Part shown: piece by piece, positions 1-50,742 of the stretch
Layout: the number at the start of each line of letters is the position of its first letter
How positions within the stretch are numbered: the first letter of the stretch is position 1
Program-made: the position numbers and the translations under genes
The notes under the pieces: generated by a model
Databases searched by the model: none
What the model was told of the DNA's origin: nothing
What the model saw: the letters and a program-made list of their open reading frames with translations, nothing else
NCBI RefSeq assembly: GCF_001642955.1
Contig: NZ_LWSK01000037.1
Coordinates: 1 to 50,742 of the forward strand
Length of the DNA: 50,742 bases
Direction of reading: 5' to 3'
DNA from: Rubripirellula obstinata
Lineage (GTDB): Bacteria > Planctomycetota > Planctomycetia > Pirellulales > Pirellulaceae

Positions 1-14
1 CGCTCTTCCGATCT
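1..14. other. Residual Illumina adapter sequence
   Basis: The first 14 bases, CGCTCTTCCGATCT, are identical to the 3' end of the Illumina TruSeq universal adapter. The genomic sequence begins directly after them, inside a truncated palindromic repeat. This is most simply untrimmed adapter at a contig end, not biology. Confidence 0.9.
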
Positions 15-30
15 GCTCGCTACGGCCTAC
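15..30. repeat. Truncated GTAG/CTAC palindrome, contig edge
   Basis: GCTCGCTACGGCCTAC is the right end of the REP-like palindrome seen complete at 171-246, 20820-20895, 28039-28125 and 50659-50734. Its left part is missing because the contig begins here. The assembly probably broke in this repeat. Confidence 0.85.
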
Positions 31-52
31 TTTCTGGTTCCCAGACGCACCC

Positions 53-343
53 AGGCCTGATGAAAATCATTGCAACGCAGCAAATTGGGCAAGCTGCACC
101 ATGGCAGGCAACACAAACTGGAATGCTGTGAAGCATCGCGGCAACGGCACATATCCCTGATCGCAAGTATGTAGGCCGTAGCGAGCCATAGCGAGTTACG
201 GCAATGTGCGCAACGCCGTAACTCGCTTTGGCTCGCTACGGCCTACTTTCAAGGGTCGTGACAAGTTGACAACGACACATTTTCATCAGCCCAGGCGATG
301 CCCACGCGGTTAAACAATTTAGAAAACCTTCACGGCGTGGGGC
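53..343. repeat. Composite repeat, copy A1 (about 290 bp)
   Basis: This stretch is nearly the same as 20702-20988. It runs from GCCTGATGAAAATCATTGC, through a central REP palindrome (171-246), to a right segment ending in the ACGCGGTTAAAC family sequence and GGCGTGGGGC. The right flank of the palindrome recurs in reverse orientation at 50618-50658. No open reading frame in it looks real. Positions 344-477, between this repeat and the next gene's stop codon, show nothing recognisable. Confidence 0.85.
171..246. repeat. REP-like palindrome, family 1 copy 1
   Basis: A 76-nt palindrome starts GTAGGCCGTAGCGAGCC and ends GGCTCGCTACGGCCTAC. Each half is GTAG followed by GCCGTA...TACGGC, so it resembles two facing REP units (BIME-like). 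It differs from the copy at 20820 at one base, which here makes one stem mismatch (ATA facing TTT). Confidence 0.9.
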
Positions 344-477
344 TACTCGTCTGCGCGTGAAAAAAAGTAACTTCAAAAGTTATGCGTTGGGTTTGCATGA
401 CAGCAAGCGATTGGCTCGCGTCGCAACTGCCGCTATCTTAAAAAGGACTTGCCCCGGCAGGATCGTGCCTTTGAAAA

Positions 478-1884
478 CTACCCCAGTTCCGACAACCGTC
501 CGGTACTGTCGCCGATCGACTCTGCTGGCGTTCCCATGGCATCAAGCATGGATAGGAACAAGTTCGCCATCGGGCGTTCGGACTTGGGTGTGATCAGGCG
601 TCCGGTTTCAATCTGGCCACCCGCACCGCCTGCTAAAACAATCGGCAAGTCGCCGTGGTCATGCCGATTTCCGTCACTAATACCGCTGCCATACATGACC
701 ATGGATTGATCCAGCAAACTGCTGCCGCTGGAATCTTCGGTCGCATCAAGCCTTTCCAGGAAATAGGCAAACTGCTCGACCAAATACTGATCAATTTTTT
801 GGATTCGAGCCATCGTTTCCTTGCGGTTTTGGTGATGGCTCATTTCGTGGTGGCCATCCTTGATGCCGATTTCGGTGTAACGACGCTGACCGCCACCTGT
901 GTCCAGCATCAGTGTCGCGACACGAGTCGTGTCCGTTTGAAATCCGACCAGCATCAAGTCGTACATTAACCGAACGTGTTCCCGAAACGCTTCGACGCGT
1001 CCGAAGGGCACATCCAAATCAGGCAACGCCTGACTGTCTTGTTGTTCGGCGTATTGAATTCGCATTTCGATCTCACGCACGCTGGTAAAGTACTCGTCGA
1101 GTTTGCGTTTATCGACCTGTCCAACCTTCTTCATAATCCGCGAAGCGTCCGCTGCGACCACGTCCAGAATGCTCTGCCTGATCAGATCGCGATCGCGACG
1201 CTTGGCATCGTCGCCGGTACCGAACATTCGCTCAAACGCCATACGAGGCGTCACTTCCTTGGGCATCGGTTGCGATTCGTTTCGCCAAGAAATGTTTGAC
1301 GAATAAGCACAACTGTAGCCTGAATCGCAGCTACCAGCATTGCGACTTTGCTCCAGCCCCAATTCGATCGAAGGCAATTTGGTTTTACCAATAAGTTGCA
1401 TAGCCGCTATCTGGTCTACCGAAACGCCAAGCCGAATGTTGCCACTTGTTTTTACTGGGCGAGCCGCGGTCAAGAACGAAGAAGCACCTCGTGCATGGTC
1501 ACCGCCACCGTCTTCGCCTCGACGCCCGTTTTCGTGCGCTAGTTTTCCGATCACATTGATCTTGGACTTCACCGATGAAAGCGGCGACAAGGTCTTGGAC
1601 AATTCCCAATCTTTGGTCGATGCCTGGTCGCCAGCGGTTGTTGGTTTCCAATCCGGCATGATCGCGCCGTTCGGAAAGAAGATCATTGCCATCCGCTGAG
1701 GCGACTTAACGTCATCAGCCGACGCGAATGCAGACTTTGCTAAAGGAGTCATCGATTCCAACAGCGGCAAGCCCATCGCCAGACCTGCTCCGCGAAGCAA
1801 AGTTCCACGCAACATGTTTCGGCGGCTGATCGCGTTTGGCTTGGTCGACGAAAAGTTGATCAAAGCACTTGGATCGGTCTTCAT
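478..1884 (-). CDS. DUF1552 (HXXSHH) family exported protein
   Basis: A 468-aa protein of the planctomycete HXXSHH family (PF07586, DUF1552); its biochemical role is not established. The family motif is visible as HEMSHH at residues 346-351, and the DGNRHDHGD segment near residue 404 is also typical. The N-terminus has a twin-arginine-type signal: S20-R21-R22-N-M-L followed by a hydrophobic stretch to about residue 43, so Tat export is likely. I chose ATG at 1884 because it forms an ATGA overlap with the stop of the upstream PSCyt1/PSD gene, implying translational coupling. An in-frame ATG at 1941 lies deep inside that gene. This gene pair is a common planctomycete arrangement and suggests a joint periplasmic role with a haem protein, which is inference. 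Confidence 0.92.
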   Translation of the reverse strand: MKTDPSALINFSSTKPNAISRRNMLRGTLLRGAGLAMGLPLLESMTPLAKSAFASADDVKSPQRMAMIFFPNGAIMPDWKPTTAGDQASTKDWELSKTLSPLSSVKSKINVIGKLAHENGRRGEDGGGDHARGASSFLTAARPVKTSGNIRLGVSVDQIAAMQLIGKTKLPSIELGLEQSRNAGSCDSGYSCAYSSNISWRNESQPMPKEVTPRMAFERMFGTGDDAKRRDRDLIRQSILDVVAADASRIMKKVGQVDKRKLDEYFTSVREIEMRIQYAEQQDSQALPDLDVPFGRVEAFREHVRLMYDLMLVGFQTDTTRVATLMLDTGGGQRRYTEIGIKDGHHEMSHHQNRKETMARIQKIDQYLVEQFAYFLERLDATEDSSGSSLLDQSMVMYGSGISDGNRHDHGDLPIVLAGGAGGQIETGRLITPKSERPMANLFLSMLDAMGTPAESIGDSTGRLSELG

Positions 1885-4448
1885 AGTCCACTCGCTTTCG
1901 CTGTTGGGATTTTTCGGTCGATAGATTCTGGTCCAACCCATTCATAAGTCTGAAACGGCTGGCTTTTGACCACCTCAATCATCATATCCTGCATACGGTA
2001 TCCGCGTTTGCGAGTATTCGCGGCGATTTCGTCAATCACACATCGGTCGCCAGGCAACAGGCCGCGACCGAGTGCAAAGGTCAGCAATCGCGATATCACT
2101 GTTTGGGCAAAGGCATCCTGCTCGGTTTCGCCCAGCACTTCGACCAATTCGCGTCCACCGTCAAAACTCCGCCCACCGGGTAATTCTCCACTGGAATCAA
2201 CCTCGCGTGTTCCATCGAACTCTCGGAAGCGTCCGACAGCGTCAAATTGTTCGAGCCCAAAACCAAGTTGGTCCATCACTCGATGACACGCCGCACACGC
2301 CGGATCGGCACGGTGTGCTTCCAACTGTTCACGAAGCGAAGCATGCTCGCTGGCCGATTCTGAATCTTCCAATTCAGGGATCCCTGGCGGCGGCTCTGGC
2401 GGCGGCGTTCCAAACACATTTTCCAGGATCCACTTTCCGCGTTTTACCGGCGAAGTACGGCCTGGGTTACTGGTCAGTGTCAGCACGCTGGCATGGGAGA
2501 GCACACCCCGTCGAGGCGAATCGGCTAGAGAAACTCTAGCAAATCGTTGATCTGTTTTCTTGCCAGCGTCGCCCTTTAAGTCGATGCCGTAATGACTTGC
2601 AAGCAGCGGATTGATAAACGAATAATCGGCGGTTAGCAATTCAACGACAGGTCTGTTTTTAGAGACGATGTTTGAAAACACTAGCTGCGTTTCCCGCGAC
2701 ATCGCGTCGGCCAATTCCCGATTGAAACCTGGGAACTTATCAGTGTCGGCTTCATGCACCTCCAAGTTTTTTAGCCCCAACCATTGTGCGGCAAATTGGC
2801 TGGCCAGCGAATCGCTTTTGGGATCCTGAAGCATTCGCTTGACTTCCCGTTCCAAACGATCGCCGGCTAATTGCCCTTGGTCCGCCGCCGTGAACAGTGG
2901 TGGATCCGGCATACTGCTGTACAGAAAATAGGACAGCCGAGACGCCAACTGATGCTGAGTCAGTTCGATTGTCCCAGGGGAATCGTCACCGTTGATCTTT
3001 TGTGCGTCAAGCGTTTCAATCGTGCTGGGCAGAGGCGTTTCGATGCGAAACAAGAAGTTTGGCGAAACCAAAATTGCGGTCACAGCAATCTGAATCCCGC
3101 GATGATACGACTCGCCTCGTTCGGTTGCATCGACAACCAAAGCGACGTACGGATCGACTTCGCCGTTTTCGATCGGGCGGCGAAAGGCTTTTACTAAGAG
3201 AGGCTTTAAGCTCTTTCGGGCTGATTCTGCGACGTTCTTCCATTGCCCGTCTTTTTCATCGGCTTCGTATCGAATGATTTCAGATTGGGTCGGCGGAAAC
3301 ACGTCCGGCAAATACTCAACCGGTCCGCTGAGGATCAGTTTTCGGATCATCAATGGAAATTTATTCGGGTCGATTGATTGCTGAGGCTTTCTGGGCGACC
3401 GAGTTTGTTTAATGGCCTTGGACTTCATCGACTTCGTGACCCTGACACGGTCCGGATGAACGTGTTGCCCAACTTCGATCAGGTTGTCGTGTTCACCAAC
3501 AAGCCGTGCGAAGACAACATGGTCTCCTGGATCAAGATGGATTTTCGTTTTGAACGACTTGCCCTTCGCACGTCCACCGAAGTGTCCGATTTTTTCTCTT
3601 GCCAGTATTTTCCCGTCGCCGTCGTAAAGCTCAACAAGCTGGTCGGAAGTTTTTGAATTGGATCCCCCGACGAACGCCAATTCATACTCCCCGGCAATCG
3701 GGACATGAAACGTGGTCCACACTTTGGTCTCCGGTGTAACGCAGTGACCTCGGAATAGGCCAGCAGCGACGTCACCATGAATCAACAATTGGTCAGCGGT
3801 GCGTTGATGGTCAACACTGGGAAGTTGTTCAGCATCAACAATCACAGCGGCCGCGATTGTTTCAGCGGCGGAGAGATACTTTTCCATCAACATCGGCGAC
3901 ATCGAAAGAACGTCGCTGTTGTTATCGAATCCTTCCCCGACTTCGTCCGATGGAAAGCGGTCGGCCGGTCGAATCACTTCGTCGAATCGGTCCAAGCCGA
4001 ACAGGTCGCGAACCGTTCGGTTGTACTCGGCGCGGTTGAGTCGCCGTGCGGTGACCTTGCCGGGCCTGACCCGCAGATCGCATGAAACGGAGTACAGCGA
4101 TTGATCCAGCGCCGCGACCAACCGTTTGCGTTCATCTTCGGTTGGCAAATCAGAATCTTCGGGTGGCATCGCGCCAAAACGTACCATTTCCAAAACACGC
4201 TGCATTGATCCTGATTCGTCCGAGAACGCCGCGAACGAGTGAAACGATGACAGGTCGAGTTCGGCTTCGCTGTAGTCTTCGTTGTGACAGTCGATGCAAT
4301 ACTTTTGCAGCAGCGGCCAACCATCACGTTGCCACCGTGTTTCGGTAAGTCGTTGCGAGTCTGCGGCAGTACTTGGTGATTCACCAATCGCAGCATTCTG
4401 TGCAATTGCGATCAGCAACAAGACCGGTGCGATTCGGGGACCGAACAC
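1881..4448 (-). CDS. PSCyt1/PSD multi-domain exported cytochrome-like protein
   Basis: A large planctomycete protein with one haem-binding CIDCH motif about 50 residues after the chosen start (PSCyt1, PF07635). It is followed by a PSD3-like (DUF1587) segment (RLNRAEYNRTVRDL), a carbohydrate-binding-like insert, then PSD5/PSD4 (DUF1595/DUF1592), PSCyt3 (DUF1588; GRTSPVKRGKWILENV and a second haem-type CAACH) and PSD2 (DUF1585). It is probably periplasmic and probably binds haem c; its substrate is unknown. The reading frame stays open to ATG codons at 4562 and 4637, but residues before GTG 4448 look non-coding. From 4448 a short signal peptide (IAPVLLLIAIAQNAA) follows at once. The start is therefore uncertain. 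The stop overlaps the DUF1552 start (ATGA). The 334-bp gap upstream is shared with the divergent gene at 4783. Confidence 0.9.
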   Translation of the reverse strand: MFGPRIAPVLLLIAIAQNAAIGESPSTAADSQRLTETRWQRDGWPLLQKYCIDCHNEDYSEAELDLSSFHSFAAFSDESGSMQRVLEMVRFGAMPPEDSDLPTEDERKRLVAALDQSLYSVSCDLRVRPGKVTARRLNRAEYNRTVRDLFGLDRFDEVIRPADRFPSDEVGEGFDNNSDVLSMSPMLMEKYLSAAETIAAAVIVDAEQLPSVDHQRTADQLLIHGDVAAGLFRGHCVTPETKVWTTFHVPIAGEYELAFVGGSNSKTSDQLVELYDGDGKILAREKIGHFGGRAKGKSFKTKIHLDPGDHVVFARLVGEHDNLIEVGQHVHPDRVRVTKSMKSKAIKQTRSPRKPQQSIDPNKFPLMIRKLILSGPVEYLPDVFPPTQSEIIRYEADEKDGQWKNVAESARKSLKPLLVKAFRRPIENGEVDPYVALVVDATERGESYHRGIQIAVTAILVSPNFLFRIETPLPSTIETLDAQKINGDDSPGTIELTQHQLASRLSYFLYSSMPDPPLFTAADQGQLAGDRLEREVKRMLQDPKSDSLASQFAAQWLGLKNLEVHEADTDKFPGFNRELADAMSRETQLVFSNIVSKNRPVVELLTADYSFINPLLASHYGIDLKGDAGKKTDQRFARVSLADSPRRGVLSHASVLTLTSNPGRTSPVKRGKWILENVFGTPPPEPPPGIPELEDSESASEHASLREQLEAHRADPACAACHRVMDQLGFGLEQFDAVGRFREFDGTREVDSSGELPGGRSFDGGRELVEVLGETEQDAFAQTVISRLLTFALGRGLLPGDRCVIDEIAANTRKRGYRMQDMMIEVVKSQPFQTYEWVGPESIDRKIPTAKASGL

Positions 4449-4782
4449 AGGCGATGGGCCAAGGGAAGGGAGAGGGCAGGACTTTGGTCGCCAAGCGGGT
4501 ACTTCACCGCTGCTTTGTTTAAGGCGACCAAAATGGAGGTAGGAACCATATTGTAGCCCCATTTGGACCGACGGTGAATGCGAGAAACCCCGTTTCGCCC
4601 AATTGTTGAATCCCCTCGGATGCCCCAGCAGAGCCATTTAGATGCGGCTTAGCGTTTGCGGCAGTGGTGGGCTGTGAAATCGGGCAGTTGTTTCGGGACA
4701 ATTCTCAGTCAACGCTGTCTGTCCATCTGGCCATCATTTACAATATCAGGTGATAAATTCGCGATTTGGCTAGGCGGGGTAG

Positions 4783-7700
4783 ATGATGAACATCAGAAGC
4801 GACAAAAAAGAGGGCAGCAAAACAACCCGTGGCGCGACCACCAAGGCAGTCACGGGAAAGAACCTGCGTCGCCGATCGCCTCGTGTGGAGCATCTGGAAC
4901 AACGACAACTGCTTGCAGCGACGACGCCCGATTGGTTCTCGCTAGACGGATCTGTCGAAGCCTATGATGTCGGTGCCGTGTTCACTCATGGTTCGATCGC
5001 GTCGGCACCCGAAAGTCAGATTTCGACGGACGTGCTCGGCCAGCCACGTTTGGACCTGTTGCCGAAAATTGTGTTGACGGATCTTGAATCAGGGCCCTCG
5101 ACGTTTCGTATCGGAGACCAAGTCGATGAGCCCAATGCGTACGTCCACGATGGCACGCTACGCCGGAGTCTGGTTCCAGCACAGATCGAGATCGACCCGA
5201 ATCTTTCCTATGAACTACGCGCAGAAACTCTTGACATTCCCTCGGTTCGTGCGCTTCGTATTCAAGCCGTAGTCAGCGATGCCGACGGCTTACCGATCCA
5301 GCCAATCCATGTTCGCCGTTTTTCGGGCGCGACCGACACGACTCTGTTGATGGACGTGTCACCCGGCGACACATCCATCGTGGTCGCGGACGCCAGCGGT
5401 TGGAGTCAAGCAGACGGATCCTCGGTCACCACTCGCGCGCTTGCATGGTTCGGTTATCAAGACGCTGCAGGTACGACGCATGCCGATTACACCTACACGC
5501 GATACACGCTCGGCGACGCCGAAAACGCGGCCTGGCCAATCGGCGGAATTTCGCCCGACACATCCAGCGGCGGCTATCGAATTACGCTGAACCAGCCTTG
5601 GTCTGGGGAAAGCGTTCCCGCCGGCACGGCGATTCGAAACGCGGTTAGCGAACAACGTGACTTCACGCTAGTTCATCAAACAGTTCGCGAAGATAAATCG
5701 TATGTGCGACGGCCCTTGTTGCAAGAATCCCAAATCGTTCAAACTCGCGCACTCGTTGGTGGACAAGCTTGGGATGCTGAATCTGAAATGCAATCGGCGA
5801 TGCCGCCTGGGACGCATTCGATCGTCTTGGCGGCGTCGAACCCGCTGGTCAACATTACGTTTGGTTTCCTGAATCGTTCAACATCGCCGATCACGATTGA
5901 CGGTCAACGACGCGTCGTTGCAACGAATTCACTGCAGTCGATCTCGTCGGATGCCGCGCGAGTGATTGACCCAAACGACACCAACTACTTTGGCGTCACA
6001 GCATCGGTTCGGACGACGGACGATCAACCATCGCCGGCAGAAACTCATTCGATCGGCTATCAAGCGGTTGATCGCGACGGGCATCTGATTGAAAGCACGC
6101 ACGTCACGCGATACGCGACCGCCGTCGATACGACGCTGGCGCAATCCTTGACCGCGGGCGACACGCAAATTGTCTTGACCGACGGCAGCGGATGGAGCAA
6201 TCAAGCCAGTCCAGCAACGCGAACGCTAGCCTGGTACGGGTATGAAAACGCGTTAGGCGAAACCTATCCCGATTACAGCTACACGCGAAACATTGCCGGC
6301 GATCCGATCAACGGACTTTGGCCGGTCGGCGGTGTGACGGGAAACGTCATTACGCTAAGTCAACCTTGGTCGGGACAAACCCTTCCCGCTGGCACCGCGG
6401 TGCGAAACACAGAAACTGGCGATTCGTTGCAGCGAGTCGTGTTGTCCGGTGCCGCGCTTACCGCGACACCGACTCGGTATGTCTCGTCAGCGGTCAGCGG
6501 TTTCTGGCAAAACGGCATCGCCGATGCTGCATCCTTTCCGCCTGGTACCGGTGCCGTTCGTATTGCCGCGATCGCTAACGAGAGAAATTTTACTCAGGAT
6601 GACATCGTCGTTCTGGAAGGGTTCAGTATCGCCAATTCACCGAGCGATCTGCAAATTGTCCAACCGGTAAATCGGCAGCACACGTTGATGCTGGACGTGC
6701 TGGCTAACGATTCGTCGCACGTTACCCTGACTGGCTTAGACGATCCGCAATTCGGTACCGCGGTGATCGAATCGGGCAAAATTCGATACACCTCCGCTGC
6801 CAACTTCATCGGTGTCGATCGCTTCAGCTACACGGTCGCTGACACCGAAACCGGTGAGACATCGACCGAGATAGTTTCCGTTGCGATCACGGGTGGCAAC
6901 CATGACCAAGATGCTGTTCTTGCTCAAGGATTGATTGACAACGAATCGGTCACCGCGATTCGTCGCGATCCAGTTGCCCATGACGAAAACTTTTTACCGA
7001 TTCCTTACAGGGTCGCGCAAAACAGCGTACTGACCGTCGATGGATTGTCACATACCGGCTTGCTAAACAACGACAGTGTCACTGGCTTGCCAGTCGAAGA
7101 TGGTTCGGTCGTTGGCTTGGCGACGCCACCCAACCACGGTTCACTTCAGCTCAACCCCGACGGCACCTTCACCTACATTCCCGATTTCGGTTACGTCGGC
7201 AGTGATCAATTTCGTTACACCATTTTTGACGGATTGCGAACAGACACGGCGGTCGCGATAGTGGAAACATTGGCGGACGCGCGTGCGGTCGTCAGTGCCA
7301 ATTTAGAAACTCTGATGTTGCAGTTTCGCAACTTTCACTCTGCTTTCACCGAATTGCCAGCCGACCGTGTCGCCGCAGCCGATCCGACTCAAGCAGGCGT
7401 TCCTCGATTGAGTTGGCGAGTCCACTTGTTGCCGTTCCTTGGCTATCACGAACTGTACAGTCAGTTTCATTTGGATGAACCCTGGGATTCAGCGCACAAT
7501 CTACCGTTGGCATCGGCGATGCCGGAAATCTTTGGTGATGGATTGAGTGTTGGCGAAACGACGACGCGAATTCAAGCGTTGACTTCGTCGCCATTTCGTA
7601 CAATTGACAATCCGATTGGCCCCGTGGGTTTGCGCAACGACGGAATTGCGACTAAGTTCCGTGACGTATTGGACGGGCTCAGCAACTCTATTTTGCTGGT

Positions 7701-10575
7701 GCAAACTTCCGCCGACCGAGCCGTTCCTTGGACCGCTCCGCAGGACGCCGTGTTTGACTATTCCGATCCGCTTTCGACGCTCGGAACATTAGATCCCCAA
7801 GGAATCTTGGTCGGAATGTTTGACGGCACGGTCGCCGATTTGCCGGCGGATCTGTCGGAGGAAGCGTTTGTTGCGTTATCAACACGTGCCGACAAAGACA
7901 ACGAGTCGATCAACTTTGATGCCATCTTGCGGGTACAAGATGCCGATGCATGGGATCAAAACGGTGCGCGGCAAGATGAAAATCTGACTCAGATCGGCCT
8001 TGGGCTTCAAAACTGGCATTCAGCGTACAACAGCCTTCCTCCCAATCCCGGAACTCCGCGACAAGCCGACGGACAATTCCGCTTTAGTTGGCGTGTTTAT
8101 CTGCTGCCGTTCATTGAGCATCAATCGCTGCACGAGCAGTTTGACTTTTACCAACCCTGGGATAGCCCGCACAACCTTTCGTTGCTGGACAAGATGCCGG
8201 ACATTTTCCGCAGCACTGGTGACTCGCCAGACTCGTTCATTACTCGCGTTCAAATGGTCATGGGCCCGGGCGCTGCTTATGACGTTGACGACACGGGCCT
8301 TGTCGTTGCATCAAGATTCAGCGACTTTGCCGACGGTCTTGAGAACACGCTAATGGTCGTTGAAACGGGGCCTGAACGAGCGGCTTTGTGGACCCGTCCC
8401 GATGAATTCGATTTTGACCCGGCGGACCCGGTTGCAAGTTTAGGCAGTCTGCCCGATGGATTCTTTCGTGCGATCAAGGCCGATGGGCAAGTGGTCAGAT
8501 TGCCGGCCGACATCGAACCCGAACAATTCGCTGCCATGCTGACTCGCGATGCGACCGAGCACTACGCGACCGACGCGGTTCCACTTCAGGAATATGTGCC
8601 GCTGGACAGTCTTACTCGAAAACATCGCGACCTGAACGGGGCTGAGTTCAGTTCGGAACAAGCAAACAAATTTAAGGTCGTAGGGTTGGGCTTTCACAAT
8701 TATCGAAGTGCCTTTCGACAATTGCCGATCATGGACGACCCCGCGTTTTATGATGCCGACGGAAAACCTTTCCTCAGTTGGCGTGTTCACCTGCTGCCGT
8801 TTATCGGGTTCCCACTTTTGTATCAGCAGTTCGATCTCCAGGAACCTTGGGACAGCCCAAACAACCTGCCGTTGATGCAGTCCATGCCTGATGTGTTCCG
8901 CGATTCGGATTCTGCGTGGGACAGCACAACGACTCGAATTCAATTGTTCGTCGATGGTGGAACACCCGAAAACGGATTTCGCGATGGCGCGTTGTTCAGA
9001 TCGACTCGCACACGCATCGACTTTCGCGATGTTCTTGATGGGCTCTCGAACACAGTGCTCGCTGTCCAGGCCGGGAAAGATGTTGCCGTCCCTTGGACGA
9101 AACCTGCTGACATCACCTTCGATCCGCAAGATCCGTATTCGGGTCTCGGCGATATCGGCGACAGATTGCCTGTCCTGTTCGCAGACGGTGGTACTAGCTG
9201 GTTACCGATCATTCCTGATCAGCAACTCGCGAACCTGATTCGTCCAAATGATAGGAATGGATTGGCCGCCGAACAACTTGTTCTGAAAGCAAACGAAACG
9301 GTCCTGCTCGAATCGAGTGGCGCGATCACGTTCAGCGCCGAGTTTTACGATCGAGAACGAAGTTGGTCAACGTTCCCTACTTTTGAAACTCGCACGGTGG
9401 ACGTTGTTGCCGCCGACCCATCGTTGGTCGAAGTCTTCCCAAAGCAACTCACCTTCACAGTCAACGATTTAGAAATCCCGCGTCACATCACGGTCCGAGC
9501 GATCGATGACGGATCCGTTGATGGCCCGCGCAACACGACCATCACAATCGATGGACAAGTAATTGAGGTCACCATCGTTGACGATGAAAACGGAACCGCA
9601 GGCCAAGAGTACGGTGACGCGCCGCTTCCCTACCCAGGATCAGCAAACCACTTGCCGACCGGGCCAAGATTGGGGCTTGTCCGTGACGTCGAATCCGGTA
9701 CCCAACGCAGTGAAGACGCGGATGGTGACGGAGCGGACGAGGATGGAGTGTTGTTTGGTATCGTCAGCCCGGCAAACAGTGTCGCGGCCGTCAATATCAA
9801 CGTGCAAAATTCTGCGGATGCTTTTATCGATGCCTGGGTCGATTTCAATGCAGACGGTGACTGGGACGATTTGGGCGAGCAGATCATGGCCAGCACACCG
9901 GTGACACGCGGATTGCAAACGCTGAACTACGACGTCCCCTCCGATGCAGGTGTTGGTCAGACGTTCGCACGAATTCGCATCAGCAGCAGCGGTGGACTAA
10001 GTCCGTCGGATTCAGCCCAAGACGGCGAAGTGGAAGATTACGCGATCGCGATCGGATCTGACCCTGCGGGCATCGGCAGTACCAACATCAACGCGGGTCA
10101 GCCATCGCGTTCGGAATTGTCTTCCGTTGAAGTCCAATTCGATTCACTGGTTCCGGTTTCAGCAGACGATTTCATATTGCGAAACACCGACACCGACGAA
10201 ATCGTGACTGGCATCTTAGTCGCCGTCGATGGATCGAGCGGTCGGACAGTGGCAACGCTAACCTTCACCGGCGGTAATTCCGTGATCTCCGGTCCCGAAC
10301 CGTCGATGCCGCCAACACTTGCCGATGGGCATTACACGCTCCGCTATTTGCCAAGCGAAACACCAGGCAACACGCAACCCATTGACAGCTTTTACCGCAA
10401 GTTTGGTGACACCGACGCTGACGGATCCGTTGGCTTATCCGATTTCGCCAGCTTCCGAACCGCATTTGGCTCGTCCATCGACGAAGACGAATTCGACGCC
10501 AGCCTGGACAGCAACCGCGACGGCCAAGTTTCGCTAAGCGACTTCGCCGCCTTCAGAAGCTCGTTCGGTCAATAG
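4783..10575 (+). CDS. Giant exported protein: LEPR-XLL leader, cadherin-like, 3x DUF1559, GEVED, dockerin
   Basis: 1930 aa. A basic N-terminus leads to RVEHLEQRQLLA (residues 34-45), a variant of the planctomycete LEPR-XLL motif. A roughly 120-aa module occurs twice (about 166-290 and 426-546), each with SGW, LAW(F/Y)GY, DY(T/S)YTR and QPWSG. Two cadherin/VCBS-like domains follow (about 622-706 and 743-830; DVLANDS, then F(S/R)YT). Three DUF1559 modules lie at about 836-1026, 1060-1250 and 1290-1483, each with SWRV(H/Y)LLPF, PWDS and a DGL(S/E)N motif. Next come a Calx-beta-like stretch (1500-1606), a GEVED domain (1608-1760; DADGDGADEDGV, GEVEDYAI) and a dockerin-like pair of EF-hand loops (DTDADGSVGLSDF and DSNRDGQVSLSDF, 1873-1930). 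It is likely a secreted or surface protein. ATG ATG at 4783/4786 follows GGCGGGGTAG, a possible ribosome binding site. Confidence 0.92.
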   Translation: MMNIRSDKKEGSKTTRGATTKAVTGKNLRRRSPRVEHLEQRQLLAATTPDWFSLDGSVEAYDVGAVFTHGSIASAPESQISTDVLGQPRLDLLPKIVLTDLESGPSTFRIGDQVDEPNAYVHDGTLRRSLVPAQIEIDPNLSYELRAETLDIPSVRALRIQAVVSDADGLPIQPIHVRRFSGATDTTLLMDVSPGDTSIVVADASGWSQADGSSVTTRALAWFGYQDAAGTTHADYTYTRYTLGDAENAAWPIGGISPDTSSGGYRITLNQPWSGESVPAGTAIRNAVSEQRDFTLVHQTVREDKSYVRRPLLQESQIVQTRALVGGQAWDAESEMQSAMPPGTHSIVLAASNPLVNITFGFLNRSTSPITIDGQRRVVATNSLQSISSDAARVIDPNDTNYFGVTASVRTTDDQPSPAETHSIGYQAVDRDGHLIESTHVTRYATAVDTTLAQSLTAGDTQIVLTDGSGWSNQASPATRTLAWYGYENALGETYPDYSYTRNIAGDPINGLWPVGGVTGNVITLSQPWSGQTLPAGTAVRNTETGDSLQRVVLSGAALTATPTRYVSSAVSGFWQNGIADAASFPPGTGAVRIAAIANERNFTQDDIVVLEGFSIANSPSDLQIVQPVNRQHTLMLDVLANDSSHVTLTGLDDPQFGTAVIESGKIRYTSAANFIGVDRFSYTVADTETGETSTEIVSVAITGGNHDQDAVLAQGLIDNESVTAIRRDPVAHDENFLPIPYRVAQNSVLTVDGLSHTGLLNNDSVTGLPVEDGSVVGLATPPNHGSLQLNPDGTFTYIPDFGYVGSDQFRYTIFDGLRTDTAVAIVETLADARAVVSANLETLMLQFRNFHSAFTELPADRVAAADPTQAGVPRLSWRVHLLPFLGYHELYSQFHLDEPWDSAHNLPLASAMPEIFGDGLSVGETTTRIQALTSSPFRTIDNPIGPVGLRNDGIATKFRDVLDGLSNSILLVQTSADRAVPWTAPQDAVFDYSDPLSTLGTLDPQGILVGMFDGTVADLPADLSEEAFVALSTRADKDNESINFDAILRVQDADAWDQNGARQDENLTQIGLGLQNWHSAYNSLPPNPGTPRQADGQFRFSWRVYLLPFIEHQSLHEQFDFYQPWDSPHNLSLLDKMPDIFRSTGDSPDSFITRVQMVMGPGAAYDVDDTGLVVASRFSDFADGLENTLMVVETGPERAALWTRPDEFDFDPADPVASLGSLPDGFFRAIKADGQVVRLPADIEPEQFAAMLTRDATEHYATDAVPLQEYVPLDSLTRKHRDLNGAEFSSEQANKFKVVGLGFHNYRSAFRQLPIMDDPAFYDADGKPFLSWRVHLLPFIGFPLLYQQFDLQEPWDSPNNLPLMQSMPDVFRDSDSAWDSTTTRIQLFVDGGTPENGFRDGALFRSTRTRIDFRDVLDGLSNTVLAVQAGKDVAVPWTKPADITFDPQDPYSGLGDIGDRLPVLFADGGTSWLPIIPDQQLANLIRPNDRNGLAAEQLVLKANETVLLESSGAITFSAEFYDRERSWSTFPTFETRTVDVVAADPSLVEVFPKQLTFTVNDLEIPRHITVRAIDDGSVDGPRNTTITIDGQVIEVTIVDDENGTAGQEYGDAPLPYPGSANHLPTGPRLGLVRDVESGTQRSEDADGDGADEDGVLFGIVSPANSVAAVNINVQNSADAFIDAWVDFNADGDWDDLGEQIMASTPVTRGLQTLNYDVPSDAGVGQTFARIRISSSGGLSPSDSAQDGEVEDYAIAIGSDPAGIGSTNINAGQPSRSELSSVEVQFDSLVPVSADDFILRNTDTDEIVTGILVAVDGSSGRTVATLTFTGGNSVISGPEPSMPPTLADGHYTLRYLPSETPGNTQPIDSFYRKFGDTDADGSVGLSDFASFRTAFGSSIDEDEFDASLDSNRDGQVSLSDFAAFRSSFGQ

Positions 10576-10592
10576 CGATCGCAGTGATCGCT
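10574..10592 (+). terminator. Possible weak terminator hairpin
   Basis: AGCGATC-GCAGT-GATCGCT forms a 7-bp stem with a 5-nt loop immediately at the stop codon of the giant gene, followed by TGG rather than a T tract. It may aid termination or be chance. Confidence 0.3.
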
Positions 10593-10620
10593 TGGTTACG
10601 AAGTTGCCCTCTGGACCAGA

Positions 10621-10698
10621 AAAGGTGTCAGGTACCAAAAAGTGAGAATAGGTAATTCGGGGATCTCCCAAACAGCCAAAACGGTACCTGACACCTTT
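10621..10698. repeat. 16-bp inverted repeat (GGTGTCAGGTACC type)
   Basis: Arms AAAGGTGTCAGGTACC (10621-10636) and GGTACCTGACACCTTT (10683-10698) are perfect complements around a 46-nt spacer. It does not carry GTAG ends and sits at the edge of the transposase-linked repeat cluster. Confidence 0.85.
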
Positions 10699-10715
10699 GT
10701 CTTGTCTGGAACTAA

Positions 10716-10771
10716 GTAGCATGGCCCCCGGGCCGTGTTTTCCATCCGCACGGCCCAGGGGGCCATGCTAC
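10716..10771. repeat. REP-like palindrome, family 2 (GTAGCATGGCCCC)
   Basis: Left arm 10716-10737 begins GTAGCATGGCCCCCGGGCC; right arm 10749-10771 ends GGGGGCCATGCTAC. The arms match except for one extra base. Each arm can fold alone as GTAG followed by CATGGCCC/GGGCCGTG, the REP layout (tetranucleotide foot plus hairpin). Confidence 0.88.
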
Positions 10772-10832
10772 ATACAGATGCGAACGTTATTGCTTTTCCG
10801 TCGTCAGCGTTCTGGAAGGCCACGTGAAAAAA

Positions 10833-10855
10833 GTAGCATGGGCCCCCGGCCCGTG
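10833..10855 (+). repeat. Single REP-like unit, family 2
   Basis: GTAG followed by CATGGGCC-CCC-GGCCCGTG, an 8-bp hairpin with one T-G pair. It has no facing partner, so it would be a lone REP. It resembles the lone unit at 24658-24681. Confidence 0.75.
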
Positions 10856-10880
10856 ATGCGATCCCTTGATGATCAACTGG

Positions 10881-10916
10881 GACGCTTCACGCGGGGTCGA
10901 CGCTTCACGCGGGGTC
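10881..10916. repeat. 18-bp tandem duplication
   Basis: GACGCTTCACGCGGGGTC occurs twice in direct tandem (10881-10898, 10899-10916). The second copy overlaps the left terminal inverted repeat of the transposase unit, so the duplication may mark an end-processing or slippage event. Confidence 0.85.
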
Positions 10917-12006
10917 AGACTCGGGTTTCGGGGTTGACGGCAACAACGGAGATGGAAATACTGCGGTTGCTTGGGTTCCACATCCCTTTTCCTGGCTTTG
11001 CTGATGCCTCGTTTTCCACGATTGCAGTACGAGAATGCGATTTACCACATCGTTGCCCGAGGTGATGGACGACGAAAGTTGTTTCACGACCAGGGACACT
11101 ATGATCGATTCACCAAGGGGCTTGTCGATGAAGTGGATCGAAGCGGTTGGGTCGTTGTCGCCTTTTGTTGGATGCCAAACCATATTCATGCATTGATCAA
11201 GACTCCCCAACCGAATCTCTGTCGGGGCATGCAGCACTGGCTCTCCGGCTACGCCAATTGGTACGCCAAGCGGAACCGCCGAACGGGCCACTTGTTCCAA
11301 GGTCGGTACAAGGCTTTTCCCGTGGAGGACGAGGGGTACTACTGGAACCTGAGTCGATACATTCACCTGAATCCCTGCAACGGTGGCAAACCGCTGGCGG
11401 AATCGCCCGAGGAGTATCGCAACAGCAGTTATCGGGGTTACGCGAGAAAAAGTTGTCAAGTCGATTGGATTGCCTACGACGACCACCATCGCTATTGGAG
11501 CGGACTCAATGGAGGCAAAGATCCCTCGACCGCGTATCGCAAGTACGTGAAAGAGGGGCTGCTGAATCCGCCCGATCCAAGCGTCGATCGGTTGAAGAAT
11601 TGGGTTTATGGCGGCGAAGACTTTCTCAAGCGGATGCTGCATTTGGCTTCGAGCGAAGAGGACTCGAAGCACAGTCGCCGAGTGCGACGGTCATCCGTGG
11701 TCACGCCCGATGCAGTCTTGAACGCGACGGCGCAGGAGTATGGAGTCTCACCGGAGGAATACTGCGGTTTCCGCAGCGGAGCGGGCGGACGCGACGTGGC
11801 GGCCTACCTTTGTCGACGATACACCTCGGCCACGCTGGCGGAGCTATCGGTCCGATTCGGACTGGGCCACCCAGACAGTTCATCTGACATGGTTAAGCGA
11901 GCCAAGAAGCTGATCGAATCAAATTCAGCGATCAAGAATCGGGTGAAGCGAATTGAAAAGCGATTGTCCTTGAAACCCGAAACCCGAGTCTGACCCCGTG
12001 CGAAGC
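10902..12006 (+). mobile_element. RAYT transposase unit with 31-nt inverted ends
   Basis: The transposase gene is bracketed by inverted repeats at 10902-10932 and 11976-12006. They match at 29 of 31 positions, and both contain GGGGTCAGACTCGGGTTT in the outward-to-inward sense. The right repeat supplies the last codons and the TGA stop of the gene. No target duplication is evident. RAYT genes are usually single-copy domesticated transposases, so recent mobility is unproven. Confidence 0.75.
11004..11993 (+). CDS. REP-associated tyrosine transposase (Y1_Tnp/IS200-like)
   Basis: 329 aa from ATG 11004 (MPRFPRLQYENAIYHIVARG, the usual RAYT start); an ATG 33 bases upstream reads non-conserved sequence. 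The HUH metal-binding motif is H60-I-H62 in WMPNHIHAL, and the likely catalytic tyrosine is Y119 in SRYIHLNP. GHLFQGRYK (95-103) is also typical of the family. The C-terminal half extends well beyond the roughly 150-residue catalytic core and ends in a helical DnaA-C-like segment (GRDVAAYLCRRYTSATLAEL). Known RAYTs cleave and join single-stranded REP hairpins next to a GTAG foot. GTAG-footed palindromes are abundant in this window, so this protein, or a relative elsewhere in the genome, may have spread them; that is inference. Confidence 0.93.
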   Translation: MPRFPRLQYENAIYHIVARGDGRRKLFHDQGHYDRFTKGLVDEVDRSGWVVVAFCWMPNHIHALIKTPQPNLCRGMQHWLSGYANWYAKRNRRTGHLFQGRYKAFPVEDEGYYWNLSRYIHLNPCNGGKPLAESPEEYRNSSYRGYARKSCQVDWIAYDDHHRYWSGLNGGKDPSTAYRKYVKEGLLNPPDPSVDRLKNWVYGGEDFLKRMLHLASSEEDSKHSRRVRRSSVVTPDAVLNATAQEYGVSPEEYCGFRSGAGGRDVAAYLCRRYTSATLAELSVRFGLGHPDSSSDMVKRAKKLIESNSAIKNRVKRIEKRLSLKPETRV

Positions 12007-12033
12007 ACCCTCCCATTTGATGGCGCTAGAAAT

Positions 12034-12116
12034 AACCACGGATGGCTTTCGCGGGACCACGGATGAGGCGCGTAGGGGCATGCCCATCCGTGGTCCCGCG
12101 AAAGCCATCCGTGGTT
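12034..12116. repeat. Perfect 32-bp inverted repeat
   Basis: Arms 12034-12065 (AACCACGGATGGCTTTCGCG...) and 12085-12116 are exact complements around a 19-nt spacer, able to form a very stable hairpin. Within each arm CCACGGATG/CATCCGTGG motifs recur. It lies just outside the transposase unit. Positions 12117-12299 beyond it contain no gene I can support. Confidence 0.9.
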
Positions 12117-12299
12117 AAACAGTGCCTAATCCGCGTCGGCCATGGCCGCCAACTGCACCGTCGTCCTGCCATGCTCTTTTTCTAGGTACGAGACAAAACA
12201 AATGGGTCAAACCTCTTTGTTTTATAGAGCGGTCCGCGACTACTGCCACGAGCAAACGATCATGTGCATCATCGAACTAAACAGTTACGAAGTCGCCGG

Positions 12300-12743
12300 T
12301 TACCGAGGAATGAATGTTGGAGCCACCGAGGTTGCGAATTGACGGACTGGCGGTAACGCGACGCCTCTCTTGCCGGCTTCGAATCGTAAGGCTCGTTCAA
12401 AGTACAAAAATGGCAGCGATGGGTTTCGCCGGATGGCGTATCGCTCGATCCCGACAACCAGCTTGATGTCCAATTTGCCTTCGCGGACTTGTTTGACCAC
12501 AAACTTCAAATACGCACGCTGATCCAACGCCGTCGCTCGCAGCCGATTGACCAACTGTTCTTCCAGGGTCGCAAGCGGATCGCGGCTGGCCGAGAGTGTT
12601 CGCCCTGGAGTGATCTGTGCAGATGCGGATTGCGTGGACACTAGGACCGCAAGCACCCCAGCAAAAGCGATTGCAGACGATCGAATGCAGAGGTTGACGA
12701 TCGCCCTTCCGGCCATGGTTTCATGTTTGGGTAAATAGCTCAT
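12300..12743 (-). CDS. Small exported protein of unknown function
   Basis: 147 aa from ATG 12743. A basic N-terminal region and hydrophobic stretch (SSAIAFAGVLAVLVS) ending in STQSASAQ look like a Sec signal peptide. The mature part is about 105 residues, basic, with EEQLVNRLRATALDQRAYLKF and a Val/Pro-rich end. I do not recognise the family. Upstream in-frame residues to 12836 look non-coding; ATG 12716 is another possible start. It is separated from the TolC-like gene by about 600 bp of repeats and AT-rich sequence. Confidence 0.6.
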   Translation of the reverse strand: MSYLPKHETMAGRAIVNLCIRSSAIAFAGVLAVLVSTQSASAQITPGRTLSASRDPLATLEEQLVNRLRATALDQRAYLKFVVKQVREGKLDIKLVVGIERYAIRRNPSLPFLYFERALRFEAGKRGVALPPVRQFATSVAPTFIPR

Positions 12744-12840
12744 TCCAAAGAAGTAACAATTCACGTAGCGCCTTGGCAAGATGATTTTTCGCAATATCCA
12801 AAAATCCAGGGTGCAGGCACGCGAGTCGGCAAACATTTAT

Positions 12841-12915
12841 TTAGGCCGTAGTGAGTGGAGCGAGTGACGGCGTTTTGCAGCCCTGCCGTAACTCGCTCCA
12901 CTCGCTACGGCCTAC
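12841..12915. repeat. REP-like palindrome, family 1 (GGA/TCC variant)
   Basis: A copy of the GGCCGTAG...CTACGGCC palindrome with the variable stem triplet GGA facing TCC. The left foot is TTAG instead of GTAG; the right end keeps CTAC. It lies upstream of the small exported gene. Confidence 0.88.
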
Positions 12916-12965
12916 GAACCTTGACAGGAAAAGCCCGGTGACCGAGCACACCTTTTTTTGTCGTT

Positions 12966-13077
12966 AATTTTTTTGTCTAAATTGATCCCCGATTCCGCGA
13001 AACGAGGAGTTGCTGCGTGTGGGGTTTTTAACCTGAAAATCTATCCCGATCCGGATGGAGATTTAGACAAAAAAATT
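12966..13077. repeat. 17-bp AT-rich inverted repeat, 78-nt spacer
   Basis: AATTTTTTTGTCTAAAT (12966-12982) and ATTTAGACAAAAAAATT (13061-13077) are exact complements. The sequence between (GATCCCCGATTCCGCG...) has no coding signal. It may be the ends of a short non-autonomous element; the function is unknown. Confidence 0.8.
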
Positions 13078-13210
13078 GAAGACAAAAAAATTTGTAGAGT
13101 TTGATTTGATCGCGCGGTTTGGTGGTGGTGGTGGTTGTGGGAGCCAAGGGGCATTGAGAGAAATTTCGAATCATTTCTCTTTCGTTTTGGTTGACGAGGA
13201 TTCGAAACGG

Positions 13211-13247
13211 CAAAAAGCTCGAGCCGTCTTTGACGATGGCTCGAGCT
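13211..13247 (-). terminator. Intrinsic terminator of the TolC-like gene
   Basis: On the minus strand, AGCTCGAGCC (13247-13238) and GGCTCGAGCT (13225-13216) form a 10-bp GC-rich stem followed by TTTTTG. It lies about 120 nt past the stop codon of the TolC-like gene. Confidence 0.75.
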
Positions 13248-13369
13248 GTTCGCGGGGCAAGGGTGTTTTTCCGACGCGCGTGTGTCGGACTACCGCTTGC
13301 CAAGCCTCCGCCCAGGAGAATTGGTGTGCTGGGGGCAGTGAGCCTGTCCCAGCATTGGTTTTGAAAAGC

Positions 13370-15769
13370 CTAGTTCGCTTGGATCGCTCTCCGGCGAACA
13401 GGAGCGGGAGCACCGCTGACCGTTGGCTCGTTTTCGTAGATAATCGGCATCACTTCACCTGTGTTGCCAAAGTCATCCATCGAATCGGGAAGACTGTCCA
13501 GTGATGGTATCGCTGGCGATTGCATCGGAGCGGTTGGTGGCACCGATTCGATGTCTCGCATTTGCGGTGCCGGTGATTGAAGTTCCATCGTCGAATCACC
13601 CATTTCGCTAAGCGGCATGTCGGCAGGAATATCAACCGGACCGCGGAACGTTTGAATTCCTGATCCCATTGGATCCATCGCTGGTGTTGGCAATGCAATG
13701 TCGGACGGTGGCATCATTTGGCCGGCGGATAGCGACGTGTCGCTGATGTAGTTTGCGGCCGAGTTTGCGTCGGCGACGGGACCGCGACGAACCACGCCGG
13801 GACGAGTCACGCCGTATTGCTTTTTCTTTCCAGCACTACGTTCGCGGGCTCGTTCCAGTGCGTCCCAGTATGCCTTCTTGTTCCAGGTGCCTTCGCGGAG
13901 CGTGATGTTGCTGTTCGCCAACATCGTGCCCTTCAAGTAATCAACGTAGTTAAGCGACTTGTTGTATTCCGATAGTGCCCGGTAGTAGTTGATTTGTGCA
14001 TCGGCACGACGTTGTTGGCTTTGCAGCACGACGTTGACTGGACTGCGACCGCCCTTGAATTCGGCAAGACGTGCTTCGACTTCGACTTCGGAAGCCTGCC
14101 AAGCCTGTGCGTTGGTTTGAACGGATTGGTAGTGAATTTCCACTTTGTTGTACGCATCGGAGAGTTGGCTGACCAACAGTCGTTCGGTTTCTTGCAGGAA
14201 GCCTTCGATTTGGCGAAGACGTAGTTGCGATCCACGGATGCGAGCACGTTCGCGGCGGCTGCCGATTGCGTTGGGTGTGATTTCCAATCGGATTTCGCCT
14301 TCTTGGTAATCGCCACCGGTCAGTTCACCCAATGCACTGCTGCCGATACCGGGTGCAGGCACATCGCTGCCACCGGGAGGGCCCAAGGTGTCGCCGACGC
14401 CGACCCAACGGTACAGCAGCGACAGGTTTACGTCGGGCAGGATTTGGTTCTTGGCCGAGATCAGTTCCAGTTCGCGTTGCTTGACCGTTGTTTTGATACG
14501 GCGAAGTTCGGGGCTGAGGTACAACATTTGCGAAACAATTTCGTCCCAATCGAATTGCAAACGGGCGAGCGTGGGTTCTTCGATCGGTCGAATCAGTCGT
14601 CCGTCGGTGGCAGAAAGGCCCATCATTTCGCGAAGGTCACGTTCGTGGCCGTAAACGCCGCGTGTGTCACCACCTAAGTTTGATCCAGCGAGTGCTCGCT
14701 CTAGCTGACCACGAAAAGTGTAGTATTGTCCGTCGGCTTGAGCGACTTCTTGCGTTGTGCCGGTACCGTTGTCCAGGTTCAATCGAGCGAAGTTGGCGGT
14801 TGCGATCGCACTGTTACGACCGATGATCGTGGTCGAAACATTGCGGTAAGCGACATACAGATCCCAGTATTTGTTTTCAACATCACGGACCAGGTTTCGT
14901 ACTTGAATTTCAAAGTCGGTGATCGCCAAGTCTTCGTTCAGGCTGGCGAGAACGACGGGAATACGATTGACCAGCGTTCCGCGATTTCGCATCAGCGGGT
15001 GTTGAACCTGTGCTTCGATGACTGCGGTGTAATCGCTGGCGTTGACTCGCAATCCGCCGACGTCAGTGGTTGGCGAGTTGTTACGCCCGTAGATGATTTG
15101 TTCTCGCAATGTCACAACGCCGCCGGTTGCAATTCGTTTGCTAAGGGCCGCTTGTTGAGTGACGTTGTCGGCTTCGTTGATCGATCGGGTGACGGCACTG
15201 TTGGGTGCGTTGGCGGGACGATCGGTGTTGGTGTAGTTCAGGAACGTGCTGGCTTGTGCATCGAATTCGGAAAGCGCGTCTTCGACGCCGCCGATTTGGT
15301 TGGCACGTAAAACGCCACGCGGTAGCACTCGGTTTCCGTTTCCATCGACGGTCAGCGGAACTGATTGGGTCGTCGATTGGTTGATTGCGATGTCGTAGAT
15401 GCTGCCGACTTGTTCCACCGAAGCACTGGTGAATTGAGCGGCGACGTTTTGACGTGTTTCAGCGTTGCCGCTGGTGGTGACAAAAAACTTCGCGTTTTGC
15501 AATGCGATCGAAACGCATTCTTCGACCGACAAATCCCAGAATTGATACTCGTGATTACCGATTGTCAGCGGTTCGTATGCCTCGGTGGTTTCGGGCAACG
15601 ATTCGACATCGACGTCAGGATATTCGATTTGAGTCGCGGTATTCAGATAGTACTGAAGATCGGGCGATTCGTTCAAAAAGAACGGCTGCGTCGGCGTGCA
15701 ACCGGTCGCCATAAAGACGGCCAGTGCAAGCTGAAGGATAGCAATTTTTTTAGTAAACGAGCGATTCAT
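13370..15769 (-). CDS. TolC-family outer membrane lipoprotein
   Basis: 799 aa. The N-terminal signal ends in a lipobox (VFMATGC, Cys24), so it is a lipoprotein. Residues from about 60 to 620 carry the long helices and repeats of outer-membrane efflux proteins (OEP, PF02321), for example VSIALQNAKFF near residue 87 and EVEARLAEFKGGRSPVNVVLQSQQRR further on. Such proteins form the outer-membrane channel of tripartite export systems. The last 140 residues or so are a Pro/Met/Ser-rich tail (PAMDPMG, PSLDSLPDSMDDFG) that typical TolC proteins lack. No membrane-fusion protein or inner-membrane pump gene is adjacent, so the substrate is unknown. Confidence 0.88.
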   Translation of the reverse strand: MNRSFTKKIAILQLALAVFMATGCTPTQPFFLNESPDLQYYLNTATQIEYPDVDVESLPETTEAYEPLTIGNHEYQFWDLSVEECVSIALQNAKFFVTTSGNAETRQNVAAQFTSASVEQVGSIYDIAINQSTTQSVPLTVDGNGNRVLPRGVLRANQIGGVEDALSEFDAQASTFLNYTNTDRPANAPNSAVTRSINEADNVTQQAALSKRIATGGVVTLREQIIYGRNNSPTTDVGGLRVNASDYTAVIEAQVQHPLMRNRGTLVNRIPVVLASLNEDLAITDFEIQVRNLVRDVENKYWDLYVAYRNVSTTIIGRNSAIATANFARLNLDNGTGTTQEVAQADGQYYTFRGQLERALAGSNLGGDTRGVYGHERDLREMMGLSATDGRLIRPIEEPTLARLQFDWDEIVSQMLYLSPELRRIKTTVKQRELELISAKNQILPDVNLSLLYRWVGVGDTLGPPGGSDVPAPGIGSSALGELTGGDYQEGEIRLEITPNAIGSRRERARIRGSQLRLRQIEGFLQETERLLVSQLSDAYNKVEIHYQSVQTNAQAWQASEVEVEARLAEFKGGRSPVNVVLQSQQRRADAQINYYRALSEYNKSLNYVDYLKGTMLANSNITLREGTWNKKAYWDALERARERSAGKKKQYGVTRPGVVRRGPVADANSAANYISDTSLSAGQMMPPSDIALPTPAMDPMGSGIQTFRGPVDIPADMPLSEMGDSTMELQSPAPQMRDIESVPPTAPMQSPAIPSLDSLPDSMDDFGNTGEVMPIIYENEPTVSGAPAPVRRRAIQAN

Positions 15770-16380
15770 GCTCTAGGCTTCCGGGGTCGTGCCGCCGTGA
15801 AACACATCCATCAATGAACGCACCATGCGATCATGATCGGTGTGAAACCGTACGGGTCGAGTGTGGAAGCCCCCCAACGAATTTTCCCGTTTGTTTTGTC
15901 AGAGCCCACCGCTCGTGTCGGAGCCTGTGAGCTCAAACGCGACAAATCAAACGAGGAAACCTCGCCCACAGGACTTATCGGACACTCACATGTCAAACTT
16001 TGACGATTCGGCAAGAAATTCCGAAAAGATGAATCGTAGCACGGTGGTCTCTATCGTGAATTGCTGAGCGCATCCTACGGTTTGTAACCCGCATAGGCTG
16101 TGAATAAATGAGTAATCCCAAAACCTGTACTTCAACTTTTCTTAAACCTCAACTCTCACGGCGAAAGTTTAGGTTGAAGTTCAAGTTTACGTTTGAGAAT
16201 GAAAAAACTTCACGGCCTAGCACCGTTGGAGTCCAGGCTTCAGCCGCTTGAGCACTTAATAGACCGCCGAGATCATAAGCTTCCAAAGCCTTGACTCCAG
16301 CAAACACCGCCATGCTTCCGCAAACCGTAAGGTGCGCTCGAATTGCTCGGACAACGGCAGGGACCGCCGTGCCACTGTCA
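15770..16380. other. 610-bp intergenic region, no supported gene
   Basis: It lies between the lpd stop and the TolC-like start, both on the minus strand. Open frames of 60-70 codons here look random. An imperfect inverted repeat is present (TGGAGTCCAGGCTT at 16227-16240 against AAGCCTTGACTCCA at 16286-16299). An AT-rich stretch at 16130-16210 holds repeated TTAAACCT/AGGTT-type words. It presumably contains the promoter of the TolC-like gene. Confidence 0.5.
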
Positions 16381-17772
16381 CTAGGCCGTGTGAATCGCTC
16401 GATTGTCTACGTCCATCGCAGCTTCGTGGATCGCTTCGGAAAGAGTCGGGTGGGCGTGGCAGGTGCGAGCGATGTCTTCGCTGCTGGCACCAAATTCCAT
16501 CGCGGCGGCGGCTTCGGCGATTAGATCACCCGCTCGGACGCCGATGATGTGAACGCCTAGAACTCGATCGTTTGACGCATCGGCCAAAATCTTGACCTTG
16601 CCTTCGGTTTCACCCAACGTGCGAGCTCGACCGTTCGCACCAAACGGGCAGACACCCTTCACGTATTCGATCCCCACTTCTTTCAGCTCTTCTTCGGTTT
16701 TGCCCACCGACGCGATTTCGGGGTGAGTGTAAACGACCGCCGGAATGACGTCGTAGTTGATGTGGCTATGGATTCCAGACATTCGTTCCACGCAAACGAT
16801 CGCTTCTTCCATTGCCTTGTGAGCCAACATCGCTCCGCCGATGCAATCGCCGATCGCGTAAACGCTTTCGACCGACGTTTCAAATTCTTCACCGACCGAG
16901 ATGAACCCTCGTGCGTCGGTTTCCAGTCCGATCGATTCCAGGCCAAGGTCCGATGTTGCCGGTGTTCGGCCTGTCGCCAGCAGCACACGATCGCACTCGA
17001 TCGGGTCGCCGTCCTTAATCGCGACGATGCATTGATCACCTTTTCGCTTTGCCGATTCAACAAAGGTGCTGGTGCGAAAATCGATGCCCTGTTTTTTGAA
17101 GGTCCGGTGAGCCATGTTCGCAAGTTCACCGTCGATTCCGGGAAGAATCCGATCCATCGCTTCCAGGGTGATGACTTCGCTACCCAGCCGATTCCAAACG
17201 CTGCCCAATTCCAAACCGATGTAACCGCCGCCGATGACGACCAAACGTTTTGGAATATCGGGGAAACCCAATGCGGTGGTTGAATTGCCGATTCGCTCGC
17301 CGTCTTCTTCGACGCTGCGTAATTTTGCGGGGACGCTGCCCGAACAGATCAAAACCTGATCGGCTTCGATTTGAACATTATCTTTCCCTTCCACTGAAAC
17401 GGTTCCGACGTCGCGAAATTTGCCGCGGCCTCGATATCCGGTGACGCCTTTCTTTTTGAACAGCATGTCGATGCCGCCGGTCAGCGTGTCAACGATCTGC
17501 GATTTCCGCTTCATCATCGCCTGCAGGTCTAATTTGACGTCGCTAACGTTGATCCCGTGCGATGACATCCCATGTTTGGCTTCGTGATACAGATGGCTTG
17601 ATTCCAAAAGTGCCTTGCTGGGAATGCAACCGACTCGCAAGCAGGTTCCGCCGAATTGGTCGTTTTCGTCGATGCAGGCGACATCGATGCCAAGCTGGGC
17701 TGCTCGGATCGCAGCAACGTAACCGGCGGGACCGCCGCCCAGGACAACGAGTTCGTGACGCTTAGTGTTCAT
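16381..17772 (-). CDS. lpdA: Dihydrolipoyl dehydrogenase (E3)
   Basis: 463 aa, the usual length. It oxidises dihydrolipoamide with NAD+ in 2-oxoacid dehydrogenase and glycine cleavage complexes. The FAD-binding motif is GGGPAGYVAAIRAAQLG (12-28). The redox disulfide is C44/C49 in GGTCLRVGCIPSK. The NAD-binding motif is VVIGGGYIGLELGSVW, and the C-terminal catalytic dyad is H441/E446 in HAHPTLSE. I chose ATG 17772 (MNTKRHELVVLGGGPAG); residues back to 17808 are not conserved-looking. No E1 or E2 gene is adjacent, so this E3 is encoded apart from its complexes. Confidence 0.95.
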   Translation of the reverse strand: MNTKRHELVVLGGGPAGYVAAIRAAQLGIDVACIDENDQFGGTCLRVGCIPSKALLESSHLYHEAKHGMSSHGINVSDVKLDLQAMMKRKSQIVDTLTGGIDMLFKKKGVTGYRGRGKFRDVGTVSVEGKDNVQIEADQVLICSGSVPAKLRSVEEDGERIGNSTTALGFPDIPKRLVVIGGGYIGLELGSVWNRLGSEVITLEAMDRILPGIDGELANMAHRTFKKQGIDFRTSTFVESAKRKGDQCIVAIKDGDPIECDRVLLATGRTPATSDLGLESIGLETDARGFISVGEEFETSVESVYAIGDCIGGAMLAHKAMEEAIVCVERMSGIHSHINYDVIPAVVYTHPEIASVGKTEEELKEVGIEYVKGVCPFGANGRARTLGETEGKVKILADASNDRVLGVHIIGVRAGDLIAEAAAAMEFGASSEDIARTCHAHPTLSEAIHEAAMDVDNRAIHTA

Positions 17773-17804
17773 TCGGATGGATTGCGGTTTTGAGGCGTAA
17801 ATGG

Positions 17805-17996
17805 TCAATCGGTGTAGTGTGGCTTATGATCTGACCAACGAAAAGGCATCTGGGCATCGAAAAGGTCCGGCCGTTTGGATTGAACCCCTTGGATTGAATC
17901 TTGTTGACGAAGATACTCGTTCCAATGCCAGACGATGGTGTTGGAAAGCTTTTCCTTTGACTTGCGGGCGGCTTTGCAAACGTGCGGGGGGATGCC
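17805..17996 (-). pseudogene. Open frame of unknown origin upstream of lpd, cut by a repeat
   Basis: About 60 codons end 33 bp before lpd on the same strand and include HVCKAARKSKEKLSNTIVWHW followed by NEYLRQQD. The composition looks protein-like, but upstream the frame runs straight into the ACGCGGTTAAAC repeat, and only a TTG at the repeat edge could start it. It may be the 3' remnant of a gene broken by repeat insertion, a small lpd-linked gene, or chance. I do not recognise the family. Confidence 0.25.
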
Positions 17997-18000
17997 CAAC

Positions 18001-18183
18001 GCCGTGAAGAGTTTTGGTCCCGGAAAACACGTATTCGTTCGTTTAACCGCGTGGGCATCGCTCTGCGAGTTTGGCTCTGCGAGTTTGGTTCCGCGAGTTT
18101 GGTTCCGCGTGAACGCGCGGGGCGATGCCCACGCGGTTAAACAGTTTAGAAACTCTTCACAGCGTGGGGCGATGCCCAACGCG
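18001..18183. repeat. ACGCGGTTAAAC-family inverted repeat, copy B2
   Basis: The left half contains GTTTAACCGCGTGGGCATCG and the right half CGATGCCCACGCGGTTAAAC, bounded by CCGTGAAGAG-like and CTCTTCACAGCG-like ends. Between them (about 18062-18110) a 16-17-bp unit (CTGCGAGTTTGGTT type) is repeated three times in tandem. Relatives lie at 290-343, 20648-20990, 24577-24776 and 38751-38869. Confidence 0.85.
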
Positions 18184-19155
18184 GTTTACTGCCGAGAAAC
18201 TTTTTTGATTCATTCCCTTCGCAAATTTGCTGGCCCTGTCTTTGCCGCCATATTGTTCTGTTTTGCAGTTCATTTGTTGCTTCAGGAAGCTCGCAGTATT
18301 TCCTGGGATGAATTCAAGACAGCTCTGTTGGGTGTTCCGCCGGTTTATCTGGCTTTTGCAGCGTTCTTGATCGCACTGAATTACGGATTGCTGATCAGTT
18401 ACGACTTGTTGGCCCTGCGTTATATCTGCCGTTCGTTGCCGCTGCGGCGGGTGGCGCTGGTTTCTTTTTTGGGTTACAGCCTTGGAAACAACTTGGGCAC
18501 ACTGATCGCCGCCACGCCGATTCGATTTCGGTTCTACACGCGGTGGGGGCTGTCGGCGAGCCAGATTGTGGTGCTGATTGCGGTGCTGGGTCTGACGTTC
18601 TGGAGCGGGCTTTGGTTTTTGGGGGGGCTGGTCTTGGTGGCGGTGCCGATTGAATTGCCTGAACAGGTTTCGTTGCCGTTTGGCACGCGGACGCTGGGGT
18701 TCATTCTGCTGTCGCTGGCGGTGGGGTATTTGATCGTTTGCTTTGCTTGGCGGAAGCCCTGGCCGATCGGCAAACTGCATCTGCGTCCTCCCGAACCCGG
18801 ATTGATGGCGGTTCAGGCTTCGGTGGCCGCGGTCGATCTGCTGATTTCGGCAACGGCGTTGTACTTGGTGTTGCCGGCCGGTGCCGAAGTGCCCTTTGCG
18901 ATGGTTTTGTCAGCTTATTTGGTCGGAATCGCAATCTCGTTGATCACGCAAGTTCCCGGCGGACTGGGCGTGCTGGAGGTGATTCTGCTGAAACTGTTGA
19001 AGGATTCCGTTGGCGATGGCGTGTTGGCTTCGCTGCTGATTTTCCGAACGCTGTATTACCTGCTGCCGTTGCTGTTCGGCATGGCGACGCTGTTGGCCCA
19101 CGAAATTTACAGCGGGACGGTCCAGGCCCGGGAAGCTTCAGAAGAATCGCTTTAG
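18172..19155 (+). CDS. Integral membrane protein, UPF0104/LPG synthase TM family
   Basis: 327 aa with about eight hydrophobic segments. It matches the lysylphosphatidylglycerol synthase TM/UPF0104 (YbhN-like, PF03706) family, seen in LGYSLGNNLGTLIAATPIRF near residue 100 and QVPGGLGVLEVILL near 260. Members are thought to transfer or flip lipids; the substrate is unknown. The only ATG close to the first membrane segment (18172) lies inside the flanking repeat. TTG at 18205 (LIHSLRKFAGPVFA) is an equally plausible start without repeat-derived residues. The reading frame stays open through the repeat to 17935, but those residues are repeat translation. It is on the opposite strand from lpd and followed by the peroxiredoxin gene. 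Confidence 0.85.
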   Translation: MPNAVYCRETFLIHSLRKFAGPVFAAILFCFAVHLLLQEARSISWDEFKTALLGVPPVYLAFAAFLIALNYGLLISYDLLALRYICRSLPLRRVALVSFLGYSLGNNLGTLIAATPIRFRFYTRWGLSASQIVVLIAVLGLTFWSGLWFLGGLVLVAVPIELPEQVSLPFGTRTLGFILLSLAVGYLIVCFAWRKPWPIGKLHLRPPEPGLMAVQASVAAVDLLISATALYLVLPAGAEVPFAMVLSAYLVGIAISLITQVPGGLGVLEVILLKLLKDSVGDGVLASLLIFRTLYYLLPLLFGMATLLAHEIYSGTVQAREASEESL

Positions 19156-19169
19156 CGCGGCGGTCGCGG

Positions 19170-19217
19170 TGATGGATCCCGGCGATGGATCCCGCGGTGG
19201 ATCCCGCGATGGATGTT
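19170..19217. repeat. Short tandem repeat (GATGGATCCC)
   Basis: Four imperfect copies of a 12-13-nt unit, (C)GATGGATCCC(G)G, follow the membrane protein gene. The remaining 19218-19378 up to the peroxiredoxin start shows no gene. Confidence 0.7.
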
Positions 19218-19378
19218 GACTGGTCGCGGCCCGCGGATGACTCGATGGGAGACCACGGAGCAACATTGTCCCCGGCTTGCCCGAATGTTGCCAGCATTCG
19301 ATAGTGTTACAAATCTTGATGCGAAAAATGCGTCAATTTCTCCTGCCCGATTCCAACCCACGAAGTACGAAGATTGCC

Positions 19379-19972
19379 ATGAGTGTTCTGGTCACCCAGC
19401 AAGCCCCCGATTTTACAGCTCAAGCCGTCATGCCCGATGGCCAATTCAAAGAGGTCTCGCTCAGCGATTACCGCGACCAATACGTGTTGCTGTTTTTCTG
19501 GCCCTTGGACTTCACGTTCGTTTGCCCGACTGAAATCATCGCGTTCAGCGACCGCACCGAAGAGTTTGCAAAGCTAGGCGTTCAAGTCCTTGGCGTTTCA
19601 GTCGACAGCCATTTCAGTCACTTGGCCTGGACGCAAACCGATCGCAACAAAGGCGGCATCGGTAAGACGGCTTATCCGTTGGTTTCCGATCTGAATAAAC
19701 AAATTTCGCGTGACTACGACGTCTTGCTTGACGGTGGCGTTGCCCTGCGTGGATTGTTTTTGATCGACAAGACCGGCATGGTTCGCCATCAAGTCGTCAA
19801 CGATCTGCCGCTGGGCCGAAGTGTCGATGAAGCACTTCGCATGGTCCAAGCTCTGCAGCACTTTGAACAACACGGCGAAGTTTGCCCGGCGAATTGGCAA
19901 GAAGGCAGCCGCACGATCAATCCCGATGTTGATAAGAGCAAAGAGTTCTTCGACGCCGAATATGCGGGCTAG
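19379..19972 (+). CDS. Typical 2-Cys peroxiredoxin (AhpC/TSA family)
   Basis: 197 aa. It reduces H2O2 and organic peroxides at the expense of thioredoxin or AhpF-type donors, in the cytoplasm. The peroxidatic cysteine is C49 in DFTFVCPTE and the resolving cysteine C169 in GEVCPANW, with the extended C-terminal tail of the typical 2-Cys class. ATG 19379 ([19 protein letters not shown]) fits the family start; an in-frame ATG at 19277 adds non-conserved sequence. The next gene starts two bases after the stop, so the two are probably co-transcribed. Confidence 0.95.
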
Positions 19973-19974
19973 TT

Positions 19975-20646
19975 ATGTGGAACGTAAGCAAAGCCGAAAC
20001 CGGTCTGGCGACTTGGACCGTCGGCTCGCAATCCATTGAAGTGGATGCGCGAGGTGGCGGTCACGGGATTAAGTTGACCGTGCAACAAGCGGCTATCGTT
20101 TCGTTTTGCCCGATCGATGAAGACAAGTTGCCCGAAGCTTGCGAGCAGTACGTGCGTGGTAGCGGATGGCACGTCAACTATTCGCAAGGCGATTCGTCCT
20201 ACGCGTTGCGATTGTCGTTTGAACCGATCGAAACCACTGACGAGCGATCGGTGATGGAAGTATGCGTTTCGATACAAACCGATTTGCTGGACCTGCATCC
20301 TAAATTGGATATCGAAGTCGATTGCGATGACATCGATTCAGTCGTTCCGCATTGTGATTTTGGCGACGATGCCGTGCGCGGCAGCGGCGTGGCACCGATC
20401 TCGATCGCAAAACGTTCATCCAGTTCGGCGAGCATTTTGCTGGGGCCACACGATCACCCGTTTACAACCAATCATTCCACTGACATGACATTACGTCTGC
20501 GGTTGTTCGGCGACTTTTTGGAAAAAGGCGTGATCCGCAAGGCTCGACCGTGGATCGTTTTCGATTGCGGCAAAACAGCGGACGAAGAGACGGTGCAGCG
20601 GACCTGGAAAGAGTTAAGCGATAGTCCGCTGCCGCTGACGCCGTAA
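19975..20646 (+). CDS. Unknown protein co-transcribed with peroxiredoxin
   Basis: 223 aa, acidic, without signal peptide or membrane segment. It is mainly beta-type in pattern (TWTVGSQSIEVDARGGGHGI near the N-terminus, KARPWIVFDCGKT near the C-terminus). I do not recognise a domain. It begins two nucleotides after the peroxiredoxin TAG, which suggests translational coupling and possibly a role linked to peroxide metabolism (inference only). The stop is followed immediately by a long repeat. Confidence 0.75.
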   Translation: MWNVSKAETGLATWTVGSQSIEVDARGGGHGIKLTVQQAAIVSFCPIDEDKLPEACEQYVRGSGWHVNYSQGDSSYALRLSFEPIETTDERSVMEVCVSIQTDLLDLHPKLDIEVDCDDIDSVVPHCDFGDDAVRGSGVAPISIAKRSSSSASILLGPHDHPFTTNHSTDMTLRLRLFGDFLEKGVIRKARPWIVFDCGKTADEETVQRTWKELSDSPLPLTP

Positions 20647-20647
20647 G

Positions 20648-20990
20648 GACATTTGGTCCGGGAAAACACGTGTTAGTTCGTTTAGCCGCGCGGGCATTGC
20701 CTGGCCTGACGAAAATCATTGCAACGCAGCAAATTGGGCAAGCTGAACCATGGCAGACAACACAAACTGCAACGCTGGGAAGCATTGTGGCAACGGCACA
20801 TTTCCCTGATCGCCAGTATGTAGGCCGTAGCGAGCCAAAGCGAGTTACGGCAATGTGCGCAACGCCGTAACTCGCTTTGGCTCGCTACGGCCTACTTTCA
20901 AGGGCGTGACAAGTTGACAGCGACACATTTTCATCAGGCAAGGCGTTGCCCGGGCGGTTAAACAGGTTAGAAACCCTCTACGGCGTTGGG
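20648..20990. repeat. Composite repeat, copy A2
   Basis: The most complete copy of the composite element. Outer halves of the ACGCGGTTAAAC family (AGTTCGTTTAGCCGCGCGGG on the left, CCCGGGCGGTTAAACAGG on the right) enclose the GAAAATCATTGCAACGCAGC segment and the central GTAG/CTAC palindrome. The outer segments are themselves imperfect inverted repeats, so the structure is nested. There is no gene in it. Confidence 0.88.
20820..20895. repeat. REP-like palindrome, family 1 (AAA/TTT variant)
   Basis: 76 nt from GTAGGCCGTAGCGAGCC to GGCTCGCTACGGCCTAC. The stem is perfect, with the triplet AAA facing TTT and a short central loop (AATGTGCGCAAC region). It is the centre of composite copy A2. Confidence 0.92.
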
Positions 20991-21032
20991 TTGAGGTTCC
21001 CTGGGAATCCTGCGAGTACTGCTGGCCGTCTT

Positions 21033-22214
21033 TCAGAACCGGCGATCGACTGCGAAGTCGGCAAGCGTTAGCAGCGACTCTTTTGCTTGGGTTGGTTCCA
21101 ATTCGTCCAAAGCCGAAATCGCTTCGCGGCGGAATTGTTGAGCCATCGATTCGGTGTAATCTTTTGCGTCGCTGGCTTCTAGCAGCGGACGAATTGCAGG
21201 TAACCGTTCTTCGGACGGACCTCGCAAGATCGCGACGATTCGCTCTCGGTTTCTCAACGAAGATGTTTCCAGCAACCGGATCAATGGCAGGGTCATTTTC
21301 CCCTGTTCGATATCGGTGCCCAAAGTCTTGCCGACTGTGTCATCATCGCCCCAAAGATCCAGATAGTCGTCCGCGATTTGGAAAGCGATCCCGATCGCAT
21401 TGCCGAATCGCCCCAAGGCGTCCACTTGCGATTCAGTTCCGCCGGAATGCAACGCACCCAGTTCGCAAGAAACACGGCACAGTTCGGCTGTTTTGCCTCG
21501 CAGAATATCGAAGTAGGTTGCTTCGTCGATGTCCAGCGTGTCACGCTGTAACACCTGACGCATTTCGCCTTCGCAGACCAAACGAGCCGCTTCGCCAATC
21601 CATTGGCATGCTTCGTTCGATGCCATCGATGCCGCCAAACGAAAACTCTGGGCGAACAAATAATCACCCAGCAAGATGCTGGTGTGGTTGCTCCACTTTG
21701 CATTGACGGTCGGTACGTGGCGACGGGTTTCTGCTTCGTCCAACACGTCGTCGTGGATCAACGTCGCAGTGTGAACCATCTCGATGATGGTACCAAGGAT
21801 CGTGTGCTGTTCGTTGGTTTCGCCGATGCATTGTCCCGACAACAAAATCAACGCCGGCCGCATGCGTTTGCCACCCAACTGGGTTCCATGTCGCAGCAAG
21901 TGGCCGATGGCCTCGTAAGGACTTTGAAGCTCGGCGGCGATTCGTTTTTCGATCTCCGCCATCGGTGCTTCGATTGGCCCGTACATCCGGCGAAGCAGTT
22001 CGCTTGCACCGCGGATGTCGGAATTCCCAATCTCGGACGAGTTACGACTATCAGAGTTGGAAAAACTACCCATCTGGCGGTGCCCCCGTTTACCGTTGCT
22101 GGCACCAGTGCCGTTACTGGCACAGTTTCCGTTGGAGGGACCGTTGGACGATGATCGCCGCTGGATTGGCGAAGATTCGGTAGGATCGTGTCGAGTGATG
22201 GAAGTCAAATCCAC
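21033..22214 (-). CDS. Trans-polyprenyl diphosphate synthase
   Basis: 393 aa. The prenyltransferase makes long-chain polyprenyl diphosphates from IPP and an allylic primer, probably for the quinone side chain. Key motifs are GGKRMRP (114-120), the first Asp-rich motif D155-D-V-L-D159 followed by EAETRR, and the second D282-D-Y-L-D286. The first 75 residues or so are Ser/Asn/Gly-rich (NGPSNGNCASNGTGASNGKR) and are not part of the enzyme fold. The GTG start at 22214 is therefore uncertain, and ATG 22073 or 21986 would remove most of this tail. It lies 128 bp downstream of moaC on the same strand. Confidence 0.92.
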   Translation of the reverse strand: MDLTSITRHDPTESSPIQRRSSSNGPSNGNCASNGTGASNGKRGHRQMGSFSNSDSRNSSEIGNSDIRGASELLRRMYGPIEAPMAEIEKRIAAELQSPYEAIGHLLRHGTQLGGKRMRPALILLSGQCIGETNEQHTILGTIIEMVHTATLIHDDVLDEAETRRHVPTVNAKWSNHTSILLGDYLFAQSFRLAASMASNEACQWIGEAARLVCEGEMRQVLQRDTLDIDEATYFDILRGKTAELCRVSCELGALHSGGTESQVDALGRFGNAIGIAFQIADDYLDLWGDDDTVGKTLGTDIEQGKMTLPLIRLLETSSLRNRERIVAILRGPSEERLPAIRPLLEASDAKDYTESMAQQFRREAISALDELEPTQAKESLLTLADFAVDRRF

Positions 22215-22342
22215 TTTGAACTCAGTTGGCGTCGTAAGTTTCTGAAATGGGCCAAACTACTTGCTTGCGGCTGGGCAGCCTTCGCAGTGGAATACCCGAA
22301 TTTCGGTCGCTAGCGTAACAGAATGATCCCGCTTCGTAATCG

Positions 22343-22831
22343 CTAGGATGTTTGGCGAACAAAATGGCCTGATTTGCCGCCCGATTTCTCCTCCAACCGG
22401 ACTGGCCCAATCTCAATCGCCCGGTCGATTGACTTTACCATGTCGTAAACGGTCAAAGCGGCCACGGAAACGGCCGTCATCGCCTCCATTTCGACGCCCG
22501 TCTTGGCACTGGTCGTCACCGTGGCTCGACAGACCAGAGTTTGAAAATCCGAATCCGCATCGCCAGATTTCCAATCGAATTCGATCGAAACGGCTTCGAT
22601 GGGGATCGCATGACACAGCGGAATCAGGTGGCTGGTCCATTTGGCACCGGCGATCGCTGCTAGCCGGGCAACGGTTAGCACGTCCCCTTTTTTCGCGCTG
22701 CCTTGACGAATCGAGTCGGCTGTTTGGGCCAACATCGTGACTTCGCCGCTAGCGACAGCAACACGGACCGTTGGCGTCTTGGCTGAAACGTCCACCATGT
22801 GAGCGTTGCCGGAGGAATCGAAGTGCGACAA
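22343..22831 (-). CDS. moaC: Cyclic pyranopterin monophosphate synthase MoaC
   Basis: About 162 aa. MoaC converts the MoaA product to cyclic pyranopterin monophosphate in molybdenum cofactor synthesis. Family signatures are GNAHMVDVSAKT at the N-terminus, HLIPLCHAIPIE, KTGVEMEAMTAVSVAALTVYDM and SGGKSG at the C-terminus. I chose TTG 22831 (reads SHFDSSGNAHMV), matching the usual distance to the AHMVDVS motif. The nearest upstream ATG, 22903, lies inside a REP palindrome and would add 24 repeat-encoded residues. No other moa or moe gene is in the window. Confidence 0.9.
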   Translation of the reverse strand: MSHFDSSGNAHMVDVSAKTPTVRVAVASGEVTMLAQTADSIRQGSAKKGDVLTVARLAAIAGAKWTSHLIPLCHAIPIEAVSIEFDWKSGDADSDFQTLVCRATVTTSAKTGVEMEAMTAVSVAALTVYDMVKSIDRAIEIGPVRLEEKSGGKSGHFVRQTS

Positions 22832-22848
22832 GTGAGCGGTTCGTAGAA

Positions 22849-22937
22849 GTAGGCTGGAACAAGCGGAGCGCAGTTCCGGCAATCCAACACTGGGGCAATG
22901 CAATTGCCGGAACTGCGCTCCGCTTGTTCCGGCCTAC
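22849..22937. repeat. REP-like palindrome, family 3 (GGAACAAGCGGAGCGCAG)
   Basis: The left arm starts GTAGGCTGGAACAAGCGGAG; the right arm ends CGCTTGTTCCGGCCTAC. The 35-nt arms differ at one base. Each half folds as GTAG plus GCCGGAAC...GTTCCGGC (8-bp stem, 12-nt loop), the same layout as enterobacterial REPs. It begins 18 bp upstream of the moaC start codon. Confidence 0.92.
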
Positions 22938-22963
22938 GCTGCTTCGTCGTCTTAGTATAAACC

Positions 22964-23003
22964 AAAAAAAAGGCGTCTTCCATCTGCGGGGATGGAAGAC
23001 GCC
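22964..23003 (-). terminator. Strong intrinsic terminator of the HTH-receiver gene
   Basis: On the minus strand, GGCGTCTTCCATC (23003-22991) and GATGGAAGACGCC (22984-22972) form a perfect 13-bp stem with a 6-nt loop, followed by eight T. It lies about 115 nt downstream of the regulator's stop codon and before the moaC promoter region. Confidence 0.92.
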
Positions 23004-23117
23004 AATCGACGAGGCATTTCGGTTGGCTGCGGCCGGGTTGTCGTCCCGAATCCTTTCAGTCTGACAAACTTAAATCGCAGTAACCTATTGAGGTATGTCT
23101 GAAGATCTTCTCAGATC

Positions 23118-23690
23118 TTAGACGAGCTCTTTCTTGGCACCGACAAGAGTTCGCAAGCGTTCGGCCAACAGGTGGGCGTCGAATGGCTTTTTGAACGTTT
23201 CGTTGATGCTGCTTCGATCAAAACTCATTGGCTGCCCGTCATCAGGTAGAAGAGCAATCAAGATAATGTCGGTGAAGTCGATGTTTTTGCGCAAGTTTTG
23301 GCAAATTTGAACGGCTTCAATCTTCCCAATCGAGAAGTCGACGATAATGCAATCAGGATTGAAGGACTCGGCTTGAATGCCGGCTTCAAAACCACTTGCT
23401 GCGACCGCAACCTTGAAAGCTTTCTCAGGCGGCAATTCCCGCTTGAGGTTTTCGATCAAGACTTGGTCTTGGGCGACGATCAGGCACTTTGCCATCGCTT
23501 CGTCTTCCAAATCGCCCAAGGGCATACCGTGCTCTTTGAGAAACTTAATCAAGTATTCTCGTGGAATGCGACGATCTTGCGATCCTGGAATTCGGTAACC
23601 TTTTAAACGCCCCGAATCGAACCATTTTGACACGGTTCGTGGAGCCACTTTACAGATCTTGGCGACCTGTCCAGTTGTGAAGACCTTCAT
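23118..23690 (-). CDS. Excisionase-type HTH fused to receiver-like domain
   Basis: 190 aa. Residues 3-55 form a MerR/excisionase-type helix-turn-helix (FTTGQVAKICKVAPRTVSKW with GRLKGYRIP and RIPREYLIKFL). Residues 66-187 resemble a response-regulator receiver. D118 (CIIVDFS) sits at the phospho-acceptor position and K168-P169 at the conserved KP. The acidic pair is reduced to a single Asp (VAQDQ, D75), and the switch Thr/Ser position lies in LIALLPDD without Thr or Ser. It is probably a DNA-binding regulator with weak or absent phosphorylation. It is a single-gene transcript ending at the terminator at 22964-23003. The 5' side carries GGAG about 10 nt before ATG. Confidence 0.85.
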   Translation of the reverse strand: MKVFTTGQVAKICKVAPRTVSKWFDSGRLKGYRIPGSQDRRIPREYLIKFLKEHGMPLGDLEDEAMAKCLIVAQDQVLIENLKRELPPEKAFKVAVAASGFEAGIQAESFNPDCIIVDFSIGKIEAVQICQNLRKNIDFTDIILIALLPDDGQPMSFDRSSINETFKKPFDAHLLAERLRTLVGAKKELV

Positions 23691-24576
23691 ACTAGGTTCT
23701 CCATAACGCCTCGTTTAATTTCCCCTCAGACAATGGTGCGTCGGTAACCATTGCCCTGTCGGCTCGTCATTCACCTCTGCTGGTCGCCAAAGCAATCGGT
23801 CCTGATCGATCACTTTCAATTGCCGACGGTGGGTCGCTGGCAATCAATCCATGGCTCATAGTTTTGGTGCTGGGTCAGAGCCAGCCGGTTCGCATCTTGC
23901 GACACTTGCCTAGCGGGAATCCTCGCGGTTTTGATGTTAAATATCGAACTCAAACAAGGTAGTTTGAGCGTCGGGGCAGAAGCGGCGATGACTTCGGCGT
24001 CCCATGCCCAGCGTTCCAATGCTCAAAACGATCATCAAAAATGACGCTCGCTCGATCGTGGACCGCTCGGCTATGTTCGCCGACGATTCTCGCGGCCGAT
24101 TTCCTTGCACAGGTCGGTAATGCCGAAAGACACTCCCATCCCGACTCGCAAATCAGCTTGCATTCCCAGAATCCCCCCTGGGTGAACAACAAATCACGAC
24201 CGCCACCCGTCTGTCACATTATCCTCCCGAAGGAGTTTCAGCGACAAACGCGGCCGAACAGTTCGCTGTCCGAGAGTTATTGTCGAGCAAATCCGGTCCA
24301 ACTCTTGAGTGTGTTTGATTCGGAATAGTCACTATCAGCGGTTTTCCTAGACGATGCCGGACCACCGCTGCATGCATCGCCGCGTGCTGTAGACCACGCA
24401 GCGATGCAAAAAACAATGCTTTCCGCGTTTTTTGGACTCATCCAAAGGCTTCAAATGCGCGCCAAAGTGGAACAGAATCCTGAGAATTTTTTTTCTGCGA
24501 CATGCGAGATCAGCCACTCGTGGCGTTGCGACCTGCTGAAACCAGAAACTCGAGGGTTGCCGGCGACCTGCCCGTC
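23691..24576. other. Intergenic region without supported gene
   Basis: Several 60-95-codon frames exist on both strands, but none has recognisable motifs or protein-like composition. A hairpin pairs TGCATCGCCGCGTG (24373-24386) with CACGCAGCGATGCA (24395-24408), one wobble, without a T tract. The part next to 23690 presumably holds the promoter of the HTH-receiver gene. Confidence 0.5.
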
Positions 24577-24776
24577 GCCGCGAAGGGTTTCTAAATTGTT
24601 TAACCGCGTGGGCATCGCCCCGCGCGTCCGCGCGGAACCAAACGCGCGGGGCGAAATGTAGCATGGCGGCCCCCCGCCGTGGACTCACCCCGCGCACTGT
24701 GGGGCCGCACGACGCGCGGGGCGATGCCCACGCGGCTAAACGAACGAAAACCTGTTTTCCGCGACCAAATCTCTCC
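24577..24776. repeat. ACGCGGTTAAAC-family inverted repeat, copy B4, with inserted REP
   Basis: The left half has TTTCTAAATTGTTTAACCGC and GGGCATCGCCCCGCGCG; the right half has CGCGCGGGGCGATGCCCACG, CGGCTAAACGAACG and a CCTGTTTTCC end. A family-2 REP unit (24658-24681) sits in the middle. Outside it, GCCGGCGACCTGCCCGT occurs at both 24558 and 24780. Confidence 0.85.
24658..24681 (+). repeat. Single REP-like unit, family 2
   Basis: GTAG followed by CATGGCGG-CCCC-CCGCCGTG, an 8-bp hairpin with one T-G pair. It shares the CATGG...CCGTG frame with 10716-10771 and 10833-10855 but has a different inner stem. It is inserted in another repeat. Confidence 0.75.
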
Positions 24777-24794
24777 ACGGCCGGCGACCTGCCC

Positions 24795-24892
24795 GTAGCT
24801 GATCCCGCCAGGGTTCAGTCGAACGTACACTGAAACGCAACACTGAACCACGACGCTGAAACGCAACACTGAACCCTGGCGGGATCAGCTAC
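24795..24892. repeat. REP-like palindrome, family 4 (GTAGCTGATCCCGCC)
   Basis: Perfect 24-nt arms at 24795-24818 (GTAGCTGATCCCGCCAGGG...) and 24869-24892 (...CCCTGGCGGGATCAGCTAC). Each arm can fold alone as GTAG plus CTGA-CCC/GGG-TCAG. The spacer holds two copies of CTGAAACGCAACACTGAACC (24830-24849 and 24856-24875). It lies about 140 bp upstream of floA. Confidence 0.92.
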
Positions 24893-25035
24893 AATTCGAC
24901 AATCGCCTCTTACGCGGTGGGTTGTCGCCAAATGGTCTGCTTGACACTGGTTCCGCCGACCATGAAATTAGAGACGCTCCCGGAACGCTGGCACAATTTT
25001 ATGCCGCACCTTCTAAAACCAATGCGAACGCATCC

Positions 25036-26112
<1,077 letters not shown>

Positions 26113-26141
26113 AGAATTGCCCCGAAACAACTTCCCAACTT

Positions 26142-26217
26142 CCCAACCCGAACGCGTAAGCGAGGGATTTCCAGGTCAAACAAGATCCCTCGCTCACGCG
26201 TTCGGGTTGGGATTTTT
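26142..26217 (+). terminator. Strong terminator downstream of floA
   Basis: Arms at 26142-26168 (CCCAACCCGAACGCGTAAGC...) and 26185-26211 pair over 27 positions with one wobble. The right arm is followed by ATTTTTT. The long stem with a T run fits an intrinsic terminator on the plus strand. The GAACGCGTAAGCGAGGG text is also repeat-like. Confidence 0.85.
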
Positions 26218-26324
26218 TGGAATCCAGTCTCCTGCAAATTGGTTTGGGATAATTCCTAATTACGTTCAGATTCCCAGTAGCTGATCTCACCGACACCTTC
26301 ACTCAACGCTCTGAAAGCCTCCAA

Positions 26325-26786
26325 ATGCCTAACGATCTCGAAGACTTTCTGCGTCGTGCGGCTCAGCGTCGTCAAGCAAAAGCGGCCGATCAAAAACAGG
26401 CTCAGCAACCCGTCCGTCCTGTCCGGCCGCAGTATTCCAACAGCCGTACCGAACGTCTTGCTAGACCAGTTGAGGAACCCGATCCTGTCCTGATGGCCGA
26501 GATTGTCGATGAGGATGCCGAATCGCATTCGCGTCAAATCCAACGCTTGGAAGACCAGCGCCGAAGCATCGAAGAAGCTAAAAAGGTCGCCCGCAGGCTG
26601 GAAGAGGAAACGGCGAAGAAGCAAAAGAAATCCGCTCAGAAAGATTCCAGCGAGTCGTCGATTCCTCAATCGACCGGACACCCGATCGCAGATCTGCTGG
26701 CCAACTTTCGCCGTCCCGGTGGGATTCAACAGGCCATCTTAATGCGAGAAATTCTCGATCGCCCCGAACATCGCTGGCCTGACTGA
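26325..26786 (+). CDS. Coiled-coil protein of unknown function
   Basis: 153 aa, highly charged (Lys/Arg/Glu/Gln), with a central coiled coil (QIQRLEDQRRSIEEAKKVARR). A short conserved-looking end reads HPIADLLANFRRPGGIQQAIL and ILDRPEHRW. There is no signal peptide. Its TGA stop is directly followed by the GTG start of the histidine kinase with no spacer, so the two are probably one transcript and perhaps functionally linked. I do not recognise a family. Confidence 0.75.
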   Translation: MPNDLEDFLRRAAQRRQAKAADQKQAQQPVRPVRPQYSNSRTERLARPVEEPDPVLMAEIVDEDAESHSRQIQRLEDQRRSIEEAKKVARRLEEETAKKQKKSAQKDSSESSIPQSTGHPIADLLANFRRPGGIQQAILMREILDRPEHRWPD

Positions 26787-28034
26787 GTGACTGGCTGGAT
26801 TTGCTCTGTCGTTGTCTTGGTCGCGGCTTTGATCGTGTTGCGATCCCAAAAGAAACGGGCTGAACAGCTCGCCGTCGATACGCGTCGCCAGATCAACGAC
26901 GCTGTTTCCGCAGCAGCAAAGTGGCGGGAAAAAGCATCGCAGATCGACGCAGCCGTCGAACAATTGCGACATGGTGTGGTCTTGCTTTCGAACAAGAACA
27001 AAATCGTGGTCTTAAACTCGGCAGCCAGCTATCTGTTGAACCTGGGCGACAAGGTCGACTTGAAAGATCAATCCTTTGTCGACCTGATCCGTTTCCCTGA
27101 AATGAATCAAGCCATTGCCGCTGCCAAGAATGGCCAAGGCGTTCAGAAGGTTAGCGTGGAAGTGCCAATCGACGGCGGAGTACGGTCGGTGAAAGCACGG
27201 GTGACCAAAATCGAAACGCCCGATTCCGATCGCTTGCTGGTGTCGTTGCAGGACGAAACCGAATCGATGCTGTTGGATCAAATGCGGCGAGAATTTGTCG
27301 CCAACACCTCGCACGAATTAAAAACACCGCTGGCCGCAATCAAAGGCTACGCCGAGACCGTCGAATTGGCGATCAATGACGATCCCGACGCGGCTCAACA
27401 CTTCATGCGGCAAATCAACGTCGAATGCCTGCGACTGGAACACCTGATCGAAGACATGATGCAACTCGCTCGTGCTCAATCAGACAATCCATCGCTAACG
27501 ATTTCAGAGATTCGCTTGTCGGACGTGATCGAACAATCGCTTGCATCAAATCGTCCGGTCGCCATCACAAAATCAATCGACCTGAGTTTTAGTTGTGAAG
27601 CTCAGCAGGGTGAAGTCGGGCATAAGTCCGCCATTGTCCGGGCCGATGCCGAGGCGACATTAACGATCATCAACAACCTGATCAGCAACGCCATTCGCTA
27701 CACACCCAACGGCGGCAAGGTCACCGTCGGCATTCGTGACGCCGATCAGTTTTACTCAGTCTACGTTGACGATACCGGTGTCGGAATTTCACCGTCGGAT
27801 CAGAAGCGTGTCTTTGAACGTTTCTATCGAGTCAAAGGGATCCGGGTGTACGAGGAATCGCCTGATGGAAATGAACCCAACACTGAATTGAATTCCGAAT
27901 TAGAAACTCAACGCGGAACCGGCATCGGTTTGTCCATTGTCAAACAATTAACAAAGTCGCTCGGAGGCAAAGTTCATCTCAGCAGCGCACCAGGCGTCGG
28001 ATCCCGATTCGAAGTCCTGTTACCCAAAGCCTAA
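26787..28034 (+). CDS. PhoR-like sensor histidine kinase
   Basis: 415 aa, GTG start at 26787. One N-terminal membrane segment (WICSVVVLVAALIVL) and a helical linker are followed by a PAS-like region (about 55-155). The HisKA H-box has H176 in VANTSHELKTPLAAIKGY. The HATPase contains an N box (NNLISNAIRYTPNGG), G1 (DDTGVGI), F box (RVFERFYR) and G2 (GTGIGLSIVK). A polar insert (EESPDGNEPNTELNSELE) lies between F and G2. The domain order resembles PhoR, the phosphate-sensing kinase, but no phoB, pho or pst gene is near, so the signal is not established. The gene ends 4 nt before a REP palindrome that separates it from convergent proA. Confidence 0.88.
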   Translation: MTGWICSVVVLVAALIVLRSQKKRAEQLAVDTRRQINDAVSAAAKWREKASQIDAAVEQLRHGVVLLSNKNKIVVLNSAASYLLNLGDKVDLKDQSFVDLIRFPEMNQAIAAAKNGQGVQKVSVEVPIDGGVRSVKARVTKIETPDSDRLLVSLQDETESMLLDQMRREFVANTSHELKTPLAAIKGYAETVELAINDDPDAAQHFMRQINVECLRLEHLIEDMMQLARAQSDNPSLTISEIRLSDVIEQSLASNRPVAITKSIDLSFSCEAQQGEVGHKSAIVRADAEATLTIINNLISNAIRYTPNGGKVTVGIRDADQFYSVYVDDTGVGISPSDQKRVFERFYRVKGIRVYEESPDGNEPNTELNSELETQRGTGIGLSIVKQLTKSLGGKVHLSSAPGVGSRFEVLLPKA

Positions 28035-28038
28035 AAAC

Positions 28039-28125
28039 GTAGGCCGTAGCGAGCCTAAGCGAGTTACGGCAATGGCCAAGGAGGCGCGAGGATGCCGTAA
28101 CTCGCTTAGGCTCGCTACGGCCTAC
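28039..28125. repeat. REP-like palindrome, family 1 (TAA/TTA variant)
   Basis: The palindrome starts GTAGGCCGTAGCGAGCC and ends GGCTCGCTACGGCCTAC, with the stem triplet TAA facing TTA and a longer centre (ATGGCCAAGGAGGCGCGAGG). It fills the gap between two convergent genes and could act as a bidirectional transcription or mRNA-end structure. Confidence 0.92.
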
Positions 28126-28135
28126 GTCTTTAACA

Positions 28136-29413
28136 TCAATGTCGGATTTGACCGTTACCTCGGACGATGTACTTGTACGTTGTCAATTCTCGCATGCCGC
28201 ATGGGCCGCGAGCGTGAAACTTGTCGGTGGAGATTCCGATCTCGGCACCCAATCCAAAAACGCCGCCATCATTGAAACGCGTACTGGCATTGATCATCAC
28301 CGCGCTACTATCCACCATCGAAGTAAACGTCTCCGCCGCCTGCATGTTGCCGGTCACGATCGCATCGGTGTGATGCGAACCATATCGGTTGATATGCTCG
28401 GCCGCTTTTTGAACCGAATCTACGATCGCAACGCTGATTTTAGGGCCCAAGTATTCGCTGCCCCAATCGGCTTCGGTTGCTTTGGCGGCACCGGTTAAAT
28501 GTTTCATGGCCGCATCGTCCGCGACGATTTCAATGCTGTGGCTTGCTAGTTTTTCAGCGATGGCGGGCAACGCCGACGCCGCAATGTCTTTGTGAATCAA
28601 CAGCGATTCACAAGCGTTGCAAACGCCCATACGCTGGCATTTTGCGTTCTCGATAATCGTCGCCGCCATTTCGACATCGGCGTCTGCATCAACATAGACA
28701 TGACAATTGCCGTCGTAATGCTTAATGACGGGCATGGTCGCGTCTTTGGCAACGCGGCGAATCAGGCCTTCGCCACCGCGAGGAATCGTGACGTCGATCA
28801 ACTCGTTTAGCTTCAGGAATTCCCCCACAGCTTCGCGATCAGTCGTGGCAACCAACTGAACTGCCCCCTCAGGAATGCCAACTTCTTGGCCACATTGATT
28901 CAGGATATCCACGATCGCTTTACTGCTATGGATCGCCTCTTTTCCACCACGCAGGATCACAGCATTGCCGCTTTTGACACAGATTGCCGCAGCATCGGCG
29001 GTAACGTTGGGGCGGCTTTCGTAGATAAAGAAGACGACGCCCAGCGGAACACGCTTTTTTAGAATTTGCAGACCACCGGGACGAGTGAACCCGTCCAGGA
29101 CTTCGCCCACGGGATCGGGCAAGGCGGCGATTTCTGTTAGCCCCGACGCGATCGCGTCCACTCGATCGGCATCCAAACGCAGGCGATCGATCATCGCGTC
29201 GGTCAGACCGTAATCGGGTGCGGCTGCAAGGTCTTTTTTATTCGCTTCGATAATCGCCGGAACCGATTGGCGAAGTCGCTCGGCCGACATCACCAGCCAT
29301 TTGTTTTTGACCTCGGTGTCCAATGTCGCTAGTTGATACGACGCGGCCCGCGCGGCTTCAGCCGTGTTTAAACAGTATGCGGGCAGATCATCGGTTAAGT
29401 TCGTGGAAGTCAT
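28136..29413 (-). CDS. proA: Gamma-glutamyl phosphate reductase
   Basis: 425 aa, normal length. ProA reduces gamma-glutamyl phosphate to glutamate semialdehyde with NADPH in proline synthesis. Family motifs include VPLGVVFFIYESRPNVTADA (123-142), KSGNAVILRGGKEA (147-160) and IPRGGEGLI. The catalytic cysteine is C265 in QRMGVCNACESLL. The C-terminus has SSAVMINASTRFNDGG and GLGAEIGISTDK. ATG 29413 matches the usual start. There is no proB next to it; the neighbour on the other side is a tRNA gene on the opposite strand. Confidence 0.96.
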   Translation of the reverse strand: MTSTNLTDDLPAYCLNTAEAARAASYQLATLDTEVKNKWLVMSAERLRQSVPAIIEANKKDLAAAPDYGLTDAMIDRLRLDADRVDAIASGLTEIAALPDPVGEVLDGFTRPGGLQILKKRVPLGVVFFIYESRPNVTADAAAICVKSGNAVILRGGKEAIHSSKAIVDILNQCGQEVGIPEGAVQLVATTDREAVGEFLKLNELIDVTIPRGGEGLIRRVAKDATMPVIKHYDGNCHVYVDADADVEMAATIIENAKCQRMGVCNACESLLIHKDIAASALPAIAEKLASHSIEIVADDAAMKHLTGAAKATEADWGSEYLGPKISVAIVDSVQKAAEHINRYGSHHTDAIVTGNMQAAETFTSMVDSSAVMINASTRFNDGGVFGLGAEIGISTDKFHARGPCGMRELTTYKYIVRGNGQIRH

Positions 29414-29567
29414 AGTTCTGCTAGGGTTTTCATTCGGTTGGGCAAACTTCAGCCAAGATTCTCAGGCGGCGATGGTGATACGTCAACGCTGCACATTCAC
29501 CAGGGGCGTTGACGCCGGGCTTGGATCTGCGAAACTTCGTGCTCTTAGGGACATTGTTCCAAGACAT

Positions 29568-29653
29568 GCGGCCGTGGCGGAATTGGCAGACGCGCCAGAC
29601 TAAGGATCTGGTGCCCGTTTTAGGGCGTGGAGGTTCAAGTCCTCTCGGCCGCA
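29568..29653 (+). tRNA. tRNA-Leu, anticodon AAG
   Basis: An 86-nt cloverleaf. Acceptor stem GCGGCCG/CGGCCGC, D-arm GCG-GAATTGGCAGA-CGC, anticodon stem CCAGA/TCTGG with loop CTAAGGA, a long class-II variable arm (TGCCCGTTTTAGGGCGT), T-arm GGAGG-TTCAAGT-CCTCT and discriminator A. The loop places AAG at 34-36 with G37. CCA is not encoded. A34 is unusual for a bacterial leucine tRNA. Confidence 0.95.
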
Positions 29654-29913
29654 TCTGGACCCTCTCTACAGGGCACCTTTTTGCCCTCTCGCGCTCTTCG
29701 CGGGGAACAAAATGCCTCTTTGGAACGTCGAACTGATGACGTTTTGCCAGAATAATTGCCACAAAAGTGGGTTTTGGTAAACAATATCGGTTGTGCGGAA
29801 TTTATTCGTCTTACCGCTTTTAGCGCGTCGATAAGTCACCTGATGAGTCTCGTTCTGGTCTCCAGAACCAAGTTTCGCCGATTGTTTCACCGACACGTTT
29901 TCAAAGATTCACG

Positions 29914-32900
29914 ATGCCTGCACGACCCGGTCGTTCACTCGATAACCGTCAATCTCCGAATCACCAATCACTTCGCGGACGGATTAGTCGCCTGCTTGGC
30001 GGCGGTACGAAATCCGGTTTGAAAGCTCCAGCGGATGCCAAACGTGGCCGCTTGCTGCTGGAATCTTTGGAACAACGGCAATTGATGGCCGGTGATATGG
30101 ACTTGCTCTTCACCGATGCAAATCCCGCAGCAAATCCCGCGACGTTGTCCAACGATTCGAGCAACACGTTGCAGGTTGCCAGTGCCGCCGAAGGCGAAGC
30201 AGCGCCGGATTTGGTGCAGTTTGCCAGAGACTTGGCTGCTGCGGGCGTTGATTTCTACGGTGCCGATTGGTGTCCCGCATGCACTCAACAGAAAGAATTG
30301 TTCAGCGACGGACGCGACGATCTGCCTTTCATCGAGGTCACCAATCCTGACCAAACGTTTAATTCGATCGCGACTTCACAAGGGATTACTCAGATTCCGA
30401 CCTGGGATTTCCCATCGGGCCAAAGGCTGACCGGCGTTCAAACGCTGGAGGCGCTCAGTACCGCGTCAGGCGTTCCGATTCCCGTTTCGGATCAGCCATC
30501 CATTGATCCGATCGGCGATTTGACCGTCCGTACCGGCAGCCCGCTGCATGTGCCGATCGACGCATACGATCCAGGCGACGGGCCACTGACGACGACAGTC
30601 ACCGTGGCCGATCCATCGTTGTTGACGGCGACCGTTCTGACCGGCAATCGATCGCTACGGCTGGATTTGGCTGGGTATGGCGACATGGTCTTTGAACTGT
30701 TTGAACAGCGTGCGCCCCGCGCGGCAGGACGCGTTGCTGACCTTGCCGATGAAGGATTTTACGACGGGATCATTTTCCACCGAGTCGTTGATGACTTTGT
30801 GATCCAGGCTGGCGACCCGACGGGAACCGGAACAGGTGGTTCCACCCGAGGCGATTTTGATGACGACTTCCATCCAGACTTGCAACACAACACCGAAGGC
30901 GTGCTGTCGTTTGCCAAGTCGTCGGACGACACCAACGACTCGCAGTTCTTTATTACCGAAGTCCCCACACGGTTCCTGGACTTCAATCACTCTGTGTTTG
31001 GGCAATTGGTCGAAGGCTTTGATGTTCGCGAAGCGATCAGCGAAACCGAAGTTGACAATTCATCCAGCAATCGCCCCACCAACACGGTGACCATTGATTC
31101 AGCAAGCATTTTCAACGACACAGAAAACTCTGTCGTCATGCTTAGGCCGGTTGGCAACGCGACTGGAACGACAACCGTCACCTTCACGGTGACCGATGCC
31201 GACGGCAATACCTTTTCAGAAACCGTGACGGTAACCGTTGAAGCTGACAATGCGAACAGCCAACCGTTCTTGAACGAAATCACCAATCCTGCCGCCGTCG
31301 CTGCCGGACAGACCGCTCAGTTGCAGTTGTCCAGCATCGATGTCGAAGGCGATGCGGTGACCTACTTTGCATCCACCAGCAGCACCAATGTATCGGCGTC
31401 CGTCGACGCGACGACTGGCTTAGTCACCGTCACGCCGGTTGATGGTTTCACCGGAACAGCCAATGTCAATGTTGGCGTCCGTCCCGGTCCTGGGGTAACA
31501 GGAAACGGGTCCGGTGATTCTGACAATCAATCGGTTCCGTTCGTTTTCGAAACTCAAACGACCACGACCGCACCAACCAGCGTCGATTTGTTGGCGACCA
31601 GCGATACCGGTTCTAGCAACACGGATAATATCACCAACGCCGGATCGCTCAGTTTTCTTGTTTCCGGCGTCGTCGATGGCCAAACGGTAGAACTTGTTGA
31701 CACCAACACCGGCAGCGTCATCGGAACGGGTAACGCCACCGGTCAAACAATCACCATCACGACCAACAACATCGCAACGCTAGGCGATGGCACCTATCCG
31801 ATCGCGGCAAGATCAGCCGTCGGCAATGACGTCAGCAATTTGTCGCCTTCGATCGCGGTGACCTACGACGACACTCAGCCCGCGTCGGTCATTAGCAGTG
31901 CCGCCCGAACGGGTAATGTCGGACGAGCGTTCGTCACCGACTTGATCAGCGTGGAAGAAGGCAGCGGTTTAGTCTATTCGTTCACCGCCGCACCGACCGG
32001 TGCAACCATCGACGCGACTTCCGGCGTCATTCAATGGACCCCCACGGCGGCTCAACTGGGCAGCAATTCGTTTACGCTTTCGTTGACCGATGCTGCAGGA
32101 AATACTCGAACTGAAACGTTCGATGTTGCCGTTGCCGGTACGCCGCTGGCGGAAATTCGTTTGGAATTGACCGACCTGCAAGGCAACTCGATCAGCTCAG
32201 TCGGCGTGGGCGACGAATTCCTGCTCAACTTCATCGGCGTCGATGCACGTCGGTTTACTCAACCCGGTGTTTTCGCGGCCTACGCAGACATCTTGTTCGA
32301 CAGCAATTTGATCCAACCGGTCCCCGGTTCCTCCATTGAATTTGACCCTGATTTTTCGGTCGTTCCCAAGGGAACATTTTCACCCGGTTTGATTGACGAA
32401 CTTGGCGCTGTCATCAACCGAAGCGTTGCCACCAACGAAAGCGTGAACCCAATCGCAACCGTGCGGATGCAAGCACTCGCGGAGGGCACCGTTAACATCA
32501 TCAGTGAACCGGCGGACGAAAGTAACAGTGAAACCTTGCTGTTCGGAGTCGATGAACGAATTTCAGCAGATTCGGTCGCCTACGGCGTCGCCACGCTTGC
32601 GATCGGCCAGAGCTTTACCGTTGGAAATGACACGTTCACCGTTGCCGAAGACTCTGGTTCAACCGCAATCGATGTGCTTGCCAACGATTCGATTGTTACC
32701 GGCGGCGGATCTTTGTCAGTCGTGTCGGTCACCCAGCCTAGCAGCGGCGGAACCGTTTCGTTGGCCGGTGGCGCGGTCAACTTTACGCCCGATGCTGACT
32801 TCTTTGGTGCCGCCGCATTCACCTACCAAGCACGCAGCACCAGTGGTGCCGTTCAAACCGCCAGCGTCACCGTGACTGTCACGCCGGTGAACGATCCGCC

Positions 32901-34758
32901 GACTGGCGTGGCCGACACCGTGACCGTCGATGAAAACTCCAGTGCAAACATTCTGGACGTGCTCGCCAACGATAGTATCAGCCCCGACACTGGCGAAACT
33001 TTGACCATCACCGCTGTGGGATCATCAACCGCAGGTGGAACGGTCACGATTCAAAGCGGCGGCGAACGAGTCATCTACACCCCGGCCGCCGGCTTCGTCG
33101 GCAACGACACTTTCACGTACACGGTTTCGGATGGCACATTGACCAGCGAAGTGACGGCAACCGTGACCGTGATCACCGCGGACAATCCGCCGACGGCCGT
33201 TGACGATGCGTTTTCGATCACCGAAGACGCCGCCGAAGCAGCATTCGATGTGCTGGGCAACGATACGCGTGACACCGACAACGAAGCATTCACGTTGACC
33301 GCAATCGGCAGCACTTCCGCAGGTGGAAATGCGAGAATCAGCAGCGACGGAACTCAGTTCTTCTACACGCCGGCTGCAAACTTTAGCGGCACGGAAGAAG
33401 TCACCTACACGATCCAAGACACCGGCGGTGGTGCATCCATCGGAACCGTGACCTTTACGGTAACAGCCGTCAACGATCCGCCACCCGCGTCGGACATTTC
33501 GTTCCAGTCCAACCGAGGTGCCGGGGAACAAGTTGTGGTCACGCTCGCCAACCAAGTCAACGTGGACCTCGGCGAAACGCTGACCTTCTCGGCCTTTGAC
33601 AGTGCCACCACTGCGGGCGGTACGGTTCGTCAAGACACGGCCAGCGGAACTCTGTTTTACAGTCCACCGTCGGCCGACTTTACCGGCAGCGATTCGTTCA
33701 CCTACACTGTCGCTGATGGCAGCGGATTGACCACGACAGGAACCGTGACGATCGACGTCACGGACTTCATCGCTCGAACGATTTCTTACAACTTGTCGGT
33801 CAACCCAAGTTCGTTGAGTGCCAGCTCATTTCGCTTGGTCGGTACCGATGCGTTGGGCGCAGCGGTAGACGTCGCTGCAACAGCGAACGGAAGCTCGCTT
33901 GATTTCGCAGATGTGCTGCCCGGAAATTACTCGATCGAAGTGCCAGCGATTCCGTTTTTGCAAAACGGTAGCGAGCCGAGATCAATCGCGGTCAACAGTT
34001 TGCCCGACGATGGTGATGCTTCGATCCAAAGCGATCTGGGCCGCCTGCGTCCCGAATTCATTTCGATTCGCGACTTCCTGCGATCGACGCCTCGCCAATC
34101 AATCTTGGTCGCTGTCGCGGATGGGCAAAGCGGAATCATGACCACGCCGACCAGTGCGGTTTCCACCATCGAAAGCCCCGTGGTCGAACTGGATTCCACC
34201 GGAGCCAACTTGACGATCCGCGGAACTCGCACCATTGCCGCCGATGGAACGACGCCTGCCAGCACCGAAGACGTTCAAGCATCGATTGCAACGTCGGGAA
34301 ATTCAGCGGTTCAGCAGCGTGGCGAAGTCGATGGGTTAAAGCTGTTTAGGATCAATGTGGAACCGGCCGCAGTGACGTTTTCAAACCAATCAGTGACGAC
34401 GTCAACCAGCAACACGTCATCGAGCCCAACCGTTGCTGCGGTTTCAACCCAAAGCTCGATCAGCACGGGAAGTACCGCAGCCGAAGGTGAATCGTTTGCC
34501 GCCAGCTCAGCGGTTCAAGCCGATGTTTTCAGCCCCGCACCAAGCCAAGCAACGGCCGCTGAAATTCAGCGAACTCTGGATCCTGAAAGCACGATCGATT
34601 CGGAACCTGCCGCAAACTTAACATCGGCTGAATCGCCTAATGATGTTGCGATGCAGTCGGTCGCCGATGAGTTGACCATTCAATCGTCAACCGAAGATAC
34701 CATCGCCCAACCACGCTCGCTAAGCGAAGACAACGTGGACGGGCTGTTGAGTCTCTAA
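29914..34758 (+). CDS. Exported protein: LEPR-XLL leader, thioredoxin-like, cyclophilin, Ig/cadherin-like repeats
   Basis: 1614 aa. A basic N-terminus ends in LESLEQRQLMAG (50-61), a LEPR-XLL variant. Residues about 98-185 form a thioredoxin-like domain with C120-P-A-C123 (YGADWCPAC) and a cis-Pro in QIPTW (P162). Residues about 247-378 are a cyclophilin-type prolyl isomerase with FHRVVDDFVIQAGD (R290 is the catalytic Arg position) and DSQFFITEVPTRFLDFNH. Next come VCBS/cadherin-like and Ig-like repeats, a cohesin-like stretch (about 744-900) and three to four units with DVLANDS, YTPAA and FTYTV plus VNDPP linkers. The C-terminal 250 residues are Ser/Thr/Ala-rich, with no dockerin. It is likely a surface or secreted protein that carries its own folding enzymes. 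ATG 29914 has no clear ribosome binding site. The TAA overlaps the convergent regA stop. The 260 bp between the tRNA and this gene contain no other gene. Confidence 0.92.
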   Translation: MPARPGRSLDNRQSPNHQSLRGRISRLLGGGTKSGLKAPADAKRGRLLLESLEQRQLMAGDMDLLFTDANPAANPATLSNDSSNTLQVASAAEGEAAPDLVQFARDLAAAGVDFYGADWCPACTQQKELFSDGRDDLPFIEVTNPDQTFNSIATSQGITQIPTWDFPSGQRLTGVQTLEALSTASGVPIPVSDQPSIDPIGDLTVRTGSPLHVPIDAYDPGDGPLTTTVTVADPSLLTATVLTGNRSLRLDLAGYGDMVFELFEQRAPRAAGRVADLADEGFYDGIIFHRVVDDFVIQAGDPTGTGTGGSTRGDFDDDFHPDLQHNTEGVLSFAKSSDDTNDSQFFITEVPTRFLDFNHSVFGQLVEGFDVREAISETEVDNSSSNRPTNTVTIDSASIFNDTENSVVMLRPVGNATGTTTVTFTVTDADGNTFSETVTVTVEADNANSQPFLNEITNPAAVAAGQTAQLQLSSIDVEGDAVTYFASTSSTNVSASVDATTGLVTVTPVDGFTGTANVNVGVRPGPGVTGNGSGDSDNQSVPFVFETQTTTTAPTSVDLLATSDTGSSNTDNITNAGSLSFLVSGVVDGQTVELVDTNTGSVIGTGNATGQTITITTNNIATLGDGTYPIAARSAVGNDVSNLSPSIAVTYDDTQPASVISSAARTGNVGRAFVTDLISVEEGSGLVYSFTAAPTGATIDATSGVIQWTPTAAQLGSNSFTLSLTDAAGNTRTETFDVAVAGTPLAEIRLELTDLQGNSISSVGVGDEFLLNFIGVDARRFTQPGVFAAYADILFDSNLIQPVPGSSIEFDPDFSVVPKGTFSPGLIDELGAVINRSVATNESVNPIATVRMQALAEGTVNIISEPADESNSETLLFGVDERISADSVAYGVATLAIGQSFTVGNDTFTVAEDSGSTAIDVLANDSIVTGGGSLSVVSVTQPSSGGTVSLAGGAVNFTPDADFFGAAAFTYQARSTSGAVQTASVTVTVTPVNDPPTGVADTVTVDENSSANILDVLANDSISPDTGETLTITAVGSSTAGGTVTIQSGGERVIYTPAAGFVGNDTFTYTVSDGTLTSEVTATVTVITADNPPTAVDDAFSITEDAAEAAFDVLGNDTRDTDNEAFTLTAIGSTSAGGNARISSDGTQFFYTPAANFSGTEEVTYTIQDTGGGASIGTVTFTVTAVNDPPPASDISFQSNRGAGEQVVVTLANQVNVDLGETLTFSAFDSATTAGGTVRQDTASGTLFYSPPSADFTGSDSFTYTVADGSGLTTTGTVTIDVTDFIARTISYNLSVNPSSLSASSFRLVGTDALGAAVDVAATANGSSLDFADVLPGNYSIEVPAIPFLQNGSEPRSIAVNSLPDDGDASIQSDLGRLRPEFISIRDFLRSTPRQSILVAVADGQSGIMTTPTSAVSTIESPVVELDSTGANLTIRGTRTIAADGTTPASTEDVQASIATSGNSAVQQRGEVDGLKLFRINVEPAAVTFSNQSVTTSTSNTSSSPTVAAVSTQSSISTGSTAAEGESFAASSAVQADVFSPAPSQATAAEIQRTLDPESTIDSEPAANLTSAESPNDVAMQSVADELTIQSSTEDTIAQPRSLSEDNVDGLLSL

Positions 34759-35390
34759 TCGTCGCTGCCATCATCGTCAATCAATTCCGGCATTGCCGGA
34801 TCTTCGGGGGCTCGCTTGCGGAGTTTTCGTTGGAGTGATCGGCGGTGAATCCCAAGCCTGCGTGCGGCTTCAGAGATATTGCCGCCACAATCAGAAAGCA
34901 CTCGATGAATGTGTTCCCATTCATTGCGTGCAAGCGATGGAGCAGGGAATGCGAGGGCGCCTTCGGGGACCGACGGATCTTCACCGCGCACAAACGCACC
35001 AAGAATGTCGTCCGTGTCGGCGGGCTTACTTAAAAAGTTCACCGCCCCGGCGCGAATCGCGTCAATCGATGCGGGAATGCTTCCGAAACCCGACAACATG
35101 ATGATTCGGGTCGTGGGTTGCATCTGCAGCAACTTGCGCAGCAGTTCCAATCCGCTGCGACCGGGCATTCGCAAATCCAAGACCGCCAAGTCGGTCGGTG
35201 ACCTTTGGAAGACGGCGACCGCTTCGTCGTAACTGCCCGCGGTTTCAACACGAAACCCTCGCTGCTGCATCGCCATCGAAAGGCGTTCGCGAAGCACGTA
35301 GGTATCGTCCACCAAGAAAATGCTTTCGGCACCAACCATTGCCGCATCGTAAACGGTTTCCGATTCGGTTTCCTGATTATTCAAAACCAT
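34755..35390 (-). CDS. regA: RegA/PrrA-type response regulator
   Basis: 211 aa. The receiver domain (about 22-138) has D28-D29, phospho-acceptor D72 (AVLDLRMPG), S100 and K122-P123. A Pro-rich linker leads to a Fis-type helix-turn-helix (GGNISEAARRLGIHRRSLQR, 169-188, then KLRKRAP). This HTH closely resembles RegA/PrrA/ActR, global redox regulators of respiration and carbon or nitrogen fixation in proteobacteria. It lies 74 bp downstream of the RegB-like kinase, so the two likely form a pair. The tail is acidic (ELIDDDGSDD). Assignment to the Reg family is by motif; the target genes here are unknown. Confidence 0.88.
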   Translation of the reverse strand: MVLNNQETESETVYDAAMVGAESIFLVDDTYVLRERLSMAMQQRGFRVETAGSYDEAVAVFQRSPTDLAVLDLRMPGRSGLELLRKLLQMQPTTRIIMLSGFGSIPASIDAIRAGAVNFLSKPADTDDILGAFVRGEDPSVPEGALAFPAPSLARNEWEHIHRVLSDCGGNISEAARRLGIHRRSLQRKLRKRAPEDPAMPELIDDDGSDD

Positions 35391-35464
35391 CCCTTTTGCC
35401 GACGGTTGTGGTGAAGAATTCCCGCAGTCGTATCGTACCAGCTAAGCATCGAAATTTGATTCCC

Positions 35465-36871
35465 TCAATTGACCGGGCCAGCAGAAATTGCATCGAGTTC
35501 GTTCGGATTTTGAAGCGGAATCGTCACGACCGCCTCAGTCCCAACATTAGGCTCTGTGTTAAACTGCAACCGTCCACCGAGTTCAGAAATAACATTTCGC
35601 GTCAGCGATAAGCCCAGACCAATACCGCGTCCAGGTTCCTTGGTCGTGAAAAACGGGTCTAAAGCACGCTTCAAAATGTCATCGTTCATTCCTGATCCCT
35701 GATCGATTACACGCAATTCAAGAGATCCGCTCGCTAAACGGGGAACCAACCGAACGCGTCCATCGGGTGGGCTGGCATCCAGACCATTGTGAACAAGATT
35801 TCGGACCGCCTGCGCAACGGCCTCCTGCGGAACCCACAATCGCGTCGATTCAACGGATTCAAGGTTGTCTGGCACATCGACGCGATGCGGGTCTCGAATG
35901 CCTTCCAAGGTCGTGTCGATCAGATCGCCAACGGTCGTTTGCGCCCACCGCGACGCCATCGAATCCCCAGCCGCGTTGCGCATACGCTGCAGAACTTGCC
36001 GGCAAATTTCAAGCTGACCATCAATCAATCTTAAATCAGTGGTAACCGAGTCCGGTTTTTCACATCCGTCCAAATGCCGCGACAATTCCCGAACGATGAC
36101 ATCGATGGTGGAAAGCGGTGTCGCTAATTCGTGTGCTGCACCTGCCGCCAAAGTCGTTAAACTCTCCAATCGATGGGTGGCATCACGGGCGGCTTGTGAT
36201 GCGAGTAGTTTCTGTTGACTGCGTCTTAATTCACCGGCGGTCCGAGTCACAAAATAAGTCACAACAATCGCACAGCCAGAAAAAGCCAGCATCAACCCAA
36301 GGCTTTGCAGCCGAGTTCCGGTCGCGATCGGCGAACTGATTCCAGGAATGGAGGGTGCGACGAGCAAAAGCGTCGCGTAGCCCATGATCGCACCGATGGC
36401 CAGAACCCAGGTCGCTTGTCGCCGAATCATCACGCCGCCGACAGCCAGATTCACGAAGTAAAAAAAACTGAACGGGTTACTCGCACCGCCACTTAGGCCA
36501 AGCATCGCCGTCAGCGTCGCCAAGTCAACCATCATCAAAGCCAACGCGACCCATTGATGCACATCGGACTCTTCATCCAAACTTAGCTGTCGATCGACTG
36601 GAATGTTCTTTGATTGCTCGGGTGCATCGAACTCACCAAAGTCGTGCCTGGCTTCGCGTCTCAACCACCACGCGTAGACCATATTGCTGACTGCTGTTAG
36701 CCCGACCAAGCACAACAACGGTGTAAATCGCATTTCAAGCGACGTGAAAAAGATCGTTGCAAGGATCGTCAACAATTGCCCGACGACCGCGAACGATCTC
36801 AGGTACAACAACCAAGTAGATGAACCAAGTCGGGCTGGCGAGATCAGCGAAAAGGTTCCTAAATCAGGCAA
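35465..36871 (-). CDS. regB: RegB/PrrB-type redox sensor histidine kinase
   Basis: 468 aa. About six membrane segments lie in residues 20-210, then HisKA and HATPase. The RegB hallmark GGxxNPF is present as GGASNPF (128-134), the region proposed to bind quinone. The H-box reads LAAGAAHELATPLSTIDVIV (H247), very like RegB. A cysteine at 290 (LEICRQVLQ) matches the position of the redox-active dimerisation cysteine of RegB. Catalytic boxes are NLVHNGLDASP, DQGSGM and GIGLGLSLTRNV. In proteobacteria RegB senses ubiquinone redox state and oxygen. The gene starts 11 bp after the UVR-motif gene stop and precedes regA, forming an apparent operon. Confidence 0.88.
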   Translation of the reverse strand: MPDLGTFSLISPARLGSSTWLLYLRSFAVVGQLLTILATIFFTSLEMRFTPLLCLVGLTAVSNMVYAWWLRREARHDFGEFDAPEQSKNIPVDRQLSLDEESDVHQWVALALMMVDLATLTAMLGLSGGASNPFSFFYFVNLAVGGVMIRRQATWVLAIGAIMGYATLLLVAPSIPGISSPIATGTRLQSLGLMLAFSGCAIVVTYFVTRTAGELRRSQQKLLASQAARDATHRLESLTTLAAGAAHELATPLSTIDVIVRELSRHLDGCEKPDSVTTDLRLIDGQLEICRQVLQRMRNAAGDSMASRWAQTTVGDLIDTTLEGIRDPHRVDVPDNLESVESTRLWVPQEAVAQAVRNLVHNGLDASPPDGRVRLVPRLASGSLELRVIDQGSGMNDDILKRALDPFFTTKEPGRGIGLGLSLTRNVISELGGRLQFNTEPNVGTEAVVTIPLQNPNELDAISAGPVN

Positions 36872-36882
36872 GTTGCTTGGCC

Positions 36883-37617
36883 CTAGTTTTGGTTTCGCTT
36901 GCTCAATTCATCACGAAGCTGCGCCGCAAGTTCGTACTTTTCTTGTTCAACAGCCGCCGTCAATTTTTCTTTCAAAGTCTGACCGACCTGGTATTCCGAT
37001 CGTAAAGATTCACGAAGCTCAACCAACCGAACAACCAACTCGTCGGTTTCAAAATGCTCCTCCGCTTCGTGCTTGATGAAAAACTCTCGCATCGTTTCCA
37101 GACCACTGGTAATCGCTTGGACAGCATTCTCCGCAGTGTCTTCTTCCAATTCGCCCAACGCCGCCGCCTGGGTTCGGTGGAACAGCACGAACGGACGATA
37201 CTGTTCGTGCGACTGTGACCAATCTTCTTCGGGACTAACTTTGCGTGAAACATCCATCAGCCGCAGCGTATGGTCAGCGTCCATCACGGCGCGGTGATAG
37301 TACTGAAGCCGCAACCAACAAATGCGACGATGATAGAACTGCATGAATTCGCGGTCGACTTCACCGCATTGGTCTTCGTCTAATTTAAACTCCGCGTCCT
37401 CCAGTCGCCGTTGCTGCAAAAGTTCCAGCATTGATTCGTGTCCGTTGATCAATTCACCGTCGGGCCGGCCTGTGGTTTCCAACTGCAAGACGCCCATGTC
37501 AACGCGCATCTGCAAAACGTCTCGACCGTCTTTGCCTTTCACCATTCGCACGTTCAGCGTGTCAGGGTCGAACTTCCATTTCAACAGCAAGTCGTCTAGG
37601 TGAGGTGGCTTTTTCAT
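36883..37617 (-). CDS. UVR-motif protein of unknown function
   Basis: 244 aa from ATG 37617 (MKKPPHLDDLLLKWKFDPDT). The C-terminus carries a UVR (UvrB/UvrC-type) helical hairpin, LKEKLTAAVEQEKYELAAQL followed by RDELSKR. The rest is helical and charged, with no nuclease or helicase motifs, so it is not UvrB or UvrC. Similar UVR motifs occur in McsA and Clp-linked adaptors, so a protein-interaction role is possible. The frame stays open to TTG 37743, which overlaps the arfB stop (TTGA). That longer start would add 42 residues of weak character. It is followed after 11 bp by regB. Confidence 0.75.
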   Translation of the reverse strand: MKKPPHLDDLLLKWKFDPDTLNVRMVKGKDGRDVLQMRVDMGVLQLETTGRPDGELINGHESMLELLQQRRLEDAEFKLDEDQCGEVDREFMQFYHRRICWLRLQYYHRAVMDADHTLRLMDVSRKVSPEEDWSQSHEQYRPFVLFHRTQAAALGELEEDTAENAVQAITSGLETMREFFIKHEAEEHFETDELVVRLVELRESLRSEYQVGQTLKEKLTAAVEQEKYELAAQLRDELSKRNQN

Positions 37618-37739
37618 CAGTCCATTCAGCAGGCTAGTTCTTAATTTTGTCAGTGTCGAAAGGCGAGTCTGTTGCCTTCCGTGCGAGTATAGCAGGGGCG
37701 TCGATAGAGAGAAGGATTGCCATTTTTTAGCTGGCAAAC

Positions 37740-38168
37740 TCAATCACCGGACCAGTTTGATTTTCGCGATTGTTTTTTCTGCGACTGGCGGTTTTTCTGG
37801 TCCAAACGTCGCCGCTGGCTGGATCGTGATGGACGCGTGGCTTTGCGTTTTTTTGGGGCTTCCTGGCAATCCAGCAGCATGTCGATCAGCTTTTTGCGAG
37901 CATCAGCAAGATTTCGTCCCTGATCGCGGTACTTTTCGCTATGCAGCACCAATTCGCCTTCGCGATTGATTCGGTTGGCGTAACGAGACAGAAAACGGCG
38001 TTTCCATGCAGGATCCATCTTTTCACAGGTCGATGGCGTCCACCGAAGCGTCACCTTCGAGTTTACTTTATTGACGTTTTGCCCACCCGGTCCACTGCTG
38101 CGCGCAGCCGACATCGTCAACTGACTCGACGGGATCGTAAATCGGGCGCTAACAAATAAATCTTCCAT
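37740..38168 (-). CDS. arfB: ArfB-type peptidyl-tRNA hydrolase (ribosome rescue)
   Basis: 142 aa, normal ArfB/YaeJ size. It hydrolyses peptidyl-tRNA on ribosomes stalled without a stop codon. The catalytic GGQ motif is in SSGPGGQNVNKVNSKVTLRW (24-43). The C-terminus is a Lys/Arg/Gln/Ser-rich tail (QRRRLDQKNRQSQKKQSRKS) of the kind that inserts in the empty mRNA channel. It is the first gene of the apparent arfB-UVR-regB-regA operon. Upstream, 38169-38284 holds only repeat-like sequence (GCCGCGACGCGTAAGCGGCC). Confidence 0.93.
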   Translation of the reverse strand: MEDLFVSARFTIPSSQLTMSAARSSGPGGQNVNKVNSKVTLRWTPSTCEKMDPAWKRRFLSRYANRINREGELVLHSEKYRDQGRNLADARKKLIDMLLDCQEAPKKRKATRPSRSSQRRRLDQKNRQSQKKQSRKSNWSGD

Positions 38169-38284
38169 GAACCCTAGAATACCCTCGAATCAATCCGCTG
38201 CCAGATCCTCAAAACTTTCAATAAGTGTCCACGTTGTGAGCCGCGACGCGTAAGCGGCCGGGCCTACCCCACACGCCCACTGCC

Positions 38285-38600
38285 TTAGGAACGTAAGACT
38301 TTTTATAGTCGCCTTTCGCTCGGGACGTCGCATCAGTTACTGCGTGCTAGGCCCGGAGGGCCGGCAGCTCCCTGCCGGGTGCGAGAGCACCCGGATGGCT
38401 GCCACACATCAATTCTCTGTCTCGGTTTCGCGGCTACGCCGCGAAACCGAGCCAGAGAATTGGTTACAGAGAAAAAGTGAGAGATAACGCTGCCATCCGG
38501 GGATTTACATCCCCGGCAGAGAGCTTCCGTCCCGCCGGGACTATTCACGACGGCAGTAATTAATACGTAGTCCCCTGCGAAAGGCGACACTTATTCCCCG
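38285..38600. repeat. Long repeat family C, copy 1
   Basis: It shares with 50404-50612 the ordered blocks GACTTTTTATAGTCGCCTTT, CGCTCGGGACGTCGC, TGCCGGGTGCG, GCACCCGGATGGCTGCC, ACATCAATTCTCTG, GAGAAAAAGTGAGAGATAAC and GGGGATTTACATCCCCGGC. The ends of this copy carry a 12-bp inverted repeat (GTCGCCTTTCGC 38308-38319; GCGAAAGGCGAC 38577-38588), so it looks like an intact unit. Copy 2 lacks the right arm. The middle has several GC-rich hairpins, including one around the CCGAGCCAGAGAATT section. Confidence 0.88.
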
Positions 38601-38752
38601 CTCTTTCCTAATCAATGCACGACCGCGATAACCGGTGTGGTTGCACGCATCGCAGCCAGCGGGAACGCGGCACGAATCAATCGGCAGACCGTAGAAATCT
38701 TGTCCATCACAAGATTCCGAAGCGCAATCACACAACACCCGCAGCAAACGCC
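38601..38752 (-). pseudogene. Fragment of a GspE/PilB-type secretion ATPase
   Basis: About 50 codons on the minus strand read RVLCDCASESCDG, then GLPIDSC, then GCDACNHTGYRGRALI. The latter matches the C-terminal tetracysteine zinc region of GspE/PilB ATPases (usual form GCxxCxxTGYxGRxxI). Both ends stop exactly at repeats: family C on the 3' side (38600) and the ACGCGGTTAAAC family on the 5' side (38751). The rest of the ATPase is missing. It is therefore a gene remnant, not a functional gene. The downstream neighbour on the other strand encodes a PilM-like protein, which may be coincidence. Confidence 0.7.
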
Positions 38753-38869
38753 GTGAAGAGTTTCTAAATTGTTTAACCGCGTGGGCATCGCCCCGCGCGC
38801 TGTGGGGCCAGCACGACGCGCGGCGCGATGCCCACGCGGCTTAACGAACTAATCCGTGTTTTCCGGGAT
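38751..38869. repeat. ACGCGGTTAAAC-family inverted repeat, copy B5
   Basis: CCGTGAAGAGTTTCTAAATT, then GTTTAACCGCGTGGGCATCG, faces CGATGCCCACGCGGCTTAAC, then CGTGTTTTCC. The short centre (GCGCTGTGGGGCCAGCACGA) is almost shared with copy B4. Sequence 38870-39040 between it and the next gene shows no supported feature. Confidence 0.85.
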
Positions 38870-39040
38870 CGTTCCTTAGGTTTGTAAGTTCCAAATTCCG
38901 AAGCCGCAAAAGATAGCTTTTGTGGTTCGGTGAGCCTACGCAAAGACGGTAAGGATGCGATGAAGAGTTCGTGAATACCCTTAGTGTTAATCTTTGATGA
39001 AGCAGATGCATTGACGAAGTTGCTCGTTAGAATTTCGGGC

Positions 39041-41272
39041 ATGAGCACTAAAGACATGGCAGCCGTCGGCGTCGTTTGCGCCGCTTGTGATCAACCGAAT
39101 TCAGCCGAGGCCAAATTCTGTCGCGGGTGTGGGCACACTCTCTATGAACCCTGCGAGAAGTGTGTCCAGCCTGTTTTGCTGGGACAAAAGTTCTGTGGCG
39201 GTTGCGGCGCGGATCTTGATCAGATTGTTGCGAAGAAACAGAAGCAGTACGACGAAGATCTCGCCAGTGCGGTCGCGGCTGCGAAGGAGTTTGAATTCGA
39301 GACATCGCTCGGGCTGCTGCAGCGTGTTGCCGAGATTCAGGATTTTCGATTTCGAGCGTCCGCAGAGGCTGCACAGAAAGCAGTCAGTCGTGTCGTTGAA
39401 TTGCAAGAGAAGACCACCTCCGCAACCACTGCCAAGGTCGCACAAGCGCTGGCCCACCATCAAGCCGGCGAACTTTCGGATGTCGTACGGTTGCTCAAAG
39501 ATGTACCCAGTAAGTTGCTGGATGAGGAAACGCGAAAGATCTATGTCCAATCGGCCGGCGTGATCGAGCAACTGAAATCGCTCGAACAAGAGTTTTCAGC
39601 AGCGAGCCGAGATAAGAACTGGGTGCTTGCCGGTGAATTGGTTCACCAACTGCAAGAGGCGTTGCCCGAGGATCGCATGTACCAAAAGGCATCCACCAAA
39701 ATTGCCGCCAAACTGTATGCAAAAGCGGAGGCTTTGTTTGCGGCACAGAAGTACGATGCTGCTGGCACGCGTCTGGCATCCATTCCGCAGCGAAGCATGA
39801 CGCCGGAATCAGAAAAACTGATTGAGTCGATCGAAGCAATTCAGTGGTTGAAGTCCACGATCGAGTCTGAACCATTTGCGACACCTACACTCGGTCGGTT
39901 GGCGGTTCGATTGTCAAAGTTGGTTCCCGACGCCCCTGACGCCCCTGGTTTAGTCAAGGAAATTGCAAAAACTCTCAAAGAGTCTCGCCGCCATCCTCGC
40001 AATCATCTGCCGCCTTGGCGTGGTAGCAATTCTGCGTGGACCGGCGGCGATTTGCAGTTCTTTACGCGGCCTACCAAGATCGAATTCGACGAAGGAAATG
40101 AGTTGCTACGCACCAAACTCGGTCGTTTTAGCGTGGCGATCGGGTTGGCGATTCAAGGATTGGGAAAAGCGAGGATCACTGATGAATACTCGATGCAAAA
40201 GAAGAAGAGAAATTTGTTTGGACGAAATCAGGATCAACCTTGCTGGGGAATTGACGTTGGCTCGCACAGCGTCAAAGCCGCACGTTTAGAAATGATCGGT
40301 GACACACTCGTCTTGGCTGATCTCTTCTATCAAGAACTCGACACCGGCAACATCAATGTTGGCGGCGCACAAAATTCGTATGACCAACTTCAGCCCGCGA
40401 TGGATGAGTTCAAGAAAGCTCATGACTTGGAATCCTGCTTGGTCTGGGCAAACTTGCCAGGGTCCGAGGTGACAACGCGGTTTGTGCGGCTGCCACCGGT
40501 CGATGATAAAAAAGCATCCGAGCTGATCGATCAAGAAATTCGCGATCGAATTCCGGTGCCGATGGACGAGCTGGTCATTTCTCGATCTATCGCAGCGTAT
40601 GACAAGGAAGACTCCCACGGCCGCCCGTTGGTGTTTTCTGCGGCCCGGAAGATTGCAGTTGAAAAACGCTTGGAACTGTTTGAGCAAACGGGCATTAAGC
40701 TCGATGGCATGCAAGCCGACCCCAACGCGATCGTCAACTTAGTCGCTTGGGAATTCGCCGATCAGTTGTCGCCCGCCACATTGGAAGACGTTCCCGCCAA
40801 TGATTCAGAGGCAGTGAAAAGCAAAGCCGCATCGACGCCAAAGAAAAAGCTTTGGGGAAAGAAACAGGTCAAAGCAGCCGCTCGTTTTGATGATAAGACG
40901 CCTGCGATTGCGTGGGTCGATGCTGGTGCGGCATCGACAACCTTGCTTTACGTTTCAGATGAAACGCACTGGTTTTGGACGGTAGAAACCGGCGGGGACA
41001 ATTTGACCAGCGCGCTAGCGAGAACGTCGAAGAAAACACACGTCGAAGCAGAGTCGCTGAAGGTTCAACCGGAACGACTGGAACGTTCTGCGAATGACTT
41101 CAGTTCGATCGAGTTGAAAATGGACGAAATGCAATCTCGGTTTCAAAAGATTGCCGAAGATGCCTTGAAACAGAACGATCGCTTTGACGTTTTGGAGACC
41201 TATGTTTCCGGCGGCGCGGCATTGACGATGGGTTGGATGCGTCGATGGGCTGGCAAGATGATCGTCCGGTAA
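39041..41272 (+). CDS. Double zinc ribbon fused to PilM-like actin-fold ATPase domain
   Basis: 743 aa from ATG 39041. The N-terminus holds two zinc ribbons with C13/C16-C27/C30 and C38/C41-C52/C55 (VCAACDQ, FCRGCG, PCEKCV, FCGGCG). Residues about 62-340 are helical and repeat-like, possibly TPR-like or coiled. Residues about 400-743 match PilM, the actin/FtsA-fold cytoplasmic partner of type IV pilus assembly: CWGIDVGSHSVKAARLE (phosphate-binding region), ETGGDNLT and YVSGGAALTMGW (adenosine-binding region). No pilN, pilO or pilQ gene follows. The next genes encode a giant WD40 lipoprotein and a J-like/pseudokinase protein on the same strand. The frame is open to 38984, but ATG 39041 sits right before the first ribbon. 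Confidence 0.85.
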   Translation: MSTKDMAAVGVVCAACDQPNSAEAKFCRGCGHTLYEPCEKCVQPVLLGQKFCGGCGADLDQIVAKKQKQYDEDLASAVAAAKEFEFETSLGLLQRVAEIQDFRFRASAEAAQKAVSRVVELQEKTTSATTAKVAQALAHHQAGELSDVVRLLKDVPSKLLDEETRKIYVQSAGVIEQLKSLEQEFSAASRDKNWVLAGELVHQLQEALPEDRMYQKASTKIAAKLYAKAEALFAAQKYDAAGTRLASIPQRSMTPESEKLIESIEAIQWLKSTIESEPFATPTLGRLAVRLSKLVPDAPDAPGLVKEIAKTLKESRRHPRNHLPPWRGSNSAWTGGDLQFFTRPTKIEFDEGNELLRTKLGRFSVAIGLAIQGLGKARITDEYSMQKKKRNLFGRNQDQPCWGIDVGSHSVKAARLEMIGDTLVLADLFYQELDTGNINVGGAQNSYDQLQPAMDEFKKAHDLESCLVWANLPGSEVTTRFVRLPPVDDKKASELIDQEIRDRIPVPMDELVISRSIAAYDKEDSHGRPLVFSAARKIAVEKRLELFEQTGIKLDGMQADPNAIVNLVAWEFADQLSPATLEDVPANDSEAVKSKAASTPKKKLWGKKQVKAAARFDDKTPAIAWVDAGAASTTLLYVSDETHWFWTVETGGDNLTSALARTSKKTHVEAESLKVQPERLERSANDFSSIELKMDEMQSRFQKIAEDALKQNDRFDVLETYVSGGAALTMGWMRRWAGKMIVR

Positions 41273-41438
41273 ATCCGGCGCGAAGAATCGGTTAAGAGAC
41301 GGTAAGAATTGTCGGAATCGGTATGCGGAACTTGGTGCGACTTTTATCATGCAGCCGTTCCAAGATAGGGTGGATTCAGCCGCGTTAGTTGAGTTCGCTA
41401 ATTAGAAATCCCAATGCTTCTCTTAATGGCGATTGTCC

Positions 41439-44400
41439 ATGAACCGTTCGCGGTGTTTCTGTGCAGTTCTTGCAATCCTAATGATCAGCGGGTGCGGTGG
41501 CTCCAGTACCGCTGATCGTTTTCAGCAGATGGCCGAAGCCAGGGCCGCAAGGAATCGAGCGGACAAGGCCGAGGAAGCGGAAGCGAAGAAGGCGGCTGCG
41601 AAGAAAAAGCCTGAGCCAAAGATTGAGGCAAAGGCCGAGCCGCCGCAGAAACAATCGCCGGTCGTGACGCCCGTTAAAGCCACTGCAAAGTCTACCGCCG
41701 AAACCAATGCTGCATCCGCTGCGTCGCCACTGGAATCACCTGACGACTTGATTGGGAAACTGCCGATCCGCAAGGAGGTGTTGCAGATTAGCAAGGGTGC
41801 CAAGACGGTGGCCTACGCGGGCGAAAGCAAAACGGTTGGCCTTTACGACATTAAAACCAAGTCGCTCATTCGGAAAATTTATAACCCGCATTTGGATCCT
41901 TTTTCGATCGCGATTGGTGATCAAGGTAATCGGATGGTGGTCGGTGGCACCGACGGCAGCTTCAAAGTGTTCTCGCTCGAATCCGTTGATGGGCTCGATC
42001 GTTTCCAACAAAACCGATTGCGTCGTAAGGATTCGTCGCTGCCTCGCAAGGCTCACGACAGCGTTGTGACATCCGTTGCGATCAGCGAATCGGCGCAAGT
42101 GGTCGCCACCGGCGGGGCCGATGGAACGTTGAAAATCTGGGCCGACCATCAAGACGAACAGACCTTGGAATTGAGTTTGCCGCCCGGCGAAGAGCAGACG
42201 GTTTCGCTAATGAGTTACCAGGACGATCAAGTCTTGTTCGCCGCCTCAACGACCGGGGTCACGTTTTGGTCAATCGCTCAGCAGCAAACAAAAGGCTCTG
42301 ATTTCAGCGAACGTGATTTCGAGAATCCGCCCACATTGATGGTGCCCGGCGCAGGCGGCAAAGGTTTGGTCGTCGGTGACGCCGGTGGAGCAATCACGCA
42401 GTGGGTTCCCGAGGAAGGGCAACTGAGCCGTAGCGATTTTCGCGCGCACAGCGATGCCATCAAGGCAGTCGGGTTTACCGAAAAGGGACGCGCGATGGTC
42501 ACCGTGTCGGGATCCGGCGAAGTCGGTCAATGGTCATTGCCGATTCAGTCGCAGCAAGACATTGCTTTGGTCGAACCAGCGAAGTTTGTCATTCCGTCGG
42601 CAACCGCATCGTTGGTCGGTGTGCCCAGCCGATCTCGCAATCTTGATTTGTACTCACTTGCCGACGGATCAGCCGTCCGCCGTCACGTCTTGCCAGGCAA
42701 AGCCAGCTCCGGCGACACGCTGGTCAGCGGTGCGATTGCCGAAGACGGTGAAACAGTCATCTTGGCGTCCGACAAAGGCGTTGCTTTTTTTCAAAACAGC
42801 GATCGCAAAACCATCGCTTCGATACGGACCAGCGACGCGATCGAGTCGATCCAAAATTTGCCCTCGACCGATTCAGGCGAGCAACGCCGGTTTGTCTATC
42901 GAACTGCCCGGGGCAGCATCGGTGTTGGCAACTACCCGTCCCCCACACCGCGGGCGCTCGCGACGCAAGTGGCATCGGTCCAGGCAATCGACCCCACTGG
43001 CACTGTGATGGTCAACAGTCGCGGTGCCGATTTAATTGCTGTTCGATTAGACAAGGGATCAACTCTGGCCGAAACCCGCGTCGTCGAATCTGAAGTTGGC
43101 AAGGTCACCGCGATCGCGATCACCGGCGAACAAGCGATCCTGGGCACCGATCGTGGTCACGTGCTGCGGTGGGATATTGACGGACGCGACGGCGAACCCA
43201 AAGTCGTGGGAAGAGACATCCACCAACACCCTGTTCAATCGATCGGTATCAACGGCTTTGGTCATGTGGTGTCGTGCGATACGTCGGGAACGACCGTTCA
43301 AACTGTTTTGAGTGACAACCGTTCGCAGCAAGTCACGGTGTCCGACGACAAAAAAACGATCTCGGTGACTTCGAACGAAAACCAGCAGTCGCTCATCAAA
43401 ATCAAGTTGACCGAAGCTTCAAAATGGACGACGTTTCAGAAAGGGGAGCGTGGCTTAACAATGATGGGCGGGACCGATGATCCGCTGATGGTCACTTTCC
43501 CCGATTTCGATCTCCAATCCCGGCAATCGCAACTGCGGACTGGCATGATTGTTCACGCTGAAACGTCCAGTGATGGTCGATGGATGGTGGTTGCCAATGA
43601 TCAGGGCAAGCTTTGGCAGGTCGATCGCGATCAAACGATCAACGAGTTGGCGGTCGGCAAAAAAGCGACACCGCTATGTGTGTCCAACGACGGCAAGCTG
43701 ATCGCGGCGTTCACTCACGATGGTCAACGCAGCATTCAAATTTTGTCATTGTCGAAAAAGAATGACGGAAAACCCGTCGTCTTGCCGACCGAGTTATCCG
43801 CTGCGGTCGCTGGTGTTTGGTCGGCTGATGGAAAGTCCGTCTTGTTGGCTCTGCCCAGCGTTCTGCGCAGCGTTCTGGCCGGCGGCGAGATCGCTGAAGT
43901 GGAAATACTAGATTCGCAGAAGCCGACTGTTGGCAAGACTCGCATCTTTGCAGCGGACGAAGGCATCACGGTGGATGACAACACACAGTTGATCGCGACG
44001 AAGAATCGTTTGCTGGTCATCGGAGATGCAGGCAAGGCACGGTTGATCGATACTCTTAGCGGTCAGACCATTGGATCGATTGAAAACAGAATCGCGACTG
44101 CGGCATCCTTTGACGGTCGGGCGATCATCGCTGGCACCGAACAGGGTGAGCTGTTGGGCATTGATGCGGAAAACGGCAGTCTGAAAACCATCGTGGAGGG
44201 TCTGGGGAAAATCAAGTCGATCGCGACTGGCGACGCAGTCGTGGTGGCGTCCGATCAAGGGGACTGGTACACGATCGACCCGCGACGTGGGATCACGATC
44301 AGCAGCGATCGTCGGCTACCGACCCGATGGTTAAATCTATCGATCGGCAACGATGGAAAATTGGTTTTGCTGGATGCCGATGGAAGGATCGAGCGTCACC

Positions 44401-47400
44401 GCGTTGGCGGGATCACCAAAGCACCATCCTCGTTCCCCTTGCCCGAATCAAACACGGGCGTCGCGGTGGCTGGCGAAACCGTCTGGACTTCGCAGGGTTC
44501 GGTCGTTCGCGTTCATCGCGGTGACGGCAAGTTGAAAAAATCGTGGAAAGTGACGGATGCCAAAGTCGCCGCGATCACGCCTCATCCGATCGATGCCGCC
44601 GCGGCAGTCATCGATTCCGAAGGACAGTTGGCGATTGTGGACGCGCCCTATCGAGTTCGCCGCGTCTCGCTTCCCAGGTTAAACACACCTGCAACTTCCC
44701 CTGGTGCTGATGCTGGCGAATCCCCGGGGCCATCGTTGGTGTGGTCCGGTGACGGTGAACTGATCGCGGTTTCGACTGCCAAACGCATCGTCATCGTCGA
44801 TGCCAAAACCGCCAAGATTCAATCACAATACGGGCTGCCTGGTTTGGGATGGTCGGTGATCGCATGGACCGACCAGGGATTGCTGTTGAAAGACCCCAAA
44901 TCCAGGTTGATCAGCATCGATGTGTCTAGGCTACATTGGCAATTCGATAGTCCTTCGCCGATCACCGCAATCACACTTGGCGAAGCCGTCGATCAAGTCA
45001 TCGCGGTGACACAGTCGGGTGAAATGATCCGTCTTGACGCGGCCACGGGAAAACCGATTAGCCGTGTGTCCGTCGTTTCATCAGCGATCAAGTCCGTTTC
45101 GACGCTGCGAAGCACGGGTTCAACGATTCTGTTGGACAATGAAAGTCGGATTCATTTGGTCGACGACGACAATCAAACCGTCCAACTGCCAATCGAAACG
45201 CCGCTGGGATTGCGATCGATTTGTGGTGGCGAAGACGGACGGCGGATCTTTGCAGCGACAACCGACGGGCAAGTCTTGAGCTGGTTGATTGGCGATTTGG
45301 AAAAGCCAGCCAACGTGGTTTCCTGTGACATCGCCGCCGACCGTATGGTTGCCATTGGGAACGATCATTTACTGGTCAGCGGCAACAATGCGAAATCGAT
45401 GGCGATCGTATCCGCGTCATCAACGATGAACATCGTGCGTCCCAAAGGGGGCTCGATTGTCGATGCATCGGTGTCACCCGATGGAACTTTGGTCGCGATG
45501 GTCGATGGTTCCAGCACGATCGACTGGGTTCCCGTCGCCGCATCGACCGATGGCAAAATCGATGGCAAAATCGACGAAAAAACCGACGACGGTCGCGACC
45601 GACAAACCGTCTTGGATGAGTTCTTTGTCCAACGCGTCGGCTTTAATCCCAACGCTACCGCACTGATTGCGATCGCTGAATCGCGAGGCGTCGGCGGCAA
45701 ACATCATCTGTTGGTTTTGAGTCCTCGTTCGGGTAAACCAAAGGTCGACGTGGAATTGCCCGGCGAGGCCGTTGGGATGAGGTTTTCCGCTGACGGTAGC
45801 GCGGTGTTGTTACGATTCTCGGATCAACGAGTGGGCGTTTACGAGTCGTCCACTGGCGAGAACTTGGAAATGGTTGGCCCGATCGAAGGGCTTCAAACGG
45901 CTAGTTTTTCCGAAGATGCCGCCAAGTTGTTGTTGGCCAAACGAGACGAGGGCGACGCCAGTGTGCTGGTACAGCCGCTTTCGGCGCTCGGAAAAGTGAA
46001 GTCGGGTGACACCGCGATCGTGTCGCTTAGTTTTCACAGCGAAGGCAAGTATTTGTTGTCCAGCGACATGGCCGGCAGCTTGTCATTGTGGAGCCGAGCT
46101 TCCATGGCCAAACCGCAAGCGGTCTTCCGGGGTGCTGAATCACCGATTGCCCAATCAAGTGCTTCGAACGACGGACGTTTCGTTTCGGCCGTGTATGAGG
46201 ACGCGGAAAATTCTGTCTACGTTTGGGATATCGAAGCCGCCGGCAACAGCGGTGGTGAGATCGACCCGTCGCTGATCATTCGCAGCGATGTGCGAAGCAC
46301 GTCGGCCGCATTCACATCGGATTCTGATTTCTTGCTGATCGGTGGCAGCGATGGAGCGATCCGGGCCTGGGATTTATCAGAAGATCGCGAGGTCGCCACG
46401 TTCAAAGGACATAGCGGGCCAGTGGTCGACATTGCAGCGCTGGCCGAACCTGGTCAGTTTGTCAGCGGAGGGAGCGACAAGTCGATTCGGTCATGGCGTT
46501 TCCCATCGTCGTTGCCGGCCAAAGGTGCCGCGATCCCGCAAGGAGCACTGGCCGACAGCACCAAGGTCGACAATGTGCCCGTGCCTGAGGCGATCAGCGG
46601 TTTGGCAAAGGACGATCCTTTTGATGCCGCGCGACAGGCGTTAATTTCCGGAGCGAAGACGGCCGACGTTTTGGAATTGATGAATGTTTCGGACGATGTA
46701 AAAAATAAGATCAAATCCACGATCGCGTCAGTCATGCAGGGCGAAAAAGGCAGGCGAATCAGCGCCAAAGAGTTATCGAGTCGCCGTCGCCAATTGACGA
46801 AATCTCAGGAACGTTTGACGCCGGCAAAACAATCTGAAAACCTTTCAATCTTTGCCGATGGTTTCAGCAACTTGGCGTTCGTTGGTTCAACCAATTTTAA
46901 GTTTGGGTTGGACAAAAAGTTTCGACCTGTCGAACTGTTGATGTCCGATCGATTCCTCTACGCGGCCAGGCCATCGGATTCCAGATCTAAGCGAAGAAAG
47001 AAGAAGAACGAAGACGACGTCGAAATCGATTACGGCGACAACGGTGCGCTGCTGAGTTGGGACTTCAAGTATTCTCGCCTGCAGGCACATGCTTGGTCGA
47101 TCGAAGACTTGCAGGTTCGCGATCTGGTGTCGCTGCCCGATTCCGCGGGCGTGCTGACGGTCCCACAGATGATGCTGTTTTCACAGAATGGTTCGTCCAG
47201 GTTGATCGGCAATGTTGCGTCTTGGTCGGTGAGCGAGCACCCCAATTCGTCGGATCAATTTCTAGCGGTCGGTTCAGCCGGGGCGATCCGCGAAGAGAGC
47301 GATATTTTGACCATCTATGACATTGGTGATTTGTCAAAGGATCAAATCGTGCCCTATTCCCAGTATCGCAGTTACGAGGGCGTGGTGACGGCAATGGCAT

Positions 47401-48350
47401 TCGCCAACAATTCGCCCTACATCGCGTTTTGTGTTCGCGAGCGAGCGGTTCATCGATTGTTCGTCGCGGATATTCAGACGTTGCAACTTCAAAAGCTGGA
47501 AGAGGTCAACCACAGCAAGCCTTGGCTTGATGGAGGCGACGATGAGCAAGCTGCTACAAGGAATACCGACGCAGCAGTCGGGATCAATGCATTAGCGTTT
47601 TCGCCCGATGACAAAATGTTAGTCGCCCACGGTCAGTACTCTGATGAACTCTATAAATTCAGCAGATGGGATATGGCTTGGGATGGAACCGAGTTGATCG
47701 ATTTCAGAAAGTCACGCAAAGAACTTAGCAGTGAGGAAGGTCCGTTCTTTGATGATTCCGGGAATGAACCCATCAAGTTTATTTCGCGAGCACTTCGCGA
47801 AGATGAACGTGATCCGAACGATCCAAACTGGCAATCCAAACGTACCGCGGGACCATCACCAAAGATCATCGTTCGCAATCGTAAGGGCTTTCACGTCGTC
47901 AACCTTAATTCAGCGCGCGCCGAACGTGTCATTCCTTACTTAAGTACTCAGCAAGGCATGCCGGAGCATACGATCAGTGATGACGGTCGATGGCTTGCGA
48001 TGGGTGACGACAACGGGAAAGCGTTCATCTACGACCTTGATCAAGGCGACCGTTACAGCGTTACGATCGATTCTGAATTGGAATCAATGATTGCCGACCG
48101 CACGCACGCACGCCCGGAAATTCCCGAACGGCCCGCCCACTCTGGCCCAGTCGTGGGCCTTGCGTTTTCTAAAGCGGACCCGGGCCAAGACTATCCCGCC
48201 TTTATTTCAACCTTTGGGGAAGAGAACAAAGTCAAGGTTTGGGAATTGTATCCCATTTTGGATCCCAAACTCGGGCTGCGGTCGCGACATTGGGTCGATC
48301 AGATTAAGCCAACTCCTCGGCCCCATTCGAATCGCCGTCGCAACAAATAG
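41439..48350 (+). CDS. Giant WD40-repeat lipoprotein
   Basis: 2303 aa from ATG 41439 (a TTG two codons upstream is less likely). The signal peptide ends in a lipobox (LAILMISGC), so the protein is lipid-anchored. An Ala/Lys/Glu-rich linker (about 30-95) precedes a very long series of degenerate WD40/beta-propeller blades. The clearest are AHDSVVTSVAISESAQVVAT followed by GGADGTLKIW (about 208-238), FRAHSDAIKAVGF, VSLSFHSEGKYLLSSD and GGSDGAIRAWDLSEDREVAT followed by FKGHSGPVVD (about 1625). Blade number suggests several propellers in tandem. A Lys/Arg-rich helical insert follows, then more blades and a basic C-terminus (PRPHSNRRRNK). There are no enzyme motifs; it is probably a scaffold or sensor. 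The next gene starts 27 bp after its stop. Confidence 0.9.
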   Translation: MNRSRCFCAVLAILMISGCGGSSTADRFQQMAEARAARNRADKAEEAEAKKAAAKKKPEPKIEAKAEPPQKQSPVVTPVKATAKSTAETNAASAASPLESPDDLIGKLPIRKEVLQISKGAKTVAYAGESKTVGLYDIKTKSLIRKIYNPHLDPFSIAIGDQGNRMVVGGTDGSFKVFSLESVDGLDRFQQNRLRRKDSSLPRKAHDSVVTSVAISESAQVVATGGADGTLKIWADHQDEQTLELSLPPGEEQTVSLMSYQDDQVLFAASTTGVTFWSIAQQQTKGSDFSERDFENPPTLMVPGAGGKGLVVGDAGGAITQWVPEEGQLSRSDFRAHSDAIKAVGFTEKGRAMVTVSGSGEVGQWSLPIQSQQDIALVEPAKFVIPSATASLVGVPSRSRNLDLYSLADGSAVRRHVLPGKASSGDTLVSGAIAEDGETVILASDKGVAFFQNSDRKTIASIRTSDAIESIQNLPSTDSGEQRRFVYRTARGSIGVGNYPSPTPRALATQVASVQAIDPTGTVMVNSRGADLIAVRLDKGSTLAETRVVESEVGKVTAIAITGEQAILGTDRGHVLRWDIDGRDGEPKVVGRDIHQHPVQSIGINGFGHVVSCDTSGTTVQTVLSDNRSQQVTVSDDKKTISVTSNENQQSLIKIKLTEASKWTTFQKGERGLTMMGGTDDPLMVTFPDFDLQSRQSQLRTGMIVHAETSSDGRWMVVANDQGKLWQVDRDQTINELAVGKKATPLCVSNDGKLIAAFTHDGQRSIQILSLSKKNDGKPVVLPTELSAAVAGVWSADGKSVLLALPSVLRSVLAGGEIAEVEILDSQKPTVGKTRIFAADEGITVDDNTQLIATKNRLLVIGDAGKARLIDTLSGQTIGSIENRIATAASFDGRAIIAGTEQGELLGIDAENGSLKTIVEGLGKIKSIATGDAVVVASDQGDWYTIDPRRGITISSDRRLPTRWLNLSIGNDGKLVLLDADGRIERHRVGGITKAPSSFPLPESNTGVAVAGETVWTSQGSVVRVHRGDGKLKKSWKVTDAKVAAITPHPIDAAAAVIDSEGQLAIVDAPYRVRRVSLPRLNTPATSPGADAGESPGPSLVWSGDGELIAVSTAKRIVIVDAKTAKIQSQYGLPGLGWSVIAWTDQGLLLKDPKSRLISIDVSRLHWQFDSPSPITAITLGEAVDQVIAVTQSGEMIRLDAATGKPISRVSVVSSAIKSVSTLRSTGSTILLDNESRIHLVDDDNQTVQLPIETPLGLRSICGGEDGRRIFAATTDGQVLSWLIGDLEKPANVVSCDIAADRMVAIGNDHLLVSGNNAKSMAIVSASSTMNIVRPKGGSIVDASVSPDGTLVAMVDGSSTIDWVPVAASTDGKIDGKIDEKTDDGRDRQTVLDEFFVQRVGFNPNATALIAIAESRGVGGKHHLLVLSPRSGKPKVDVELPGEAVGMRFSADGSAVLLRFSDQRVGVYESSTGENLEMVGPIEGLQTASFSEDAAKLLLAKRDEGDASVLVQPLSALGKVKSGDTAIVSLSFHSEGKYLLSSDMAGSLSLWSRASMAKPQAVFRGAESPIAQSSASNDGRFVSAVYEDAENSVYVWDIEAAGNSGGEIDPSLIIRSDVRSTSAAFTSDSDFLLIGGSDGAIRAWDLSEDREVATFKGHSGPVVDIAALAEPGQFVSGGSDKSIRSWRFPSSLPAKGAAIPQGALADSTKVDNVPVPEAISGLAKDDPFDAARQALISGAKTADVLELMNVSDDVKNKIKSTIASVMQGEKGRRISAKELSSRRRQLTKSQERLTPAKQSENLSIFADGFSNLAFVGSTNFKFGLDKKFRPVELLMSDRFLYAARPSDSRSKRRKKKNEDDVEIDYGDNGALLSWDFKYSRLQAHAWSIEDLQVRDLVSLPDSAGVLTVPQMMLFSQNGSSRLIGNVASWSVSEHPNSSDQFLAVGSAGAIREESDILTIYDIGDLSKDQIVPYSQYRSYEGVVTAMAFANNSPYIAFCVRERAVHRLFVADIQTLQLQKLEEVNHSKPWLDGGDDEQAATRNTDAAVGINALAFSPDDKMLVAHGQYSDELYKFSRWDMAWDGTELIDFRKSRKELSSEEGPFFDDSGNEPIKFISRALREDERDPNDPNWQSKRTAGPSPKIIVRNRKGFHVVNLNSARAERVIPYLSTQQGMPEHTISDDGRWLAMGDDNGKAFIYDLDQGDRYSVTIDSELESMIADRTHARPEIPERPAHSGPVVGLAFSKADPGQDYPAFISTFGEENKVKVWELYPILDPKLGLRSRHWVDQIKPTPRPHSNRRRNK

Positions 48351-48377
48351 AAATCAACTTCATGGATCAATCCAAGC

Positions 48378-50405
48378 ATGTCTTCCACCAGCAACGTCTA
48401 TGCTGAATTGCTCGGACTACCCGAGTCGACGATACGGCCCTGCTATTTCGAGTTGCTAGGCCTCGATCGCGGCGAGGGCGATCCGCGAGTTATCAAAGCA
48501 GCCTACTACCGACGCGTCGCGAAAATGAGTGCGAGGCAAGATAAGGGATTATCGGAGTCTTATGAATTGCTGTTGGTCGAACTCGCCGAGGCGCGAGATT
48601 GTCTGATGGACGAATCAAGCCGGAAGGAATACGGTCAGAATCTAGCGAAACGCGCCGGCGCAACACCCACGCCCAAGCGTAGCAGCGAAGAAAAACGACA
48701 GGCACGAGCCGAGCGAGAACGGATCCGAGAAGCTTTGCGTCATCGTCGAACAAATGCTTCGGAACCAGCGACTCCATTCTCGATCGCCAAGGTTGCTGCA
48801 GTGGACGACGAATTGAAATTGAAAGAACCTGCGTCCAATGTCCGCAAAAGAGCTGACGCGATCAACCAAGGGAAAAGAAGCCAATGGACTGGCTTTGAGG
48901 ATCCTGGCTTTGAGGATCTAGGGACAGAAACAACGGGCGTTTCCGCTAGTCCCAAGAAAAGCCTAGCATCCAGCCCAAAATCATCGTCAGGATGGGATTC
49001 AGATTCAAAGGAGTCGTTTGATACCGCCTCGATCGCTGTTGCGCCGATTCGACCGCGATTGATTGATCGCTTCAACCCAATTCTGTCGCCGGCTGAAATG
49101 GTTTCGGCGATGCTCGGCAATCAAACGCCCACTGACTTTCAATCGAAGGTTTTGGATTCGGCAAACCCGTGCTCGTTGGTATTGGGATCCTACTTGATCG
49201 AAACTCAACTGCATTCCACGTCTGCGGTTTGCGTCGACGACGGCTACCAAGTTGACGGTGGTCTGGATCAGCGGAGCGCCGGTTGGGGGCCAGTGTATCT
49301 AGCTTCTCGAATGAGCGATGGCCACCGAGTAACGATTCGAATCTTGCCGCCAAATTTTCGGCAGGAACTGACGCCGCTACGGCACTGGGTCAACAAATCA
49401 AAACAAATCGACTCGCCCGTCGTGTGTCATGCGATCGAGTCTGGTCGCGATGAAAAACGGATCTTCTTGGTCAATGAATTTATGCCGGGCGAGGATCTGT
49501 ACCGTCTGATCAATCGCATCGGGCCGATGTCGTTGGGGCAGGCAATGCATGTGGTCATCAGCATCATCGACTCATTGATTGCTGCGAAGAACAAGAACCT
49601 GACTCATCCAGAGCTTCGGCCTGGTAAGGTCATCGTTGATTCCAAGGGGCGAGTCTCCGTGCGAGACTTTGCCCTGGGGAACTTGATAGCCGCGAGAAAG
49701 CAAAATCAGCCTGATCCGATGCAATTGGTTCACGTGCTGCCGGCGGATCACGTACAGTTTTCTGCGCCCGAACGATTCCGAAAAGTAGGCAAGGTTGACG
49801 ATCGAGCCGAGATGTATTCGCTTGGTTGCATCTTGAGGTATCTGTTGACCGGGCGTCCGACATTTGAGTTGACTCAGTCAAACGCAATCGTTGCGGCGCA
49901 CCAATCCGAACCGATGCAACCGGTCAGCAAGCTTCGCCGCGAGATGCCGCCCGAGTTGGATCTGCTGATTCGACGCTTAACGGCCAAGGCTCCTGAACAA
50001 CGATTCTCGGATTTTGATCAGGTCAAGAAGTCGTTCATGGATGTCTGTCGGCGTTGGCAATTAACACGACCAACGTCCGCCGATTGGTTGGCCGTTTCGT
50101 CCGTCGCACCCGCTGCGGCTAGTCAACCCATGAAAGTCGGTCGTTGGCACAAAGGTCGGTTGATACGATCTGTGTTGCTCAGCAGCGCCGGAGTTGCTGC
50201 CTTGCTAGTCGGCGGAACCATGGCTTTCCAGCATTTAGAATTACCATCGAGCGGAACTTTTTTGGGTTCCACCGATGACGATGCAGCGATAAAACCCAAG
50301 CCAGTGACCAGCGAAGCAAAACCAGTCGGTCCGCGGGTGATACGAACTCAAGAATCAGCCGTTGTTCCAGTGGTCGAATCCGTGGATGCATTTTTATTAG
50401 ACTAA
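48378..50405 (+). CDS. J-like domain, pseudokinase and membrane anchor protein
   Basis: 675 aa. Residues 5-90 resemble the planctomycete J-like N-terminal domain (CYFELLGLDRGEGDPRVIKA, then AARDCLMD-type end EARDCLMDESSRKEY), but the HPD motif of true J-domains is absent. A long charged linker follows. Residues about 267-560 have a protein-kinase fold with altered catalytic residues: VTIRIL has R321 where the ATP-anchoring Lys belongs, HRDLKPxN is replaced by HPELRPGK (410-417), and DFG is DFA (430-432). APE is kept (SAPERF). A membrane segment (VLLSSAGVAALLVGGTMAF) near 597-615 leaves about 60 residues outside. It is therefore predicted to be a pseudokinase. It lies 27 bp after the WD40 lipoprotein gene. 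Confidence 0.88.
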   Translation: MSSTSNVYAELLGLPESTIRPCYFELLGLDRGEGDPRVIKAAYYRRVAKMSARQDKGLSESYELLLVELAEARDCLMDESSRKEYGQNLAKRAGATPTPKRSSEEKRQARAERERIREALRHRRTNASEPATPFSIAKVAAVDDELKLKEPASNVRKRADAINQGKRSQWTGFEDPGFEDLGTETTGVSASPKKSLASSPKSSSGWDSDSKESFDTASIAVAPIRPRLIDRFNPILSPAEMVSAMLGNQTPTDFQSKVLDSANPCSLVLGSYLIETQLHSTSAVCVDDGYQVDGGLDQRSAGWGPVYLASRMSDGHRVTIRILPPNFRQELTPLRHWVNKSKQIDSPVVCHAIESGRDEKRIFLVNEFMPGEDLYRLINRIGPMSLGQAMHVVISIIDSLIAAKNKNLTHPELRPGKVIVDSKGRVSVRDFALGNLIAARKQNQPDPMQLVHVLPADHVQFSAPERFRKVGKVDDRAEMYSLGCILRYLLTGRPTFELTQSNAIVAAHQSEPMQPVSKLRREMPPELDLLIRRLTAKAPEQRFSDFDQVKKSFMDVCRRWQLTRPTSADWLAVSSVAPAAASQPMKVGRWHKGRLIRSVLLSSAGVAALLVGGTMAFQHLELPSSGTFLGSTDDDAAIKPKPVTSEAKPVGPRVIRTQESAVVPVVESVDAFLLD

Positions 50406-50612
50406 GGAAGGTACGACTTTTTATAGTCGCCTTTCGCTCGGGACGTCGCGTCAGTCACTGCATGTTAGGCCCGGAGCGACGGCAGCATCCTGCCGGGTGC
50501 GCGAGCACCCGGATGGCTGCCCCACATCAATTCTCTGTAACCGAGCCAGAGAAAAAGTGAGAGATAACGCTGCCATCCGGGGATTTACATCCCCGGCAGA
50601 GAGCTGCCGGCC
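50404..50612. repeat. Long repeat family C, copy 2 (truncated)
   Basis: This copy starts right at the stop of the pseudokinase gene and follows copy 1 (38285-38600) block by block, lacking the CGGTTTCGCGGCTACGCCGC section and the right terminal arm. It passes directly into the reverse-oriented composite repeat at 50613. Confidence 0.88.
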
Positions 50613-50617
50613 GGGCT

Positions 50618-50742
50618 GATGAAAATGCGTCGCTGTCAACTTGTCACGACCCATGAAAGTAGGCCGTAGCGAGCCATAGCGAGTTACGGCGGTGCGCGCA
50701 TTGCCGTAACTCGCTATGGCTCGCTACGGCCTACGTGCTGCC
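50618..50742. repeat. Composite repeat, copy A3 (reverse orientation), contig edge
   Basis: GATGAAAATGCGTCGCTGTC and AACTTGTCACGACCC are the reverse complement of the right flank of copies A1 and A2. They lead into a complete GTAG/CTAC palindrome (50659-50734) with stem triplet ATA facing TAT. The window ends 8 nt later, so the far flank is missing. Confidence 0.9.

Follow-up and report, generated by a model that had tools for sequence, protein, structure and literature searches.

The window, i.e., the whole stretch of DNA that we analyzed (50,742 nt), is contig C239 of a 6.58-Mb draft genome (G000) in 307 contigs. Three of the nine window ORFs that were scanned contain DUF1552, PSCyt1 with PSD2 to PSD5, or DUF1559, domains of planctomycete type, as the name PSCyt1 itself indicates. 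The window also holds several families of palindromes and a gene for a Y1 (HUH) transposase (Table 1).

Table 1. Repeats, transposase gene and inverted arms in the window
Feature	Positions	Strand	Remarks
Family A REP dimer (GTAGGCCGTAGCGAGCC..)	171..246	.	GTAG facing outwards
Family A REP dimer	20820..20895	.	
Family A REP dimer	28039..28125	.	
Family A REP dimer	50659..50734	.	
Family A variant (A2) dimer	12841..12915	.	feet TTAG + GTAG
Family B REP dimer (GTAGCATGG..)	10716..10771	.	closing arm 10763
Family B half-unit	10833..10855	+	
Family B-like half-unit	24658..24681	+	between arms of family E palindrome
Family C REP dimer (GTAGGCYGGAACAAGC..)	22849..22937	.	
Family D REP dimer (GTAGCTGATCCCGCC..)	24795..24892	.	
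Family E palindrome	18041..18142	.	feet GTTTAAC, not GTAG
Family E palindrome	24598..24741	.	feet GTTTAAC + GTTTAGC
Family E palindrome	38771..38845	.	feet GTTTAAC + degenerate
Y1 (HUH) transposase, 329 aa, TIRYT-like	11004..11993	+	weak DnaA_C-like C-terminal stretch
Left inverted arm with GGGGTCAG	10902..10940	+	
Right inverted arm	11968..12006	-	overlaps 3' end of transposase ORF

A first-pass annotation of this DNA had listed palindromes of families A, B, C and D; all their positions were confirmed, and every one with two arms opens with GTAG and closes with CTAC. The list was selective, however. The 14 strongest palindromes of the window divide into seven with GTAG feet (including those at 12842, where one arm has TTAG, and 28032, where GTAG lies 7 bases inwards) and seven without (at 12033, 12953, 18041, 24598, 26141, 38410 and 38777), and the A2 dimer is an addition to it. 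The stems had been described as unrelated, but A and C have GTAGGCCG in common, and their RAYTs are 61% identical. Relative to mechanically called ORFs of the window, the five A-type copies and the D dimer lie outside all those of at least 100 aa. The ORFs overlapped by B and C are short and may not be real.

Three other arrangements in the window deserve mention. At 24598-24741, the B-type GTAGCATGG half-unit between the arms of family E looks like a REP inserted into a REP. The family F palindrome at 12033-12117 has perfect 33-bp arms (TTTAACCACGGATGGC), with GTTTAACC as its right foot but not as its left. At 38410-38462 there is a palindrome with 25-bp arms and a 3-base loop (CAATTCTCTGTCTCGG..), similar to others in other stretches.

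The window's transposase matched PF01797 with 49.2 bits. Its score with the NCBIfam model REP_Tyr_transpos (50.5 bits) was below the cut-off of 80, but the RAYTs of families B (65), K (40.6) and D (35.2) missed that cut-off too, meaning that this score alone decides little. The match to Bac_DnaA_C (22.3 bits, E 1.3e-4) was likewise below the Pfam cut-off of 31.5, and DnaA models gave E values of 2e-6 and 8e-6, far under their cut-offs. The 39-nt inverted arms around the gene are 87% complementary and contain GGGGTCAG, so that they are long arms with GGGGWSAS, as in some TIRYTs; the exact 15-base arm motif occurred twice in the genome sample described below, both times in these arms. Judged by its weak DnaA-C-like tail together with these arms, the protein is TIRYT-like and of another clade than the GTAG-associated RAYTs. 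The gene presented at first as a RAYT is a Y1 transposase, but one with inverted GGGGTCAG arms. Within its 3.3-kb locus we found no GTAG REPs on both sides, family B being present upstream only; downstream come the F palindrome and then, about 850 bases off, the degenerate A2 copy.

Arms were also seen at transposases on C237 (GGTGTCAGGTACC) and C90 (with GGGGTCAG). On C237, a full and a shortened copy of one TIR-type transposase (L002/L005) lie about 1.6 kb apart, with GGTGTCAGGTACC arms.

GTAG as a common foot of six repeat families

Repeats were surveyed in 40 stretches of the genome plus the window (673,076 bases, the 673-kb sample). Six of the 40 stretches had been picked for their transposase genes, and the foot count was redone without them. 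The sample yielded 165 inverted repeats, far more than expected by chance, as a single dinucleotide-preserving shuffle gave 0; their commonest start was exact GTAG (34/165). They grouped into 35 clusters, 17 of which had at least two members; GTAG was the majority outer tetramer in 6 of these 17, more often than any other tetramer, and it stayed on top without the transposase-picked stretches (4/11 clusters) and when the window was removed too (4/9). With one representative per cluster, both arms considered, GTAG tied with AACC (6/35 each).

When hairpin cores were taken without their foot and the four preceding bases were read, GTAG was found directly before the core in 34/35 cases for family A, 18/20 for A2, 40/48 for C, 46/49 for D, 38/40 for J, 9/9 for B and 6/6 for K (673-kb sample; a motif D2 overlaps D, and its count was not added to D). 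The family half-units thus have the foot in 83 to 100% of cases, compared with a background GTAG rate of 0.0018 per position. The same test returned other feet for other families, namely GTTT for E (52/56), TCCC for G (11/15), TAGT for L (20/29, with GTGT in 8) and TACA for M (5/5), and no clear foot in the eight cores of family F in the sample. These counts show that GTAG is a genuine common foot of six families (A, B, C, D, J and K), in agreement with the proposal of several REP/BIME families with one foot, although other palindromes of the genome, and of the window, do not have it.

The predicted layout of the half-units, GTAG plus hairpin, was also observed: in all seven units folded as DNA, GTAG was unpaired and the stem began at once or one base later, with a 2x2 internal bulge in A and a mismatch in D. 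In the family E fold, GTTTAAC was unpaired ahead of the stem (z -2.1). Half-units of M and G folded no better than shuffles. Families A, B, C and D combine an unpaired GTAG beside a short hairpin with high copy number and dimers of opposite orientation, as GTAG REPs do, B being rarer (9 core matches in the sample).

Transposases associated with the GTAG families

The genome gave 11 matches to PF01797 and, at E up to 10, 20 matches to NF047646, 2 of them over the family cut-off. Four RAYTs of this genome are flanked on both sides by one GTAG family: that of family A (C33) has six A dimers to one side and two to the opposite side, that of C (C306) is flanked by five C dimers and one, that of K (C266) by three K units and four, and that of B (C13) by B arrays. 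The complete sister genome G002 contains the RAYT of family J (C1:1726076), which lies between a single J unit and a set of four. The RAYT of D was found in another genus (G215:C150:54463), between three D units and two. The idea that the families might be served by one or more RAYTs can now be narrowed, as each GTAG family has a RAYT of its own, in this genome for four of them (A, B, C, K) and only in relatives for two (J, D); the window's transposase is not among these RAYTs. For the GTAG families of the window, such a flanked RAYT therefore exists in this genome for A, B and C, and only in G215 for D.

Several other loci were examined as possible partners and discarded. A pair of D units 650 bases apart on C44 had no Y1 gene among its ORFs, a J cluster on C68 lay among ORFs that look like ordinary genes, and a D pair at G021:C5 had no HUH frame between its members. 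For families F, G and L, the flanks examined revealed no partner. A transposase on C281 has a GTAG family of its own (GTAGCCGAGGTTGTCCCAACCTCG). The transposases on C301 and C35 do not fit neatly. Around the C301 gene the repeats are GTCTAGGCTTTAGCCGA-like and for the most part have no GTAG, although GTAG precedes two of the upstream copies. The C35 protein (L009), with GTAGCNGCCA segments nearby, was left out of the count since its family support was weak (14 and 28.9 bits in two profile searches).

Further observations concern other transposases and repeats of the genome. A class-3-like Y1 gene (L192, G000:C241) lies inside a dense CGGCTCACAATTTGTGAGCCG array, C241 being the family M locus, and an IS200-type transposase (L001, G000:C244) lies amid long arrays of CCGGTGGCTGCGCC and TAGGCCCGGAGGGCC palindromes; TAGGCCCGGAGGGCC also occurs at window position 38348. 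In L026, L039, L046 and others we noticed a cluster of eight palindromes (ATTGCAAATTGCAAAATGAACA..), mostly of 100 bp, perhaps a MITE. Finally, L064, L065 and L066 (G000:C1, C266 and C2) are Y1-like open frames of 265 to 407 aa with weak NF047646 matches, i.e., another transposase type, and none of the searched REP motifs was found on both of their flanks.

Copy numbers were strongly dependent on the genome. Exact A cores numbered 612 here and 0 in 21 other genomes of the same genus; exact C cores numbered 266 here, with 1 elsewhere among the same-genus genomes. For these two families, then, abundance in relatives lacking any RAYT, which would have spoken against the proposal, was not seen. 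D and J, abundant here though their RAYTs were found only in other genomes, speak partly against a tight link between repeat and RAYT. Exact D cores numbered 203 here, and a joint D+J pattern was found 287 times here, 44 times in G002, 4 times in G021 and once in G003. D was present in only 4 of 241 family genomes (G215, G041, G000 and G021), from three genera, suggesting that the D REPtron has spread horizontally.

The E. coli TnpA-REP (4er8) and the family A RAYT matched with an E value of 2.9e-41. Section 12 of PMC6006769 names W94, Q95, E100, H101 and R104 for GTAG recognition, the role of W94 being unclear there. Numbered as in 4er8, our contact pattern Q-x3/4-[FYWHL]-[ED]-[HR] (Q95, E/D100, H/R101) was written after seeing this genome's proteins. 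It was present in 27 of 29 K/J-type proteins and in all of the genome's own A, B, C and P proteins and the G215 D RAYT, and it was rare or absent in E-type (1/24), class 3 (0/3) and TIR-type (0/3) proteins, as well as absent in the C301 and IS200-type proteins. R104 varies in the K/J and C RAYTs. The window's transposase retains Q95 but has K100 and A101 instead of E/D100 and H/R101.

In a tree of 67 proteins, the GTTTARC (99/95), TIR (99/96) and class 3 (100/96) types each occupied one side of a branch, and the E-type clade joined this genome's class-3-like proteins (98/92). The GTAG readers did not form a single branch (two changes, with a weak deep fork, 46/65), and the tree tool flagged several joined long branches.

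We consider it very probable that the GTAG...CTAC palindromes are REP dimers, each family having been spread by its own RAYT, with the window's transposase in another clade and family E likely made by the GTTTARC clade discussed below. This reading draws on the anatomy, copy numbers, flank association, residue pattern and tree observed here. In it, the palindromes are non-autonomous, BIME/REPIN-like dimers, whose half-unit consists of an unpaired 5' GTAG and then a hairpin. The family's own RAYT (a Y1/HUH transposase), which most likely spread it, would read GTAG via residues common to the GTAG-associated RAYTs and the hairpin via family-specific contacts, and would then cut and rejoin single-stranded DNA beside the hairpin. 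Different stems could go with one foot because the transposase clade would set the foot, whereas the individual enzyme would set the stem. Binding and cutting at these feet, and mobility, are presumed by analogy with the E. coli enzyme, for whose activity GTAG is crucial according to passages of PMC8266576.

What counts against one RAYT per family is that no RAYT to match D (203), J or E (432) is present here: the NF047646 search (E up to 10), in which all 29 of 29 candidates received a score, found no D-, J- or E-type gene in this draft. The split of the GTAG readers in the tree, the variable R104, the misfits on C301 and C35, and the E-type loci given below that lack GTTTARC or contain GTAG also weigh against the overall reading. 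Possibly one RAYT reads several families, D and J still being served here by the K-type RAYT, since the partners of D, J and K are all of the K/J type. We regard this as rather unlikely, because in other genomes D repeats and J repeats each flank a RAYT on both sides, and only K was found in the K locus among 16 motifs searched. Very improbable is a role of the palindromes as transcription terminators or as other signals in RNA or DNA, with GTAG incidental. The position of the five A-type copies and of D outside the longer ORFs of the window would suit such a role, and strong hairpins are able to end transcripts, but species-limited copy numbers (as for A), repeat arrays around RAYT genes and a foot so well kept outside the stem speak against it. 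Hardly credible, finally, is service of all four GTAG families in trans by the window's transposase, which is a Y1 enzyme with Q95 about 150 bases from a B half-unit, but has inverted GGGGTCAG arms as its own flanks and K100/A101 in place of the E/D and H/R pair, whereas the repeats of A, B and C flank other RAYTs on either side.

The window's transposase, with its GGGGTCAG arms, no GTAG REPs on both sides and no GTAG-contact pattern, was rejected as the server suggested at first and is unlikely to be the partner of the GTAG repeats; a tempting local inference from the nearest transposase is thereby corrected.

The GTTTARC foot and its transposase clade

In the sample of this genome, GTTTARC directly preceded the core of family E in 49 of 53 cases. 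Exact E copies numbered 432 in this genome. G002 has 112, and there E units flank an E-type transposase gene (C1:5222399) on either side.

We searched 241 family genomes with two protein alignments, A3 (K/J-type RAYTs) and A2 (E/M-type proteins), obtaining matches in 95 and 116 genomes, respectively; at most 13 candidates per genome were scored, and absence in these searches is not firm. Flank tests used the best-scoring loci. Among the best 30 K/J loci, one was dropped for short flanks, and 26 of the 29 usable ones had segments common to both flanks, with GTAG in 26/26 and GTTTAAC in 0/26. The best 30 E/M loci gave 26 usable ones, of which 24 were E-type and 22 had shared segments, with GTTTAAC in 20/22. 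GTAG also occurred in 12/22 of the E-type loci, versus a mean of 8.2 in a random-segment control that was contaminated, having been drawn from flanks holding the same repeats (means of 11.9/26 for GTAG in K/J loci and 8.3/22 for GTTTAAC in E loci).

A collection of titled genomes contained 388 stretches encoding an E-type relative. The best 80 were kept, 79 of them planctomycete and 1 Vicinamibacteraceae by the names in their titles. Usable flanks were available for 75, and 70 had shared segments to test, which contained GTTTARC in 58/70 loci (12/70 being without it), GTTTAAC in 32 and GTAG in 21. GTTTARC was present in both flanks at 53 of the 75 loci and missing from at least one flank at 22. 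Of 19 permuted patterns used as controls, the best reached 2 loci; the reversed pattern reached 0, and 100 shuffles of the flanks gave a mean of 0.6 (highest 4). GTAG[TCG] was found in both flanks at 47/75, below the shuffled-flank mean of 67.3. With distance from the query, GTTTAAC dropped (20/27, 8/24, 4/24), GTTTARC less so (22/27, 15/24, 16/24).

The 20 bases after the foot folded at -2 kcal/mol or lower for a fraction of 0.70 of 256 GTTTARC feet, versus 0.21 before the feet and 0.25 at random, and the commonest triloops were GNA and ANC. The E-type proteins have Y---NP, with Y172, N176 and P177 invariant in 11/11, and not the Y----Q of class 3.

The presence of GTTTARC in the flanks of a distinct Y1 clade means that feet go with transposase clades, whereas stems differ. 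Family E of the window was probably made by this further clade. More broadly, Planctomycetota probably carry a third REP superfamily, tagged with GTTTARC instead of GTAG or CGTC and having a Y1 clade of its own (Y---NP, YGFWLPNDPRGSWS N-terminus) without the GTAG contact residues; alongside the GTAG, TIR and class 3 types, it would make the foot a clade-level code and the stem an enzyme-level one. Few enzymes have a worked-out RAYT-to-REP recognition, and with feet that change between clades and stems that change within them, the code becomes directly testable, here including a REP class with a transposase that bears no resemblance to the GTAG readers in its contact residues.

Comparison with known systems

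Passages of PMC3733652 (see also PMC2817692 and PMC3686654) describe a GTAG REP superfamily with RAYT/TnpA-REP proteins, several families per genome and repeat-specific REPtrons; R. baltica appears there with several REP families and, with others, with a "plethora" of transposase genes and flanking repeats. Compared by description rather than by family consensus, our families agree in the GTAG foot, hairpin, head-to-head dimers, number of families per genome and repeat-specific REPtrons, and differ from that account in that each of six is matched to a RAYT. The GTAG part is therefore known in kind, planctomycetes included. The GTTTARC class and its transposase clade were not found in the published literature searched, and this is the part worth following.

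Section 16 of PMC3733652 reports that some TIRs of TIRYTs share GGGGWSAS, and section 12 of PMC6006769 reports a TnpA-Y1 subclass 2.1 for which no REPs were found, with a DnaA_C or other HTH tail. The window's transposase resembles both in its GGGG[AT][CG]A[CG] arms (here GGGGTCAG), weakly DnaA_C-like C-terminus and lack of REPs on both sides, but its DnaA_C match is below the Pfam cut-off (22.3 vs 31.5 bits), and the sample contains no further copy of its exact arm.

TnpA-Y1 class 3 is placed by section 27 of PMC6006769 principally in Planctomycetes, Acidobacteria and Proteobacteria, with Y----Q and a CnGA foot. The E-type clade is similar in being mostly planctomycete (best 80 of 388 stretches) and in joining class-3-like proteins in the tree, but has Y---NP and GTTTARC in place of the Y----Q and CnGA reported there. 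The CGTC superfamily, according to sections 6 and 16 of PMC3733652, has the foot CGTC and is not associated with transposase genes. The GTTTARC class is, like it, a tagged REP of non-GTAG type; unlike the CGTC repeats as described in those sections, it has the foot GTTTARC and comes with a transposase.
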